Part shown: in pieces, positions 1 to 64,000 of the stretch
How positions within the stretch are numbered: position 1 is the first letter of the stretch
Layout: each line of letters opens with the position of its first letter
DNA from: Psychrosphaera saromensis
GTDB taxonomy: Bacteria > Pseudomonadota > Gammaproteobacteria > Enterobacterales > Alteromonadaceae
Assembly: GCF_002954545.1 (NCBI RefSeq)
Contig: NZ_MSCH01000003.1
Coordinates: forward strand, 1,390,824-1,454,823
Reading direction: 5' to 3'
DNA length: 64,000 nt
Translations under genes and position numbers: made by a program
Notes under the pieces: model-generated
The model's database searches: none
Told to the model about the DNA's origin: nothing
Seen by the model: the letters and a program-made list of their open reading frames with translations, nothing else

Positions 1-234
1 CGCATTAAAAAATTCGGTAAAAAACTCAGTTGCCTTTTGCGGATGTCCGGGTACATCAATGTCGGCTTCCGTTTTAAATACCACACGGGCAGCAGAAGAA
101 ATAATGACAAATACTTGAATGTTGTTGTTAACCAATTGCTTAATTAATTCAACGGCGTAAGGAGTGCCAGACGCACCTGTGATACCAATAGTAATCTGGC
201 TTGCAAAATTGTTTTCACTGTCAATAACGGACAT
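1..234 (-). CDS. ubiX: Flavin prenyltransferase UbiX (3' part beyond the window)
   Basis: The 78 N-terminal residues are visible, starting MSVIDSENN. They contain the nucleotide-binding signature ITIGITGASGTPYAVELI followed by VFVIISSAARVVFKTE, which is the Rossmann-like flavoprotein start of the UbiX/Pad1 family. Family members prenylate FMN to make the cofactor used by the UbiD decarboxylase in ubiquinone synthesis. The gene lies 29 bases downstream of mpl on the same strand, so the two are probably cotranscribed, as in many gammaproteobacteria. The frame is open to the window edge, and the catalytic C-terminal part cannot be judged here. Confidence 0.9.
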   Translation of the reverse strand, partial: MSVIDSENNFASQITIGITGASGTPYAVELIKQLVNNNIQVFVIISSAARVVFKTEADIDVPGHPQKATEFFTEFFNA

Positions 235-263
235 TAAATGAGCCTTTAAGGTTACTTTATAAG

Positions 264-1640
264 TTAAGCTGGTTTGTTAAATTTGCCATTAATCGCATCG
301 GCTAATTTTACATGGATACCGTCAAAACCACCATTACTCATGATCACTATATGGTCATTAGGCGCAGAAATATCAACAAGCTGTCGGACAATTTGTTCCA
401 CATCATCCGAGATAATTAATTTATTATCTTCTGGTAAGTGCCAAGTCTGTTCTTTGCTTTGACATAAAAACACTTTGTCGGCTTCTTGCCACGAATTTGC
501 CAAGGTATCTTTATGTATTCCCATTTTCATTGTGTTAGACCTAGGCTCTAAAACCGCAATGATCCTGTTACTGCCTACCTTGTTGCGTAAGCCTGCTAAC
601 GTAGTAGCAATTGCCGTAGGATGGTGAGCAAAGTCGTCATAAATAGTAATGTCATGCTGCGAGTATATTTGCTCCATGCGACGCTTTGGTGTTTTAAAGG
701 TATTCAACGCCTGTATTGCTACTTTAACATCGATACCTGCATGTCTAGCTGCCGCAATCGCCATAACGCCATTATAAACATTATGCTGGCCTGTCATGTC
801 CCAGTTCACTGTGCCCAATACTTGTTTGTTAAACAGTACCTCAAACGACGAACCATCTTTATTGCCTAAGGTATTCGGCAGTAAATTAACTTGCCAAGCA
901 CCATTGCCTAGAACAGCAACACTTTGAGTTTCAGTCCAACAACCTAAAGATAAAGTGTCGGTGACATTGGCGTCATCCGAGTTATTTAATATCAGTCCAT
1001 TGGCTGGCACTGTTCTGATCATATGATGGAATTGACGTTTAATTGCGTCCAAATCATCAAAAATATCGGCGTGATCAAATTCAAGGTTATTAAAAATTAA
1101 GGTATTAGGTAAGTAATGAATAAACTTAGAGCGCTTATCGAAAAAGGCGGTGTCGTATTCATCCGCTTCAATAATGAAAAACGGGTCTACGCCCGCAGTC
1201 GCTGATAACTCTAAATTACCTGGTACGCCACCAATTAAATAACCCGGTTCAAAACCAGCGTCTGACAATATCCAAGTTAACATGCTTGTTGTGGTGGTTT
1301 TGCCATGTGTGCCTGCCACTGCCAATACCCAACGATTTTGCAACAAGTTGTTCTTTAACCATTCCGGACCTGAGGTATATGGAATTTTACGTGATAATAC
1401 ATATTCAACGGCTTGGTTACCGCGAGACAGCGCATTGCCGATAATGACAACGTCAGGTACAGGTTCAAATTGTTCTGGTCCCCAACCTTGGGTTAACGAA
1501 ATACCCAGTTTTTCTAACTGTGTAGACATTGGCGGATAAACATTTTGATCTGAGCCTGTCACCTGGTGACCTAATTCTTTGGCGATAGCAGCGATGCCAC
1601 CCATGAATGTGCCGCAAATACCTAAAATATGAATATGCAT
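264..1640 (-). CDS. mpl: UDP-N-acetylmuramate:L-alanyl-gamma-D-glutamyl-meso-diaminopimelate ligase
   Basis: Cytoplasmic Mur-family ligase that joins recycled murein tripeptide to UDP-MurNAc in cell-wall recycling. The 458 residues match the usual length. MHIHILGICGTFMGG is the N-terminal Rossmann start, AGTHGKTTTTSML (near residue 110) is the ATP-binding P-loop of Mur ligases, and EADEYDTAFFDKRSKF and YDDFAHHPTAI are conserved central motifs. EADEYDTAFFDKRSKF favours Mpl over MurC. ubiX follows closely, and fbp lies 4 kb away, in line with the ppa-fbp-mpl neighbourhood of relatives. An AAGGA-like ribosome site lies about 14 bases before the ATG, rather far away. Confidence 0.95.
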   Translation of the reverse strand: MHIHILGICGTFMGGIAAIAKELGHQVTGSDQNVYPPMSTQLEKLGISLTQGWGPEQFEPVPDVVIIGNALSRGNQAVEYVLSRKIPYTSGPEWLKNNLLQNRWVLAVAGTHGKTTTTSMLTWILSDAGFEPGYLIGGVPGNLELSATAGVDPFFIIEADEYDTAFFDKRSKFIHYLPNTLIFNNLEFDHADIFDDLDAIKRQFHHMIRTVPANGLILNNSDDANVTDTLSLGCWTETQSVAVLGNGAWQVNLLPNTLGNKDGSSFEVLFNKQVLGTVNWDMTGQHNVYNGVMAIAAARHAGIDVKVAIQALNTFKTPKRRMEQIYSQHDITIYDDFAHHPTAIATTLAGLRNKVGSNRIIAVLEPRSNTMKMGIHKDTLANSWQEADKVFLCQSKEQTWHLPEDNKLIISDDVEQIVRQLVDISAPNDHIVIMSNGGFDGIHVKLADAINGKFNKPA

Positions 1641-1796
1641 AAAAGGGGTGTTTTCCTTTGGAATTGTCCTACAGAGTATATATTACGCTAATTTACAGCA
1701 TTTAAATTATGTAGAAACTATCTTAACAAATAGATTGAAGACGAATAATAACGCAGACAAGGTTAGACGCAAAGCGCCAACCTTATCTAAATGTTA

Positions 1797-4193
1797 TTAA
1801 ATTGGAGAGCCAGGAGGTAAAGCGGTTGGTTTGATCAGCGGTAACCACTTTCTGTGTTCAAAATACCAAGCTAAATGATGATTAACTAAGTTGTTGAAAC
1901 TGGTTTTTCTAGAATAGGATGACAACCAAACTGACAATTCTTGTAGTGATTGGAATAACTCAGCTTTGACTTCAACCGAGGTTCCATCACTTAATAACGC
2001 ATTCATTAACGACTCTACCGTTAATGCCGCGACTCGTTTGTGTAATAAGCCATTAACGCCAGCATCCATATCCGCTTTTATGGTCGAGTCTAAAATTTGC
2101 TGTAAATACAAAGATAAAGACCAATTCCCAGTATCAAGCTGATAACTAGACTGTTGAACAAGTCGATTTAATCTAGCCGGATTCAACAAGGCATTTAATG
2201 AATGTTGTGCAGACGCGGCAGCTAACTCAATAGGATCAAAAACCAATCCTGTTTTAGTCGGCGCACTTTCTCTATTGCGATAAGCACCATAAGCTTTAGG
2301 TGGAATTAAATTAACAATATGCTGTGGAATAACTAATTCAGCAGGGCTTAATGTTAGCAATATAGCGTTAAGCGCCTCTTGTTGCGCCGTAAACGAAACC
2401 GCAGTAACACCAACATTTACATCTTCTTTTACTTGATAGCTGTAATCCACACCGCCGATTACTTTCGCCGCAGCAGTCACTTGAAAGCGATGAAATAAAT
2501 AGATTGGAACTAGTATTTCTTGTAAGTCGGATACATTTCTTCCATCCGCTAAATTATCAAGACCAAAGTTGTTAAGGGCTAATTTACGCACTTTTAACAT
2601 GCGCTCTAATTCAACCGCTGGATTATCGCCATTATCCCATAAGTGTCCATTAGGCTCGGCACCTGACAATGGACGCGCGTCTGAGTCCGACATATACAAG
2701 TAACCTTGTTGTCTGGTTTTAGCCATTAGGTTTGATAACTGTTGTTTTTCGATTTCAGGTGTTGCAAATTCGCTGTAACCATATTTTATGACATAGCTAT
2801 CCCAAGGGCCTATTTTGTTATCATAAGCGTCAGACAAATCTATTTCACCGTTTGTGATCTTCACTAGCGGGTGAGGGTAGTCCATCACAGACGCTCGGTT
2901 GTTTACTGACGCCGAAAAGTTGTGCGATATTCCTAAAGTGTGGCCAACTTCATGAGCGGATAATTGACGAATTCTGGCTAATGCCATTTCTTTTACTGCA
3001 TTGGTATTTGTATCTTCGCCTTTAAACGGAGCAGTTAAACCTTGGGCAATTAAGTAATCTTGACGAACACGTAATGAACCTAATGTTACATGGCCTTTTA
3101 AAATCTCACCGGTTCTTGGGTCGATAACTGACGAACCGTAGCTCCAGCCACGTGTAGCACGGTGAACCCATTGAATGGTGTTGTACCTAACATCCATAGG
3201 GTCAGCATCGTCAGGTAACATTTTCACTTGAAAGGCATTGATGTATCCGGCTTGTTCAAACGCTGTATTCCACCACTTTGCACCATCTAACAATGCCGAG
3301 CGAACAGGCTCAGGTGCGCCGGGGTCGAGGTAATAAATAATAGGTTCAACCGCTTCGCTTTTTTCAGCGTTAGGATTTTTTTTCTGTAAACGATGACGAG
3401 GAATATACTTAACGCTCATGTCGTTATCTAAACTAGCGGCGTAGTCTTTGTATTCAATACTCCAAAAGCCAGAGTACGGGTGGAAAACTCTTGGCTGATA
3501 CTTATCATCTGGCAACTCAATAAGAGAGTGATGCAAATGTACGGTAATGTTATGTGCATCTGGCGCAATACTTTGTAAATGTTTACCTGGTGAAGTGCCT
3601 TTAAAGCTGACGACAGATTCTAATTCGGTATTTTTAGGAAATGCTTTACTGCGCTCGAGAAATACAGCACTGCGGGAGGTATCTAATGAAAACTTGCCTT
3701 GTTTCTTATTGTCTAAGCGGCGTTTAATGCCATGAATATCACTTAATAAAAAAGGCGTGTAATCAATTAAGACTGAATTGCCATCTTGGCTGACAATGGT
3801 AAAGCCTTGTAAGACCGACTTAGCAAAAGCCTCTTCCACACTTTTTTGTTCAGCTTGGTTGTCAGAGTCAGCTCGGTAATAAGTATTAAGTTGATTTAAG
3901 AAAACTTTATTGCCATAACGCTCAAATTGCACAATACGAGTATCGCCAAGTTGTCCACGGTCGAGTCCAATATCATTAGAGCCTAAACCTTGAGGCATTG
4001 AACTCTGGAATAGAAAAGGTTGTGATAATTTGTCTATATCTAAATAAACTTTACCTTGGCTGTCATCATAGTAAAAAGTATAAAAGCCTTTGGCTGCCGT
4101 CATTTCTTTTGTGAATGAACTGATACTTTTTGCCATTAGCGAGTTAGACGCTAACGCGATAATTAAAACAAACAACTTAATACTTGATGTCAT
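1797..4193 (-). CDS. Secreted zinc-dependent metalloprotease (DUF5117/DUF4953 type)
   Basis: Large exported protein of about 798 residues. The start chosen is the second ATG (MTSSIKLFVLIIALA), because GGGAC lies about 8 bases upstream and it places a signal peptide ending near SLMA directly at the N-terminus; the ATG at 4214 would add 7 polar residues. The zinc site is HEVGHTLGISHNF, an extended HEXXHXXGXXH motif of metzincin type, followed by a methionine-containing turn in ASVMDYPHP. The N-terminal part resembles DUF5117/DUF5118 and the C-terminal half DUF4953. Such proteins are predicted periplasmic or outer-surface peptidases of unknown substrate. It stands alone, with about 250 bases of non-coding DNA upstream. 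Confidence 0.8.
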   Translation of the reverse strand: MTSSIKLFVLIIALASNSLMAKSISSFTKEMTAAKGFYTFYYDDSQGKVYLDIDKLSQPFLFQSSMPQGLGSNDIGLDRGQLGDTRIVQFERYGNKVFLNQLNTYYRADSDNQAEQKSVEEAFAKSVLQGFTIVSQDGNSVLIDYTPFLLSDIHGIKRRLDNKKQGKFSLDTSRSAVFLERSKAFPKNTELESVVSFKGTSPGKHLQSIAPDAHNITVHLHHSLIELPDDKYQPRVFHPYSGFWSIEYKDYAASLDNDMSVKYIPRHRLQKKNPNAEKSEAVEPIIYYLDPGAPEPVRSALLDGAKWWNTAFEQAGYINAFQVKMLPDDADPMDVRYNTIQWVHRATRGWSYGSSVIDPRTGEILKGHVTLGSLRVRQDYLIAQGLTAPFKGEDTNTNAVKEMALARIRQLSAHEVGHTLGISHNFSASVNNRASVMDYPHPLVKITNGEIDLSDAYDNKIGPWDSYVIKYGYSEFATPEIEKQQLSNLMAKTRQQGYLYMSDSDARPLSGAEPNGHLWDNGDNPAVELERMLKVRKLALNNFGLDNLADGRNVSDLQEILVPIYLFHRFQVTAAAKVIGGVDYSYQVKEDVNVGVTAVSFTAQQEALNAILLTLSPAELVIPQHIVNLIPPKAYGAYRNRESAPTKTGLVFDPIELAAASAQHSLNALLNPARLNRLVQQSSYQLDTGNWSLSLYLQQILDSTIKADMDAGVNGLLHKRVAALTVESLMNALLSDGTSVEVKAELFQSLQELSVWLSSYSRKTSFNNLVNHHLAWYFEHRKWLPLIKPTALPPGSPI

Positions 4194-4401
4194 ATTTGAG
4201 TCCCATTTATGCATTATTTTTGTGTGGCTAATAATTTATAGTAATTGTGTCGATTATTATTATGTGGATTACCGATTTAGTCTGCCTGATTTATTTATAT
4301 TTAACAAAGACTAACTAAACGCGTGTAAATAATTCAACCTTACTAAGCTATGCAGCAAGTTATACGGAAAGTTACTGGAGAATAGTGTGTAGAGATAGAT
4401 G

Positions 4402-4424
4402 GCAGTACAAAACATCTGTACTGC
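4402..4424 (-). terminator. Hairpin downstream of the YbfB-like MFS gene
   Basis: GCAGTACA (4402-4409) and TGTACTGC (4417-4424) form an 8-bp perfect stem with a 7-base loop, 17 bases past the stop codon of the minus-strand transporter gene. There is no clear U tract on the minus-strand transcript, so it may be an mRNA 3' stabiliser or a weak terminator. Confidence 0.35.
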
Positions 4425-4440
4425 ATCCAAAATTAGAATA

Positions 4441-5622
4441 TTAAGACGTGACGGTTGACTTGAAATTACGCTTTGCATAACTCAAGAGTAAAATGCCACA
4501 GGCAACAATCATCGCGGTTAAATACAAGGCTTGGTCATAAGTATTAAATTGTTTGATTAACGCCACACAATATAAAGGGGCGACAATTTGTCCTACTCCA
4601 TAAGCCGAGGTTATTGCGCCCATGATAAATACCGGGTTGTTACTGGATTGCTGACCACCAAAGTTCATAAACAAAGCGACTAAGCCAATAAATGTTGCGC
4701 CAAACAGCAGTCCACTGATCAGGTTCATTACTATATTGTTAGAAAGAGTAGGAATTAAAATCCCAACTATCTGTAACAACATGGCAACTATCATAATATT
4801 AATGCTGCCAAATCTATGGGCTAAACGCATCCAGATAATACAAGACGGAATACCAGCCAGACCAACCGCCAACCAAACATATCCGCCATAGCCACTTAAC
4901 CCTTCTAATGAGTTAACTATGTCTGGGAGGAAAGTCGCTTGTACCACCATACCAACACCTTCAGTAAAGTACGCCAGTATTAAGATGATCACCATTGGCG
5001 AAAACAGTGACTTATCAAACTTATGTTTAACCACTTGGTCTTTGGGTTGTTTTTCAAATTGTAAAATGTAAACGCAGTAACATGATAATAGCGCTCCCAT
5101 TATGGCTAATATTAACCATGCATCTTTCCAGTCACCGCCATAATAAAATACCGCTCGCATTAACAAGTCGGTAATGACTATTGAGAACCCTAATCCGCTA
5201 AAATGTATGCCCATGGCTTTGGTTTTGTTGGTGGACTGTAGCTTTAACATCACAACGGCAGAACCCACAACAAGTGCCATGGCTGCGCCAAATCCTGCAA
5301 GCAATCTAGCAATGATCCATACCGTATTATTCTCGGTAATACCTAATACAAAAGATGAAACAACACACAGAACAAGACCCAAGCGGAAGTATTTAACCTT
5401 GCTGTGTATATCTTTAATAAATATAGAGAAAACAGAACCAGCTAAATATCCAAGGTAATTAATGGAAGCCAATACGCCAGCAAAAGCAATGCTAATAGAG
5501 TCGACTAACATAGCGGGTAACAATGAAGTGAAAACAAATCGAGCGACACCAACACCAACTACTAGGGCTAATATGCCAGCCAGTAAAATAGAACTATTTT
5601 TGTCTCGGTCAAATATCGACAT
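4441..5622 (-). CDS. YbfB/YjiJ-family MFS transporter
   Basis: Inner-membrane protein of 393 residues with about 12 hydrophobic segments. The N-terminal segment ILALVVGVGVARFVFTSLLP is characteristic of the YbfB/YjiJ branch of the major facilitator superfamily, whose substrates are unknown. RLLAGFGAAMALVVGSA corresponds to the conserved loop and helix-4 region. Translation starts at an ATG with AGGAAAG about 4 bases upstream. No neighbouring gene suggests a substrate; the flanking genes (metalloprotease, fbp) are unrelated. Confidence 0.85.
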   Translation of the reverse strand: MSIFDRDKNSSILLAGILALVVGVGVARFVFTSLLPAMLVDSISIAFAGVLASINYLGYLAGSVFSIFIKDIHSKVKYFRLGLVLCVVSSFVLGITENNTVWIIARLLAGFGAAMALVVGSAVVMLKLQSTNKTKAMGIHFSGLGFSIVITDLLMRAVFYYGGDWKDAWLILAIMGALLSCYCVYILQFEKQPKDQVVKHKFDKSLFSPMVIILILAYFTEGVGMVVQATFLPDIVNSLEGLSGYGGYVWLAVGLAGIPSCIIWMRLAHRFGSINIMIVAMLLQIVGILIPTLSNNIVMNLISGLLFGATFIGLVALFMNFGGQQSSNNPVFIMGAITSAYGVGQIVAPLYCVALIKQFNTYDQALYLTAMIVACGILLLSYAKRNFKSTVTS

Positions 5623-5796
5623 ACTTTCCTATTCAAATTTTGATTGTTGTGTTTAGTTATTACTACTTGGAGATATTGTGCATGTAAGCAGTATATGACT
5701 AATTGATATCAATAAGGAAGTTAGCAATAAGTCTAAGGAAGACAAAAAGATACTAACTTACTTAAAACTACTTGCGCTTGTTTGGGGGAAATAATC

Positions 5797-5886
5797 ATGG
5801 CAGTTAAGATTAGTGATTTTACAGTTAAAGACGTTAACCATACTCAGTCAAAGCCTGTTAAAGTAACGTTGAAAAGTTGTCGATAA
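5797..5886 (+). CDS. Possible 29-residue leader or small protein upstream of fbp
   Basis: A short open frame, MAVKISDFTVKDVNH..., ends in TAA 50 bases before fbp. It has a strong ribosome site (TGGGGGAA) about 6 bases before the ATG, better than that of many real genes nearby. The peptide is basic and hydrophilic, with no recognised family. It could be a leader peptide for fbp, an independent small protein or chance. Only the ribosome site and position support it. Confidence 0.35.
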   Translation: MAVKISDFTVKDVNHTQSKPVKVTLKSCR

Positions 5887-5936
5887 TTATTAGTCGGCAA
5901 GCTCCTTTATCAATTAAACAGAGGTGACGTAACGTT

Positions 5937-6914
5937 ATGCGCAGATTAGCTCCAGTATTACGTGAAGATGGTGTAGAACTCGATCTAATTTCTTTGGTTC
6001 GTACCATATTAGCCGCGTGCAAAGATATTTCATTTCGTGTTGGTCAGGCTGAATTATCTGGTGTTCTAGGTTCAACTTTAGACGAGAATATTCAAGGCGA
6101 AACACAGAAAAAACTGGATGTATTATCCAATCAATTATTGAAGGACATGTTGCTTGAGTCTGGTTTTGTAAGAGCAATCGCATCGGAAGAAGAAGACTTT
6201 ATTGTAGAAGGTGAACACGGCGGGCGTTTCTTAGTGGCGTTTGACCCACTTGATGGCAGCTCAAACATAGATATTAATAGCTTAACCGGAACCATTTTTT
6301 CTATCTTGCCTGTGCCGGATAACAAGTTAGCTGGCGATGCTATTACTGAGTCTGACTTTTTACAACCTGGGCGCAATCAAGTTGCCTCTGGTTATGTCAT
6401 GTACGGGCCTTCTACCATATTGGCGTTAACCACAGGTAAAGGCGTAAAACTGTATACGTTAGATAAAACCCATGGCTCGTTTTTATTAACCAATGAAAAC
6501 GTGAGTATTCCAGAGGAAACTCAGGAGTTTGCGATTAACGCGTCAAATCAACATAGCTGGCAAGCGCCAATGCAACGATATGTTCGAGACCTGTTAGATG
6601 GCAAAAACGGAGTGCGCGGTAAACGTTTTAATATGCGCTGGGTCGCTTGTATGGTTGGCGATGTACACCGTATTTTATGTCGCGGAGGTATTTTCACGTA
6701 TCCTGTTCATACGGATAACCAAGCTCAACCACATAAATTACGTTTGTTGTATGAAGCCAATCCAATGGGCTTGTTGATTGAGCAGGCTGGTGGTTTAGTG
6801 TCTACTGGCGAACAAAATATATTGGATATTCAGCCCACTGAATTACACCAAAGAGTCCCTGTTATTTTAGGCTCAAAACAAGAAGTGCAGGTGTGTCTGG
6901 GCTACCATGACTAG
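5937..6914 (+). CDS. fbp: Class I fructose-1,6-bisphosphatase
   Basis: Catalyses fructose-1,6-bisphosphate to fructose-6-phosphate in cytoplasmic gluconeogenesis. The 325 residues fit the class I family. The metal-binding loop [12 protein letters not shown], the N-terminal acidic ASEEED element and the sugar-phosphate-binding region [20 protein letters not shown] are all present. The start at [11 protein letters not shown] is supported by GAGGTGA about 10 bases upstream. It is separated from mpl by two unrelated genes, a loosened form of the fbp-mpl linkage. No truncation or unusual residue is seen. Confidence 0.96.
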
Positions 6915-7116
6915 AACAACAATCATAACCACAAAGAAAAATAATTTTTACGTGTGGTGTGAGTGTATTTTAGAAAATGCTCTAGGCTAAATTTAATGTA
7001 TGCATTGGCGTCAACAATAAAGCAATTGAGTTTTTCTGGTCGGATGTGTTAATTTGGCGTTAATCAATCGAAGCAATACACACAAACGAATAAAAACAAA
7101 AGCAGGGTAATATCAT

Positions 7117-7584
7117 ATGAGCAGCAACTACGTTTTAAAACTTTACAATAAATTAGAAAAATACCCGTTTGGTAATAAATTATTTTCTATGTTTGCTGCG
7201 AGAAAAGCACCGTATTTTCAAACTATCTCACCAGTTATTACTAAAGTAGTGCCTGGTGAATGTCATTGTTTAATTAAGAAAAAACGTGCGGTAGAAAACC
7301 ACATAGGCACAGTCCATGTTATTGCGATTTGTAATGGTTTAGAAATGGCGATGGGCTTTATGGCAGAAGCGTCAATTCCAAAACACTTACGTTGGATACC
7401 AAAAGGCATGCAAGTGGATTACACCGCCAAAGCTGACTCTAATATTCGTTGTGAAGCGGTATTAAAAGACAATCATTGGGAAGAAGGTGATTTGCTGGTG
7501 GATATTAATGCCTATGACGAAAATGACGTGGTTGTGGTTAAAGGTCATATCAAGCTTTGGGTTTCAGCTAAGAAATCAAAATAA
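7117..7584 (+). CDS. DUF4442 hotdog-fold protein (putative thioesterase)
   Basis: Protein of 155 residues that fits the DUF4442 group of the hotdog superfamily. Relatives are acyl-CoA thioesterase-like, but substrates are mostly unproven. VHVIAICNGLEMAMGFMAE is the central hotdog helix region, followed by the strand MQVDYTAKADSNIRCEA and the closing strands DENDVVVVKGHIKLWVSAK. There is no signal peptide, so it is probably cytoplasmic. A CAGGG ribosome site precedes the ATG. It is monocistronic, with a strong terminator downstream. Confidence 0.75.
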   Translation: MSSNYVLKLYNKLEKYPFGNKLFSMFAARKAPYFQTISPVITKVVPGECHCLIKKKRAVENHIGTVHVIAICNGLEMAMGFMAEASIPKHLRWIPKGMQVDYTAKADSNIRCEAVLKDNHWEEGDLLVDINAYDENDVVVVKGHIKLWVSAKKSK

Positions 7585-7677
7585 GCTCGTTAAACTGAGC
7601 TGTACGGTAGTGTTCTGTATAAAAAAGAGCAAAAGAAGCAAAGACCGAAATAACCCAAGAACCAAATAACAAAATAG

Positions 7678-7713
7678 AAAAGCCGTAAGAGATGCGATCA
7701 CTTACGGCTTTTT
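7678..7713. terminator. Bidirectional rho-independent terminator
   Basis: AAAGCCGTAAG (7679-7689) pairs with CTTACGGCTTT (7701-7711) around an 11-base loop. It is flanked by an A run on the left and a T run on the right, so it can end both the hotdog gene from the left and purU from the right. Confidence 0.85.
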
Positions 7714-7781
7714 GTTTGGAATTTTATTTTGTTCTTTATTGAAATACGACTGCCAGAGCTTAATCAGGGTTTAGACAGTGC

Positions 7782-8642
7782 CTAATCAGCAAAGATCACG
7801 GTTTTATTGCCTTGCACCATAACTCTATGTTCAAGGTGATACCTTAAGCCTCTAGCAAGTGCCGACTTCTCACACTCTTTGCCTTTTCTTACCATATCTT
7901 CCACAGAGTCACTGTGACTGATACGCGATATTTCTTGTTCAATAATCGGTCCAGCATCTAACTCAGCAGTTACATAATGGCAGGTAGCGCCAATCAGTTT
8001 TACGCCACGTTTATGTGCTTGATGATAAGGTTTAGCTCCAACAAATGACGGCAAAAAGCTGTGGTGGATATTGATCACTTGGTGTTTAAACTTCTGACAA
8101 AGTGAATCTGGAAATATCTGCATAAACCGCGCTAATACTATGGTGTCGGTTTGGTATTGTTCAATTAAGTTTTCTAATTGAGAAAATGCAGCCAGTTTGT
8201 CGGTTTTAAAATCAACATGGTGAAACGGCAGTTGATACCAGTTTGCGTACTTTTCCATTTCAGCATGATTGGCAATTACAGCAACAATCTCACAATCTAA
8301 TTCTTGTTCATGCCAACGGTGAAGTATGTCGGTTAAACAATGGGATTCTTTACTGGCGAGCAGCACGACCTTATTTTTAATTTTTTTAGGTGTAATAGCC
8401 CAGGTCATTTTAAATTGTTCGGCTATAACAGAAAACTCTGTATTTAGCTGCTCAAAACTAATAACGCTAGGGTCAAATAACATCTCGTGACGCATAAAAA
8501 ACCACTGTGTTTCATTATCAGTATGATGATTTGCATCTGAAATTGAGACATTATTTTTTGCTAAAAATTGACTCACTGCGGCAACGAGTCCAACTCGGTC
8601 AGGACAAGAAATGGTGAGTGTTAGTTTATTTTCTAAGTTCAT
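7782..8642 (-). CDS. purU: Formyltetrahydrofolate deformylase
   Basis: Hydrolyses 10-formyl-THF to formate and THF, balancing one-carbon pools and feeding formate to purine synthesis. About 286 residues: an N-terminal ACT domain (LTISCPDRVGLVAAVSQFLA) and a C-terminal formyltransferase domain with HHSFLPSFVGAKPYHQA and AELDAGPIIEQE, which hold the conserved His and Asp of the family. The start is placed at ATG 8642 (MNLENKLT) because the upstream extension begins with TTG and adds only three residues. It shares its terminator with the convergent hotdog gene. Confidence 0.95.
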   Translation of the reverse strand: MNLENKLTLTISCPDRVGLVAAVSQFLAKNNVSISDANHHTDNETQWFFMRHEMLFDPSVISFEQLNTEFSVIAEQFKMTWAITPKKIKNKVVLLASKESHCLTDILHRWHEQELDCEIVAVIANHAEMEKYANWYQLPFHHVDFKTDKLAAFSQLENLIEQYQTDTIVLARFMQIFPDSLCQKFKHQVINIHHSFLPSFVGAKPYHQAHKRGVKLIGATCHYVTAELDAGPIIEQEISRISHSDSVEDMVRKGKECEKSALARGLRYHLEHRVMVQGNKTVIFAD

Positions 8643-8898
8643 GTGTGCCAATGGATTTACTATCAGCTGTCCAATTTAATGATAAAGTAAGCAAAAATAA
8701 AGCTGATATTGGTATAACTTAATCTTAGTTATCACAATAGACAGTGAAACCGGGTGAATAGATTAGGTTATTACTTTAATTCAAGGCTCGAATTTTATAA
8801 AAAACCGTTTATAATTCCGGGCAATAGTTTTACTGCCGTTAGTTTTTTACCATTAAATTTGGAGGACTGGCGCAACATTTAATTTTTTAAGGTTTGAT

Positions 8899-9819
8899 AT
8901 GCCAAATTACGTAGTGGGTCATAAGATCCCAGATTCAGATTCAATTTGCTCAGCAATAGCATTAGCGTATTTAAAAACCACGTTAGGTGAGCCTACTGTG
9001 CCAGCACGTTTAGGTGAGCTTTCACCTGAGACTTTGTTTATTTTAGATAAGTTTGGTTTTGAACAACCAGAGCTTAAAACCAGTTATGCTGGTGAAAGCC
9101 TTTATATTGTTGACCACTCAGACCGAGTTCAAGGGCCAGACGATATTGACCAAGCTACAATATTGGGCATTATTGATCATCATAAATTGGGCGACCTTAC
9201 AACGTCTACTCCGCTAGAATGTTGGATCCGTCCAGTAGGTTGTACTAATACCATCATAAAAATGATGTATGACTTTCACGATGTTGCTATTCCAAAAGAC
9301 ATCGCGGGTGCCATGATGTGTGCAATTTTAAGTGACACGGTTATTTTCAAGTCACCAACATGTACAACGGCAGACATTAAATGCGTTGAAGCATTAGCTG
9401 AAATTGCAGGAATTGAAGACCCACAAGAGTTGGGTATGGATATGTTTAAAGTTAAATCTGCAGTTGAAGGCACACCGGTACGTGACTTAGTATTGCGTGA
9501 CTTTAAAGACTTCAACATGAACGGTAACTTGGTTGGTATTGGCCAATTAGAAGTTATCGACCTAGCTATTTTTGATGAAATGAAAGCCGACTTAGAAGCT
9601 GACATTATTAAGTTAAAACAAGAAGGTAAGCGTCATACGGTTATTTTATTGTTAACTGACATCATGAAAGAGGGCTCTGAGTTCTTAGTTGTGAGTGATG
9701 ACGCTGCAATTATCGAACGCGCTTATGATGTTACATTAACAGACAACAAAGTGTGGATTGACGGTGTATTAAGCCGTAAAAAACAAGTTGTTCCACCACT
9801 TCAAGATGCGTTTGCTTAA
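8899..9819 (+). CDS. ppaC: Manganese-dependent (family II) inorganic pyrophosphatase
   Basis: DHH-superfamily enzyme of 306 residues that hydrolyses pyrophosphate. Metal ligands are visible in GHKIPDSDS (His8, Asp12, Asp14), VDHSD, the DHH signature IIDHHKLGD and ILSDTVIFKSPT. The C-terminal DHHA2 domain carries the phosphate-binding SRKKQVVPP motif at its end. Family II enzymes are common in Firmicutes and occur in vibrios and some Alteromonadales. A TATAAT hexamer at 8810-8815 may be the -10 element, and AAGG precedes the ATG. Confidence 0.95.
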   Translation: MPNYVVGHKIPDSDSICSAIALAYLKTTLGEPTVPARLGELSPETLFILDKFGFEQPELKTSYAGESLYIVDHSDRVQGPDDIDQATILGIIDHHKLGDLTTSTPLECWIRPVGCTNTIIKMMYDFHDVAIPKDIAGAMMCAILSDTVIFKSPTCTTADIKCVEALAEIAGIEDPQELGMDMFKVKSAVEGTPVRDLVLRDFKDFNMNGNLVGIGQLEVIDLAIFDEMKADLEADIIKLKQEGKRHTVILLLTDIMKEGSEFLVVSDDAAIIERAYDVTLTDNKVWIDGVLSRKKQVVPPLQDAFA

Positions 9820-9841
9820 GCCTAATATCATTTTGTAAATG

Positions 9842-9874
9842 AAGCCGCCTAGTTAACAGCTAGGCGGCTTTTTT
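9842..9874 (+). terminator. Rho-independent terminator of ppaC
   Basis: AAGCCGCCTAG (9842-9852) pairs with CTAGGCGGCTT (9860-9870) around a 7-base loop and is followed by a run of T. It begins 23 bases after the ppaC stop codon. Confidence 0.92.
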
Positions 9875-10036
9875 GTGTCTGGTGGTTTAGTTATTAAGTG
9901 TATTCAAATTTTATCTCAACAAGCCATTCAACTTTCTAGCAATTATAAGTTCGATATATGGCAAACTAGAGCACAGTTAACATTCATGATTAGTCAGCAT
10001 TAGCGATTAACCACTCAAAATAAGTTTTGTCACACC

Positions 10037-11230
10037 ATGAATAAAATTCAGCAAATGTTAAAAAGTTCCATACAAAAGAGCATTACGCAGCCGCAGCTGT
10101 TTTTATTAGTAATGGCGTTTGTGATGCCGTTTGTATTTCAAGTGTGGATGACATTATTAAATAACTTTGTAGTGGAAAAAGCAGCTTTTACTGGTGCCGA
10201 AATTGGCATGTTGCAATCTATCCGAGAAATCCCAGGCTTTTTAGCATTCACCGCCATTTATATTTTGATTGTTATAAAAGAGCAAAAATTCGCTATTTTA
10301 TCACTCGGACTATTAAGCATAGGTGTTGCGGTAACAGGCTATTTCCCATCTGAATACGGCCTGTTTATTACTACCTTTATTATGTCTGTTGGGTTTCATT
10401 ATTACGAGACTATTCAACAGAGCTTAACGCTACAGTGGCTAGATAAAAAAGAAACTGCGCATTTTATGGGTAAGCAACTGGCGGTGAAATCCTTTGCCTC
10501 CATATTAGCTTTTGTGGGTATCTGGTTTTTAATGGAGCAATTTAGCGTTAGCTATCAGACCACTTATTTAATAGCCGGCATACTAGGTTTTATCGTGGTG
10601 CTGTGGATGGCATGGCATTTTCCGCAATTTGAACAACCGCATGTTCAACATAAGAAGTTCCTTATGAGAAAGCGTTACTGGTTATATTACCTACTCACTT
10701 TTTTAAGTGGCGCACGCAGACAAATCTTCGTAGTCTTTGCTGGCTTTATGATGGTTGAGCAGTTTGGTTATAGCGTTGGCGAGATTAGTATCTTGTTTGG
10801 TGTGAATTACATATTCAATCTGTTTTTTGCTGCCAAAATTGGCAAGTGGGTTGGTAAAATTGGTGAGCGTAAAGCGTTAACCTTTGAATACGTAGGTTTA
10901 ATATTTGTATTTACCGGTTATGCGTTTGTTGAAAATGCAGAAATAGCCGCAGGCCTATACATAATCGACCACATGTTTTTTGCTTTAGCCATTGCCATTA
11001 AAACCTATTTCCAAAAAATTGCCGACCACAAAGACATAGCCGCCACCGCGTCAGTGAGCTTTACCATTAATCATATTGCCGCCGTGATCATTCCAGTATT
11101 ATTGGGCATGGTTTGGTTGTATTCACATACTTTAGTGTTTTTTGTAGGCACAGGTTTTGCGGTATTAAGTTTGGTTGGGAGTAGGTTGATTCCGGATAAT
11201 CCAAGTCAGGAGGAGTATATTCGAGGGTGA
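10037..11230 (+). CDS. MFS transporter
   Basis: Inner-membrane protein of 397 residues with about 12 transmembrane segments in two halves joined by a basic loop (HKKFLMRKRYWLYY). VVEKAAFTGAEIGMLQSIRE is a typical first loop, and FAAKIGKWVGKIGERKALTF resembles the conserved MFS motif between helices 8 and 9. Substrate unknown; it does not match a named subfamily I recognise. The ribosome site is weak. No partner gene is adjacent, and the accessory repeat region begins right after the stop. Confidence 0.75.
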   Translation: MNKIQQMLKSSIQKSITQPQLFLLVMAFVMPFVFQVWMTLLNNFVVEKAAFTGAEIGMLQSIREIPGFLAFTAIYILIVIKEQKFAILSLGLLSIGVAVTGYFPSEYGLFITTFIMSVGFHYYETIQQSLTLQWLDKKETAHFMGKQLAVKSFASILAFVGIWFLMEQFSVSYQTTYLIAGILGFIVVLWMAWHFPQFEQPHVQHKKFLMRKRYWLYYLLTFLSGARRQIFVVFAGFMMVEQFGYSVGEISILFGVNYIFNLFFAAKIGKWVGKIGERKALTFEYVGLIFVFTGYAFVENAEIAAGLYIIDHMFFALAIAIKTYFQKIADHKDIAATASVSFTINHIAAVIIPVLLGMVWLYSHTLVFFVGTGFAVLSLVGSRLIPDNPSQEEYIRG

Positions 11231-11784
11231 TATCAAAGGTGAGCTTTGGTCTCTTTTAAGGGCAAATTTGTTTTATACATTTAGTTCTCATTGGTAACGT
11301 TCAATTAACTTATTTCTGAACTCTAAGGTTTCGCCCCTCGGCGGTCATCAAGAAAACATCCCTGTATTGATGACATCCCATCGTCCCTGATGTGAACTAT
11401 ACCTTTTTGCAACAGCCCAAAAAGGTAGGCGGCTTTTATAATAAAACAGAGCGCCGCTTCCAAGCAAAATCCAATACTTCATTAAATAGTTATTTTTGTT
11501 TACAAAAACGGACTGAAAAGTCGTCCCTGACATACAGTCCTTTCTCAGCATCCATGCTTCGAATTTTATAAAAAATAATATTTGATGAAGTGATTTTGTG
11601 ATGGAGACTAAAAGCAAAAGCAAAAGCAAAAGCAAAAGCATTACAGTTTTATATGCAAATTACTTTTTCTAGCAATTGATACACGACTCTGGTAAAAATA
11701 AGTGATTCAGGAAAGTGAGCTATGACTCGGTAGAAAAATGCGCGATTCGCTCGCTATAAACATGTTATGTTTCAAGGGTAAAAC
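11231..11784. other. Non-coding, hairpin-rich accessory segment
   Basis: No credible gene is seen in these 554 bases. Inverted repeats include TCATCA/TGATGA around 11345-11375, CCTTTTT (11402-11408)/AAAAAGG (11419-11425), and GGACTG/CAGTCC around 11505-11540. The text around CGCCCCTCGGCGGTCATC (11332-11349) reads like a dispersed intergenic repeat of marine gammaproteobacteria; this is recognition from memory, not a search. A 17-base string, TCGAATTTTATAAAAAA (11559-11575), also occurs upstream of ppaC (8788-8804). Confidence 0.5.
11610..11639. repeat. Hexanucleotide microsatellite (AAAAGC)5
   Basis: Five perfect head-to-tail copies of AAAAGC. On the minus strand they would be read as a leucine run. 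Length variation by slippage is possible. It lies 145 bases upstream of the GTG start of the next gene. Confidence 0.95.
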
Positions 11785-12267
11785 GTGAGAAAAATATTAA
11801 TTTTACTGCTAGTTACTTGTGATTCATTTTCTTGCCAGTTAAGAGACGAAGAGCGCTTTCGAGATCATTTTTTCGAGGCTATGAGTGCTGGAAAAATAGT
11901 GGCTATTGCGGAAGTAAAGCGAACGTATCAGCGGCAAGATGTGTGTGGTTCGAAAAAATTCTGTTCGGATAGCGGGTTAGTTTTCGAAATTAAGGAACTA
12001 TTGAAAGGTACATCCTCAAGGTTTGTTGAAACATTTAGGTCAATTAGAACCTCTTGTTCTGATATTGAATTTCACCCTTCAATTATAAATGAACCTCGTG
12101 AAGCAGGCCTTTTAATCCGTTATCAAGTGGGTAATGATTACCTTGTTGTAATAGACGAATTGGAAAACGACTTTATTCTTGTTGCAGGAAAGAGGTTAAG
12201 AGATAGCTTATTGCTGATTAATAAGTACCAGAGTATTGGAATAGCTAGCAAGCCGATGAAGAAATAA
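11785..12267 (+). CDS. Hypothetical exported protein
   Basis: Protein of 160 residues starting at GTG 11785, with AAGGG about 6 bases upstream. It has a short hydrophobic N-terminus (KILILLLVTCDSFSC) that fits a signal peptide; the cysteines there do not form a standard lipobox. The body has a possible disulfide pair in DVCGSKKFCSDSG and a segment IVAIAEVKRTY...GLVFEIKELLKGT that resembles secreted beta-strand proteins of unknown function in marine bacteria. Its flanks are repeat-rich, and its stop codon lies inside a 10-bp tandem repeat, so it may be an acquired gene. Confidence 0.5.
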   Translation: MRKILILLLVTCDSFSCQLRDEERFRDHFFEAMSAGKIVAIAEVKRTYQRQDVCGSKKFCSDSGLVFEIKELLKGTSSRFVETFRSIRTSCSDIEFHPSIINEPREAGLLIRYQVGNDYLVVIDELENDFILVAGKRLRDSLLLINKYQSIGIASKPMKK

Positions 12268-12290
12268 AACGAAATAAAACGAAATAAAAT
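12261..12290. repeat. 10-bp tandem repeat across a stop codon
   Basis: Three copies of GAAATAAAAC (the last with one change). The TAA of the upstream gene is inside the first copy. A short direct repeat GGGTCAGGGTCA follows at 12296-12307; such strings often flank decayed mobile or REP-type elements. Confidence 0.85.
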
Positions 12291-12362
12291 AAAACGGGTC
12301 AGGGTCAGAGCAAAATTAAATGTTAATCAACTATTTTATTGTGTCAGGAGGTTAGGTAATTT

Positions 12363-12740
12363 ATGAAATATTTTATCCTACTTATTCTTATGTGGCCTAA
12401 AGTTGCAATGTCTGAATTGAATGTTATTGCGCCCCCTTTAGGTTTGACTCCTTTCTGGCTATTTGATGCAAGAACTCAATTGGAGAGCGAAGCTTTTTCT
12501 GCTGCAAAGTTGTATTTTAATGACAAGAATGAAAGGTTGAATGACTATTATTTAGTAAGCAGTTCTTTAGATGTTTCAACTGGTTTATATAGTTTCTATA
12601 TAGTGCACCGCTCAACATACAATGAAAGTCGCAAAGTAATGGATGAATCATATAAAAACGGAGAAATTTTCTTTGATATACGTAAAAATAAAATTGTGAA
12701 ATTTGAGAGGAAAAAGCACAAAACAATCAAAATAAATTAA
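12363..12740 (+). CDS. Hypothetical exported protein
   Basis: Protein of 125 residues with a clear signal peptide (MKYFILLILMWPKVAMS, cleavage near SEL) and a good ribosome site (AGGAGG, 12346-12351). The mature part has no cysteines; DYYLVSSSLDVSTGLYSFYIVHR alternates hydrophobic and polar residues like beta strands. No family is recognised. It is flanked by tandem repeats on both sides and sits in the same orphan-gene segment as the preceding protein, but the 95-base gap and separate ribosome site leave cotranscription open. Confidence 0.5.
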   Translation: MKYFILLILMWPKVAMSELNVIAPPLGLTPFWLFDARTQLESEAFSAAKLYFNDKNERLNDYYLVSSSLDVSTGLYSFYIVHRSTYNESRKVMDESYKNGEIFFDIRKNKIVKFERKKHKTIKIN

Positions 12741-12771
12741 CCCCGTGTCTACTTTTACGAGGTCACATCAT

Positions 12772-12813
12772 ACTTACAACTTACAACTTACAACTTACAA
12801 CTTACAGCTTACA
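12772..12813. repeat. 7-bp tandem repeat (ACTTACA)n
   Basis: Five ACTTACA copies and one GCTTACA follow head to tail, then degenerate copies reach about 12830. It sits between the convergent ends of the hypothetical gene and the OsmC gene. Confidence 0.93.
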
Positions 12814-12844
12814 GCTCAAACCTTACAACTCACACCTTGTGACC

Positions 12845-13249
12845 CTAAGCTTGTTTAATCTCAAAACTATGCGTTATGGTCGCTGCATTTTCTAACATCT
12901 TAGCTACTGAGCAATATTTGTCGGCAGACAGTGCTACTGCGCGTTCAACGTGTTTCTCTGCCACGTCGGTGCCAGTTACTACAAAGTTAAGGTGAATAGA
13001 TGTGAAGACCTTAGGGATGGTTTCAGCACGTTCTGCGCTTAATTCTACATCTACATTTTGAATTTTTTGACGGGCTTTTTCTAAGATAGAAACCACGTCA
13101 ATTGCGCTACAGCTACCAACCGACATTAGAACCATTTCCATTGGTGATGGTGCGCCACCTTCACGGTCGCCGTCGATAACAACTTTATGACCCGTTTCTG
13201 AATGACCAATAAATGCCATTCCATCAACCCAAGATACTTTTGCTTTCAT
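12845..13249 (-). CDS. OsmC-family protein (YhfA-like)
   Basis: Protein of 134 residues of the OsmC/Ohr fold, closest in style to E. coli YhfA. The two family cysteines are present, in SVGSCSAIDVVSIL and DKYCSVAKML. Ohr/OsmC members reduce organic peroxides through this pair; the YhfA subgroup has no proven substrate. GGAPSPMEMVLMSVGSC is the conserved helix region. It is the last gene of the minus-strand ast-linked cluster, 33 bases after the DUF3802 gene, so it may be cotranscribed with it. Confidence 0.88.
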   Translation of the reverse strand: MKAKVSWVDGMAFIGHSETGHKVVIDGDREGGAPSPMEMVLMSVGSCSAIDVVSILEKARQKIQNVDVELSAERAETIPKVFTSIHLNFVVTGTDVAEKHVERAVALSADKYCSVAKMLENAATITHSFEIKQA

Positions 13250-13282
13250 GTTTTCTACTTATTGAATTTTATATTGTAAAAA

Positions 13283-13633
13283 TTAATCTAATAACTCAGC
13301 AATGGCTGAATCAAATACATTTTTAATTAAGCCTGCAAATTCGTGAATAAACTCAGCTTGTTCTTCAGTCGCATGGTTAGTCCAATATACGTCTAATACT
13401 TGCTGGATATCATAAACAATACCGTCAACTTCACGCACGATAATCGCTCTGTGATTGGTCTCTAATGCTTCTTGTTGAGTACATAAATTGATGATCTGTT
13501 CAGACAGTTCTTCTTCAATCAATGTCTCGATTGTTGGCATGTCAGCAACGGGAGTCGTTGTATTGTGGAATATTGATTTACTGGTTGTTAAATAATCTAT
13601 TAATTGATCATATGCTGGTTTATCTGTGACCAT
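13283..13633 (-). CDS. DUF3802-type conserved protein
   Basis: Acidic cytoplasmic protein of 116 residues with no cysteine-rich or membrane features apart from a single Cys. MVTDKPAYDQLIDYL at the start and the C-terminal helices EEQAEFIHEFAGLIKNVFDSAI match my memory of DUF3802, a family restricted to Alteromonadales and Vibrionales. No function is known. It lies between DUF1338 and OsmC genes in the arginine-catabolism cluster. The family name should be treated as probable only. Confidence 0.6.
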   Translation of the reverse strand: MVTDKPAYDQLIDYLTTSKSIFHNTTTPVADMPTIETLIEEELSEQIINLCTQQEALETNHRAIIVREVDGIVYDIQQVLDVYWTNHATEEQAEFIHEFAGLIKNVFDSAIAELLD

Positions 13634-13666
13634 GGTTATACCTATAAAAATACCTGTAAAGTTAAG

Positions 13667-13699
13667 TTGGTTCAGTAAAAATAAGGATCACTGAACCAA
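13667..13699. repeat. 10-bp inverted repeat between DUF1338 and DUF3802 genes
   Basis: TTGGTTCAGT (13667-13676) and ACTGAACCAA (13690-13699) are perfectly complementary around a 13-base loop. No U tract follows on the minus strand. It may be an mRNA processing or stability hairpin rather than a terminator. Confidence 0.7.
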
Positions 13700-13712
13700 G
13701 ATTATGTCTAAT

Positions 13713-14519
13713 CTAACCTTTTACGTTGGTACTTTCAAAGATCTTATCGGCAGAAGCTGCAACAAAACCGGTATAAAGTTCGCCAGACGGTAGTGGATAA
13801 CGTAATGCAAATTCATAAAAACAGCTTGGAATAGTAAAATCACCATCGCTGAAATTAGTCACTGCAGAGTCTGCCATGGTTGAAGATTGCTCTAACAATA
13901 CTTCAGCAGAACCTTTAATTTCGCCACCGGCACTGTTTAATACAAAACCAGACGCTTTTAATTTTTCGTTAACTTCTTCAATAGTTGAATATTGGCTAAG
14001 TTGATTAATGCTTACGGTAAAGTGATTTGCTCTATAACCCCAAGCGGCCATCCATGCGGCATATTCACTTTCTTCAAGCAGTAATTGATATTCAGCGTGG
14101 CTGATCTTCCAATGCGTACCAGAGTACGGGAAGTTATCGGCTGTGACGGCATCAATAGAAATCTGATCAACCATTTTGTGAATAATCGTTTGCACATTCT
14201 GTGGGAATTCTTCAACAAGCAATTCACTGATAAATACTTTTGGTAATTCAGTATTAGGATGTTCAAAGTGTTTGGCTTTTAATTTTTTAGCTACAAAATC
14301 ATAATCGCCACAATCTTTATAACCTAAAGCTTCAAAGTGCGCAGATAGCTTTGCTAAATTCACTTTTTCGATGTTAAAGGTACGCAATGCAATATGATCA
14401 TTAATGATATCTTTACCATTTTGCTCACCCAAAAGTGTGTGAATTTTGTCAGCAGAAGGGGTGACCGTTAAGTAATTTTGCCAAAGGTTATCAAATAGTT
14501 CGTTTACATTTGTATGCAT
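13713..14519 (-). CDS. DUF1338 protein (2-oxoadipate dioxygenase/HglS-related)
   Basis: About 268 residues, belonging to DUF1338, a VOC-fold family whose characterised member HglS (YdcJ family) converts 2-oxoadipate to 2-hydroxyglutarate in lysine catabolism. NDHIALRTFNIEKVNLAKL holds the first likely metal-binding His. NYQL-type residues around the substrate pocket cannot be assigned by eye. This protein is much shorter than HglS (about 460), like the short DUF1338 branch found beside ast genes. Start: ATG 14519 is preferred because TAGGA abuts the ATG at 14528 too closely. A terminator separates it from astD. Confidence 0.8.
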   Translation of the reverse strand: MHTNVNELFDNLWQNYLTVTPSADKIHTLLGEQNGKDIINDHIALRTFNIEKVNLAKLSAHFEALGYKDCGDYDFVAKKLKAKHFEHPNTELPKVFISELLVEEFPQNVQTIIHKMVDQISIDAVTADNFPYSGTHWKISHAEYQLLLEESEYAAWMAAWGYRANHFTVSINQLSQYSTIEEVNEKLKASGFVLNSAGGEIKGSAEVLLEQSSTMADSAVTNFSDGDFTIPSCFYEFALRYPLPSGELYTGFVAASADKIFESTNVKG

Positions 14520-14544
14520 AGTATTCATTCCTAAACAAAGTTAT

Positions 14545-14569
14545 TAAAAAGGCAGCTAAGCTGCCTTTA
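14545..14569 (-). terminator. Rho-independent terminator after astD
   Basis: AAAGGCAGC (14548-14556) and GCTGCCTTT (14560-14568) form a stem with a 3-base loop; the minus-strand transcript then runs into UUUUU. It lies between astD and the DUF1338 gene, so the latter may be expressed partly by read-through or from its own promoter. Confidence 0.8.
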
Positions 14570-14609
14570 ATATGTACCGGCTAATATAAAATCAGCGTAA
14601 CTAAAAAAT

Positions 14610-16103
14610 TTAGATAGAAAGACCAGGGCTTAATGTCGCTGGTAATTCAACTTTATCTAACTCAACAGACGCTACTGGGTAAGCGCAGTAGTCAGCGGCA
14701 TAATAAGCGCTGGCTCTGTGATTACCACTTTGACCAATTCCACCAAATGGAGCGGCACTGCTCGCACCTGTAATTGGACGGTTCCAGTTAACGATACCAG
14801 CACGAATACGGCTTAAGAAACGGTCGTATAACGCAGCATCATCACTTAATAAGCCTGCAGATAAACCAAATGAGGTATCGTTAGCTAGTTCAATTGCGTG
14901 GTCAAAATCTTTGAATCTGAATACTTTTAATAATGGACCAAAGTGTTCGTCATCTGGGAAGTTTTTGATATTAGTACAATCAATGATCCCTGGAGATACA
15001 AAACCAGTTTCTTCTTTTAAGTGAACAAGCTCAACTAGAACTTCGCCGCCCATTTCAACTAATTCTTGCTGTACTGCAACCATGCCTAATGCGGCAGTTT
15101 CAGAGATCATAGATCCCATAAACGGCTCTGGAGCGCCTTCTAGTAAAGAATCACCAACAACGATAGCCTTTGTTGATTCAATTAATTTGGCTAGCACTGC
15201 GTCGCCTTCTGGACCTTCTGGCAACATTAAACGACGCGCACAAGTACAACGTTGTCCACTAGTTACAAAAGCAGACTGAATAATGTCATGAACAACGGCA
15301 TTAGTATTACTGGCATTAGAAACGATAAGTGGATTATTACCGCCCATTTCAAGCGCTAATATTTTACCCGGTTGAGCTGCAAATTGTTTATGTAGAATGT
15401 GACCAGTACCAGAACTACCAGTAAAGAATAAACCGTCAATTTGCGGGTGGTTAGCTAATGCTTTACCCGTTTCAACTTCACCTTGAACTAAGTTTAATAC
15501 GCCAGCTGGTAAGCCCGCTTTTTCCCATAACTCAACCATAAGTTGAGCAAACATAGGTGTTAATTCACTTGGTTTGAATACCACTGTATTACCAGCGATT
15601 AATGCTGGAACTATGTGTCCGTTTGGTAAATGGCCTGGGAAGTTATAAGGGCCATAAATCGCAACAACACCATGTGGGCGGTGACGTAACATTGCTTTAC
15701 CAACAGGCATTGCATTTTCTTTTGTGCCAGTGCGTTCGAAATACGCTTTCTCAGAAATGGCGACTTTACCAACCATAGCGCCAATTTCAGTGCGGGTTTC
15801 CCATAAAGGTTTGCCCGTTTCCATTGCAATGGCTAATGCTAGTTGTTCTTTGTATTCGCCTAACAGTTCTGCGAACTTTTTAGCGATAGTTAAACGTTCT
15901 TCAACTGTTTTATCTGCCCAAGGCAAAAATGCTGCACGTGCTGCTAAAACTGCGTCGTTAACTTGTGCAACGGTAGCTGATTTTGCTTGCCAAAGAGGTT
16001 CGTCAGTAGCAGGGTTTAATGATTCTAATTCATGGCCTTGACCTGCATGCCATTGACCATTAATGAATTGGCCGTCGATAAATTTATTTTCAGATTGAGT
16101 CAT
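14610..16103 (-). CDS. astD: N-succinylglutamate 5-semialdehyde dehydrogenase
   Basis: NAD-dependent aldehyde dehydrogenase of the arginine succinyltransferase pathway, oxidising succinylglutamate semialdehyde to succinylglutamate. The 497 residues fit AstD. The catalytic Cys is in [13 protein letters not shown], the active-site Glu in [13 protein letters not shown], and the cofactor loop in [46 protein letters not shown] is a family-typical C-terminal region. The gene starts 11 bases after astA with a GAGAG ribosome site, so the two are clearly coupled in one operon. Confidence 0.95.
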
Positions 16104-16114
16104 TATTTTGCTCT

Positions 16115-17140
16115 CTATATTAATTTAACTGCACGAAGTTGTTCACCCGCTGATACTTTAAGTACATCAGCAATTTCTTGTGTGATTTGAATCGTTAGCA
16201 GTGTTTTATCTAATTGTGCTGTGGCTGCCGTTGCTCGGAACAATTCAACTTCAAGGTTAGACATTAAAACATTGTCTTCCCCAGTTAATTGTTCAACAAC
16301 TTCAACTGTATATAAGTTACTGCCTTGTACACTGCGTAATTGTGACAAGTTTGCTTCTACAGTGGGGCCGGCATCAAAAATATCAACGTAGCCTTTCCAA
16401 CTAAATCCTTCAGACTTTAGTAGGTTTAACGCTGGTGCTGTATTTTCGTGTACTTTACCGATTACATCCTGTGCGGCTTGAGATAATAAGTTTACGTACA
16501 CTGGATATTTAGGCATAAGTTCTGCGATAAATACTTTTTGGCCAATACCTGTTAAATAATCGGCAGTTGGAAAGTCTAATGAAAAGAAGTTATCTTCTAA
16601 CCACTGCCAAAAAGGAGATTCACCATTGTCGTTTGACACTCCGCGCATTTCTGCAATAACAGTGTCAGAAAAACGAGTTCTATTTTGTGCTAAAAACAAG
16701 AAACGACATTTACTTAATACTCGGCCGTTTATTCCTTCGCGATAAGGTTCTCTTAGGAATAATGTACACAGCTCAGATGCAGCAGTGTAGTCATTACATA
16801 ACGTTAAAACTTCAGCGGTATTGTAAACGTTTAATTCACGGCTGTTGTGGACAACTTTGCTTAAATGGTAATGATAAAACGCATCTTTTAAGCCGACAGA
16901 AGATTCAATTCCTGTGGTTCCCATTATTTGGCCAGTGTCGGTATCTTCCATGACAAACAAATAACTATGATCACAAGGTCCATCACCAACATCTTCTTTA
17001 AAAGAGGCTTCTGCGTTGTTGATCTTGTTAGCAATCAACTCTTCATTTACTGGTAATGAAGTAAAGCCATGACCCGATTCAACTGCGATTTTGAATAGTT
17101 CTGCATAGTCTTTTTGCTGTATAGGGCGCACTACAAACAT
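16115..17140 (-). CDS. astA: Arginine N-succinyltransferase
   Basis: First step of the AST pathway: transfers succinate from succinyl-CoA to the alpha-amino group of arginine. The 341 residues match the single-chain gammaproteobacterial AstA with its GNAT-like fold. [29 protein letters not shown] is the conserved start (quoted in part: [16 protein letters not shown]), and [20 protein letters not shown] is a signature region. It lies between astC and astD. astB and astE, needed to finish the route, are not in this window and must be elsewhere if the pathway is complete. Confidence 0.95.
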
Positions 17141-17161
17141 GCCGTATTCCTTTTATAAAAT

Positions 17162-17190
17162 AAAGCCAATGCAATGCATTGGCTTTTTTA
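17162..17190. terminator. Hairpin between astC and astA
   Basis: AAAGCCAATGC (17162-17172) pairs with GCATTGGCTTT (17176-17186). On the plus strand it is followed by a T run; on the minus strand (the ast direction) by UAUUUUAU, a weaker tail. It may attenuate ast transcription after astC or define a processing site. Confidence 0.6.
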
Positions 17191-17204
17191 TTCAGTAAGT
17201 TAAA

Positions 17205-18509
<1,305 letters not shown>

Positions 18510-18669
18510 TTATACTTTTATTGAAAAGTTAAAATCTAATTGGTATTGATTTTTTGACATTATATTTAGCCAAAATTTAACTGATTATTGCAGAAAAAAT
18601 AACAGAAGTCTTCCTTTGCGATTGTCCGTGATGCCTTTAAAATTGGGCGGTTCGATATAATTTCGATAA

Positions 18670-18709
18670 ATGTGAATAATTATTAAGGTGTTTGGAATAT
18701 TTGATAGAA
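18670..18709. promoter_or_regulatory. Tandem ArgR-type operator (ARG boxes) upstream of astC
   Basis: ATGTGAATAATTATTAAGG (18670-18688) matches the ARG box WTNTGAATWWWWATTCANW at 17 of 19 positions. A second, weaker GAAT half-site follows exactly 21 bases later (18695-18698), the spacing of paired 18-bp ARG boxes with 3 bases between. It lies about 260 bases upstream of the astC start in the 406-base gap 18411-18816, which otherwise holds only AT-rich DNA. ArgR activates ast operons in several gammaproteobacteria. Confidence 0.6.
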
Positions 18710-18816
18710 AAATAAAGTGGCGGGGGATTAGCTAGAATCGACTTAAGGTGACCAATGCTGGTTTGTAATAGGGCAAGTTACAGCGAATGAATAACCTGCA
18801 TACTTGCCCAGAATAT

Positions 18817-19950
18817 TTATTTGGTATATTTGATATTTGTTAGGTTAACTTTGTTTAATTCACCGATTATGGCGTTGCTGATCTTGTAATTAGTCAGGAA
18901 AACCTTGGCTTCATCGAGTTCAATTAAACGTGCTTTTTGCAGTATTTTATATTGTGCGAATGTACGAGCTTGCATCAATACTTGTGTCATTGGGCTGGCT
19001 TGGGCAAATGTTAACTTGTCTTTTATCTCTTCTGCGTATGGCGCGACGACAGCGTATTTTAAGCCTAATTTCTCAAATACTTTATAAGAAATTAAGTTAG
19101 AAAACTTACTCAGCGCTTCACTAATAAAGATTGGATCACTTTCTAGACTGTTAAGTACTTTTTCAATATCTCTACGACCCGTTTTTAACGAGTCTTTCAT
19201 TTGTGCAATTCGTACTGTGTCAAATGCACGTAGATATAAACGTAACGCAATAGAAATACCAACCGCGTGGAATAAGCCTAAGAAAAATGCCACAACTTCA
19301 TTTAATCCGTTGTACTTGGCTAGCTGTCTTGAGCAATTAGCGGTAGCGATTGCATATTGCCAATAACGACTTTTAAACGTGTTGTAAGGTTCTGTGCTGT
19401 GTGGCAACCAATGTTGTGCAGCTTGTGATAGAACCACTAATTTAGTGTTGTCTAACCCTATATATCGAATTGCTAACCCAAGGTTTTCAACCTTTGGTTT
19501 AATTGATTTAGCTTCACGAAAAGGAGGGTTGTTGATGGTTTCGATAAACTTGCTTTTTAACCAAGGAATGTTGGCGATAATTTGTTCAAAATGAGTGACG
19601 CCAGACGCTTTTGCCGCGCAAGCATCGAACAATTTAGGTAATTCAGGTTCAAAATTGAGTAGTTCATTAAAGATGTAATCTGGGTCAGCAACACGCTGTT
19701 TTAAATATTCGAATAGTGTTTCATGGAAATATTCACTGACATAAACTTTAAACTCTTGTTCTGTTTCTTGTCTTTTTTGCTTTTTTTCTTGAGCTTTGGC
19801 TTCAATATCTAACAAGGCACGAGTAGAGCTTTGACGTAATTCTTCACGATTGAACCCTAATCGAGATAAGGCAAAGTCATCAGAAAGCAGTAAGTCTGAG
19901 AATCTAGACTCGACAAAAGATGCTGTTTTTTGATAATTAGGGTTATTCAT
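18817..19950 (-). CDS. HDOD-domain protein
   Basis: Cytoplasmic protein of 377 residues. Residues about 40-80 form a charged segment (AKAQEKKQKRQETEQE) with coiled-coil character, and the middle part is an HDOD domain: IKPKVENLGLAIRYIGLDNTKLVV is its typical helix, and FFLGLFHAVGISIALRL is its HD-derived core without the metal ligands. HDOD proteins are non-enzymatic HD-GYP relatives that act in signalling, often beside c-di-GMP proteins. It lies between pabA and astC on the same strand. Partner and function are unknown. Confidence 0.7.
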   Translation of the reverse strand: MNNPNYQKTASFVESRFSDLLLSDDFALSRLGFNREELRQSSTRALLDIEAKAQEKKQKRQETEQEFKVYVSEYFHETLFEYLKQRVADPDYIFNELLNFEPELPKLFDACAAKASGVTHFEQIIANIPWLKSKFIETINNPPFREAKSIKPKVENLGLAIRYIGLDNTKLVVLSQAAQHWLPHSTEPYNTFKSRYWQYAIATANCSRQLAKYNGLNEVVAFFLGLFHAVGISIALRLYLRAFDTVRIAQMKDSLKTGRRDIEKVLNSLESDPIFISEALSKFSNLISYKVFEKLGLKYAVVAPYAEEIKDKLTFAQASPMTQVLMQARTFAQYKILQKARLIELDEAKVFLTNYKISNAIIGELNKVNLTNIKYTK

Positions 19951-20020
19951 ATGATAGTTATATTCAGTTTATGTTAGTTATTTAGAATGACGCAATTACA
20001 TCAAGTCTATTGGAATTTGA

Positions 20021-20599
20021 TCAATATGTCAGGAAATTTGCTAATAATTTATGACCATATTGGGTTAGTACCGACTCAGGATGAAATTGTACACCTACGA
20101 CAGGGTAATTTTTTAACTTCAAAGCCATCAGTTCATTTTTATTATTATTTTCATCATAGCTCCATGCCGTGGCTTGGATTTGTTCGGGTAATGTCTTTTC
20201 ATCAACAATTAAAGAGTGATATCGGGTAACGGTAAACGGGTTGTCAATTCCTGCAAAAATATCAGTTTCAGAATGAATGATAGTTGAGGTTTTTCCGTGC
20301 ATTACCTTATTTGCTCTTATTACTGTAGCACCAAAAGCTTGTGCTATCGCTTGATGGCCTAAACATACTCCCAATATCGGCACGTTTTTATAGAACTGAA
20401 GAATAATTTTTTTTGATAAACCAGCCTGTTCTGGTGTTCCAGGTCCAGGAGAAATAACAATATGATCTGGATTTAGTTGTTTGATCTGCTCAATTGTTAT
20501 TTGGTCATTGCGCTTAACTAAGACATCTGCGCCCAGGGCTTTAAAATATTGCACTAAGGTATAAGTAAAAGAGTCGTAGTTATCAATCATTAACAGCAT
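20021..20599 (-). CDS. pabA: Aminodeoxychorismate synthase, glutamine amidotransferase component
   Basis: Class I glutamine amidotransferase of 192 residues supplying ammonia to PabB for p-aminobenzoate (folate) synthesis. MLLMIDNYDSFTYTLVQYF is the family start, GVCLGHQAIAQAFG carries the nucleophilic Cys, and VGVQFHPESVLTQYG the His-Glu pair. The neighbour astC/argD points to PabA, but anthranilate synthase component II (TrpG) has the same domain; some bacteria use one protein for both. No trp genes other than trpS are nearby. Confidence 0.88.
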   Translation of the reverse strand: MLLMIDNYDSFTYTLVQYFKALGADVLVKRNDQITIEQIKQLNPDHIVISPGPGTPEQAGLSKKIILQFYKNVPILGVCLGHQAIAQAFGATVIRANKVMHGKTSTIIHSETDIFAGIDNPFTVTRYHSLIVDEKTLPEQIQATAWSYDENNNKNELMALKLKNYPVVGVQFHPESVLTQYGHKLLANFLTY

Positions 20600-20637
20600 A
20601 AATCTAATCTATAAATATATGTAAGTGGTAATAACTA

Positions 20638-20662
20638 CAGACCACCTAAATTAGGTGGTCTG
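20638..20662 (-). terminator. Hairpin between trpS and pabA
   Basis: CAGACCACCTA (20638-20648) and TAGGTGGTCTG (20652-20662) form a perfect 11-bp stem with a 3-base loop, 16 bases past the trpS stop. The minus-strand tail (UAGUUAUUACC) is not a good U tract, so termination may be partial. Confidence 0.55.
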
Positions 20663-20677
20663 TTATGGATATTGTGA

Positions 20678-21676
20678 TTAAGGTCTCACAAATCCAATTG
20701 CGTCATAAACTGCAGATAATGTTTTTTCTGCTTTGGCGGATGCTTTTTCTGCACCAAGCTTCATTATTCTATTAAGCTCAGTTTTATCATCTCTAATTTG
20801 ATAAAAACGTTTTTGAATTGGTTCTATCATACTAACAACCGCATCTGCGGTGTCTTTCTTCAAATGGCCGTACATTTTATCTTCGTATTCAGGAACTAAA
20901 TCTGCAATAGATTTACCTGTTGCAACACTCAATAAAGTTAAAAGATTGGAAACGCCTGGCTTTTCTTTACGATCAAAATAAATACGAGCTTGCTCGTCTG
21001 AGTCAGTAACTGCTTTTTTCAGTTTCTTTTCTATTTGTTTAGGTTCATCCAACAACATGATAAAACCATTTAGGTTTTCATCCGACTTAGACATCTTTTT
21101 CGTTGGTTCTTGTAGGCTCATGACACGGGCACCAAACTCAGGAATATATGGTTCAGGCACTGTGAAAATATCACCATGGATATTATTAAAACGCGTTGCT
21201 ATATCGCGTGTTAATTCTAAGTGTTGTTTTTGATCTTCGCCTACAGGCACTTTGTCTGCTTGATACAAAAGAATATCGGCAGCTTGCAATGCTGGGTAAG
21301 CAAAAAGGCCAACGTTAATATTATTCTGATTTTTTGATGACTTATCTTTAAATTGAGTCATACGGTTTAGCTCACCCATTTGGGTGTAACAGCTTAACGC
21401 CCAAGCAAGTTGAGCATGCTCTTTTACTTGAGATTGTACAAATAGGGCTGATTTATCAGGGTCAATTCCACATGCTGTATATAAGGCAATACCGTCTAGC
21501 GTACGATCATGCAGATTCTTAGGATCTTGGCGAACGGTTATTGCATGTAAATCGGCAAGCATAAAGAAACAGTCATGATCTTGTTGTAATGTTAGCCATT
21601 GGTTGATGGCACCAATGTAATTACCTATTGTCATTCCGCCTGTGGTTTGGATCCCACTTAAAACTGTCTGTGTCAT
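20678..21676 (-). CDS. trpS: Tryptophanyl-tRNA synthetase
   Basis: Class I aminoacyl-tRNA synthetase of 332 residues. The HIGH-type motif is in [18 protein letters not shown] (TIGN) and the KMSKS loop is [42 protein letters not shown] is the conserved tryptophan-binding region. Length and motifs are normal. A hairpin separates it from pabA downstream; rpe lies upstream on the same strand. The dam-rpe-gph-trpS order of E. coli is broken here: dam is 14 kb away and gph is absent from the window. Confidence 0.96.
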
Positions 21677-21838
21677 AACTGTCCCATCATTTGATACTTG
21701 TGATTACTATTGTTGATATATTATTTCAACGTACGAAGAGCGACATTGTAACCCGAAAACAAGGTTGCGCAATCTCGCAAAGTGGTTAATTGCTTAATTA
21801 AGTTAGAATTAGACTCTTGCTCAGATTTTACTTAGCTT

Positions 21839-22510
21839 TTATTTAGTTACCAGTTGAGCAAATGCCTGTTCAATGGCAAGCTTTCTGTCTTCTTGATTAA
21901 AAATCGCTGAGCCCATTACAAAAGTATCGGCTCCAGCATCGGCGATTGATTTTATGTTCTGTTGATTAACTCCACCATCAACAGAAATACGAATGTTCTT
22001 GTTATGCTTCAACGCCATCGCTCTTACACGTTTTATCTTATCTAAAGTACTAGGAATAAAGGCTTGTCCACCAAATCCTGGATTTACCGACATTATCAAT
22101 ACCATGTCTAATTCTTGGATAGACTCTTCAATTAATGACAGTGAAGTTGCAGGGTTTAATACTAACCCAACTTGGCAACCTAATTCTTTCACTAGGTTAA
22201 TAGAACGATTGATATGTTTGGATGCCTCAGGGTGAAAGCTAATAGACGTCGCACCAGCTTTGGCAAATTGCTCTATCATGTTATCGACAGGTTCAACCAT
22301 TAAATGCACATCTATTGGTGCGGTAATGCCATGATCTCTAAGGGCAGAACAGATCATTGAACCAAAGGTTAAATTAGGGACGTAATGATTATCCATCACA
22401 TCAAAATGTACCCACTGACAACCACCGGCTAATACTTCATTCACTTCATCGCCCAACTTGGCAAAATCAGCAGACAATATTGAAGGCGCTATTATTGGTT
22501 TATTGTGCAT
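21839..22510 (-). CDS. rpe: Ribulose-phosphate 3-epimerase
   Basis: TIM-barrel enzyme of 223 residues that interconverts ribulose-5-phosphate and xylulose-5-phosphate in the pentose phosphate pathway. APSILSADFAKLGDEV, HFDVMDNHYVPNLTFG, DVHLMVEPV, MSVNPGFGGQAFIP and RISVDGGVNQQN carry the metal-binding His/Asp residues and the phosphate loop. Everything expected is present. It reads towards trpS with about 160 bases between, so it could share its transcript. Confidence 0.96.
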   Translation of the reverse strand: MHNKPIIAPSILSADFAKLGDEVNEVLAGGCQWVHFDVMDNHYVPNLTFGSMICSALRDHGITAPIDVHLMVEPVDNMIEQFAKAGATSISFHPEASKHINRSINLVKELGCQVGLVLNPATSLSLIEESIQELDMVLIMSVNPGFGGQAFIPSTLDKIKRVRAMALKHNKNIRISVDGGVNQQNIKSIADAGADTFVMGSAIFNQEDRKLAIEQAFAQLVTK

Positions 22511-22748
22511 TCTTTATCACTCTTATAATTTATGTAATTAAGCACTACTTTGGTGTATCGCTGCACCAAATTGGCAATAACAAGCTATTTTTTTTTGTTC
22601 GTTCAAAAAAACAACAACAATATCATGCGTATATGATTCGGCATGTTTGTTGAATTGTATTCAATAAAAATAAAATCAACAACTACAATTATAATCAATA
22701 ACTACAATTACAACACATAAAACTATAATAATATTAAGGATGAACAAC

Positions 22749-23381
22749 ATGAGAAATAACATGAAAAAAACAATTTTAGCTAGCTTACTGACTGCATCAA
22801 CATTAGTTTCTGCCGCTGCACAGGCTGAATGGTCATCTAACGCTGGTTTTGTATCTCAGTATCACTTTCGCGGAATTCAACAAACAGCTGGAGCGTCAGC
22901 AAGTGGCGGTTTTGATTATGAAAGTGGTTCATTTTCATTTGGTACATGGGCTGCTGACGTACAAGATGGATTAGAAATTGACCTTTACGGCGCATATTCA
23001 ATGGAAACTGAAAGTGGTTTTGGTTTTAGTATTGGCGCAACAACGTATCAATACACTGGTGATTTTGATACGTCGTATAATGAAGTGAACTTAAACGCTG
23101 GTAAAGGTGCATTCAGTGCTGAGATTTCTGTTGGTTCTTGGGAAGAGGGGATGGCTGATGGCAGTGATGCTAGTTATACTTTCTTAGCGGGAACATATTC
23201 AGCAGATAGCGGTCTGTACGGAACAGTTGGTGCATTTACAGGTGATATTGAAGGTTCTTATGTAGAAGCGGGCTATGGCACAACCGTTGCTGATTTAGAT
23301 ATTGGTGTATCACTGATCATTAGTGGTAGTGATTTAAGCGATGATGAAGCTTTAGTCTTCAGCATTGGTAAGTCATTTTAA
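22749..23381 (+). CDS. TorF-family outer-membrane porin-like protein
   Basis: About 210 residues with signal peptide (MKKTILASLLTASTLVSAAAQA) and a mature part of alternating strands rich in Gly, Ser, Asp and aromatic residues, ending in FSIGKSF with the terminal Phe of outer-membrane beta-barrels. WSSNAGFVSQYHFRGIQQT is the typical start of the TorF/Gcw_chp putative porin family. Start: ATG 22749 is preferred since AAGGA (22736-22740) sits 8 bases before it but directly against the ATG at 22740. Two AACTACAATTA copies lie upstream (22681, 22700). Confidence 0.82.
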   Translation: MRNNMKKTILASLLTASTLVSAAAQAEWSSNAGFVSQYHFRGIQQTAGASASGGFDYESGSFSFGTWAADVQDGLEIDLYGAYSMETESGFGFSIGATTYQYTGDFDTSYNEVNLNAGKGAFSAEISVGSWEEGMADGSDASYTFLAGTYSADSGLYGTVGAFTGDIEGSYVEAGYGTTVADLDIGVSLIISGSDLSDDEALVFSIGKSF

Positions 23382-23403
23382 GTTTTATTGATATAGATTA
23401 AAT

Positions 23404-23430
23404 AATGCCGACCTAGTGTCGGCATTTTTG
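23404..23430 (+). terminator. Rho-independent terminator of the TorF-like gene
   Basis: AATGCCGAC (23404-23412) pairs with GTCGGCATT (23418-23426), with a 5-base loop and a run of five T starting at 23425. Confidence 0.9.
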
Positions 23431-23501
23431 TATCCTTTATACTCTGAATATTAAACAATATAGGTTATGCTAGCGTCACTGAATTGGATATTGGAAAAAT
23501 C

Positions 23502-23765
23502 ATGAACCCAACTAATATATTAGAATCAATCATTAAATTACGCTCTGAATTAGAAACGACAAGTAATTTAGAACCGGCTGTATTGGAACAAGTTAAGTTG
23601 TTTCAAAATGAAGTTCAGGAAAAAGTAGATTCAAATGAATTTAAAGCTGAAGAATCTATTTTTGATCAATTGTTAGAATTAGAAACTGACTTTGCTGCAA
23701 ACCATCCCACCCTAGAAAAACTAACTCGAGACGTTATTGATAAATTATCACTAATGGGGATCTAG
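23502..23765 (+). CDS. DUF4404-family protein
   Basis: Small acidic protein of 87 residues, predicted all-helical. The start is ATG 23502 (MNPTNILESI) with GGAAAA just upstream; a TTG at 23484 would add six residues and has no ribosome site. The pattern LRSELETTSNLEP near the N-terminus and DFAANHPTLEKL...IDKLSLMGI at the C-terminus fits DUF4404, a small family of unknown function widespread in gammaproteobacteria. No partner is evident from the neighbours. Confidence 0.7.
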   Translation: MNPTNILESIIKLRSELETTSNLEPAVLEQVKLFQNEVQEKVDSNEFKAEESIFDQLLELETDFAANHPTLEKLTRDVIDKLSLMGI

Positions 23766-23904
23766 ATTTCAGACTCAGATTTATACTTTGCTTGAATTAT
23801 AAGCAGTTAAACAATAAATCTGATGTTTCTCTTGTAGTGACCTTTAATTCTAGCATATCGTCCATATGTCTTTTGTAGCAATATATGGATAGCATTAAGT
23901 AGTT

Positions 23905-24108
23905 ATGGACTTTTCTGCCTTAAATAAATCTGCCGCAAATTCGTTTAACCAACAAAAATCTTTAATTAAAAAGGTTTTGGCTGGAAAAACGGTTAAATGT
24001 AGTAATTGTAAAACGTTAATTAGCATCAAAACTAGTGTAGACAGTGTGATGATCAAGTGTGAGAAAAACTGCACAGATATAAAGCTTGATGCTGAGTTAA
24101 TGAAATAA
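23905..24108 (+). CDS. Small Cys4 (zinc-ribbon-like) protein
   Basis: Protein of 67 residues with a basic middle part and four cysteines arranged as CSNC and, about 18 residues later, CEKNC, spacing that suits a zinc ribbon. The N-terminal half (LNKSAANSFNQQKSLIKKVL) is helical. Family not recognised. The ribosome site is weak, but the gene ends 46 bases before the SapC gene on the same strand, and codon use looks like that of its neighbours. It may be cotranscribed with sapC-like. Confidence 0.6.
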   Translation: MDFSALNKSAANSFNQQKSLIKKVLAGKTVKCSNCKTLISIKTSVDSVMIKCEKNCTDIKLDAELMK

Positions 24109-24154
24109 AAATTTGAGTCAGTAAAACTGACCTGGAACATATTGGAGAATCAAA

Positions 24155-24868
24155 ATGGCAGTTAATTTTCAGCCTTTACATAAAGAAACACATAAGAATA
24201 TTAAAATAAAACCAGTTCAATCTGTAGAAGATTTAGCAACTCAACACGCATTAGGTGTTGTTGTTCAAGAGTTTGCATTAGCTGGGAATCAATACCCAAT
24301 TGCTTTTATTAAAGAAAAAGATAAAGAAACTTTTTATCCTGTTGTTCTTTTAAGTTTAGAGCCAAACAAAAATTTATTCGTTAATGCTGATAACAAGTGG
24401 GATGGTATGTATATGCCAGCTCGCTATACTCACAAACCATTTTCAGTTATTCCAAGCCAAGAAGATAAAAACCTTTTTGGTATTGCTATTAACATGGACA
24501 GTGAAGTTATTTCTGAAGATGAAGGCCAAGCGTTATTTGATGAAAAAGGTGAAGAAACTGAGTATTTAGCAAACCGTAAAAAGTCGCTAATTTCTTATGT
24601 TGAACATGAGCAAATCACGAAAGCATTTATTGATGAGCTAGTTAAGTTCGATCTTTTACATTCGCAAAATATTGGTGTAAAAGTTGGTGAAAAAGAGTTT
24701 AATCTTAACGGTTTGTTTATTGTTGATGAGAAAAAGCTTTCAGCTCTTTCTGATGAAGATTTCCTGAGCTTACGTAAACGTGGATTCTTAGGTCCAATAT
24801 ACTCTCACCTAAGTTCAATGCATCAAGTAAATAACTTAGTTAAAGTGTACACAGAAAAAAATAAGTAA
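24155..24868 (+). CDS. SapC-family protein
   Basis: Cytoplasmic-looking protein of 237 residues, no signal peptide. FALAGNQYPIAFIKEKDKE and YPVVLLSLEPNKNLFVNAD followed by GMYMPARYTHKPF are the conserved core of the SapC family (named after a Campylobacter surface-layer locus; real function unclear). In marine bacteria SapC genes often lie beside TonB receptors and tryptophan halogenases, but here it follows only the small Cys4 gene. A strong ribosome site (GGAGA) precedes the ATG and a terminator follows. Confidence 0.85.
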   Translation: MAVNFQPLHKETHKNIKIKPVQSVEDLATQHALGVVVQEFALAGNQYPIAFIKEKDKETFYPVVLLSLEPNKNLFVNADNKWDGMYMPARYTHKPFSVIPSQEDKNLFGIAINMDSEVISEDEGQALFDEKGEETEYLANRKKSLISYVEHEQITKAFIDELVKFDLLHSQNIGVKVGEKEFNLNGLFIVDEKKLSALSDEDFLSLRKRGFLGPIYSHLSSMHQVNNLVKVYTEKNK

Positions 24869-24891
24869 TTTAAGTTATTTTTAACTCAAAA

Positions 24892-24920
24892 AAAACCTCG
24901 TTTAATACGAGGTTTTTTTA
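24892..24920. terminator. Bidirectional rho-independent terminator
   Basis: AACCTCGT (24894-24901) pairs with ACGAGGTT (24907-24914) inside an A run and a T run, so it can end both sapC-like (plus) and, 47 bases past its stop, mrcA (minus). Confidence 0.9.
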
Positions 24921-24960
24921 TATCTAAAATTCATAGTTAAAGAATTATTTGATGTTGAAT

Positions 24961-27618
24961 TTAAAACAATTCATCATCTTCTTTAATTTGATTTTTGTTT
25001 TGATCTAATCTCATTGATGAATTACTGTCGGCATATTTAGTAGGCTCAGTGCCTTTTATAAAATATTCCCACTGGCTTGTATAGTCTGTTTTACGAGACA
25101 ATAAGCCAGTGTCAGCATCTATTCTTACCGATATTATTCCTTCAGGGATTTCACGATAGCTCACAGGAATACTTGGAAGTATCTCCTTCATAAACGCCAT
25201 CCATGTTGGTAATGCAGACTTAGCACCTGATTCACCACCGTAAGTTTGCTTGTCGCTTAAGTTACTATTGTATTGAACTGAACCTAGAGGTCGTCCAGGG
25301 GCGTCAAAACCTAACCAGCTAGTCGCTGTGATTTGGCTATTAAACCCGGTAAACCAAGTATCAATTGCGTCATTAGTTGTACCTGTTTTTCCAGATAAGT
25401 CACGACGGCGTAGTGATTGTGCTTTCCATGCTGTGCCATTCCAACCTGTACCATTCTTCCAGCTGCCACCGCCCCAAATTGTATCGTTCATGGCATCAGC
25501 AATTAAAAATGAATTAGCGGCTGAGATCACTCTTGGCGCTGGCATAATATAGTTAGCTTCTTCTTCAGTTGTAGTTTCTACAGAGTCTGTAAGATAAGTT
25601 GGCTCTTTAGGTTCTGGTGCTACATAGCCTGCAACTACCTTACTGTTTTTGAATAAAACGTTACCATTTGAGTCTTCAACTCTGTCTATAACTTGATTAC
25701 CGACAAGGTAACCACCATTAGCGAATACACTCATGGCTGTGACAACGGAAATTGGTGTTAATGCGGCAGAACCTAACGATAATGATTCATTTCTTGGTAA
25801 ATCACTTTTATTAAAACCAAATTTTGCCATATGATTTATGGTTTTACTTACACCGACTGAACGCATTAATCGTACTGACATAACGTTTTTCGATTGTGCT
25901 AAACCTCTTCTTACTCGAGTCGGCCCGCCATAAGTAGGTGGCGAGTTTTTAGGACGCCATGCTGTTCCTAATTTGTTGTCCCATTTATTAATTGGTGCAT
26001 CATTAACTAGACTCGCTAGTGTATAACCATTGGCCAATGCTGCAGAATAAACAAATGGTTTTATATTTGAACCTATTTGGCGTTTAGCTTGATTTATTCG
26101 GTCAAATTGATTATTACCAAAATAGTAACCACCAACAGAAGCTTTTATATCACCGTTGGTTGGGTCTATGGCAATAAAGGCGCCACTTACATCTGGGATT
26201 TGACTTAATCTATAGCTATCATCTTGATTTTTGCGTAGCCATATTAATGCACCAGATTGAATTATTTCAGCAACGATTTTAGGTGCAGGTCCCTGTAAAT
26301 TATCACTAATATAAGGTCTTGCCCATTTTAAATTGTCCCAATCAAGAACTTCAATAATCCCAGATCTTAATTGAACATAAGCGGTTTTATCCGTTAGGTT
26401 AGTCACTATCGCAGGCACTAAATCATCGTAATCTCTCAACGTATTCAAATGATCATTAATTTGTTCAAACGACCAGGATAAATCTTCAGATGGTTTATAG
26501 TCACCTGCATCATCAAAAGCGGTAAAGTCATTCTCAGAAAACAGACTGTCAGCCGCTTCACCAATTGAGTCTTCAATTGCTGCAGTTTCAGTAACGGAAG
26601 CTTCTTCGTTAGTTGGGGCTTGATAAACTATCTCAGACTCTCGCCATAAGTAGCTAACTGGACCTCTATAACCATGTCTTTCATCGTAATTATGAATATT
26701 GTCTTTTACTGCTTTTTGAGCTGCATTTTGAGCTTTTGAATCAATTGTCGTATAGACATTAAAGCCTTCAGTATAAGCGCGTTCAATACCATATTTTTCA
26801 ACCATTTTTTTACGCACATCTTCCGCTACATAAGGAGCGTAGGATGTGATTTTTGCGCCATGTTGTTTTGCCGTAACCGGTTGTGCAATTGCATCGTCAT
26901 AGGTCTCTTGGTCAATTGCACCAACAATTAACATTCGACTTAATACGGTATTACGTCTTTGTTTTGATTTTTCAGGATAACGCAGTGGATTGTAGTTAGA
27001 TGGTGCTTTTGGTAATCCTGCAATTGTAGCGATTTGAGCCAATGTCAGATCATTCAAGTCTTTACCATAATAAACTTGTGCAGCAGCACCCACACCATAA
27101 GCTCTATTGCCAAAGAATGTTTTATTGAAATACAGAGTTAAGATTTCATCTTTAGTTAATAGTTGTTCAATATGCAGCGCGATATAAATTTCTTTAACTT
27201 TACGGATCAAGGTTCTATCTAATGTCAAAAATGCATTTCGAGCAAACTGCATGGTTATTGTACTTGCACCACGCGCTCTTTTTCTTAGTACAATAGAATC
27301 AAATGCAGCTCTTACTACACCAATTGGATCGACACCGTAATGGTAATAAAAACGAGAGTCTTCCGTTGCTAATAATGCATCAATAAGTGCTTGTGGGATC
27401 TCATCATGAGAAAGTGGGATCCTACGCTTTTCACCAAACTGTGATATGAGCTCGCCATCAGCCGAATATACTTTCATCGGGATTTGAAAACGAACGTCTC
27501 GTATTACCTCCTCAGTCGGTAATTCATCTTTTATATAGTAATAAAAACCAATTACTAAAATAAGTCCTACGAGCATGCCCAATAAGAAAAGTTTAAAAAG
27601 TCGTTTAAGCCAAATCAT
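24961..27618 (-). CDS. mrcA: Penicillin-binding protein 1A
   Basis: Bifunctional class A PBP of about 885 residues: short cytoplasmic tail, one membrane helix (LFKLFLLGMLVGLILVIGF), a GT51 glycosyltransferase domain (ATEDSRFYYHYGVDPIG, RGASTITMQFARNAFL, KVKEIYIALHIEQLLTKDEI), a long OB-like insert rich in Asp/Glu, and a transpeptidase domain with SKNVM-type Ser-x-x-x-Met motif and SGKTGTTND as the KTG motif. ATG 27618 (MIWLKRLFKL) aligns best with E. coli PBP1A; ATG 27627 is equally possible. Divergent from pilM, the conserved ponA-pilM arrangement. Confidence 0.94.
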   Translation of the reverse strand: MIWLKRLFKLFLLGMLVGLILVIGFYYYIKDELPTEEVIRDVRFQIPMKVYSADGELISQFGEKRRIPLSHDEIPQALIDALLATEDSRFYYHYGVDPIGVVRAAFDSIVLRKRARGASTITMQFARNAFLTLDRTLIRKVKEIYIALHIEQLLTKDEILTLYFNKTFFGNRAYGVGAAAQVYYGKDLNDLTLAQIATIAGLPKAPSNYNPLRYPEKSKQRRNTVLSRMLIVGAIDQETYDDAIAQPVTAKQHGAKITSYAPYVAEDVRKKMVEKYGIERAYTEGFNVYTTIDSKAQNAAQKAVKDNIHNYDERHGYRGPVSYLWRESEIVYQAPTNEEASVTETAAIEDSIGEAADSLFSENDFTAFDDAGDYKPSEDLSWSFEQINDHLNTLRDYDDLVPAIVTNLTDKTAYVQLRSGIIEVLDWDNLKWARPYISDNLQGPAPKIVAEIIQSGALIWLRKNQDDSYRLSQIPDVSGAFIAIDPTNGDIKASVGGYYFGNNQFDRINQAKRQIGSNIKPFVYSAALANGYTLASLVNDAPINKWDNKLGTAWRPKNSPPTYGGPTRVRRGLAQSKNVMSVRLMRSVGVSKTINHMAKFGFNKSDLPRNESLSLGSAALTPISVVTAMSVFANGGYLVGNQVIDRVEDSNGNVLFKNSKVVAGYVAPEPKEPTYLTDSVETTTEEEANYIMPAPRVISAANSFLIADAMNDTIWGGGSWKNGTGWNGTAWKAQSLRRRDLSGKTGTTNDAIDTWFTGFNSQITATSWLGFDAPGRPLGSVQYNSNLSDKQTYGGESGAKSALPTWMAFMKEILPSIPVSYREIPEGIISVRIDADTGLLSRKTDYTSQWEYFIKGTEPTKYADSNSSMRLDQNKNQIKEDDELF

Positions 27619-27763
27619 CAAATACATCAAAACTGAATAAAAAAGAGACAGGAATTTTAATCTATGTAGTGGCAAATGATAAGGGAAAAATTAAATATCA
27701 TTTTTGTATTGATTTTGGGTAATTATATTCTAGTCTTAAATTGCGACTTAAAGGAGATGGGAT

Positions 27764-28804
27764 ATGTGGCTTAAAGCACTTAAAAACCTAGTTTGTAGGG
27801 AGAAACTCTATTTGGGAATTGATATAGGTTCTAGCTCAATTAAGGCAATTGTATTGTTTAAATTGGCGGGTGAAATGAGGTTAATGTCGCTAGTTATTGT
27901 TCCTTTGTCGCAAGGAACGTTAAAAAATAAAGAGGTTTATGGTGTCGATGAGTTTGAAAGTGCTTTGAAATCATTACGTCAATTCATACCTAAACCTGTC
28001 AAAAAGGCCGTTATTGCCATAACGGGTTCTCAAGTTATTACTAAAGTCATCCAAGTTGACCGCTCTTTGAGTGAGATAGAAATCGAATATTACCTTTATG
28101 GTAATTTGAAGTTAGTCACCGAGAAAATGGCTGGTGAAGTAAATATCGATTTTGTGGTGCTGGGGAAAAATAAAATTGATGAAAATTTAAAAGATGTTTT
28201 TGTTGTTGTGGCTAAAAAGAATTTAATTGATAGCAGAACTGCAGCACTAAAACGTTGTGGTTTTGAGGCTGCCGTTGTCGATTTAGAAAGTCACGCTATT
28301 ACTAGAAGCTTACAATTAGAGTTTTCTTTGGCTAAACAGGACTTAATAGGTGTATTTGCTAACCTTCATATTGGCGAGATGACTTCCTTATTTATGATGT
28401 TGGTAGATGGCGAGTTAGTTTTTAGCCGAGAGTTAAACATAGGCGTATCCCAGTTAATAAACAAAAATGCGGACGAAAAAAACGCGACAGCAAAAAAGAA
28501 TGCCTTGTTAAATATTAGTGCAATAGAAAAATTACTTGCGCAACTTCGGCACTGCCAACAAAGTTACCTAGCTATTTTTGATGGACAACTTATTGAGCAT
28601 TGGATTTGTTCTGGCGGGGGTTCTCATTTTTCTGAATTAGTCACTTATATAACCAATTCACTAAATGTAAATATTCAGGTGTGTCAGCCGTTAAACCGAC
28701 TTGTTGCCTCTGATAATAAAGTGAGTTCGGCAAAACAAAACCTTATGTCGGTGCAAGGTAGCTTTCAAGTAGCGTTAGGTTTGGCTGCTAGGGGGTTAGT
28801 TTAA
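27764..28804 (+). CDS. pilM: Type IV pilus assembly protein PilM
   Basis: Actin-like cytoplasmic ATPase-fold protein of 346 residues that binds the PilN N-terminus and links the inner-membrane alignment complex to the pilus motor. YLGIDIGSSSIKAIVL is the first phosphate loop, and VIAITGSQVITKVIQV and WICSGGGSHFSEL are further conserved regions. It is the first gene of pilMNOPQ with a GGAGAT ribosome site, and it overlaps pilN by one base (TAATG), indicating translational coupling. Confidence 0.93.
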   Translation: MWLKALKNLVCREKLYLGIDIGSSSIKAIVLFKLAGEMRLMSLVIVPLSQGTLKNKEVYGVDEFESALKSLRQFIPKPVKKAVIAITGSQVITKVIQVDRSLSEIEIEYYLYGNLKLVTEKMAGEVNIDFVVLGKNKIDENLKDVFVVVAKKNLIDSRTAALKRCGFEAAVVDLESHAITRSLQLEFSLAKQDLIGVFANLHIGEMTSLFMMLVDGELVFSRELNIGVSQLINKNADEKNATAKKNALLNISAIEKLLAQLRHCQQSYLAIFDGQLIEHWICSGGGSHFSELVTYITNSLNVNIQVCQPLNRLVASDNKVSSAKQNLMSVQGSFQVALGLAARGLV

Positions 28805-29397
28805 TGATCAATATAAACTTAATTCGTTGGCGCTCTAGTCAGAGGCAACATCACTTTGCACAATTTGTGGTTAATGTTTGCGCCGCAATTTTACTGGCTC
28901 TATGTTTGGTATGGTCTTTATATACTTGGTCTCAAACCGAAGTCATGAAACAAACTGCGATACTGCAGCACGATATTTTATCTTTGAATAAGACTAGGGT
29001 GCCTGCGACAAAAGAGAGAATATCTATTGCAAGCTTAGGTATTTATCAGCAGCAATACATGCAGATTAAAAAGATATTACTGAGTCATTATCAAGCCAGT
29101 GAATTGCTTGCGGCGTTAGATGAATTATTACCACAGCAAATAGTATTAACTGAACTTCACTTAAAGGACGATCAGCTTTGGTTGAAAGGGATAAGCCATT
29201 CTAATAATTCGTTAACTGACTTTCTAGACGAACTTGGGCAGTTTGGATTATTTAAACGACCTAAAATAAGTTTTTCATTGCAAAAAAATCCCCCTTCATT
29301 ACAGAGTGATCTCAATTCAAAACATGTCTCGTTTGACGATGAAATAAGTAAGTATTTTGAAATTTATGTTTTATTGAACAATAAGCTTGAGGTGTAG
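28804..29397 (+). CDS. pilN: Type IV pilus assembly protein PilN
   Basis: Inner-membrane protein of 197 residues. MININLIRWRSSQRQHH is the cytoplasmic PilM-binding INLL-type motif, followed by one membrane helix (VCAAILLALCLVWSLYTWS), a coiled-coil stretch and a ferredoxin-like periplasmic domain (LLPQQIVLTELHLKDDQLWLKG). It pairs with PilO. Three bases separate it from pilO. Confidence 0.9.
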   Translation: MININLIRWRSSQRQHHFAQFVVNVCAAILLALCLVWSLYTWSQTEVMKQTAILQHDILSLNKTRVPATKERISIASLGIYQQQYMQIKKILLSHYQASELLAALDELLPQQIVLTELHLKDDQLWLKGISHSNNSLTDFLDELGQFGLFKRPKISFSLQKNPPSLQSDLNSKHVSFDDEISKYFEIYVLLNNKLEV

Positions 29398-29400
29398 GGC

Positions 29401-30015
29401 ATGTTTGGTAATCGTGTTCACTTAACCATTCCTTTGCATTTACCTTATATTGTATTTAGCCATGCAAAATATAGAGCCTTATCTAGTTTGATTGTATTTT
29501 TGGTTTTAATTGTCGCTGGCACTTTACTGTTGGTTTATCCAAACTTACAAAACAGCTCAGATTTGAAGGAGCAAATAACTAAAACCAAACAAGATATAAA
29601 AGCCAGAAAAAAGCTTTTAATACAACAAACTAAATTACTGGAATTACAACAGCATTTAAAACGAGTGTTAATGCCTTTTGTTATAAATGAGCCAGATTAT
29701 TTAGTCACCACCAACCTGATCACCCAAATAGAAAATTGGAGCAAACAGCATAATATACGGCTGAATAAAGTAGTTTGGGGGCAGTTAAAACAAGACGATG
29801 AGCAAAAAACTCAAGCGGTTAGCTTATATTTTACTGGAACTTATCAGCAGTTGATTAACTTATTTGAGTATATCGGCCAGTATTACGGGCTTGTGGCAAT
29901 TTCTGAATTTAATATGCATAGCGATTCAAACTCTAACAGTGGCAATAACACAGCGGCAGAAATTTCCTTAGATCTCAATTTAGATATTGTTATGTTAAAT
30001 ATGGATTGGGACTGA
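29401..30015 (+). CDS. pilO: Type IV pilus assembly protein PilO
   Basis: Inner-membrane protein of 204 residues: one membrane helix (LIVFLVLIVAGTLLLVYP), a coiled coil (QDIKARKKLLIQQTKLLEL) and a periplasmic domain ending with FTGTYQQLINLFEYIGQY, typical of PilO. The C-terminal stretch has a Ser/Asn-rich loop (SDSNSNSGNNT). It forms the alignment complex with PilN and PilP and lies between them in the operon with 1 to 3 base gaps. Confidence 0.9.
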   Translation: MFGNRVHLTIPLHLPYIVFSHAKYRALSSLIVFLVLIVAGTLLLVYPNLQNSSDLKEQITKTKQDIKARKKLLIQQTKLLELQQHLKRVLMPFVINEPDYLVTTNLITQIENWSKQHNIRLNKVVWGQLKQDDEQKTQAVSLYFTGTYQQLINLFEYIGQYYGLVAISEFNMHSDSNSNSGNNTAAEISLDLNLDIVMLNMDWD

Positions 30016-30016
30016 A

Positions 30017-30517
30017 ATGTATTGTTACGCCGATAAACAATGTCCTCATACGTTAAAAGATAAACTGAGTTACTTCCTTGTTCCGCTATTGATATTGTCG
30101 CTCGCTTTTTCTAGTTTTGCTGTTGCACAAAAACAAGCTGTTAGTTTAGATGTTACGCAATACCCTGAATTGATTTACAAAACACAGAAAATACCTATCA
30201 CCAGAGACTTGTTTAGCTTTGGTAGTAACCTTGTTGCTAATCGCTCTGAAGATAAAGAGATATCAACCTTTAATAAAGGCTCTTATGGGCCACTAATTTG
30301 CAACGAGTGGTCGCAAAAAATTAAGTATTTGGGTGTATTTAAAGCTAAGGGTGAGACTTGGATATTAGTTCAAAATTCAAAGTTGTTAATAGACAAGGTA
30401 AGAAAGGGTGACTCAATAACCCACTCTGAATTAGTAATTACCGCTATATCTGAAAATAGTTTTATTGCATCGGTTGGGGACTCATCAGAGTGTTCTTTTC
30501 AAAAGATCAATTACTGA
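30017..30517 (+). CDS. pilP: Type IV pilus assembly protein PilP
   Basis: Protein of 166 residues with an N-terminal membrane segment (LVPLLILSLAFSSFAVAQ) rather than the usual lipobox; no clear lipoprotein Cys is seen there, which is a deviation from the typical PilP lipoprotein. The C-terminal part (IKYLGVFKAKGETWILVQN, KVRKGDSITHSELVITAI) is the beta-sandwich that binds the secretin. It starts one base after the pilO stop, and 80 bases separate it from pilQ. Confidence 0.82.
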   Translation: MYCYADKQCPHTLKDKLSYFLVPLLILSLAFSSFAVAQKQAVSLDVTQYPELIYKTQKIPITRDLFSFGSNLVANRSEDKEISTFNKGSYGPLICNEWSQKIKYLGVFKAKGETWILVQNSKLLIDKVRKGDSITHSELVITAISENSFIASVGDSSECSFQKINY

Positions 30518-30597
30518 GTGACACAAAGTTACATTAACTAGGCCCTTTGGTTGGTGAATTAACTAGCTTGGGTTAAATAACTAACAAGGATGTTAAA

Positions 30598-32097
30598 ATG
30601 ATACTCAAATTATATTATCGGGCGCTCTCTTTCTTATCCAATTTCATTAATCATTTCTCTAAGTATTTAATCGAGCACTTATCTAAGCATTCGTTTAAGC
30701 ATTCGGCTAAGCCTTTTACTAAGCGTGTGACGAGAAACTTAATTAGATTTTTAGCCGTGTTTACTCTAGTCATTAATTCCATCGGCTTGTTAGAGGCGAA
30801 AGAAATAGACGCCAAACAACCAAGCACCAAGCAGATTAAAACGTCAGAGTTTCTGTCTTTTAAAGTTATTGATATCCCGGTGCGGTCAGCACTACAAAGC
30901 ATTGCAGATTCTCAAAAGCTCAATTTAGTTATGTCAGAAAATGTAACTGGAACGATTAGCCTAAATCTGTCCAATGTACATTGGCAGCAAGCGTTAGACA
31001 TAGTGTTAAACCTATGTGGGTTACATAAACATATGGTAGGTAATATATTACTGATAAACACATTGGAAGAATCAGACCTCCAGTTAACCGCTAAATTGGA
31101 GACGCAAAACAAACTAGATGAATTTGAGCCTCTTCTGTCTGAGTTTATTCAAATCAATTATGCAAAAGCCGAAGACCTCGGCAAGCTCATTAAAACGGGA
31201 ACCGACTCCATACTGTCAAATCGAGGGCAGGTGACGATAGATACTAGAACCAATACGTTACTAGTAAGAGATACAGCTAAAGGATTGGCAACCTTGAAGG
31301 CAGCGATAACAAAGTTAGATATTCCAGTAAAACAAGTGTTAATCGAAGCCAGGATGGTCACAGTACGAGATAATATGGACGAACAACTGGGGATTCGTTG
31401 GGGGATGTCTGGCTCTTCAGTAGAAAGCAATACGCAGAATACTTATTCGGGAACGTTAAGTGGTGCCGAGCAAATTCAAAGTGAAGGCTCTGAACAAAGC
31501 TTTACTGATAGGCTCAATGTTAATTTGCCTGTGGCTAGTCCTGCAGGTAGTTTGGCGCTACAACTAGCTAAATTATCAGATGGCTTCCTATTAGATTTAG
31601 AATTGTCAGTGTTAGAACGAGAAAATAAAGGTGAAATTGTTGCATCCCCTAGGATATTAGCGTCTAATCAGAACATGTCTCGCATTGAGCAGGGTACTGA
31701 GATACCTTATGTTCAAACTGCAGCTCATGGCGCTACGAGTGTTGCTTTTAAAAAAGCAGTACTAAGCCTTGAAGTAACACCGCAGATCACTCCAGATAAT
31801 AATGTCATCTTGGAACTTAACATCACACAAGACGCTCGTGGTGATATTGTTACCACATCGACAGGACCTGCTGTTGCAATCGATACCCAACAAATAAAAA
31901 CTAAAGTGTCGGTAAGAAATGGTGAAACCATTGTTTTAGGCGGTATATATCAACAACAAGTAATTGAGTCTGTGACTAAAGTGCCTTGGTTGGGGGATAT
32001 TCCATACCTAGGACGGTTATTTCGAACGGATTCAAAATTCACGGAGAAACGAGAGTTATTGATTTTTGTAACCCCTCTAATTGTGAATGATATTTAA
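30598..32097 (+). CDS. pilQ: Type IV pilus secretin PilQ (short form)
   Basis: Outer-membrane secretin of 499 residues. Usual PilQ proteins have about 700 and carry AMIN domains; none is seen here. Order: an unusual basic N-terminus of about 50 residues with repeats (HLSKHSFKHSAKPF), a signal-like helix (LIRFLAVFTLVINSIGLLEA), the N0 domain (VIDIPVRSALQSIADSQKLNLV), an N1/NHN domain (INYAKAEDLGKLI), and the secretin barrel ending in VPWLGDIPYLGRLFRTD. ATG 30598 has a good ribosome site (AAGGAT), and no internal ATG would give a normal signal peptide. Confidence 0.9.
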   Translation: MILKLYYRALSFLSNFINHFSKYLIEHLSKHSFKHSAKPFTKRVTRNLIRFLAVFTLVINSIGLLEAKEIDAKQPSTKQIKTSEFLSFKVIDIPVRSALQSIADSQKLNLVMSENVTGTISLNLSNVHWQQALDIVLNLCGLHKHMVGNILLINTLEESDLQLTAKLETQNKLDEFEPLLSEFIQINYAKAEDLGKLIKTGTDSILSNRGQVTIDTRTNTLLVRDTAKGLATLKAAITKLDIPVKQVLIEARMVTVRDNMDEQLGIRWGMSGSSVESNTQNTYSGTLSGAEQIQSEGSEQSFTDRLNVNLPVASPAGSLALQLAKLSDGFLLDLELSVLERENKGEIVASPRILASNQNMSRIEQGTEIPYVQTAAHGATSVAFKKAVLSLEVTPQITPDNNVILELNITQDARGDIVTTSTGPAVAIDTQQIKTKVSVRNGETIVLGGIYQQQVIESVTKVPWLGDIPYLGRLFRTDSKFTEKRELLIFVTPLIVNDI

Positions 32098-32112
32098 AAA
32101 TCTAACCATTGC

Positions 32113-32142
32113 TTGCTTTTCATAGCGTTTTTTTGCGATAAT
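32113..32142 (+). promoter_or_regulatory. Candidate sigma-70 promoter for aroK
   Basis: TTGCTT (32113-32118) and GATAAT (32137-32142) are 18 bases apart, about 80 bases before aroK, in the 125-base gap after pilQ. It would let the aroK-aroB-damX-dam unit be expressed apart from the pilus genes. Confidence 0.4.
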
Positions 32143-32222
32143 TCGCGCCTTATTTTTCGTGGACGTGTGAAAGACGTCAAGATTTTTGTAGTAATTTAAT
32201 AATAGTATTTGAATTAGGTAAT

Positions 32223-32741
32223 ATGGCTGAAAAACGAAACATCTTCTTAGTGGGTCCTATGGGGGCTGGTAAAAGCACCATCGGTAGACACTTAGCCGAG
32301 CAATTGCACTTGCAATTTGTTGACTCTGATCAAGAAATAGAACGCCGTACTGGTGCAGATATCGCTTGGGTATTTGATCTCGAAGGTGAAGAAGGCTTCC
32401 GAATTCGAGAAGAATCTGTTATCTCTGAGCTAACGGAAAAGCAAGGTATTGTATTGGCAACGGGCGGTGGTTCCGTTGTAAGTAAAGAAATACGTAACCG
32501 TTTATCAGCTCGTGGCATAGTCGTTTATTTAGAAACGCCTATTGAAAAGCAAGTTGCTCGTACGCAAAGAGACAAACGCCGTCCTTTATTACAGACTGAA
32601 GAACCAGCTCGTGACGTATTAATCCGTTTAGCTGAAGAACGTAGCCCACTTTATGAAGAAGTGGCTGATATTGTTGTAAAAACTGACGAGCAAAGTGCAC
32701 GAGTTGTTGCAAACGATATCATCAAAAAATTAGACTTTTAA
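32223..32741 (+). CDS. aroK: Shikimate kinase
   Basis: ATP-dependent kinase of 172 residues making shikimate-3-phosphate. [15 protein letters not shown] is the Walker A loop, [12 protein letters not shown] binds shikimate, [15 protein letters not shown] is the signature GGG loop, and RDKRRPLLQ is the lid. It is followed 19 bases later by aroB, the step-2 enzyme of the same pathway. Normal length and motifs. Confidence 0.96.
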
Positions 32742-32760
32742 TATAAAGGGAGCTGTCAAA

Positions 32761-33825
32761 ATGGAAACAGTAGAGGTTTCTTTAGGTGAACGCAGCTATC
32801 CAATTTATATAAAATCAGGAGCTATCAGTGATAGCTCCTTTTTTGTGCCTCATATTAAGGGTACAAAAGTAGTTGTGATCACAAATACGACACTTGAACC
32901 ATTATTCTCAGATAAAATACTTAGTGCGTTAAATGATTTTGACGTTAAAATTTTTAGTATTGAAGATGGTGAGTCGTTTAAAACATTAGCCAGTTATGAA
33001 AAGATCATGAGTTATTTATTAGAAAATAACTATGGTCGTGATGTCACATTAGTGGCGTTAGGCGGCGGTGTTATCGGCGATATTACCGGTTTTGTTGCGG
33101 CAACATATCAACGTGGCGTTAACTTTATTCAAGTACCGACGACTTTATTATCCCAGGTAGATTCATCGGTCGGTGGTAAAACTGCGGTTAATCATCCTCT
33201 TGGCAAAAATATGATTGGTGCTTTTTATCAACCTAAAGCCGTGATCATCGATATAGACACTCTACTGAGCTTACCTAAAAAACAATTCTCAGCTGGTATG
33301 GCTGAAGTTATTAAATATGGCGTATTAGGTGATATTGAATTTTTTGAATACTTAGAAAAAAATCATAAAGCCATTAATGACATGGACACCAGTTACCTGA
33401 TCAATATCATTAAGAACTGTTGTCAAAATAAAGCTGATATTGTTGCTCAAGATGAAAAAGAGTCAGGAGTTCGTGCTTTGTTGAATTTAGGCCATACATT
33501 TGGTCATGCCATTGAGGCTGAAATGGGCTACGGCGTTTGGCTGCACGGTGAAGCTGTTGCAGTTGGCATGGTTCAAGCAAGTGAATTAGCACAACTACGT
33601 GGTTGGTTAACGGCTGACGACGTATTAAGAGTAACAAACCTGAACCAAAATTTCGGTTTACCTAGCAAGGGACCTAAAAGTATGACATTGGATAATTATC
33701 TTGTGCATATGAAAAAAGATAAGAAAGTTCAGGCAGATACCATAAGATTTGTATTGCCGAAACAGATAGGTAAAGCGATACTAGTTAACGATGTAACTGA
33801 AAGTGAATTAAAAAATATTTTATAA
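32761..33825 (+). CDS. aroB: 3-Dehydroquinate synthase
   Basis: NAD- and metal-dependent enzyme of 354 residues converting DAHP to 3-dehydroquinate. GGGVIGDITGFVAATYQRG is the NAD loop, VPTTLLSQVDSSVGGKTAVN the substrate-binding segment, and LLNLGHTFGHAIE with WLHGEAVAVGM carries the zinc histidines. The GGGAG ribosome site is close to the ATG. It overlaps the damX-like gene by one base (TAATG). Codons about 20-28 contain a strong terminator-like hairpin, listed separately. Confidence 0.96.
   Translation: METVEVSLGERSYPIYIKSGAISDSSFFVPHIKGTKVVVITNTTLEPLFSDKILSALNDFDVKIFSIEDGESFKTLASYEKIMSYLLENNYGRDVTLVALGGGVIGDITGFVAATYQRGVNFIQVPTTLLSQVDSSVGGKTAVNHPLGKNMIGAFYQPKAVIIDIDTLLSLPKKQFSAGMAEVIKYGVLGDIEFFEYLEKNHKAINDMDTSYLINIIKNCCQNKADIVAQDEKESGVRALLNLGHTFGHAIEAEMGYGVWLHGEAVAVGMVQASELAQLRGWLTADDVLRVTNLNQNFGLPSKGPKSMTLDNYLVHMKKDKKVQADTIRFVLPKQIGKAILVNDVTESELKNIL
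32817..32844 (+). terminator. Terminator-like hairpin inside the aroB coding sequence
   Basis: AGGAGCTATC (32817-32826) and GATAGCTCCT (32830-32839) form a perfect 10-bp stem with a 3-base loop; the second arm runs straight into a T run ending at 32844. It has the full form of an intrinsic terminator, on the coding strand, 57 bases into aroB and wholly translated (SGAISDSSFF). Active translation would be expected to suppress it. Confidence 0.7.
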
Positions 33826-35489
33826 TGACCTTAGTGAATACCGATACAGAACAATTTTATATTCCAGCCTCACGCCATGCTTTTATCAAAAAAGTACAAG
33901 CGGGCTTAACGCAATCTAAAATTGTTGCAATTGAAGGTTGCCAGGGCATTGGTAAAACAATACTAATTGAAGAAGTATTAACGCTTACATCCCCTAACGG
34001 TAATAAATGTTATTTAACTGCAGCTCGCTCAATTAACGACATTCAAATACGCAGTCGCATCATAGAACAGCTTTTTGGCAATATATTATTTGACCCTGAA
34101 ATGCCGCTATTAACCTCATTTATTGAGTTTAATAACAATAGTGAAATGTTAATCGCTATTGATAATGCGCATTACTTAAGTGGCAAACTCATTGGTGAAT
34201 TATTACAATTGTTCAGTGAAGCTAGCAACTTAGGCATTCAACTTAAGTTAGTCATGACTTTCGATAAAACCATCGCGTCGACTTTAATGAATGTTAAGTC
34301 TAACTTTCTGGTTATTCTCCCAGTTCCTTTGTTAACAAAACAAGAAAGTTATCAATTATTAGCTCAGTACGTTATTGATATTCCTGCCCAAACTAATACT
34401 CGTATTAAACGTTGGATAGAAAACTCAGCCGGGCTACCAATACAGCTCTTAGCTTATAACGACGTTGGCGATAATCGTTCTGGCGAAGGCGAACCTTTTA
34501 ATATTAAATTATGGGTGTCTATATTAGTAACTTGTAGTTTGTTATTAGCCTTAGGTATATATCTTTACCGCATGGGGATCATTTCAAACCAACAAATAAC
34601 AGACAATGGGTCGCTTACCGTACAATCTGACGTCGTTAAGCCTTGGCATAATATGACTGAGTCTAATGCCGCGTTAGAACAAAGCAAACGTGATAACAAT
34701 GAGACCATTTCTGAAGTCGTGATACCTGAAAAGAAAATGGCAAGAGTCGTGATCAGTCGAACAGCCAGTTCAGAACAAATTTTTTCCGAATTAATGAATG
34801 AAGAACCAGTTTCCGGTAATCAGAAAGTAGATAAAAATCCCACAACAGATTTGATCTTAGCCGAATTAACCAAACAGAAAGAAACCAAACCAAACGAAAC
34901 ACAGGCTAATAAAGAAGATACGGCTTTAAACGATAGCACTTCAAAAGCAGCGACTGAACAAGACAGTACAGTTAATTCAAAAGTAAAAAATTCAACGCCT
35001 CAAGATGAACCAATCAATATGGACTTTTTCTTATACCCAGAGGGCGAGCAAGCGCAAAAAACACAGCCTGCTGTTAATAAGAAAAGTAATGAGTTAGCTA
35101 AGATTGACGCTGAACCGACATTAGATCAGTTAATGAAAGAAGATTCTGCATTAGTTGCCGAGCAAAAAGCGAAAGCTAACCCTTATAATATCGACAACGA
35201 AGAGTTCTTTTCTCTGCCTGCAGAGTTATTTGTATTACAACTTACTGCGGTTAGTAGTGAGCCGGTATTAGGTAAATATTTAGAATCGATTTCCTATGAT
35301 AGAAAGAAAATACGTATTTATAAAATAAGACGAAATAACAACGATTGGTTAGTGGTTACTTATGGCTTATTTGACACTATCGACGAAGCAAGAAAAACCG
35401 CTGCATCTATAGCCCCTAATGCTTGGGCTAAATCAATAAGTGTAATCCAACAACAAATATTAGCGTTTGATCACGCTAAACCAAAGTAG
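33825..35489 (+). CDS. damX: DamX-like AAA/SPOR cell-division protein
   Basis: Membrane protein of 554 residues. It has an N-terminal AAA-type ATPase domain (Walker A GCQGIGKT at 38-45; Walker-B-like MLIAIDNAHYL), one membrane helix (LWVSILVTCSLLLALGIYLY), a long Lys/Glu/Thr-rich linker, and a C-terminal SPOR domain (FVLQLTAVSSEPVLGKYL, NNDWLVVTYGLFDTIDEARK) that binds denuded septal peptidoglycan. DamX of E. coli is shaped similarly and is encoded between aroB and dam, as here. The Walker motif shows the AAA part may still bind nucleotide. Confidence 0.88.
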   Translation: MTLVNTDTEQFYIPASRHAFIKKVQAGLTQSKIVAIEGCQGIGKTILIEEVLTLTSPNGNKCYLTAARSINDIQIRSRIIEQLFGNILFDPEMPLLTSFIEFNNNSEMLIAIDNAHYLSGKLIGELLQLFSEASNLGIQLKLVMTFDKTIASTLMNVKSNFLVILPVPLLTKQESYQLLAQYVIDIPAQTNTRIKRWIENSAGLPIQLLAYNDVGDNRSGEGEPFNIKLWVSILVTCSLLLALGIYLYRMGIISNQQITDNGSLTVQSDVVKPWHNMTESNAALEQSKRDNNETISEVVIPEKKMARVVISRTASSEQIFSELMNEEPVSGNQKVDKNPTTDLILAELTKQKETKPNETQANKEDTALNDSTSKAATEQDSTVNSKVKNSTPQDEPINMDFFLYPEGEQAQKTQPAVNKKSNELAKIDAEPTLDQLMKEDSALVAEQKAKANPYNIDNEEFFSLPAELFVLQLTAVSSEPVLGKYLESISYDRKKIRIYKIRRNNNDWLVVTYGLFDTIDEARKTAASIAPNAWAKSISVIQQQILAFDHAKPK

Positions 35490-35500
35490 TAGAACGCCAG

Positions 35501-36337
35501 ATGAAAAAGAAAACCAGAGCCTTTTTAAAATGGGCTGGCGGCAAGTATGGACTTATTGAACAGATACAAGAAAGATTACCCGAAGGAAATAAACTGGTTG
35601 AGCCTTTTGTTGGAGCCGGTTCGGTATTTTTAAATACAGACTTTGATAAATACTTATTAAATGATGTAAATCCAGATCTGATAGATTTATATAAAATAGT
35701 TAAATCTCGTCCTAAAACCTTTGTTAAAGACGCTAAAACTTTATTTGTACAATCTAATAACTGCAAAGACGCATTTTATGGTTTGCGTAGTGAATTCAAC
35801 CAAACCACCGATCCTTACTATCGCTCATTATTGTTTTTATATTTGAACCGTCATGGTTTTAATGGCTTATGTCGTTACAACTTATCCGGCGGATTTAACG
35901 TCCCTTTTGGTTCGTATATAAAACCGTATTTTCCTGAAGAAGAGATTTTTAAATTTTCAGAGAAATCAAAAAAAGCTAAGTTTGTATGCCAAGATTACTC
36001 TAAGGTGTTTGCCAGAGCGCGTAAAGGTAATGTGATTTATTGTGATCCTCCGTATGCACCTTTAACCGAAACCGCAAATTTCACCTCTTATGCAACAGGT
36101 GGTTTTGACGCCAATGCACAAGCTAAGTTAGCTAAATTAGCTGAAAGAACCGCATTTAAACGTGATATCCCTGTGCTTGTGAGTAATCACGATACCGTGC
36201 TAACTAGGAAGTTATACGATGAAGCTGAACAAAGCTTTGTAAAGGTTGCACGTAGCATTAGCCAAAATGGCAAAAAACGTGACAAGGTTTCTGAGATTTT
36301 TGCGCTATATAATAATAAAGCGTTAGAAAAGAAGTAA
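35501..36337 (+). CDS. dam: DNA adenine methylase (GATC)
   Basis: N6-adenine methyltransferase of 278 residues. FLKWAGGKYGLIEQI holds the SAM-binding start, VEPFVGAGSVFLN the FxGxG motif, and CDPPYAPL (DPPY at 182-185) the catalytic motif. FLYLNRHGFNGLCRYN is a Dam-specific region. Predicted to set methylation for mismatch repair and replication timing. It starts 11 bases after the damX stop and ends the aroKB-damX-dam unit; there is no rpe after it, unlike in E. coli. Confidence 0.95.
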   Translation: MKKKTRAFLKWAGGKYGLIEQIQERLPEGNKLVEPFVGAGSVFLNTDFDKYLLNDVNPDLIDLYKIVKSRPKTFVKDAKTLFVQSNNCKDAFYGLRSEFNQTTDPYYRSLLFLYLNRHGFNGLCRYNLSGGFNVPFGSYIKPYFPEEEIFKFSEKSKKAKFVCQDYSKVFARARKGNVIYCDPPYAPLTETANFTSYATGGFDANAQAKLAKLAERTAFKRDIPVLVSNHDTVLTRKLYDEAEQSFVKVARSISQNGKKRDKVSEIFALYNNKALEKK

Positions 36338-36369
36338 TCGAATCAATTGTGGAAGGTAATCTTGTATCG

Positions 36370-36561
36370 TTAAGGTACAACCGCACTAACTACTGCAACT
36401 AGCATTAACACTAAGCCAATCACCAAAATAACACCCGCCAAAATGTATGGGAATGGTGTTTCAGATTCAAAATCTTCTTTATGTTTACTAGAGTTTTGAA
36501 CCCCAAACAATGCAGATAATGCACTTTTAAAGGCAGTTTTAAACGGTGTTTTCTTTGACAT
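36370..36561 (-). CDS. DUF2970 small membrane protein
   Basis: Protein of 63 residues: a basic amphipathic start (KTPFKTAFKSALSALFGVQN), a polar linker (KHKEDFESETPFP) and one C-terminal membrane helix (YILAGVILVIGLVLMLVAVV). This is the layout of DUF2970, a small gammaproteobacterial family of unknown function. Its ATG overlaps the stop of the upstream gene by one base (TAATG), so the two are translationally coupled. Confidence 0.8.
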   Translation of the reverse strand: MSKKTPFKTAFKSALSALFGVQNSSKHKEDFESETPFPYILAGVILVIGLVLMLVAVVSAVVP

Positions 36562-36848
36562 TAGCTGTGCTGACGTAATTCTTGGTTATCAGATATGGAC
36601 GTTGATGCATCATCGTAGTTATGGATTAATTCTAATAATTGAAAAAAATGAAACTTTGATGACTCACTGCTTATTAGCCAATCCCACCAATTTAGACTCT
36701 TTACTTGAGCTGGAGAGCAATCTCCACCAGTAAGTTTGCTGGCCGTTTGACATGCATATTCTTTAACTACAGGAACCGTGAATAGGGTAACTGAAAATAA
36801 AACAGCAGATAAAGCAATAAGCTTTGTATATTTAGAAGTCATCATCAT
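36561..36848 (-). CDS. Hypothetical single-pass or exported small protein
   Basis: Protein of 95 residues with an N-terminal hydrophobic segment (LIALSAVLFSVTLFTVPVV) that could be a signal anchor or signal peptide. Two cysteines follow (EYACQTASKLTGGDCSPAQ), perhaps a disulfide outside the cytoplasm, then NWWDWLISSESSKFHFFQLL. Family not recognised. It is coupled to the DUF2970 gene and divergent from oxyR, sharing a roughly 190-base promoter region with it. Confidence 0.6.
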   Translation of the reverse strand: MMMTSKYTKLIALSAVLFSVTLFTVPVVKEYACQTASKLTGGDCSPAQVKSLNWWDWLISSESSKFHFFQLLELIHNYDDASTSISDNQELRQHS

Positions 36849-37034
36849 CCTTGTCCTAGTAATTAAAGTAAATGAGAGTTTAATTAATAAATAGTAATTA
36901 TGTTAACTTATGCGCTAGGTTGGTGATTAAAAGCGATAAGTCGACCATTTGTTAAATACTACACTGAAATGGTTAAATAAAACACAAGTTAACCGTAATT
37001 AAAAATTATTCTATTGGATTTGTCAGGGAAAGTA

Positions 37035-37907
37035 ATGAAGTTACCTAAGTTACAACAATTAAAATATTTGGTTGCCTTATTTGATACTGGTCATTTTGGT
37101 CATGCGGCGAAAAAGTGCTTTGTTTCTCAATCTACATTAAGTAGTGCCATTCAGGCGTTGGAAGAGCAGTTAGACTCGCAATTAATTGAAAGAGATCATA
37201 AGACATTTGTATTTACCCCTTTGGGAATTGATGTGGTCAATAAAGCTCGTATTATACTCGAGCAAAGTGCAGATTTAGTTGCAACATCTAGTGCACAAGG
37301 TAATGAGTTTTCCGGCGAGTTACAGATAGGTGTTATTCCAACTATTGCTCCATTTGTATTGTCACCATTAATAAAACGCTGTGTTAAAGACTATCCGAAC
37401 TTAAAGTTGTTTTTACGAGAAGATACAACTGAAAATTGTTTAAGCTTATTACGAGAAGGTCGCCTTGATTTAGTGCTAATGGCAACGCCTTATGAAACCA
37501 ATGAATTTGTTGAACTTAGTCTATGCAAAGACCCGTTTGTAAAAGTATTTCACCCAAATAAACAAAATGACAACGTGTACTTATTAGAAAAAGAACATTG
37601 CCTTTCAGACCATACGATTAAAGGCTGTAAGTTAACGGATGATGCAAATATACATCCCTTTCAAGCAAGCAGTTTAAACACTCTACTTGCTATGGTTGAA
37701 GGACATTTTGGAGAAACATATTTACCGCAGTTAGCTATTAACTCAGGGTTATTAGTGAATAGTTCATTAAGTTGCGAACCAATTGAAGATAGTACTGCTA
37801 GCAGAACCTTAAGTTTAGTGTGGCGCAAAACCAGTCATAGGCGTGTGTTCTTTGCCCAAATAGGCGACTCGATAAAACAGGTGTTGGAAGAAATATTAAA
37901 TAAATAA
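37035..37907 (+). CDS. oxyR: Peroxide sensor OxyR (LysR family)
   Basis: LysR-type regulator of 290 residues: winged HTH (LKYLVALFDTGHFGHAAKKC...SQSTLSSAIQALE, in parts), linker helix and effector domain. The redox pair of OxyR is conserved: EHCLSDHTIKGC places Cys189 and Cys198 nine residues apart, as Cys199 and Cys208 in E. coli. This marks it as a hydrogen-peroxide-sensing activator rather than a generic LysR protein. ATG 37035 has AGGGAAAG upstream; the TTG at 37014 is less likely. No katG or ahpC is adjacent. Confidence 0.9.
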   Translation: MKLPKLQQLKYLVALFDTGHFGHAAKKCFVSQSTLSSAIQALEEQLDSQLIERDHKTFVFTPLGIDVVNKARIILEQSADLVATSSAQGNEFSGELQIGVIPTIAPFVLSPLIKRCVKDYPNLKLFLREDTTENCLSLLREGRLDLVLMATPYETNEFVELSLCKDPFVKVFHPNKQNDNVYLLEKEHCLSDHTIKGCKLTDDANIHPFQASSLNTLLAMVEGHFGETYLPQLAINSGLLVNSSLSCEPIEDSTASRTLSLVWRKTSHRRVFFAQIGDSIKQVLEEILNK

Positions 37908-37979
37908 TAATTAAGTTTGCCAAAATTCAGATGTTGTTTTATACCTTTATTGGGTAATTCATAATAAAAGGAAAGAAAC

Positions 37980-38294
37980 ATGAATAAAATGACATTTACA
38001 TTAATTATATTTACTTTATTAATCACTTGTTCAGTACCTAGTTTTGCAGTGGAACTCAATGAGCCATACGTGGCCATTGATGAAAGCATGGAAACTCAGG
38101 GTAAGTTAAATGTTAATGAAGCCGGTGTTGAAGAGCTAACAAAAATAAAAGGACTTGGTCCGAAAAAAGCGCAAGCGATTGTTAGTTATATTAACCAGAA
38201 CGGTAAGTTAACGTCGTTAGATGAGCTTGTTAATATAAAAGGTATTGGAACTAAGTTAGTGGCAAAACTTACTCCTTTCTTAACCGCTGAGTGA
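37980..38294 (+). CDS. ComEA-like helix-hairpin-helix DNA-binding protein
   Basis: Exported protein of 104 residues: signal peptide (FTLIIFTLLITCSVPSFA) and two helix-hairpin-helix motifs (LTKIKGLGPKKAQAIVSYI, LVNIKGIGTKLVAKLTPFL) introduced by LNVNEAGVEEL. Short ComEA proteins bind incoming DNA in the periplasm and ratchet it in during natural transformation, working with type IV pili; the pil genes are 6 kb away. Good AAGGAAAG ribosome site; strong terminator downstream. Confidence 0.88.
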   Translation: MNKMTFTLIIFTLLITCSVPSFAVELNEPYVAIDESMETQGKLNVNEAGVEELTKIKGLGPKKAQAIVSYINQNGKLTSLDELVNIKGIGTKLVAKLTPFLTAE

Positions 38295-38322
38295 CTATGT
38301 TTTGAGTTGTTATATTATCAAT

Positions 38323-38348
38323 AAAAAAGGAGCTGACGCTCCTTTTTT
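38323..38348. terminator. Bidirectional rho-independent terminator
   Basis: AAAAAAGGAGC (38323-38333) pairs with GCTCCTTTTTT (38338-38348) around TGAC. It separates the ComEA-like gene from the convergent EAL-HDOD gene and can serve both. Confidence 0.92.
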
Positions 38349-38359
38349 ATATTTGTGTA

Positions 38360-39586
38360 TTAATCGTTGTCACCAATAAATGATATTTGATCATGGGTCC
38401 AATTAATTGCCTTAGCGTAGATAGTTGGTACTTGAGCTTCAGATAATTGCAGTGACGATTTTAATATCGACTCTTGTTCCCATTCACCACGTTCATACGC
38501 TATGGCTAAATTCAAAAATGTGGCTAATTTCCCTTTCTTATTAATTAACGCTTCTTTAATTTCAGAGGATAAAGGTAATTGCTCCATTACTGTTTTGATA
38601 TCTTGGTCTAATATGGCATCGATCAATGACAGCATGCCAGTTAAAAACGCCATGCTGGAATCACAACTTTGATCTAATTCCGCTAGGTTTTCACAAAAAT
38701 GGGCGCGCACCATAGCAAGTCGTAATAATTCTTGTGGTTTATTACTGCTGATTGAGGCTATGAATAGCAAAGATAGGAACTTTTTAAGCTCATAATTTCC
38801 TAACATCACTATGCCTTGTTTTATCGTAGAGATGTCGGCTCTTAGTTTAAACGCGGCCGAGTTACAGTACCTTAGTAGTTTGTATGAAAGGTTTATATCA
38901 CTTTCAAACATCTCCGTTATTTTCGGTACATTAACTTGTTCTGATGAGGTTTCAGCTAACAACTCAGAAAGTTTTAATTGGTTTAGCGATAAGGTTTTAG
39001 TTTTTACTATTTCAGGTTTGGAAAAAAAATAACCCTGGAAGTATTTAAATCCCATTTTTTTACATTGCTCAAATTCAGTTAAGGTTTCCACTTTTTCTGC
39101 TAAAAATTCTATATGGGTAAACTCTGCAAGGTCGAGCATAACTTGTTCAACATCGTCAAAGTTCATAGCCCTAAGATCAATTTTTACAATATCAATAAAC
39201 GGAAAGAAATGACGCCACACTGGTTTATGTTCGTAATCATCAAGTGCTAAGACATAACCTTGCTGTTTTAATACTTTAACCGCTTCTAGTAACTTTTTTG
39301 TGGGGGTAACTGTTTCCAGTATCTCTACGACTAAGGTTTCTGGCGGTAACATAGAAGGATAATTCTCAAGAATAGTATCGAGAGTAAAATTAATAAATGC
39401 AGGTTTATTATTGGTTAAATGAGCCAAGCCTAAATTGAACTCGGAACCTTCAATCATACGTGTTGTTGCTTCATCCTCATCGATATCAGGAAACACATTG
39501 TTTACGCTATCTCTAAAAAGTAACTCGTAAGCAAAAAGTTTTTTTTCCGCATCTAGTATTGGTTGTCGAGCAGCATAAAAGTACAT
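38360..39586 (-). CDS. EAL-HDOD signalling protein (CdgJ/YuxH type)
   Basis: About 408 residues: an N-terminal EAL domain and a C-terminal HDOD domain. ATG 39586 (MYFYAARQPILDAEKK) is the start: GGAAC lies 8 bases upstream and it gives the normal family beginning. EAL residues can be followed: the Glu of AYELLFR, the Asn of FINFTL, the Glu of VVEILE, the two Asp of LALDDYE, the Lys of VKIDL, the Glu of AEKVE and the Gln of FQGYFFSKP. Loop 6 (DDFGTG) is changed to DDYEHK, so c-di-GMP hydrolysis is possible but uncertain. CdgJ of Vibrio, of the same design, affects motility. Confidence 0.85.
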   Translation of the reverse strand: MYFYAARQPILDAEKKLFAYELLFRDSVNNVFPDIDEDEATTRMIEGSEFNLGLAHLTNNKPAFINFTLDTILENYPSMLPPETLVVEILETVTPTKKLLEAVKVLKQQGYVLALDDYEHKPVWRHFFPFIDIVKIDLRAMNFDDVEQVMLDLAEFTHIEFLAEKVETLTEFEQCKKMGFKYFQGYFFSKPEIVKTKTLSLNQLKLSELLAETSSEQVNVPKITEMFESDINLSYKLLRYCNSAAFKLRADISTIKQGIVMLGNYELKKFLSLLFIASISSNKPQELLRLAMVRAHFCENLAELDQSCDSSMAFLTGMLSLIDAILDQDIKTVMEQLPLSSEIKEALINKKGKLATFLNLAIAYERGEWEQESILKSSLQLSEAQVPTIYAKAINWTHDQISFIGDND

Positions 39587-39829
39587 TAACAGTTCCGATT
39601 TATTATATTTATTATTTGAACTTACTCTAAAAAAATAACAGGAATTAGAGTTAGTTAGCATTAAATAATATAGTCGTTATTTCTGGTAATACCTACTTTT
39701 TTAAAAGTATATTTGCTGAAATATAGATACTAGTTATCGACAATTAAACGATGAATTACACGAAGCTGACTATTGTAGTCTGAAATTTGTACTATGCTGA
39801 TAGTTAAAGTTTAGTTATAAGGAAAAGTT

Positions 39830-40009
39830 TTGGATTCATTTTTACTCATATTATTCGGCTACATTGGCTGGTGTTTTATCGCTTTTATCGTAGCAAGGTT
39901 TGTTAAATTGGAAAGTGCAAATAGTAAAGGTATCCCTTTACTTTACGTCTTATTGGCCGCTCCTATGGTCATAATTGATATGCTAACAGGGAAAGGTTCT
40001 ATTCGATGA
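39830..40009 (+). CDS. Small inner-membrane protein with a TTG start
   Basis: A 59-residue frame begins with TTG at 39830, preceded by AAGGAAAAG about 2 to 6 bases upstream, and ends at TGA followed by a perfect terminator 17 bases later. The peptide MDSFLLILFGYIGWCFIAFI continues with a polar stretch (KLESANSKGIP) and a second hydrophobic segment (LLYVLLAAPMVIIDML), so it would cross the membrane twice. No ATG is in reach. Family not recognised. The ribosome site, membrane design and private terminator together make it likely to be real. Confidence 0.6.
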   Translation: MDSFLLILFGYIGWCFIAFIVARFVKLESANSKGIPLLYVLLAAPMVIIDMLTGKGSIR

Positions 40010-40025
40010 ACCAAACTTGTTTATT

Positions 40026-40052
40026 ACGGTGATGATAATCACCGTTTTTTTT
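40026..40052 (+). terminator. Rho-independent terminator after the small membrane-protein gene
   Basis: ACGGTGAT (40026-40033) pairs with ATCACCGT (40038-40045) around GATA and is followed by seven T. It also insulates the metA operator from upstream transcription. Confidence 0.93.
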
Positions 40053-40067
40053 GTCTATTTTTATTTT

Positions 40068-40091
40068 AGACGTCTAAACATCTAGATGTTG
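40068..40091. promoter_or_regulatory. MetJ operator (three tandem met boxes) upstream of metA
   Basis: Three contiguous 8-mers, AGACGTCT, AAACATCT and AGATGTTG, match the met-box consensus AGACGTCT at 8, 6 and 5 positions respectively. MetJ dimers bind such arrays cooperatively with S-adenosylmethionine as corepressor. The array lies 61 bases before the metA start, where it would cover the promoter. Confidence 0.88.
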
Positions 40092-40152
40092 ACTTTGATA
40101 ATAAATTGAGTAATCTCTAGAACAACTTATTTTAATCCATAGAGTTTTATTC

Positions 40153-41094
40153 ATGCCTATTCGTGTTCCGGATAAATTACCTGCGATTGATGCTTTAAAG
40201 CAGGAGAATATTTATGTTATGCCTGCACATCGAGCGGATACTCAAGATATTCGTCCTATGCAGGTTGCTGTATTGAATTTAATGCCTGATAAAATAACCA
40301 CTGAAGTTCAGCTTGTTCGCTTATTATCTAATTCACCTCTGCAAGTTAATATCGAGCTGGTACGTTTAGAGCATCAAGCTAAAACTACTTCAGAAGCGCA
40401 TTTAGATAATTTTTATCGTTATTTTAATGATATTAAAGATAAAAATTACGACGGATTAATAATTACAGGTGCTCCGCTTGGATTAAAAAATTACGAAGAC
40501 ATAACTTATTGGCCACAGCTGAAAGAAGTATTGGAGTGGGCCGAACAGCATGTGACATCAACCTTATATTTATGTTGGGCAGCGCATGCGGCAATTTATT
40601 ATCACTATGGTATTAAACATGAAATTCGTGATACAAAACTAAGTGGGATATATAAACACAAAAAATGGGAATCTAAAGCACCAATAATGCGTGGTTTTGA
40701 TGATGTATTTTTTGCGCCACATTCACGCTATGGTGAAGTTCCAATTGATAAACTAAATCAAGAACCTGACTTAATTACCATTTCTGGCTCTGATGAAGTT
40801 GGTGCTTATTTAATGCAAAATCAGTCAGGTACTCGAGTATTTATTACTGGACATCCTGAGTACGACAGAGCAACGTTACATGATGAATATGTTCGCGATT
40901 TAGAAGCTGGTTTAGCGCCGGATATACCTGTGAATTATTACCCAAACAATGATCCGAACCTTGGCCCCGAAAAATCATGGCAAGCTCATGGTTATTTATT
41001 GTTTAGTAATTGGTTAAATTATAACGTGTATCAAAAAACACCATATAATCTGAGCCAAGTTAGTGAAAATGTTCGCACCGATAATTTTGCCTAA
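40153..41094 (+). CDS. metA: Homoserine O-succinyltransferase
   Basis: First committed step of methionine synthesis. The 313 residues carry the catalytic Cys141 (LYLCWAAHAAIYYHYG) and the His234/Glu236 pair (TGHPEYDRA). In TGAPLGL, Gly110 occupies the position (111 in E. coli) where Gly goes with succinyl-CoA and Glu with acetyl-CoA, so succinyl transfer is predicted. Repression by MetJ is expected from the operator upstream. metH genes follow 125 bases downstream on the same strand. Confidence 0.95.
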   Translation: MPIRVPDKLPAIDALKQENIYVMPAHRADTQDIRPMQVAVLNLMPDKITTEVQLVRLLSNSPLQVNIELVRLEHQAKTTSEAHLDNFYRYFNDIKDKNYDGLIITGAPLGLKNYEDITYWPQLKEVLEWAEQHVTSTLYLCWAAHAAIYYHYGIKHEIRDTKLSGIYKHKKWESKAPIMRGFDDVFFAPHSRYGEVPIDKLNQEPDLITISGSDEVGAYLMQNQSGTRVFITGHPEYDRATLHDEYVRDLEAGLAPDIPVNYYPNNDPNLGPEKSWQAHGYLLFSNWLNYNVYQKTPYNLSQVSENVRTDNFA

Positions 41095-41219
41095 AACGTA
41101 GGATTAAACATAAAGTGCAGAACAACGCATAAGAATTTAGTGCAAAATATGCTCTCAAAATATGAGCTAATAAGAACGCTATATAAAACAGTACTAGATA
41201 AAAAGTGCAGGAAAACAGA

Positions 41220-42287
41220 ATGATTAATAAAGGCAACATGCGTCCAAATCAAACCAAATTATTAACTGAATTGTTAAACACAAAAACGTTAATTTTAGAT
41301 GGTGCTATGGGCACAATGATCCAACAGTGCGGTCTAGAAGAAGAAGATTACCGAGGCACTCGTTTTGCTGACTGGCCAACGTCAGTTAAAGGCAATAACG
41401 ACTTATTAGCACTTACTCAGCCTGACATTATTAAAAACATTCATGTGCAATACCTTAAAGCTGGCGCAGATATTATCGAAACAAATAGCTTTAACTCGAC
41501 CAAAACATCTATGTCCGATTATGGAATGGAGTCTCTTGCCGAAGAAATTAATTTTGCAGCAGCTAAACTAGCTCGTGAAGCTTGTGATGAAATATCAACA
41601 CCAGAAAAACCTCGTTTTGTCGCTGGTGTATTAGGTCCTACATCAAAAACGCTATCTATCTCTCCAGATGTAAACGACCCTGGATTTAGGAATATCACGT
41701 TCGATGAGTTGGTTGACGATTACGTTACTGCTACATTAGCTTTGATGTCTGGCGGCTCTGATATTATTTTGGTGGAAACAATATTTGATACGTTAAATGC
41801 AAAAGCCGCTTTATATGCAATTGAAGAAGCTTTTGAACAAGCCGGTCAACGTTTACCTATCATGATCTCTGGCACCATAACCGATGCCTCAGGCAGAACA
41901 TTGTCGGGTCAAACTACAGAGGCATTTTATAATTCAATCTGTCATGTTAATCCAATATCTGTTGGATTAAATTGCGCGTTAGGACCTGACCAATTACGCC
42001 AATATGTTGATACTTTGTCGTCCATTTGTGAGTGTTTTGTCTCTGTTCATCCAAATGCAGGCTTGCCAAATGAATTTGGTGAATACGACTTAGAAGCTGA
42101 CGAAATGGCAGAGCATATTGCTGAGTGGTCAAGCAGCCAACTTATCAATATTGTTGGTGGTTGTTGCGGAACAACACCTGAACATATCAGTGCTATGGTG
42201 AAAGCGGTTGAAGGTAATACGCCGAGAGCACCAAAAGAAAAAAGCTCATTAATGCGCCTTTCCGGCCTAGAAGCGTTTAACTTATAA
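41220..42287 (+). CDS. metH: Methionine synthase, homocysteine-binding module as a separate protein
   Basis: A 355-residue protein equal to the first module of cobalamin-dependent Met[17 protein letters not shown] is the conserved start, and the zinc-binding cysteines are in [14 protein letters not shown] and [16 protein letters not shown]. It ends with [11 protein letters not shown] and TAA exactly where E. coli MetH passes into its folate module. Start: ATG 41220, with AGGAAA upstream, rather than GTG 41205. The second half is encoded next in the same frame. The two products presumably assemble, since neither is complete alone. Confidence 0.92.
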
Positions 42288-42338
42288 GAATTACTATCTA
42301 GCTCTGTTTAAGAGTTTGTTAGATGTGGATACAAAAAT

Positions 42339-44975
42339 ATGACAAAAAAATTAGTCAGTAGATTTATAAATGTAGGTGAACGAACCAATGTTACCGGTTC
42401 CGCTATGTTTAAACGTTTGATCCTTGATGGCGATTACGAAACTGCATTAGATGTAGCTCGTCAACAGGTTGAAAGTGGCGCACAAGTTATCGATATCAAC
42501 ATGGATGAAGCTATGTTGGACTCAGTAGCGGCCATGCGTAAATTTTGTAACTTAATTGCATCTGAACCTGATATTTCTCGTGTACCAATTATGTTGGACT
42601 CATCAAAATGGGAAGTTATCGAAGCTGGACTTAAATGTGTTCAAGGTAAAGCAATCGTCAACTCTATTTCGATGAAAGAGGGAGAAGCGCCATTTTTAGA
42701 ATACGCTAAAAAGCTAAAACGTTATGGTGCTGCGGTTGTTGTCATGGCGTTTGATGAAGATGGCCAAGCGGAAACCCGTGAAGAAAAGTTCAGAATTTGT
42801 AAACGCGCTTACGAGCTATTAGTTGGTGAATTAGACTTTCCACCACAAGATATAATTTTTGATCCTAATATCTTTGCCGTTGCCACAGGGATTGAAGAAC
42901 ACAACAACTATGCCGTGGCATTTATCGATGCCATTAAAGACATTAAAAAGTATTTACCTCACGCCAAAATATCTGGTGGCTTATCTAACGTTTCGTTTTC
43001 ATTTCGTGGTAATAACCCGGTGCGTGAAGCTATGCATTCGGTATTTTTGTATTACGCGGTTCAAGCGGGTATGGACATGGCGATTGTTAATGCCGGACAG
43101 TTAGGTGTTTACGATGATATTCCTCTTGAATTACGAGATGCGGTTGAAGATGTAATTTTAAACCGCCGTGACGATGCAACGGAAAGACTACTTGATTTAG
43201 CGCCTAAATATCGTGGAGATGGCATTGCGGTTGAAGCTGAAACTCAAGAGTGGCGAGGTTGGGAAGTCACTAAGCGTTTGGAATATGCGCTAATAAAAGG
43301 TATTACTCAGTTTATTGAAGAAGACACTGAACAAGCTCGATTACACTTTGACCGACCATTACAGGTTATCGAAGGGCCACTTATGGATGGCATGAATGTG
43401 GTTGGTGACTTGTTTGGTGAAGGGAAAATGTTCCTACCTCAAGTGGTAAAATCAGCCCGAGTGATGAAACAAGCCGTTGCCTATTTGAACCCATATATTG
43501 AAGAAGAAAAAGAAGAGGGCAGTACCAACGGTAAAATCTTAATGGCTACCGTAAAAGGTGATGTACATGACATAGGTAAAAACATTGTTGGCGTGGTTTT
43601 ACAATGTAATAACTATGAAGTTATTGACCTTGGTGTGATGGTGCCTTGTCAGAAAATTATCGACACTGCGATAGCGGAAAAAGTAGATATTATCGGATTA
43701 TCTGGATTAATCACGCCATCTTTAGACGAAATGGTGCACGTGGCAAAAGAGCTAACTCGTCAAGGTTTGGACTTACCGTTATTAATTGGTGGTGCAACAA
43801 CATCGAAAGCGCACACGGCAGTTAAAATTAATGAACATTATGAACATCCTGTGGTTTATGTTCCTAATGCCAGTCGCTCAGTTTCCGTGGTTTCTAACTT
43901 ATTAAGTAAGGATTTACGCGTACCGTTTTTACAGCAGCTAGAAAAAGATTACGAACGTGTGGTTATTCAGCATCATCGTAAGCGTAGTAGTACGCAGTAC
44001 ATCAGTTTTGAGCAAGCACGAGCAAACAAATTTAAAGTCGACTGGGATGCGTATCAGCCACCTAAACCAAAAAAATTAGGCATTCATGAATGGCATGACA
44101 TCTCGATTAAAACACTTCGTGAATACATTGACTGGACTCCGTACTTTTTAACCTGGCAGTTAAGTGGTAAATATCCTTCAATTTTGAAACATGAAGTCGT
44201 TGGAGAGCAGGCGCAAAAAGTATTTGATGATGCTAACGAAATGTTAGATCGTTTTGAAAAAACGGGTGAGTTAAAAGCCAAAGCAGTGTTTGGTCTATTC
44301 CCAGCTAACAGCATAGATGAGTCTATTGAAGTTTATAGCAATGATGAAAGTGGTAAAGATAAACAAACTCAGCTCGTTTTACATCAATTACGTCAGCAAT
44401 TGAAAACTAGAAACTCATCACCAAATTATTGTTTAAGTGATTTTGTTGCGCCTAAAGAAACGGGGCTAGACGATTACATTGGTGCGTTTGCAGTAACGGC
44501 AGGATTTGGTGCTGATGAACTTGCAGAGCAGTTTTTAGCTGAGCATGATGATTACAATAACATCATGGTGAAAACCATCGCAGACCGATTGGCGGAAGCA
44601 TTGGCCGAATATTTACATCAACAAGTACGTAAAGAATATTGGGGTTATGCGGCAGATGAAACCTTACCTAACGATGATTTAATTCGTGAAAAATACCAAG
44701 GTATTCGTCCAGCACCGGGTTATCCTGCATGTCCTGAGCACACTGAAAAATCTAAGTTATGGCAATTGTTGGATGTGGAAAAGCGCATCGGCATGAACTT
44801 AACGGAAAGCTATGCTATGTGGCCTGGGGCATCGGTATCGGGTTGGTACTTCTCACATCCAGACTCTAAATACTTTGCTGTGAGTAAAATAGATAAAGAA
44901 CAAGCGCAAAGGTATGCTGACTTAAAAGGCTGGGATGAAAGAACCGCAGAGTTATGGCTTGGTCCTAACCTGTAG
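42339..44975 (+). CDS. metH: Methionine synthase, folate-, cobalamin- and activation-module protein
   Basis: An 878-residue protein starting [20 protein letters not shown], the beginning of the pterin-binding module of MetH ([23 protein letters not shown]). The B12 module follows with [18 protein letters not shown] (the cobalt-ligand His) and [16 protein letters not shown], then the SAM-binding reactivation domain ([34 protein letters not shown]). It lacks only the homocysteine module, which is the preceding gene, 51 bases upstream in the same frame but behind two TAA codons. Its ribosome site (TGTGGAT) is weak, suggesting coupling to upstream translation. Confidence 0.93.
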
Positions 44976-45023
44976 CTCATTACTACAAGTGCAGCTCAGT
45001 TATTGATAGCTAGATAATTTTAT

Positions 45024-45054
45024 AAGGCCAGTTGATTCATCAACTGGCCTTTTT
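45024..45054 (+). terminator. Rho-independent terminator after metH
   Basis: AAGGCCAGTTGA (45024-45035) pairs with TCAACTGGCCTT (45040-45051), loop TTCA, followed by T's. A 12-bp perfect stem. Confidence 0.93.
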
Positions 45055-45087
45055 GCTGAAATAAACTTAGGATATGGCATCCCAATT

Positions 45088-45711
45088 ATGGACCTTAATA
45101 TGACAGACCCTTTTGCTCACCTAACCAGAAACAATGCAGCTGATAATAATAAACAATATATTTTAGACGCTTTACAAAGATTAAATTTACTAAAAGGCAA
45201 GGTCGTTGAGATCGGCTCAGGACCTGGACAACATGGTATTCATTTTTGCCAACATGTTTCAGAACTAACCTGGCAACCAACTGAGATCACAAGTAAGTTA
45301 CCGCTTACTTTACAATGGTATGAAGTCAGTCAAAAACAGGGGTTAACAAATTATTTGAAACCTTTTTCGTTTCATATTGGTCGTGACACGATAACGGCAT
45401 CTGACTTTGATCTTGTCTATTCAGCCAATGTTCTTCACATTATTAGTGAAGAATTGGCCCAGCATTTAATTAAGCAATTAGTTGAAACCATGAGCCAAGG
45501 TCAAAAGTTGGTTTGTTATGGTCCATTTAAACAAGATGGTGAGTATACGTCTGAGTCCAATCGAGACTTTGATCAATGGCTTTTCAGTGAAGGTTATGGC
45601 GGCATGCAAGACCTGGAAGATATACCTAGTTGGAGTGATGGTAAGTTAAGTTTATTGCAAGTCGAAAGTATGCCAGCTAATAACTTTATTGTTGTTTATC
45701 AAAAGGTTTAG
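45088..45711 (+). CDS. DUF938 SAM-dependent methyltransferase
   Basis: Protein of 207 residues with a class I methyltransferase fold. GKVVEIGSGPGQHGIHFCQ is SAM motif I, TWQPTEITSKL is typical of DUF938, and FDLVYSANVLHIISEELAQ is the motif IV region. LVCYGPFKQDGEYTSESNRDFDQWL is a DUF938 hallmark. Substrate unknown. Two in-frame ATGs (45088 and 45100) are possible starts and neither has a strong ribosome site. It is preceded by the metH terminator, so it is transcribed separately. Confidence 0.83.
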   Translation: MDLNMTDPFAHLTRNNAADNNKQYILDALQRLNLLKGKVVEIGSGPGQHGIHFCQHVSELTWQPTEITSKLPLTLQWYEVSQKQGLTNYLKPFSFHIGRDTITASDFDLVYSANVLHIISEELAQHLIKQLVETMSQGQKLVCYGPFKQDGEYTSESNRDFDQWLFSEGYGGMQDLEDIPSWSDGKLSLLQVESMPANNFIVVYQKV

Positions 45712-45808
45712 CTGTATTTTCAGTAGATATTTTTTGAAGAGCTTTAAAAGAAGTTCAGTAAGCTCAAGCTCAAAAATAAACTATAAATAGATTCAATTAG
45801 GATGAAGT

Positions 45809-46396
45809 ATGACAGACGTAATCAATAAGAATTTGTATCTGGTAAAAGAGCATGTTGGTATTTTTAAAGCCGCTAATAACTATGACATTCACGATCCTGA
45901 ATCTGGTGAGATCATTATGGAGTGCCGTGAGCCTAGTTTAGGTTGGATCACTAAAGCACTCAGATTTACAGACTACAAAAGCATGACGCCTTTTGATGTC
46001 CAAATCAAAACACCAAACGATGAACGTATAGTAAGAATTCAACGCGGTATATCTATATTCTTATCTAAAGTTGAAGTCAGAGATCACAACAATGAATTGA
46101 TTGGTAGTTTTGCCCAAAAGCTATTTTCAATTGGTGGTAAGTTTGATGTGTTAGATCACAATGAACAGGTTGTATGTACTTTAGCTGGGAATTGGATTGG
46201 TTGGGATTTTTATTTTAGAAACGGTGAAACAACATTAGCGCATGTAACTAAAAAGTGGGGCGGTTTAGGTGCAGAAATGTTCACAAGTGCCGATAATTAC
46301 GTATTAGAAATTAATCCTGACATTCCAGCGGATGATAATATCCGTAAGCTTATTTTAGCCGCTGTTATGTGTATTGATATGGTGTTAAAAGAATAG
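45809..46396 (+). CDS. LURP-one/scramblase-related protein (Tubby C-terminal-like fold)
   Basis: Protein of 195 residues without signal peptide. The pattern of short strands YDIHDPESGEIIMECREP, VRIQRGISIFLSKVEVRD and NELIGSFAQKLFSIGGKFDV fits the LURP-one-related/phospholipid-scramblase fold, a 12-strand barrel with a buried hydrophobic C-terminal helix (LILAAVMCIDMVL here). Function in bacteria is unknown. A good GGATG-type ribosome site lies before the ATG. It may be cotranscribed with the YgfX-like gene 68 bases downstream. Confidence 0.75.
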   Translation: MTDVINKNLYLVKEHVGIFKAANNYDIHDPESGEIIMECREPSLGWITKALRFTDYKSMTPFDVQIKTPNDERIVRIQRGISIFLSKVEVRDHNNELIGSFAQKLFSIGGKFDVLDHNEQVVCTLAGNWIGWDFYFRNGETTLAHVTKKWGGLGAEMFTSADNYVLEINPDIPADDNIRKLILAAVMCIDMVLKE

Positions 46397-46464
46397 TTAA
46401 CAAACATAACTATCTGAGTTTACTGGCGTTGCATAGATAATTTTTTCTGTACTACTATTAGGTA

Positions 46465-46956
46465 ATGAATGAATTAATAGCTAGTTACCGGATTAGTGTA
46501 CGCCCGTATTCTAAAGTGAAATATATCCAACATGCTGTCTTAATATGTTGGTATTGTTTAGCCGTTTATTTTTGGCCTTATTTTATTCCTCTTGTTATTA
46601 AATCTACTTTGATTGTGTCTACACTTTTATTTTCATTACTATGCTTTTATCCCCCAAATATTATCTATCAGAAGTTAAGGCTACAGAATTTAAAAGATCT
46701 CAAATTGAAGGCTCAGATATTAAAAGGGCAAGAAGAAGTATTTCAACTGTCAGAATTAGGTCAGATTTATTGGGTAAAAAGCGCAAGGTCCGGTCAACTA
46801 TTAGCAACAAGTTACTTCTGGCCTTTTTGTTTTTACTTACGAATAATCAATCCAATTAGCCAAAAACGTTATTGGAAAGTGATTTTTGTTGATCAAGTCA
46901 GCGAGGGATCGGCAAGGCGGTTACGACGAATAATTAAAAGAATTAAATCGACGTAA
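46465..46956 (+). CDS. YgfX (CptA)-like membrane protein
   Basis: Protein of 163 residues with a two-helix membrane hairpin near the N-terminus (HAVLICWYCLAVYFWPYFIP and a second helix) and a basic C-terminus (SARRLRRIIKRIKST). YRISVRPYSKVKYIQH, the G-x-I-Y-W strand and the closing D...ARRLRRI pattern parallel E. coli YgfX, a membrane protein paired with SdhE. In many gammaproteobacteria ygfX is encoded beside nadB and rpoE, as here; sdhE is not seen in this window. It is longer than E. coli YgfX (135). Confidence 0.55.
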   Translation: MNELIASYRISVRPYSKVKYIQHAVLICWYCLAVYFWPYFIPLVIKSTLIVSTLLFSLLCFYPPNIIYQKLRLQNLKDLKLKAQILKGQEEVFQLSELGQIYWVKSARSGQLLATSYFWPFCFYLRIINPISQKRYWKVIFVDQVSEGSARRLRRIIKRIKST

Positions 46957-46968
46957 CCTACTTAGCTG

Positions 46969-48585
46969 CTAGATTTCAGGATGCCCATCAGGAGTTAATA
47001 TAGTTGGAGTCGAACTTGGTAAAGTGTCTGGGTAATCTAAGTTATAATGCAACCCACGACTTTCTTTACGTTCTAACGCACTTCTGACAATTAATTCAGC
47101 AACCAATACTAAATTTCTTAGCTCCAATAAATTATTACTGACTTTAAAGGTCTCGTAAAATTCATTCACTTCACTTTTGATTAAATCAATTCGTTTTAAG
47201 GCTTTGTGTAAACGACGATCTGAACGAACGATGCCAACGTAATCCCACATAATTAATCTAAGCTCGTGCCAAGTGTGGCTTATGATCACATCTTCTTCTA
47301 ATGTTGTTACTTCGCTGTCATCCCAAAGTGGGATAGCAGGAGGTTGTGGGCTTGAAGCTAAAGTCGATAAGATAGATTGTGCAGCACCGTGAGCAAAAAC
47401 GATACATTCCAACAAGCTGTTACTGGCCATGCGGTTAGCACCATGTAATCCTGTGTAAGCAACTTCACCAATAGCAAATAGGTTATCTTTATTGGTTTTT
47501 CCGGTTAAGTCAGTAATAACACCGCCGCAAGTGTAATGCGCTGCAGGAACAATTGGGATCTGCTCTTTAGTGATGTCTAAACCGACCTTTAAACAACGGG
47601 CGTATATAGTTGGGAAATGTTCGATAACAAATTGTGGTTCTTTGTGCGTGATGTCTAAGTACATACAATCGGCACCTAAACGTTTCATTTCAAAGTCGAT
47701 GGCTCGGGCCACAATATCTCTTGGGGCTAACTCTTCACGTGGGTCGAAATCTGGCATAAAACGACTGCCGTCAGGGCGTCTTAAATAAGCTCCTTCACCA
47801 CGCATGGCTTCACTGATCAAAAAGTTTTGAGCTTTTTCGTGATATAAACTTGTTGGGTGGAATTGATTAAATTCCATGTTCGCTACTTTACAACCTGCAC
47901 GCCAAGCCATGGCAATTCCATCGCCACTGGCGATGTCTGGATTAGAAGTATATTGATAAACTTTGCTCGCGCCACCAGTTGCTAAAGCGACAAACTTGGC
48001 AGAAATACTCTCAACACGCTCAAGGTTTCTATTCCAAATATACGCACCATGAATTTTATTATCATCTAAGTTCAGTTTAGAACCTGTAACTAAATCAAGT
48101 GCATTATAGCGTTCAAATAATTGGATGTTTGGATGTGATTTTACTTTGTCTAATAAGGTCGTTTGCACCGCTTTACCGGTTGCATCAGCTGCATGAAGTA
48201 TACGTCTGTGACTGTGCCCGCCTTCGCGAGTAAGGTGATAACGCTTTGAACCGTCACTATCTTGAATCTGGTCAAATGGTACGCCCTGGTCGATTAACCA
48301 TTTCATAGAGGTCTTTGCATGACTGGCTGTATAATAAACGGCGTTTTCATCACACAAGTTTGCACCAGAGATTAAGGTGTCTTGTACATGGGATTCAATA
48401 CTGTCGTTTTCATCAAACACCGCAGCAATACCGCCTTGCGCGTACAAGGTAGAGCCTTCTTTTAATGCCGATTTACTTAGAATAATAACGTTTACCTTAT
48501 CAGCAATACTTAGAGCTAAGGTTAAACCCGCAGCTCCACTACCAATAATTAAACAATCTGTTGTATGTTGAGTATTATCTTGCAT
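46969..48585 (-). CDS. nadB: L-aspartate oxidase
   Basis: FAD enzyme of 538 residues oxidising L-aspartate to iminoaspartate, the first step of NAD synthesis. [19 protein letters not shown] is the FAD-binding start, [19 protein letters not shown] and [15 protein letters not shown] are substrate-side motifs, and [20 protein letters not shown] is the C-terminal FAD signature. It is divergent from rpoE, the normal gammaproteobacterial arrangement, and convergent with the YgfX-like gene (12 bases apart). Confidence 0.96.
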
Positions 48586-48706
48586 TAAAAAAACCTATTA
48601 GATTTTGAATCCGATCACTTTACTAAGTAATCCATTCATATTCGAACTTATTTTTTATAAAAGTTATTGATTTCACTTATCTTTTTATAAAAAACAAAAT
48701 AAATAA

Positions 48707-48733
48707 GAACTTTTTTACAATTACTTAGTCATA
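48707..48733 (+). promoter_or_regulatory. Candidate sigma-E promoter of rpoE
   Basis: GAACTT (48707-48712), 16 bases, then TCATA (48729-48733) resembles the RpoE promoter GGAACTT-N16-TCAAA with changes in the -10 part. It lies about 170 bases before the rpoE ATG in the 319-base gap after nadB, which is otherwise AT-rich with no gene seen. Autoregulation of rpoE is usual in the family. Confidence 0.4.
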
Positions 48734-48904
48734 GTGTCAACAGAAAGGATAATAGTACAACAACTTGTAATTAATTCCTTATAGATTTCAAGAATTAATT
48801 ATTATTTGATATGTGTCTAATACCGATTAGAATACCTGTACGAAATGGTTCAAATAAGATGTTTAGTCTCTTATACCAATATTAAATCTGGGAGTAGTAG
48901 CTCG

Positions 48905-49486
48905 ATGAGCGAGCAGAAAAAAGATTTAGGCTTAGTAAGAAAAGCACAAGCAGGTGATAAAGCGGCATTTGATTTGTTAGTCCGTAAATATCAAAACAAA
49001 ATAATTAGCTTAGTTTCTCGTTATTTAGGTAATAACGGAGATGTACAAGACGTAGCTCAAGATGCCTTTATTAAAGCATATATAGCGTTGCCTGGATTTA
49101 GAGGTGAAGCAGCATTTTACACTTGGCTATATAGAATAGCGGTAAACAGTGCCAAAAATTATTTAATGGCAAGAGGTCGTAAACCTTACACTGTTGATGT
49201 TGACGCGGAAGAAACTGAATACTATGAAACCAGTGAAGCATTGCGTGAAAACGCTTCACCAGAACATTTAGCGTTAACTGAAGAAATTAAACATGTCATT
49301 TTTGATACGATTGAGAGCTTACCTGAGGAACTTAAGGTAGCAATTCAACTCAGAGAGATAGATGGCATGAGTTACGAAGAGATATCCAATGCAATGGGAT
49401 GTCCAATCGGAACGGTTCGTTCTAGAATTTTTAGAGCGCGGGATGCAATAGATTTAAAATTGCAGCCTTTAATAGAAAATAAGTAA
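48905..49486 (+). CDS. rpoE: RNA polymerase sigma-E factor
   Basis: ECF sigma factor of 193 residues controlling the envelope-stress response. The start is ATG 48905 (MSEQKKDLGLVRKAQ), with GGGAG upstream; the longer frame from 48845 adds unrelated residues. Region 2 is DKAAFDLLVRKYQNKIISLV...DVQDVAQDAFIKAYIAL (in parts), and region 4 is IESLPEELKVAIQLREIDG followed by SYEEISNAMGCPIGTVRSRI. It is first in rpoE-rseA-rseB-rseC. Confidence 0.96.
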   Translation: MSEQKKDLGLVRKAQAGDKAAFDLLVRKYQNKIISLVSRYLGNNGDVQDVAQDAFIKAYIALPGFRGEAAFYTWLYRIAVNSAKNYLMARGRKPYTVDVDAEETEYYETSEALRENASPEHLALTEEIKHVIFDTIESLPEELKVAIQLREIDGMSYEEISNAMGCPIGTVRSRIFRARDAIDLKLQPLIENK

Positions 49487-49574
49487 ATTAATGCATAGTT
49501 ATGGTTCACTGACGTTAGGTTAGCCGTAATCGCTCTTGTTTAAACACAGTAAAACTCTGGGAGTCAGTCATTTT

Positions 49575-50234
49575 ATGACGAACAAACATTTAGAATCGAT
49601 TTCAGCCCTATTAGATGATGAAGTTAATCAATCTGAGTTAGAGGCTACTTTGCAGCAAGCCTCTGAGCAAAGCAGCCAAACTGATGCGTTTAGTCGTTAT
49701 AGTTTAATTGGTGATGTTCTTAGAAACGAACAAGTACTTGAAATTGAAAGTAGTTTTGCTGCGAATATACAAGCAGCTATTGCGAATGTTGAGCAAGAAG
49801 TCGTTGAGCAAAGTACATCAGAACAAAGCACAGTAACTGAAAAGTCTAGCGTTGTTGATATCAGCTCCCATGCTAATTGGCGCTCACGCATGACTCAGAA
49901 AGTTAAGTCCTTTGGTCAAAGTTCATCTGGCCGCAGTAGTGCACAATTTGCTATCGCAGCTTCAGTTGCTCTTGTGGCGATCATTGGTGTGAACAATATG
50001 TCGCAGTCAAACAGCGAATATAGTGCACCAGTTGCCCAAACTACACCTTTAGTTACTGGTGTAGCTCCTGTGAGTTTAGGTTCAACTGGGGTTCAAAACA
50101 AACCATCAGCGAGTCAATTAACGCAATCTCGTATCAATGCATTAATTGCCGATCATCAACAACAATTGAAAGTAATTGATGACAAAAAAGAACTGGCTGA
50201 AACAAACGAAGATAAAAAAGTTATCGAACCTTAA
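49575..50234 (+). CDS. rseA: Anti-sigma-E factor RseA
   Basis: Inner-membrane protein of 219 residues. The start is ATG 49575 (MTNKHLESISALLDDE) with GGGAG 11 bases upstream; TTG 49536 is rejected. The N-terminal cytoplasmic part (ISALLDDEVNQSELEATL, AFSRYSLIGDVLR) binds RpoE, one membrane helix (FAIAASVALVAIIGVNN) follows, and the periplasmic tail is Gln/Ser-rich and ends in a charged segment. DegS/RseP cleavage is expected by family. A terminator-like hairpin lies between it and rseB. Confidence 0.92.
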   Translation: MTNKHLESISALLDDEVNQSELEATLQQASEQSSQTDAFSRYSLIGDVLRNEQVLEIESSFAANIQAAIANVEQEVVEQSTSEQSTVTEKSSVVDISSHANWRSRMTQKVKSFGQSSSGRSSAQFAIAASVALVAIIGVNNMSQSNSEYSAPVAQTTPLVTGVAPVSLGSTGVQNKPSASQLTQSRINALIADHQQQLKVIDDKKELAETNEDKKVIEP

Positions 50235-50268
50235 TTAAATTCGTTATCATGCCTTTCTACAGTTTATA

Positions 50269-50299
50269 AACGCTCGTTATACAACGGGCGTTCGTTTTT
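50269..50299 (+). terminator. Terminator-like hairpin between rseA and rseB
   Basis: AACGCTCGTT (50269-50278) and AACGGGCGTT (50283-50292) form a 10-bp stem with one G-T pair and a 4-base loop, followed two bases later by TTTTT. It lies in the 88-base gap inside the sigma-E operon, so it may reduce rseB-rseC relative to rpoE-rseA. Confidence 0.65.
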
Positions 50300-50322
50300 A
50301 TTAAAGGTAAATTATTTCTGTT

Positions 50323-51414
50323 ATGAACCGTTACTCTTTAGATATTAATCACCTTGTCAGCGTTAATTTTAAGAAACTTTTAACGTTAGTTTTTCTTTCT
50401 AGCACAATCAGCTTTAGCACGAATGTTTTAGCGCAATCAGATCTGACTCTCAGCACAGAGCAAGCCGAATTAACGGCTAATGCGCCTGTTGCCAAGACCT
50501 CTGTGGGTGAAAAAGTAAATGCTGGAGTCTGGTTAGCAAAATTAAAAATCGCGTTAACCCAATCTAACTTCCAAGCTGGTATTGTCACTATGAAAGCCGA
50601 TAAGACTAAGTCTTATAATTGGATTCATGGTGTTATTGACGCCAAGGCTGATGGCGAAAAACCGTTAGAGGTAGAAGGAATTTCGCCTTTAATTGGCACA
50701 GGCGTTAGCAACCTTAGACATAATCAAATCGTTACCTTTATAGAACCAAATAAAGAAGCTTACAGTATTGAAAGTGACAGTATTCGTAAGTTTATTCCTC
50801 CTATATTTTATCAAGATATAAACCAATTATCTGAAAGTTATCAGTTTGTTATGGTGAGTAAAAATCAAATTGGTGGCCGCTCGGCGCAATTAATACGCAT
50901 AGAATCAATTGATGACACAGCCTATAATTATTGGGTTTGGATTGATGTAGAAAGCGCATTGCCTTTAAGAATGGCTTTTGTAAATAAAAAGGGTGAAGTC
51001 ATTGAACAAATATTAATGACCCACTTATCTGTTTTCGCAGAGCCAACAGAAGAGATCATTAAACTCGGTGAACATACATTACCAACTCCACCAAGTTCAT
51101 TAATTGCCACGCATCAAGAAACTAATAATTGGAACATGAGTTGGATACCGAACAGTTTTTCATTAATTAAAAGTGATAGACATCATTTGTCGATAACTCG
51201 TGAAGTGTCGGATTATTATTTATACAGTGACGGCCTTGTAGAGTTTTCTATTTATGTGCAAAGACAACTGGACAGTTTTAACAGCCCGCTTGTGTTGCAA
51301 GAAGGCGCTATGTCTTTTGTGATGGTTCGTTCTGATGGTTTTGATGTGACAGTAGTGGGTACAATTCCTGCTGAAACCGCATATAAAGTCGCATCTTCAG
51401 TGAAAAGTCTTTAG
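50323..51414 (+). CDS. rseB: Periplasmic regulator RseB
   Basis: Exported protein of 363 residues with a signal peptide (LLTLVFLSSTISFSTNVLAQ) and a lipid-binding LolA-like domain (YNWIHGVIDAKADGEKPLEV, VTFIEPNKEAYSIESD) plus a C-terminal domain (WNMSWIPNSFSLIKSDR, DGLVEFSIYVQRQLD). RseB shields RseA from DegS and senses lipopolysaccharide or misassembled lipoproteins. It precedes rseC by two bases. Confidence 0.92.
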   Translation: MNRYSLDINHLVSVNFKKLLTLVFLSSTISFSTNVLAQSDLTLSTEQAELTANAPVAKTSVGEKVNAGVWLAKLKIALTQSNFQAGIVTMKADKTKSYNWIHGVIDAKADGEKPLEVEGISPLIGTGVSNLRHNQIVTFIEPNKEAYSIESDSIRKFIPPIFYQDINQLSESYQFVMVSKNQIGGRSAQLIRIESIDDTAYNYWVWIDVESALPLRMAFVNKKGEVIEQILMTHLSVFAEPTEEIIKLGEHTLPTPPSSLIATHQETNNWNMSWIPNSFSLIKSDRHHLSITREVSDYYLYSDGLVEFSIYVQRQLDSFNSPLVLQEGAMSFVMVRSDGFDVTVVGTIPAETAYKVASSVKSL

Positions 51415-51416
51415 TT

Positions 51417-51893
51417 ATGATCAAAGAAATTGGCCGTGTGGTAGATATTCAAGATGGTTGGTTGTTTGTTGAAACCGCCATTAAGTCGACTTGTAATGCG
51501 TGTGCTGCAAAAAGTAACTGCGGAACAAGCACGATAGCGAAAGCATTCTCTAGTAAAAGCGTTATTAATAAAGTAAAAAATACCTTAAACGCCAAAGTAG
51601 ATGAGTCGGTAGAAATAGGCATTCCAGAATCAAGTTTGTTACAAGGTTCGTTTTATCTATACCTAATGCCATTACTTATCGCTATATTTTCAGCGATTGC
51701 CACACAGCTTTGGCTACCTCAGTTTATGGAAATAACAGAAGGTCACGTTATTCTAGCTACGTTTTTAGGCGGCTTTTTAGGTTTCTTATTAGCCAAAAAG
51801 TTATTAAATAATTCAGATGTTGATAAGTACCAAGCTGTGCTTATTCGTATTTATGACGGTAAAATGGTAGAAGCTGTCATCGAATTAGACTGA
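51417..51893 (+). CDS. rseC: RseC/MucC-family membrane protein
   Basis: Protein of 158 residues. The N-terminal cytoplasmic part has the four-cysteine family cluster in STCNACAAKSNCGTSTI (three Cys visible), followed by two membrane helices (SFYLYLMPLLIAIFSAIATQ and VILATFLGGFLGFLLAKKLL). RseC is linked to the reducing system of SoxR in E. coli and to sigma-E modulation. It follows rseB by two bases and ends the sigma-E operon. Confidence 0.92.
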   Translation: MIKEIGRVVDIQDGWLFVETAIKSTCNACAAKSNCGTSTIAKAFSSKSVINKVKNTLNAKVDESVEIGIPESSLLQGSFYLYLMPLLIAIFSAIATQLWLPQFMEITEGHVILATFLGGFLGFLLAKKLLNNSDVDKYQAVLIRIYDGKMVEAVIELD

Positions 51894-51960
51894 TCAACTT
51901 CCTTTATCCCACGTTCTTGTCACTATTTATCGATAAACTTAACTGATCCAGCATAAAGAG

Positions 51961-51990
51961 TTGGAGTGAGCGGTTAAATCAGTGTAAAAT
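51961..51990 (+). promoter_or_regulatory. Candidate promoter in the rseC-lepA gap
   Basis: TTGGAG (51961-51966) and TAAAAT (51985-51990) are 18 bases apart, 115 bases before lepA. Downstream, ATATAGCT (52005-52012) and AGCTATAT (52019-52026) form an 8-bp inverted repeat in the leader. The rest of the 211-base gap shows nothing. Confidence 0.35.
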
Positions 51991-52104
51991 TTCGCCCTTT
52001 GGTTATATAGCTAATTTGAGCTATATCGAAAATAATTTTATGCTGTTTGTTTTCTTCTTCAAACGCACCTTGTATAGCAACGTCACAGGTATATCACACT
52101 ATTT

Positions 52105-53895
52105 ATGAAGAACATTCGTAACTTTTCTATTATTGCCCATATCGATCACGGTAAATCCACACTTTCAGACCGACTTATTCAATTCTGTGAAGGTTTAGCT
52201 GATCGCGAAATGAAGGCACAGGTCCTAGATTCAATGGATATTGAACGCGAACGTGGTATTACCATTAAAGCGCAAAGTGTTACTTTGAACTACAAAGCCA
52301 AAGACGGTGAAATTTACCAATTAAACTTTATCGACACGCCAGGCCACGTTGATTTTACTTATGAAGTATCACGTTCGTTAGCGGCTTGTGAAGGTGCATT
52401 ATTAGTTGTTGATGCCGGTCAAGGTGTTGAGGCGCAAACGGTTGCAAACTGTTATACCGCTATTGAAATGAATTTAGAAGTTCGTGCAATATTAAACAAA
52501 ATTGATTTGCCTCAGGCTGATCCAGACCGTGTATCTGAAGAAATTGAAGATATCATAGGTATCGATGCAGTTGGTGCTGTGCAATGTTCAGCTAAAACTG
52601 GCATAGGTATACAAGATGTTTTAGAAGACATCGTTCTTCATATACCACCACCAGAAGGTGACCTAGATAAACCATTACAAGCGTTAATCATAGATTCTTG
52701 GTTTGACCCATACCAAGGTGTTGTTTCTTTGGTTCGTGTTAAACATGGTTCTATTCGTAAAGGTGACAAATTAAAAATCTTATCTACAGGTGACTCTCAT
52801 CAAGTAGATAAAGTCGGTATTTTCACACCTAAACAAACCGACACAGGCATATTAAAGGCTGGCGAAGTTGGTTTTATTATTGCCGGAATTAAAGAGATTT
52901 TAGGTGCACCAGTAGGTGATACCATCACTTTAGCTAATAATGCTGCTGTTGAGCCATTACCTGGTTTTCAAAAAATAAAACCTCAAGTTTATGCTGGTCT
53001 ATTCCCTGTAAGTTCAGACGATTACGAGTCTTTCCGTGACGCCCTTGGTAAGTTAAGTTTGAATGATGCCTCATTGTTTTATGAACCAGAAAGTTCAAGT
53101 GCATTAGGCCTTGGTTTCCGTTGTGGTTTCTTAGGTATGTTACACATGGAGATAGTTCAAGAGCGTTTAGAACGTGAATATGATCTTGACCTAATCACTA
53201 CCGCACCAACGGTTAACTACGAAATATTAACTAAAGACGGCACTATCCACAGTATTGATAGCCCGTCAGAAATGCCAGCGGTAAATGATATTGCTGAAGT
53301 TCGTGAGCCAATTTGTAAAGCTGACATATTAGTACCGCAAGAATACCTAGGTAATGTTATTACCTTGTGTATGGAGAAACGCGGTACGCAAACGGCGATG
53401 AGTTACCATGGTAAACAAGTTGCGGTAAGTTATGACTTACCAATGGCTGAAGTGGTCATGGACTTTTTTGACCGTTTAAAATCAACCAGTCGTGGTTTTG
53501 CTTCATTAGATTATAACTTTACCCGTTTCCAAGAAGCGGATATGGTAAGAGTCGACATTTTATTAAATGGTGAACGAGTTGATGCATTGGCAATGATTTG
53601 TCATAGAGACTTTTCACAGTCAAGAGGGCGTTTATTAGCTGATAAGCTAAAAGAGTTAATTCCTCGCCAAATGTTCGACATAGCAATTCAAGCGGTTATT
53701 GGTGTCCACATTATTGCCAGAACCACGGTTAAACAGTTAAGAAAGAACGTAATCGCAAAATGTTACGGTGGCGATATTAGCCGTAAGAAGAAACTTTTAC
53801 AGAAACAGAAAGATGGTAAAAAACGTATGAAACAAGTCGGTAATGTTGAATTACCACAAGATGCGTTTTTAGCCATATTGAAGATCGGAAAATAA
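52105..53895 (+). CDS. lepA: Elongation factor 4 (LepA)
   Basis: Ribosome-associated GTPase of 596 residues. [16 protein letters not shown] is the G1 loop, [14 protein letters not shown] the switch I/G2 region, DTPGHVDF G3 and NKIDLP G4. The C-terminal LepA-specific domain ends [20 protein letters not shown] (in part) with the usual basic tail. Normal length. It is followed 16 bases later by lepB, the classic lepA-lepB pair. Confidence 0.97.
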
Positions 53896-53911
53896 AAAAA
53901 GGTTAGGATAA

Positions 53912-54826
53912 ATGGCCGGATACTTTGCAATATTTTTAGTAGTTATTACCGTCGCCTGTGGTTTTATTTGGTTAATCGATGCCAAATTATATGCCCCTGC
54001 ACGTCGTGAACGTATCGCGATTGCGCAAGCTAGCACAGCCGGAAATATAGAATTAGACGAATTGGAAAAAATAGCACCTCAACCTGTATTGGCTGAAACT
54101 GCACAATCGATTTTTCCTATTTTGTTTATAATTACAATATTCCGTTCATTCTTGTTTGAACCGTTTCAAATACCATCGGGCTCTATGATGCCAACTATGT
54201 TAGTTGGTGATTTTATCTTAGTGCAAAAATATACCTATGGCGTTCACGACCCAATTTGGCGTAGTGAATTGATTGAAATGGACACGCCGTCTCGTGGCGA
54301 TATTGCTGTGTTTAAATATCCAGAAGATGAGCGTTTAGATTACATTAAACGTGTGGTTGGTTTGCCTGGTGATAGGATTGTTTATAACAATAAACAAATC
54401 TCTATTCAGCCAAGTTGTGAACGCGATCCAGAACACTGTAAAGAATTAAAAGTCGTTGCAATGGAGTCTGAGTCTGTTTACGAGATTAATCCATACGGCG
54501 ATACTGTTGCACTAGGTTCTGAACTTTTAGGTGATGTAAAACATAACATTTTGTTTAACATCAACCGTGAATATCAATACCCGTTTGTGCAAGCCAACGG
54601 CAAGGCTAATGAATGGTTAGTCCCTGAAGGACATTACTTTATGATGGGGGATAATCGTGACAATAGCCAAGACAGTCGTTTTTGGGGCTTTGTTCGTGAA
54701 GATCAACTTGTTGGTAAAGCAGTATTTATTTGGATGAGCTTTGTTTATAACGACGGTGCAATTAACTGGTTACCAAACTGGGTTCCTGTGGATGTACGCT
54801 TTTCACGTTTAGGCTCAGTTGAATAA
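53912..54826 (+). CDS. lepB: Signal peptidase I
   Basis: Inner-membrane serine protease of 304 residues that removes signal peptides from exported proteins. Two N-terminal membrane segments (FLVVITVACGFIWLID and IFPILFIITIFRSFLF) precede the active site: Ser91 in IPSGSMMPTM and Lys146 in DYIKRVVGLPGD, the same positions as in E. coli. GDNRDNSQDSRFWGFV is box E. It lies 38 bases before rnc. Confidence 0.96.
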   Translation: MAGYFAIFLVVITVACGFIWLIDAKLYAPARRERIAIAQASTAGNIELDELEKIAPQPVLAETAQSIFPILFIITIFRSFLFEPFQIPSGSMMPTMLVGDFILVQKYTYGVHDPIWRSELIEMDTPSRGDIAVFKYPEDERLDYIKRVVGLPGDRIVYNNKQISIQPSCERDPEHCKELKVVAMESESVYEINPYGDTVALGSELLGDVKHNILFNINREYQYPFVQANGKANEWLVPEGHYFMMGDNRDNSQDSRFWGFVREDQLVGKAVFIWMSFVYNDGAINWLPNWVPVDVRFSRLGSVE

Positions 54827-54864
54827 ACGTAATAAATTATTAGATTAATAAACAAGAGAATAGA

Positions 54865-55542
54865 TTGATTAAAAAAAATTATAGTCAGTTGGCTAAATTA
54901 TTAGGTTATCAATTCAACGATGAGTCATTGCTGGTACAAGCACTGACTCATCGTAGTTTTAAAGGTGCTCATAATGAACGTTTAGAGTTTGTTGGTGATG
55001 CCTTATTGGGGATGTTTGTCGCAGAAGCTTTGTACTTTGCATTTCCAAAAGCAACCGAAGGTGAATTAACCAGAATGCGTTCGCAATTGGTTAAAGGTCA
55101 AACGTTAACTGAAGTAGCTAAAGAATATGATATTAGCAGTTGGTTATTATTAGGCCCTGGCGAAATGAAAAGTGGTGGTTTTCGCCGTGACTCTATTTTG
55201 GAAGACGCAATTGAATCTATCATAGGTGCAGTTTATTTAGATTCGGATATCGAACAGTGCCGTACATTTGTACTAAGGTTACTAGACGAACGACTTAAAC
55301 AGGTCGATCCGAGTAATGCGTTAAAAGACCCAAAAACACAATTACAAGAATGGTTACAGTCTAGAAAAAGACCGTTACCAACCTATGAGGTGGCGGGGGT
55401 TTCCGGTCAAGCTCATAATCAAACATTTAAGATCAGTTGCACCCTAGACAATGGAAAATTATTGTCGGCAACCGGAACGAGTCGTAGAAAAGCAGAGCAA
55501 GCAGCTGCAAGAAAAGCATTAGAGGTAGTAAAAGGTGAGTAA
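54865..55542 (+). CDS. rnc: Ribonuclease III
   Basis: Double-strand-specific endoribonuclease of 225 residues. The start is TTG 54865 with AAGAGA upstream; no nearby ATG would keep the conserved N-terminus ([16 protein letters not shown]). [14 protein letters not shown] is the catalytic signature with the metal-binding acids, and the C-terminal dsRNA-binding domain is [20 protein letters not shown] followed by [14 protein letters not shown]. It overlaps era by eight bases, which implies coupled translation. Confidence 0.95.
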
Positions 55543-56500
55543 ATCAGGACAGTCACAAGCCGAATTAGACGCATTGTTAGAAAATTTAAATAATCGTGCG
55601 GATTTATCGGACCCAAAGCGTTGTGGTTTAATTGCCATTGTTGGTCGACCAAATGTTGGTAAATCTACCTTAATGAATAATATTCTTGGGCAGAAGATCA
55701 GTATTACGTCGAAGAAACCACAAACGACTCGTCACCGTATTCTAGGTATTCACACTGAAGATCAAGAACAAGTTATTTATGTTGATACACCGGGGCTTCA
55801 TAAAGAAGAAAAACGTGCGATTAACAAATTAATGAATAAAGCTGCATCAAGTGCACTAGGTGATGTTGAGTTAGTTTTGTTTGTTGTTGAAGCTATGAAA
55901 TGGCATGACGACGACGAAATGGTATTAAATAAGATCATTCGTTCAAAACAACCCGTTGTGTTATTGATCAATAAAGTTGATGAGATAAAGCACAAAGAAG
56001 AGCTTATGCCGTTTTTGCAAAAAGTATCGGCTAAACATAACTTTGAACAAATCATTCCTATTTCAGCTGAAAAGGGCACAAACGTACAAGCTATTAAAGA
56101 TCTAGTGTCTGATTATTTACCAGAAAATCCATTTTTCTTCCCAGAAGATGATGTAACGGATAGATCTTCACGCTTTATGGCGGCTGAAATTGTTCGTGAA
56201 AAACTGATGCGTTTTCTTGGTGAAGAATTGCCATATTCGGTTACTGTTGAAATTGAACAATTTAAATGGGACGAAAAGATTTGGCGTATTAATGCGTTGA
56301 TCTTAGTTGAACGTGAAGGCCAGAAAAAAATGGTTATCGGTGCGAAAGGTGAAAAACTTAAGATCATCGGCCGTGATGCTCGTCAAGACTTAGAAAAATT
56401 ACTCGACGAAAAAGTATATTTAGAACTTTGGGTTAAAGTTAAAAGTGGTTGGGCTGACGATGAACGTGCACTGCGCTCATTAGGCTATGGAGAAGACTAG
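55535..56500 (+). CDS. era: GTPase Era
   Basis: Ribosome-assembly GTPase of 321 residues that binds 16S rRNA. It starts at GTG 55535, inside the end of rnc, with AGAGGTAG upstream. G motifs: [12 protein letters not shown] (G1), DTPG (G3) and NKVD (G4). The C-terminal KH domain includes [20 protein letters not shown]. An N-terminal extension of about 25 residues ([19 protein letters not shown]) precedes the G domain. A hairpin-rich 149-base gap follows before recO. Confidence 0.96.
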
Positions 56501-56517
56501 CCTCATTAGCTTAGCCC

Positions 56518-56576
56518 GGTAGCCAGAAAGCTTAGCTACCTAAGATCTTGGCCAGTGAGTAACACTGGCTAAGCTT
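56518..56576 (+). other. Structured intergenic region with alternative hairpins (era-recO)
   Basis: GGTAGC (56518-56523)/GCTACC (56535-56540) can pair, as can GCCAGTG (56551-56557)/CACTGGC (56563-56569), and AAGCTTA (56528-56534)/TAAGCTT (56570-56576) would enclose the second. The first and third pairings clash in space. No T tract follows, so this is a processing or attenuation candidate. Confidence 0.5.
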
Positions 56577-56649
56577 ATTTATCTACTAAGCTATTCACTT
56601 AATAATTGATTTTGCAAAAGCAGATTCAAAAGAAGAAAATTAATTATTT

Positions 56650-57402
56650 ATGTTAGCCGAACTTGAATCTAAACAAGCCTTTATCTTGCACACCCGCGCT
56701 TTTAAAGAAAACCAATTAATTATTGAATTTTTGGTGGAAGGCGAAGGGCGATTATCTATTATCGCCAGCAAAGGTGGCAAAAAAAACTCCGCACGTACAG
56801 CTTTATTACAACCGTTTCGACCTCTGATCATAAAATACAAAGTGGGCCGTGGCTTACACAGTTTAAAATCTGTTGAGCTTAATCCTGAATCAGCTGATAT
56901 CCGACTAAAAAGTAAATCTTTATTCTGTGGCTTTTACCTCAACGAAGTTTTATGTCGTTTATGTAAGTCAGATGCTCAGTATGACGAGTTATTCCCTTTG
57001 TACGACTATGCCATCTCGCACTTACAACACAGCTCTGAGCGTGAAATAGACACTCAATCAGGCATGTATCTAGAAGCTATTTTACGTCAGTTTGAATATC
57101 GGTTATTAGTGATGTTAGGTTACGGTATTAGTTTCGATTATGACTTACATTCTGAAGCCGATATTAAAGCCGATAAGTATTATGAATTGTTAGCAGGGTC
57201 TGGATTTGTCTTTAGTAATACCCCACAAAGAGCAATAATAGGCTCGGATTTAATGGGGATAGATAGTTTTTTAAATACAGATTTAGAGATAGAAAAACTA
57301 TCGGCACACAAATTAAAATTAGCAAAATTGATCTTAAGGGCATGTTTGCATCGCCATCTTGGTGATAAGCCGTTAAAATCCAGAGAATTATTTAGAAAAT
57401 AA
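56650..57402 (+). CDS. recO: DNA repair protein RecO
   Basis: RecF-pathway protein of 250 residues that loads RecA on SSB-coated DNA. The N-terminal OB fold is [20 protein letters not shown] followed by [14 protein letters not shown], then a helical C-terminal domain ([17 protein letters not shown]). The zinc-finger cysteines found in some RecO proteins are absent, as in other gammaproteobacteria. pdxJ follows 13 bases later. Confidence 0.92.
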
Positions 57403-57415
57403 TAAAGAGCATAAA

Positions 57416-58153
57416 ATGGCAGAATTACATTTAGGCGTAAACATAGATCACATCGCAACTCTAAGACAGGCGCGAGGCACCAATTATCCCGATCCAATTC
57501 ATGCAGCCGCTGTGGCAGAGCACGCGGGTGCAAGTGGTATCACTATTCATTTACGTGAAGATCGTCGCCACATACAAGACCGTGATGTTTATGTCTTAGC
57601 CAAAACTATTAAAACCAGAATGAATTTAGAAATGGCCGTGACCGATGAAATGATCGCCATTGCGGAAGAAGTAAAACCTGAATTTGTTTGTTTAGTCCCA
57701 GAGAAACGCGAAGAGTTAACCACAGAAGGTGGCTTAGATGTTAAAGGTCAACTTGCAAAAGTAACGGACGCGGTAACTCGTTTAGCCGCTATTGGCGCGA
57801 AAGTATCTTTGTTTATTGATGCCGACGAAGCTCAAATTGATGCCGCCGTTGCATCAGGTGCACCTTATATTGAAATACATACCGGCCACTATGCCGATGC
57901 AACAACCGATGAAGCACAGCAACAAGAGCTTAGTCGAATTATTCGTGGGGTTAAATACGCAGCGAGCAAAGGCATTATCGTTAACGCTGGTCATGGCTTG
58001 CATTACCACAATGTCAAAGCGATTGCTGAAATTGCCGAAATTTACGAACTTAATATTGGTCACGCGATTATTGCACGAGCAGCAATTGATGGTTTAGAAA
58101 CGGCAGTACGGGATATGAAGACGTTAATGAATCAAGCTAGGCAAGGTATTTAA
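57416..58153 (+). CDS. pdxJ: Pyridoxine 5'-phosphate synthase
   Basis: TIM-barrel enzyme of 245 residues that condenses 1-deoxyxylulose-5-phosphate with 3-amino-2-oxopropyl phosphate to form vitamin B6. [54 protein letters not shown] (in part) and [11 protein letters not shown] carry the catalytic Glu/His residues. It overlaps acpS by one base. Confidence 0.96.
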
Positions 58154-58527
58154 TGTCGGTTCTTGGTTTAGGTACAGATATTGTTGAAATCTCTAGAGTC
58201 GCGAGTGTAAGTGAAAGTTCAGAGCGTTTTGCTAAACGAGTATTAGCAGAGTCAGAGCTGGATATTTATCAGCAACATACTCAGCCTGAGCGTTACTTAG
58301 CAAAGCGCTGGGCTGCTAAAGAAGCGGCAGCAAAAGCATTAGGCACAGGTATTGGAAGAGGAATATCATTCCATCACTTTATTACCACTAATAATGAATT
58401 AGGTGCGCCAAAATTACAGCTAGTTGATAAAGCTTTGGAAGTTGCGAATACTATGGGCGTGACAAGTGTGCTGTTGTCCATAAGCGATGAAAAACACTAT
58501 GCAACGGCAACCGTAATACTAAGTTAA
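58153..58527 (+). CDS. acpS: Holo-[acyl-carrier-protein] synthase
   Basis: Phosphopantetheinyl transferase of 124 residues activating ACP for fatty-acid synthesis. LGLGTDIVEISRV carries the metal-binding Asp, and AKRWAAKEAAAKALGTGIG the second signature with its Glu. It is the last gene of the rnc-era-recO-pdxJ-acpS series, overlapping pdxJ by one base and the convergent hypothetical gene by four. Confidence 0.96.
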   Translation: MSVLGLGTDIVEISRVASVSESSERFAKRVLAESELDIYQQHTQPERYLAKRWAAKEAAAKALGTGIGRGISFHHFITTNNELGAPKLQLVDKALEVANTMGVTSVLLSISDEKHYATATVILS

Positions 58528-58838
58528 GCTCTTACGGTAGTAGCTAACCCCTTTTTTACCTTACTGGGACAAGACGCTTTAGTCTCGCTTTGCATGGTTT
58601 TACATAAAATACACTGTAATAATACGTTTTGAATAAATTGTTTAGTGTCATTACTCATACAGTGTAAGTCAGCAATGGTGAGGTTTTGCCTTTGAATTAA
58701 ACGGGCTAACGTGCTGGATTTAATAGTCAAAGAATAATATTTTTCAGAGTCGTACTTTTCACTATCCTCTTTACAATCTAGCGAGCTTTTTTTAGGCTCA
58801 TCTTGCCTAAATTTAACTTCACAATTATCACAGTTCAT
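58524..58838 (-). CDS. Hypothetical Cys-rich protein, second gene of a Fur-boxed pair
   Basis: Protein of 104 residues with CDNC at its N-terminus (MNCDNCEVKF), further Cys residues in the body and CILC near the C-terminus, an arrangement that could bind zinc or iron. It has a Lys/Asp/Glu/Ser-rich middle part. Family not recognised. A strong ribosome site (GGGAG) lies 7 bases before the ATG. It follows the 132-residue gene by 57 bases on the same strand; both lie behind the Fur-type palindrome. Confidence 0.65.
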   Translation of the reverse strand: MNCDNCEVKFRQDEPKKSSLDCKEDSEKYDSEKYYSLTIKSSTLARLIQRQNLTIADLHCMSNDTKQFIQNVLLQCILCKTMQSETKASCPSKVKKGLATTVRA

Positions 58839-58895
58839 TTTTCACTCCCAGTTTAAGTGGCGCTGTAAGAGCTAACGTAAAGATTAATAGAAACG

Positions 58896-59294
58896 CTAAT
58901 GTAATGTTTTCTTAGCGTTTACTGCGTATTCTAAACTTGCCAAATGTTCGGCGAATAAAATCGAGACGTTAGCCACTTTATTTAGACGATTTAATGTAAG
59001 TTGTAATACAGATAGACGTTGCTCTTCATACCCCAATACTTGCAAACTAGAGGCTAAAATTAACGCCGATTTTGTTAATAAAGGAATTGCTTTTTCTTGC
59101 TCAACAAAATTCCCGGTTAGAATGATTTCCGCAACTTCAAAGGCACAACCAAGATGTGGTAACGCATCGTAATGTTGTCCAACTCCAGCAAGACTAACAC
59201 CGGCCTCATTAGTATTTGCCCAACTTGTTAATGCCCGAGTAGGTTTACTGATAAGCTCTTCACGATGATTTGGACATAAAAATTGATGTTTCAT
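58896..59294 (-). CDS. Conserved hypothetical protein, first gene of a Fur-boxed pair
   Basis: Protein of 132 residues, predicted helical. It starts MKHQFLCPNHREELISKP, with a Cys/His pair that may bind metal, followed by repeat-like helices (HLGCAFEVAEIILTGNF, LTKSALILASSLQVLGYEE) of TPR-like style. I recall similar proteins of unknown function in vibrios and Shewanella, from memory only. The palindrome at 59352-59372 lies 57 bases before its ATG, so iron-dependent repression by Fur is expected. Confidence 0.65.
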   Translation of the reverse strand: MKHQFLCPNHREELISKPTRALTSWANTNEAGVSLAGVGQHYDALPHLGCAFEVAEIILTGNFVEQEKAIPLLTKSALILASSLQVLGYEEQRLSVLQLTLNRLNKVANVSILFAEHLASLEYAVNAKKTLH

Positions 59295-59351
59295 ATTCAG
59301 TTCTTCTCATTCATTATTTGTTAATAAGATAAATTACAATTGCGTAAACAC

Positions 59352-59372
59352 AAATGATAATAGTTATCATTT
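59352..59372. promoter_or_regulatory. Fur-box-like perfect palindrome
   Basis: AAATGATAA (59352-59360), TAG, TTATCATTT (59364-59372): perfect 9-3-9 inverted repeat, matching the Fur consensus GATAATGATAATCATTATC in its central TGATAA...TTATCA core. It is placed before the minus-strand hypothetical pair. The gap 59295-59567 also holds a hairpin. Confidence 0.75.
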
Positions 59373-59486
59373 AGTTTTAATGCAAGATTTATCTGTACAA
59401 AAAAACACAACAAATATGAAAGGGAAATGATAGAAGAGGTAAAGGGTAAATTTCATTTTCAACAAGCTTTCACTAGGTTTATAAAC

Positions 59487-59510
59487 CATGACCTACTTAT
59501 GCAGGTCATG
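59487..59510 (-). terminator. Hairpin downstream of the diguanylate-cyclase gene
   Basis: CATGACCT (59487-59494) and AGGTCATG (59503-59510) form an 8-bp stem with an 8-base loop, 57 bases past the gene's stop on the minus strand. The tail (GUUUAUAA) is a poor U tract. Confidence 0.4.
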
Positions 59511-59567
59511 CTCTATTGGAGTTACATCTCTAATATATATGTAGATTAGCGACTAGAACCATAGACT

Positions 59568-61352
59568 TTAGGTAAGAATGGGGGATGTATTATGAACGTT
59601 TTGTTCCTCATCGTTATTACTATTTATGTCTTCACTGTTAAACATGCATACGGCATTTCGGCCATTAGCCTTCGCTTGATATAAGGCGTTATCTGCATTA
59701 GATATCACTTTTTCAAATATTTCGGTATCACTGCGTAGCTGGTTTGGACCATTAAAGTTGGTAATAGAAACGCCAATACTCGTTGTTATTTTTACCGACT
59801 CATCAAAGTATTGAGTATCTAAATTTTCGATTGCAATCCGTAGATTTTCAGCAAGTTGCAAGGCTTCATTTTCATCTTTTACCGGTAATAAAACGATAAA
59901 TTCTTCACCGCCCCATCTTGCAATAACATCTTCTGGTCGCATTGTTTCATCAAGTAAGCGAGTAACTTGAATGATCACTAAATCTCCAGTGGCATGCCCA
60001 AATTTATCATTCACCAATTTGAACTTATCAATATCCAGTAAGAACAGGGCAAAGTTTTCATTGTTCTGTTTAAATTGAGGGAATAGCAGTGATGTAGCGT
60101 ATTTAAAACCTCGGCGATTGAATATATCGGTTAACTCGTCCTTCCTTGCATGTTCTTCAGCACGTTCTTTATCTCTTTGTGCATCTCTAAAGCGAGTCGC
60201 TAATGCAACCGCTAATATAATCCCTTCAAATGCCATACCTAACTCAATGGCTTTAAAAGTAAAGCTATTATAAGGCAGGAAACCAGCTACCGCAGCGGTC
60301 GATACACTGACACATATAGCGGCAGTGACAGAAGAGATAAGATAAAAGTTGGCCGCAGATGCTTTGGCTCTAACGGCTAAAACGCCTAACAAAATAGTTA
60401 AAATAGCAAAGCTGGTATTAAATAAGAAAGCAACAATAGTGGCTAAATGCAGTTGGTCCATAATGAAAAGGAATAAAATAATAAAAGGGATCGCGTTAGA
60501 AATATTGGCAATCGCTTTATTGAGGTTTGGCGCGTATAGATGTGTGTCTAAAAGTTTTCGACCAAAGTGTAAACCAATTACGCTGTAGGTGATCATCAAG
60601 GATACATCCATATAATCTTGGAAATGCACACCATGATGTGAGGTGTAGAAGGTGTAGAAATGGCCAGTGTAAGACATACTGTTTAATACAAAACCTAAAA
60701 TGTATAACACATATAGACCGAATATTTTTTTCCTAATAGAGAAGAATAACACCAGGTTATACAAAGCAAGTGCAACTAAAATACCATACAAAAAACCATA
60801 CTCAAATTTGTCTGCACCATAATCAGCGATGGCGTCTTGTACACTTGATAGCTTAATTGGAACTGGCATGATGGCCGTTGTTTCTATACGAATGTATAAG
60901 TCGGTTACACCGTTTTCAAATTGCATATCAGCAGCAAAAAATCGATTAAACACAGGTTGTTCTGAAATAGGTAAATGGTCGCCACCAACGATATGCTTAA
61001 CCTCTCCACTGGGGCTAACAAGATAAACGTCAATATAATCTAGCCAAGGAATCTCGATTGAAAGGCGATATTGGTTAGATAAAGACATACTATTATTGAT
61101 GCTTGTTTTGAACCAAGTTGAGTCGACATTAAAGCCTTTGGCAATAGTTTGACTACTTTGGCTAAACGTTGGTCCTGAAGCAAAATATTGTTGGGCATCT
61201 TCGAGTGATAATTTTTGGTTATCTTTTTCTGAGAAGTAAGTTAAGTAACTACCAATAGGGCTGGTTTCAAATGTAGCGAGGTCAATTTCTTTTGCGTTAA
61301 CGGTTTGCACGCATAAATAAAAAATAAATAAAATACAGGTTAATCGATACAT
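59568..61352 (-). CDS. 7TM-DISM diguanylate cyclase (GGDEF)
   Basis: Membrane signalling protein of 594 residues. It has a signal peptide (LTCILFIFYLCVQTVNA), a periplasmic beta-sandwich of the 7TMR-DISMED2 type (residues about 25-170, FKTSINNSMSLSNQYRLSIE), seven membrane helices (about 180-380), then a GGDEF domain. The active loop RWGGEEFIVLL (GGEEF at 481-485) and the inhibitory site RPED (472-475), five residues before it, are both intact, so c-di-GMP synthesis with product inhibition is predicted. LLDIDKFKLVNDKFGH is the metal-binding helix. The outer domain may sense a carbohydrate. Confidence 0.9.
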   Translation of the reverse strand: MYRLTCILFIFYLCVQTVNAKEIDLATFETSPIGSYLTYFSEKDNQKLSLEDAQQYFASGPTFSQSSQTIAKGFNVDSTWFKTSINNSMSLSNQYRLSIEIPWLDYIDVYLVSPSGEVKHIVGGDHLPISEQPVFNRFFAADMQFENGVTDLYIRIETTAIMPVPIKLSSVQDAIADYGADKFEYGFLYGILVALALYNLVLFFSIRKKIFGLYVLYILGFVLNSMSYTGHFYTFYTSHHGVHFQDYMDVSLMITYSVIGLHFGRKLLDTHLYAPNLNKAIANISNAIPFIILFLFIMDQLHLATIVAFLFNTSFAILTILLGVLAVRAKASAANFYLISSVTAAICVSVSTAAVAGFLPYNSFTFKAIELGMAFEGIILAVALATRFRDAQRDKERAEEHARKDELTDIFNRRGFKYATSLLFPQFKQNNENFALFLLDIDKFKLVNDKFGHATGDLVIIQVTRLLDETMRPEDVIARWGGEEFIVLLPVKDENEALQLAENLRIAIENLDTQYFDESVKITTSIGVSITNFNGPNQLRSDTEIFEKVISNADNALYQAKANGRNAVCMFNSEDINSNNDEEQNVHNTSPILT

Positions 61353-61477
61353 TGGTGGAATAAATACTCATAAAATAATGCCTAGTTAAAGGTATAGCAA
61401 TAAAGTGTAATTAATTCCATTACTTAACTGTAACATTTATTTACATAGTGAAATAACTAGAGATATATTGGGAATCG

Positions 61478-62992
61478 TTATTTATCGTAACAGCTTGGAT
61501 CTCGTGGACAAATGTTTCCTCGTGAGCAAATTAGTTTAGCATCGCTTTCTATCCCACGTTCTACCCAATTAATATTGAGTATTTTGGCAACACTCATTAA
61601 ATCACTCTTAATTGCTTTAGATGGTGTAGCAGAGCCACCTTTAGATGCGCAAAGCTGTTTTAGATCATAAGCAATAGATAAAGCATCTTTACCTTGCGCT
61701 TCAATGGCTGGATTTAAATCTATGCCTGCGCATAAAACGTGATTATTGCCTGCTAAGTCTTTTACATTGATGGACTCACAGCAATAGATTCGTTGTTCAT
61801 TGCCTACATTCATAATAGAAAGTTGTGCATCAGATTTACCATTAGCAGGGGCGTTGATCATTCTAAATACCGCCCAATGTTGGCAAGGATCGACAACGGA
61901 TCGCATATTGCCCCAAGGCAGTGGAATGCCATTACCTCGATACACAGCTTTTAATTTCCCAGGAGAGTAAGCATCAAAATAATGCCAATGGGAATAAGGC
62001 GATACCGCCGTCATGCGGCGCATAGCAACCGAAGCGGACACTTCTGCAACTTTGTGGCTAGATATTTCATAACCATGACGGTCTAATAATTGTCTAAACG
62101 GCACTTTAGGGCACAGCAAAGCGCCAGCAAAAAAGCTTGATTCAAAGTCTCGCCAAGCGTGCAACATATCTTGCGGGTCAACGGTAGATGATGAAACATG
62201 ATTAATTTGTTCTTGGGTATTTAATTGGTGTCCACCAACCGACATAACACTTTTTACACCGTCGGTATTGTGTAATACCGCATGACCTATATGTACGGCT
62301 AATTCGTATTTAAGTCGTAGTGGAAACTTTTTTAACAGTCGGTTTAACAGCAGTTTATTTGGCGCTTCAAAATAAGAGGTGATCACATTTTTTGAGTGAA
62401 TACCTAATTCATCTACCGCTTCTGCTGCGGGTTTATCAAACCACTTAATCACTAAACCAAGTTGTTTTGTGATAGCAACTAACTCATCTATGCTCAAAGG
62501 CATACGTTTTAAGCCGACTTCTTCTGCAGCGCGTTCTAAGTCTGGGAAGTGATTTTGATTGTTTTCTTGATGGGCTCTAATTAATAGCTGTGCAAATTGA
62601 CGTCCAGAAATACCGGTTTGCGATAACATTTCTGGTATCGCAATTTGCAGTATGTCATTAGAAAATAAAAAGCTAGGTTCCAAAGGCATGCCTTTAATAC
62701 CGCCACGACTGCCTTTATCTGGGATAATATCTTGATGATCGGCTTCATCATCTAGAAACCATTCAACATTTTTTTGGAATACACCAGCGACCACTTCAAG
62801 CATATCGATACTAGGCACACGTTTACCACGCTCAATCATAGACAGGTACGACACTGATGGTGCGTACTCAGGATCTATTCTGACACAACGGGCTGACAAG
62901 TCTTCTATGGTTAGTTTATTACGTTTTCGTAAATTTCTAATCTTAGTGCCAAGGAAATGTGATTTTCTTAATAAGCTTTTATTTGGTCTCAT
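61478..62992 (-). CDS. DUF3612 XRE-family regulator (RamB/ScfR-like)
   Basis: Protein of 504 residues. The N-terminal XRE helix-turn-helix (about 13-80: LGTKIRNLRKRNKLTIEDLS and YLSMIERGKRVPSIDMLE) is followed by a long sensory region and a Cys-containing end (SRGNICPRDPSCYDK), like the DUF3612 group. This layout parallels short-chain fatty acyl-CoA regulators such as RamB and PrpR, which control acetate, glyoxylate or propionate use. It is divergent from the malate-synthase-like small gene. Three phased repeats in the shared promoter are likely its sites. Confidence 0.75.
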   Translation of the reverse strand: MRPNKSLLRKSHFLGTKIRNLRKRNKLTIEDLSARCVRIDPEYAPSVSYLSMIERGKRVPSIDMLEVVAGVFQKNVEWFLDDEADHQDIIPDKGSRGGIKGMPLEPSFLFSNDILQIAIPEMLSQTGISGRQFAQLLIRAHQENNQNHFPDLERAAEEVGLKRMPLSIDELVAITKQLGLVIKWFDKPAAEAVDELGIHSKNVITSYFEAPNKLLLNRLLKKFPLRLKYELAVHIGHAVLHNTDGVKSVMSVGGHQLNTQEQINHVSSSTVDPQDMLHAWRDFESSFFAGALLCPKVPFRQLLDRHGYEISSHKVAEVSASVAMRRMTAVSPYSHWHYFDAYSPGKLKAVYRGNGIPLPWGNMRSVVDPCQHWAVFRMINAPANGKSDAQLSIMNVGNEQRIYCCESINVKDLAGNNHVLCAGIDLNPAIEAQGKDALSIAYDLKQLCASKGGSATPSKAIKSDLMSVAKILNINWVERGIESDAKLICSRGNICPRDPSCYDK

Positions 62993-62994
62993 TT

Positions 62995-63032
62995 TGTAAA
63001 ATTTACACTGTAAAATTTTTATTGTGAAATTT
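62995..63032. promoter_or_regulatory. Three 10-bp repeats with 14-bp phasing in a divergent promoter
   Basis: TGTAAAATTT (62995), TGTAAAATTT (63009) and TGTGAAATTT (63023) recur every 14 bases. The first is part of TGTAAAATTTACA, a perfect 13-base palindrome. They start directly at the DUF3612 ATG and cover its leader, a good place for autoregulation. The divergent gene starts 80 bases further on. Confidence 0.6.
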
Positions 63033-63111
63033 TAGTTTAGGTTGGATTAGACTAACAATCAAGCAATAGGGTAAACCAAAATAATAAATAACAGAGATTG
63101 AGGAATTAAAC

Positions 63112-63729
63112 ATGAATATGGCAACTAATGAGATAACTACAAAAATGACAACAAACAAGAGTCAGTTGGAGAGTTTAGGTTTTGATAGCTTTATCAATGA
63201 AGAAGTATCAATCTTAAATACCTTAAATGAAAAACGCATGACGGAGCTAATGAGCTACTCAAAAAGCTTTTTAGACAAAGTGTTTCCATTAGAGCAAGGT
63301 TCACATCAAGACGTGAGCAGCTACGTTATTTATTACAAACACTTGTTGGCTTTTTTTCCAGACGGAAGAAAAAGTGGTTTAGCTTCACCAAACCAATTTG
63401 TTGCATTAAGTGGCCATAAAAATGAACCAACTTCTATCGTTTTAAAAAATGATGGTTTTCATGTTGAATTAGTTTTTAACAAAAATGGCTCTCGTGGCAT
63501 TAAAGACATCGCGGGAATTGACGACATTCAACTTGAAACCACAAAAGCCATATTTGGAACTGCAGCGGCAGCGAACGATGACAATCTGAATAACAGTAAA
63601 CGCTGGTTTAGTATGATCCGTAGCGATGATGAATTAGTAATGGACTCTGCTGGTAATCAATTGTGCCGCTGTGTGGATGTTGAAAAAGCATTTACCGGTA
63701 AAGACGGTGGTGACTACAAAATAGCTTAA
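63112..63729 (+). CDS. Stand-alone malate-synthase-G-like domain protein, catalytic residues absent
   Basis: Protein of 205 residues with a good ribosome site (AGGA, 7 bases upstream). From about residue 43 it follows the N-terminal third of malate synthase G: FLDKVFPLEQGSHQDVSSY matches the LDxxxPLxxGS segment, PNQFVALSGHKNEPTSIVLK the barrel clasp, and GFHVELVFNKNGSRGIKDIAG the GLHIEIxxDxxxxxGxxDxAG motif. Where the enzyme has its catalytic acids (TTIMDxEDSVAAVD) this protein reads AIFGTAAAANDD. No remaining enzyme part follows. It is either a non-enzymatic regulator or scaffold, or a maintained fragment. Confidence 0.65.
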   Translation: MNMATNEITTKMTTNKSQLESLGFDSFINEEVSILNTLNEKRMTELMSYSKSFLDKVFPLEQGSHQDVSSYVIYYKHLLAFFPDGRKSGLASPNQFVALSGHKNEPTSIVLKNDGFHVELVFNKNGSRGIKDIAGIDDIQLETTKAIFGTAAAANDDNLNNSKRWFSMIRSDDELVMDSAGNQLCRCVDVEKAFTGKDGGDYKIA

Positions 63730-63785
63730 TTTGTGTTAGTTGTATTAGCTCCATAAGGCTAACCGCATCATTAATCCCTCTGTTT

Positions 63786-63817
63786 TTCCGGTCAAATAGT
63801 TAATTGTTTGGCCGGAA
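63786..63817. terminator. Hairpin downstream of the malate-synthase-like gene
   Basis: TTCCGGTCAAA (63786-63796) pairs with TTTGGCCGGAA (63807-63817), one G-T pair, with a 10-base loop. No T tract follows on the plus strand, so termination would need a factor. Confidence 0.5.
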
Positions 63818-63953
63818 CTCTACTTGTTAATTAAATTGTTTTTATATTTCAGCTCAAACCTTCACTTTATCCATAACATAGTGAAAATCTTTCTTTATAG
63901 AATCTTATCTGTCAGTTAAAGTTCTCACATTATTAACTTGTTTAAGGTTTGTT

Positions 63954-64000
63954 ATGTTTGATCTGCCCTTGGTTAATGTAAAAAACAAAGTTTCAGCACA
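63954..64000 (+). CDS. Start of a further gene (possibly class II aldolase/adducin family)
   Basis: ATG 63954, with AAGG 6 bases upstream, opens a frame that runs to the window end: MFDLPLVNVKNKVSA. The VNVKxKVSA text resembles the N-terminus of class II aldolase/adducin proteins I remember, but 15 residues cannot settle it. The 3' part lies beyond the window. Confidence 0.35.
   Translation, partial: MFDLPLVNVKNKVSA

Follow-up and report, generated by a model that had tools for sequence, protein, structure and literature searches.

The window analysed here is a stretch of 64,000 nucleotides of the Psychrosphaera saromensis genome, and near its end a short gene lies divergent to a gene of the DUF3612 family. 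The two genes and the signals around them are as follows, in coordinates of the window.

61478..62992, minus strand: DUF3612 regulator of 504 aa with an XRE helix-turn-helix and a PrpR-like body, divergent to the short gene.
62992..63031, plus strand: operator of three direct repeats TGTRAAATT with a 14-bp period, beginning at the DUF3612 start codon.
63048..63053, plus strand: putative -10 hexamer TAGACT, 16 bp after the operator.
63100..63104, plus strand: putative ribosome-binding site GAGGA, by reading of the sequence.
63112..63729 including the stop codon, plus strand: free-standing insertion-domain protein of malate synthase G (MSG), 205 aa, by sequence, profile and fold.

Beyond the regulator lie a GGDEF-type membrane protein (59568-61352, minus strand; label by eye) and a 132-aa ORF (58896-59294, minus strand), both of which stay by DUF3612 in two close relatives (L034, L035) and not at the other loci compared. 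Downstream of the short gene come aldolase-like and enolase-like ORFs (labels by eye), whose positions are kept in two close relatives and not in three further genus members examined. The genome of 3.6 Mb holds, besides the short gene, two full-length MSGs and isocitrate-lyase (ICL)-family frames of 535 and 293 codons, the ICL Pfam family being one that also takes in methylisocitrate-lyase-like proteins; one of the two MSGs (L378) has as neighbours the larger ICL-family gene and a gene that looks LysR-like by eye.

The short protein consists of the alpha/beta insertion domain of MSG; the catalytic barrel is missing. Its residues 35-204 match residues 146-329 of E. coli MSG in the fold comparison that an earlier, sequence-only reading had put forward as a check, and the two have both fold, that of a beta-rich domain, and sequence family in common. 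PF20658 is its sole Pfam match at E-values up to 1, in comparison with four Pfam domains for one full-length DUF3612-linked MSG. The same reading had taken the protein for a piece of MSG that stops short and lacks the catalytic acids, and domain search and alignment bear this out: the TIM barrel and the N- and C-terminal malate synthase domains are absent, the C-terminus falls at the position of MSG residue 331, and the magnesium ligands and catalytic arginine and aspartate (Glu-434, Asp-462, Arg-339 and Asp-633 in the M. tuberculosis GlcB numbering, as named in excerpts of PMC5207166) are all missing. These excerpts place the active-site tunnel, where glyoxylate and CoA are bound, at the interface of the barrel and a loop of the C-terminal domain. 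A sensor of acetyl-CoA or glyoxylate had been suggested; working through the MSG active site, such a sensor is impossible, since those residues lie in the missing parts. The hairpin VxSYVYYxHLLAFFxDG is well kept and common to the short and the linked full forms.

The short family is already modelled in NCBIfam as a 190-aa subfamily labelled 'malate synthase' (NF006511, PRK08951), and the window protein is a member, with 194.6 bits at a curated whole-protein cut-off of 173 bits. As short proteins without catalytic residues cannot be that enzyme, this annotation needs correcting. In a class-wide search NF006511 passed its cut-off in one of 369 genomes, and since G353 and G263 in the same sample also encode short proteins, the curated cut-off misses divergent members. 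A literature search by PRK08951, NF006511, PF20658 and PF12268 found no paper, and no function for the short family.

In the predicted model of the DUF3612 protein a helix-turn-helix is followed by a PrpR-type fold, and the best fold matches are MtPrpR structures. The DUF3612 profile, compared with solved structures, gave nothing beyond short matches to helix-turn-helix regions and one designed DNA-binding protein, and the link to PrpR is thus one of fold. Cysteines 489, 495 and 501 are invariant in DUF3612 proteins. PrpR governs methylcitrate genes and RamB glyoxylate genes, according to the available portions of PMC6765138 and PMC10370305. PrpR is an acyl-CoA/[4Fe-4S] regulator, and DUF3612 may be one of the same type. 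A literature search by DUF3612 found no paper under that name; five regulators of aceBA in Shewanella are given in the available portion of PMC3223726, and DUF3612 is absent from them.

The operator pattern has a single match in the window and none in 100 shuffles, and the full three-repeat pattern fits 75 of the 78 non-empty intergenic regions. A TAGACT-type hexamer has the exact 16-bp spacing in 48 of 75 loci, another spacing in three and is lacking in 24; this spacing puts the third repeat in the expected place of the -35 box, which suggests an activator-like arrangement. When 18 whole genomes were searched with up to three mismatches, the DUF3612 intergenic region was matched in 18/18, three had a further match at a second short gene's promoter, and the remaining matches were one overlapping register and two simple repeats, with three matches for the reversed control. 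The Psychrosphaera saromensis genome has exactly one three-repeat site, at the short-gene promoter. Nothing above 5 bits was found in 98 kb of other MSG loci; Rfam and PHROG gave no match, and the promoter and terminator scan was near chance.

Two-repeat sites of 20-36 bits are located 260-460 bp upstream of an aceB-type gene in eight of 18 aceBA/ICL regions of relatives, all eight inverted relative to that gene; the sites are weak (10-14 bits) in three regions and absent in seven, with no background above 8 bits. Four of the eight belong to family f6 (taken as Shewanella) and four to f21, taken as Vibrionaceae because of its two-replicon genomes. L374 and L375, two of these 18 regions, lack an ORF of aceB size beside ICL, and Pfam confirmation within the 18 covers one aceB and one ICL, both of L362. 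With up to two mismatches, the two-repeat pattern also gives isolated matches elsewhere and 10 reversed-control matches in 13 genomes, so that single matches mean little. No two-repeat site was found at the ICL and MSG loci of Psychrosphaera saromensis itself.

DUF3612 was found in 72 of 295 genomes in an order-wide search, and in all 72 an MSG-type gene lies on the opposite strand within 4 kb: short in 44, full in 25 and intermediate in three, one of which (G650) proves to be a full MSG broken into two frames. The 81 loci tabulated comprise 51 short by label, 27 full, two mid and one split; at L163 and L185 the partner ORF was not picked up in the locus table and the short label comes from the genome-wide pairing survey. 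An ICL-type neighbour of 531-544 aa is present at 23 of the 27 full loci (exceptions L164, L169, L170 and L179), one of these being confirmed as ICL by Pfam, and at none of the short loci in the stretches examined. The named loci are the best 80 of 183 matches in a search of contigs. Among these 80, the 62 short forms are accompanied by DUF3612 in 61 cases, by the operator in all and by ICL in none, 16 of the 17 full forms have DUF3612, ICL and operator together, and one is an interrupted frame in Marinomonas. Short forms among the matches listed come from Psychrosphaera, Reinekea, Rheinheimera, Alishewanella, Alkalimonas and Shewanella, and full forms from Marinomonas, Psychromonas and Motilimonas among others. 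Short proteins of Reinekea (Oceanospirillales; L243-L246) are 49-58% identical to the window protein and the listed ones of Rheinheimera, Alishewanella and Shewanella about 39-50%, which hints at lateral transfer of the regulator/short-gene pair.

Several loci depart from this scheme. In G353 (L387:5297-7335) a 137-aa short gene, divergent from DUF3612, is followed directly by ICL, the only short locus seen with ICL. At L199:1967-4164 and L300 the DUF3612-linked MSG has an interrupted frame with ICL still downstream, which could be sequencing errors or fresh loss. Outside the order, the DUF3612 gene of L390 adjoins MSA-ICL, with no insertion domain nearby and no MSG match in the genome; the insertion domain is thus not obligatory for every DUF3612 protein.

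Second short genes away from DUF3612 occur in nine f21 genomes (L204-L211), with an operator of their own in 8/8 examined; at L204 the gene immediately follows a full MSG, with ICL and a LysR-like gene close by, and at L209 and L210 it is near ORFs resembling a dehydrogenase complex (labels by eye). Altogether 11 second short genes were seen, and the operator stands before all 10 examined, at 44-70 bits. Such operator-bearing copies standing alone, together with the beta-rich fold and the hairpin common to short and linked forms, would suit an independent carrier or sensor of a small molecule (e.g., a CoA thioester or an organic acid) whose level alone is set by the regulator. However, no part of the glyoxylate/CoA tunnel as described in the PMC5207166 excerpts is kept, and the MSG literature looked at, in the extracts available, mentions neither a ligand nor a role for the insertion domain; we consider such a function rather improbable.

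Short genes are under strong purifying selection: of 26 pairs compared in three genera, 19 gave an omega of 0.015-0.091 (YN00), and the remaining seven, probably saturated, gave no estimate. The sequence-only reading had proposed a retained descendant without enzyme activity, linked to a regulator of glyoxylate enzymes, and pairing, operator, purifying selection and fold strongly support it; across orthologues the short gene is conserved, accompanies DUF3612 in 44 of the 72 genomes, and is no relic. Missing catalytic parts and protein lengths varying from 132 to 233 aa are what one might see in a decaying malate synthase remnant without function, but omega is far below 1 in three genera with intact frames, operator and promoter spacing are conserved, second copies have operators of their own, and one clade has persisted through many genera. 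A functionless remnant is thus scarcely credible, and in the genus and its relatives a pseudogene is refuted by the evidence of selection and conservation.

The short forms are one clade (support 82) within the DUF3612-linked MSGs in a domain tree of 95 columns and 101 rows, which is weakly resolved. The regulator tree at first required four label changes for the short form; with the 51 short rows held together, lnL was 8.06 higher (p-AU 0.651). Based on this better likelihood under constraint and the domain-tree clade, several origins of the ordinary short form were rejected, and the main short form is treated as having arisen once. Short and mid rows as one clade are 21.1 lnL worse, yet not rejected (p-AU 0.178). 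The mid form (334-342 aa) is found in two species of genus g3; it has lost the barrel, and its insertion domain is 64% identical to the full enzyme, other parts 23-54%. It is regarded as separate because it is sister to the full L039 (support 93) in the domain tree and keeps N-terminal and C-terminal remnants. Between the two mid proteins, 54 of 60 positions are alike in the post-domain stretch and 79 of 102 in the domain. Outside the order, G263 encodes at a second locus (L389:4048-4614) a 188-aa insertion-domain protein with a three-repeat operator of 43.9 bits. This protein pairs with the MSG at G263's own DUF3612 locus, and by that pairing (support 94, with a long branch) it is apparently an independent reduction. 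The enzyme has apparently undergone three separate reductions, each keeping insertion domain and operator.

Among full-length MSGs whose catalytic parts are 60-65% identical, the insertion domain shows 57% identity in the 88 linked pairs, against 42% in the 370 unlinked ones. This gap narrows at higher identity, to 0.840 vs. 0.837 in the 80-90% bin, which has only three unlinked pairs. The two MSGs of the window genome stand twice in the unlinked set of the binned comparison (L002/L379, L003/L378). A non-redundant set that removes those duplicates (17 linked, 33 unlinked) gives distance ratios of 1.32 and 1.58, respectively, a difference reached by 0 of 5000 label permutations, in which kinship is ignored. 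Many of the added conserved positions lie in the hairpin and just after it, and if the conservation of the linked domain holds, the extra constraint predates the reduction. L309, an MSG-ICL locus where neither DUF3612 nor the operator is in view, belongs to the clade of the linked MSGs, and the extra conservation may thus belong to one MSG clade and not to the regulator. Nor does a mirror-tree of 38 linked loci indicate special co-evolution of domain and regulator, the correlation with regulator distances being 0.83 for the domain, below 0.92 for the catalytic part.

ICL-family matches are present in all 44 short-form genomes (counted by eye), which makes an effect on ICL a serious rival: the short protein would be the output of the circuit, acting directly on the activity or assembly of ICL or malate synthase. 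ICL adjoins most linked full MSGs and directly follows the short gene of G353, and as the operator of the window genome stands only at the short gene, the short protein does look like an output. On the other hand, short-form genomes do not share one type of ICL (in some it has about 440 aa and lies beside aceB, in others it has about 531 aa), 28 of the 44 gave no match to a full-length MSG elsewhere and 16 did (by eye), the MSGs near ICL and a LysR-like gene (L204, L378) sit in the unlinked group, and that group as a whole is without extra domain conservation. Direct action on these enzymes seems unlikely to us. The 28 genomes without a full-length MSG match also exclude a subunit of MSG as a general role, so that, of the first proposals, the kept descendant and its tie to the regulator stand, and a sensor using the active site and the general subunit fall.

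The evidence supports the conclusion that the gene encodes the insertion domain of the MSG kind found in DUF3612-linked malate synthase-isocitrate lyase operons, and that, with the catalytic parts gone, what remains is this domain, a divergent regulator of PrpR-like type and the tripartite operator. The short protein almost certainly belongs to the DUF3612 regulon as a conserved, folded protein without catalytic activity. As to its role, a protein serving the regulator fits best, because regulator, operator and domain persist together when enzyme and ICL are lost, because the domain is a specially constrained part of the linked enzyme, and because the sole three-repeat site of the genome is the short-gene promoter. 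That the insertion domain is the protein partner of DUF3612, a co-regulator in a glyoxylate-shunt circuit, has in our estimate a probability of about 0.48, just short of even odds. Against it stand the negative mirror-tree, L390 and L309, the linked-domain contrast that is gone at 80-90%, the post-domain stretch of the mid form that is more alike than the domain, and the second short copies away from any regulator gene.

For such a co-regulator, DUF3612 would sense the acyl-CoA state and drive the divergent promoter, and the insertion domain would be its dedicated partner, feeding back on regulator activity. Ancestrally, this task would have fallen to the domain while it was still part of the operon's enzyme, in a trigger-enzyme arrangement, and with catalysis passed to other malate synthases the enzyme would have been free to lose all but its regulatory domain. 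Two-repeat sites probably bring aceBA, too, under this regulator in some relatives. The broader proposal, that full-length linked MSG reports on itself to a PrpR-like factor via a regulator-binding insertion domain that was freed at least three times as a co-regulator, is tentative and somewhat doubtful.

These observations provide a handle on an MSG domain to which the literature looked at, in the extracts available, gives no role, and tie the DUF3612 family, with a defined operator, to the glyoxylate shunt. They also show an enzyme cut down, it seems repeatedly, to one non-catalytic domain that stays under one regulator; if the co-regulator reading is true, an enzyme domain of which little is understood would serve regulation in its own right.

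Among known systems, the inserted domain of MSG GlcB (domain III in M. tuberculosis GlcB; PF20658) resembles the window protein in fold and sequence family, but the window protein is free-standing, without barrel, N-terminal and C-terminal domains, and the barrel strand within the domain is reduced to a linker. It fits the NF006511/PRK08951 model, whose name implies an enzyme, whereas the catalytic residues are missing. The DUF3612 model resembles MtPrpR and RamB, of the IsaR/ScfR acyl-CoA regulators, in its helix-turn-helix and PrpR-type fold. In the available portions of the two papers, IsaR/ScfR proteins have a C-terminal C-X2-C-X4-C (PMC6765138), which the DUF3612 protein replaces by C-X5-C-X5-C, and RamB of Paracoccus has two boxes with an 18-bp spacer (PMC10370305), whereas the DUF3612 operator has three direct repeats with a 14-bp period. 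Unlike in PrpR and RamB, the partner gene of DUF3612 encodes a non-enzymatic MSG domain. Trigger enzymes are enzymes that also control a regulator. The likeness to them lies in the proposed ancestral role of linked MSG; the difference is that here the regulatory domain would be freed from the enzyme.
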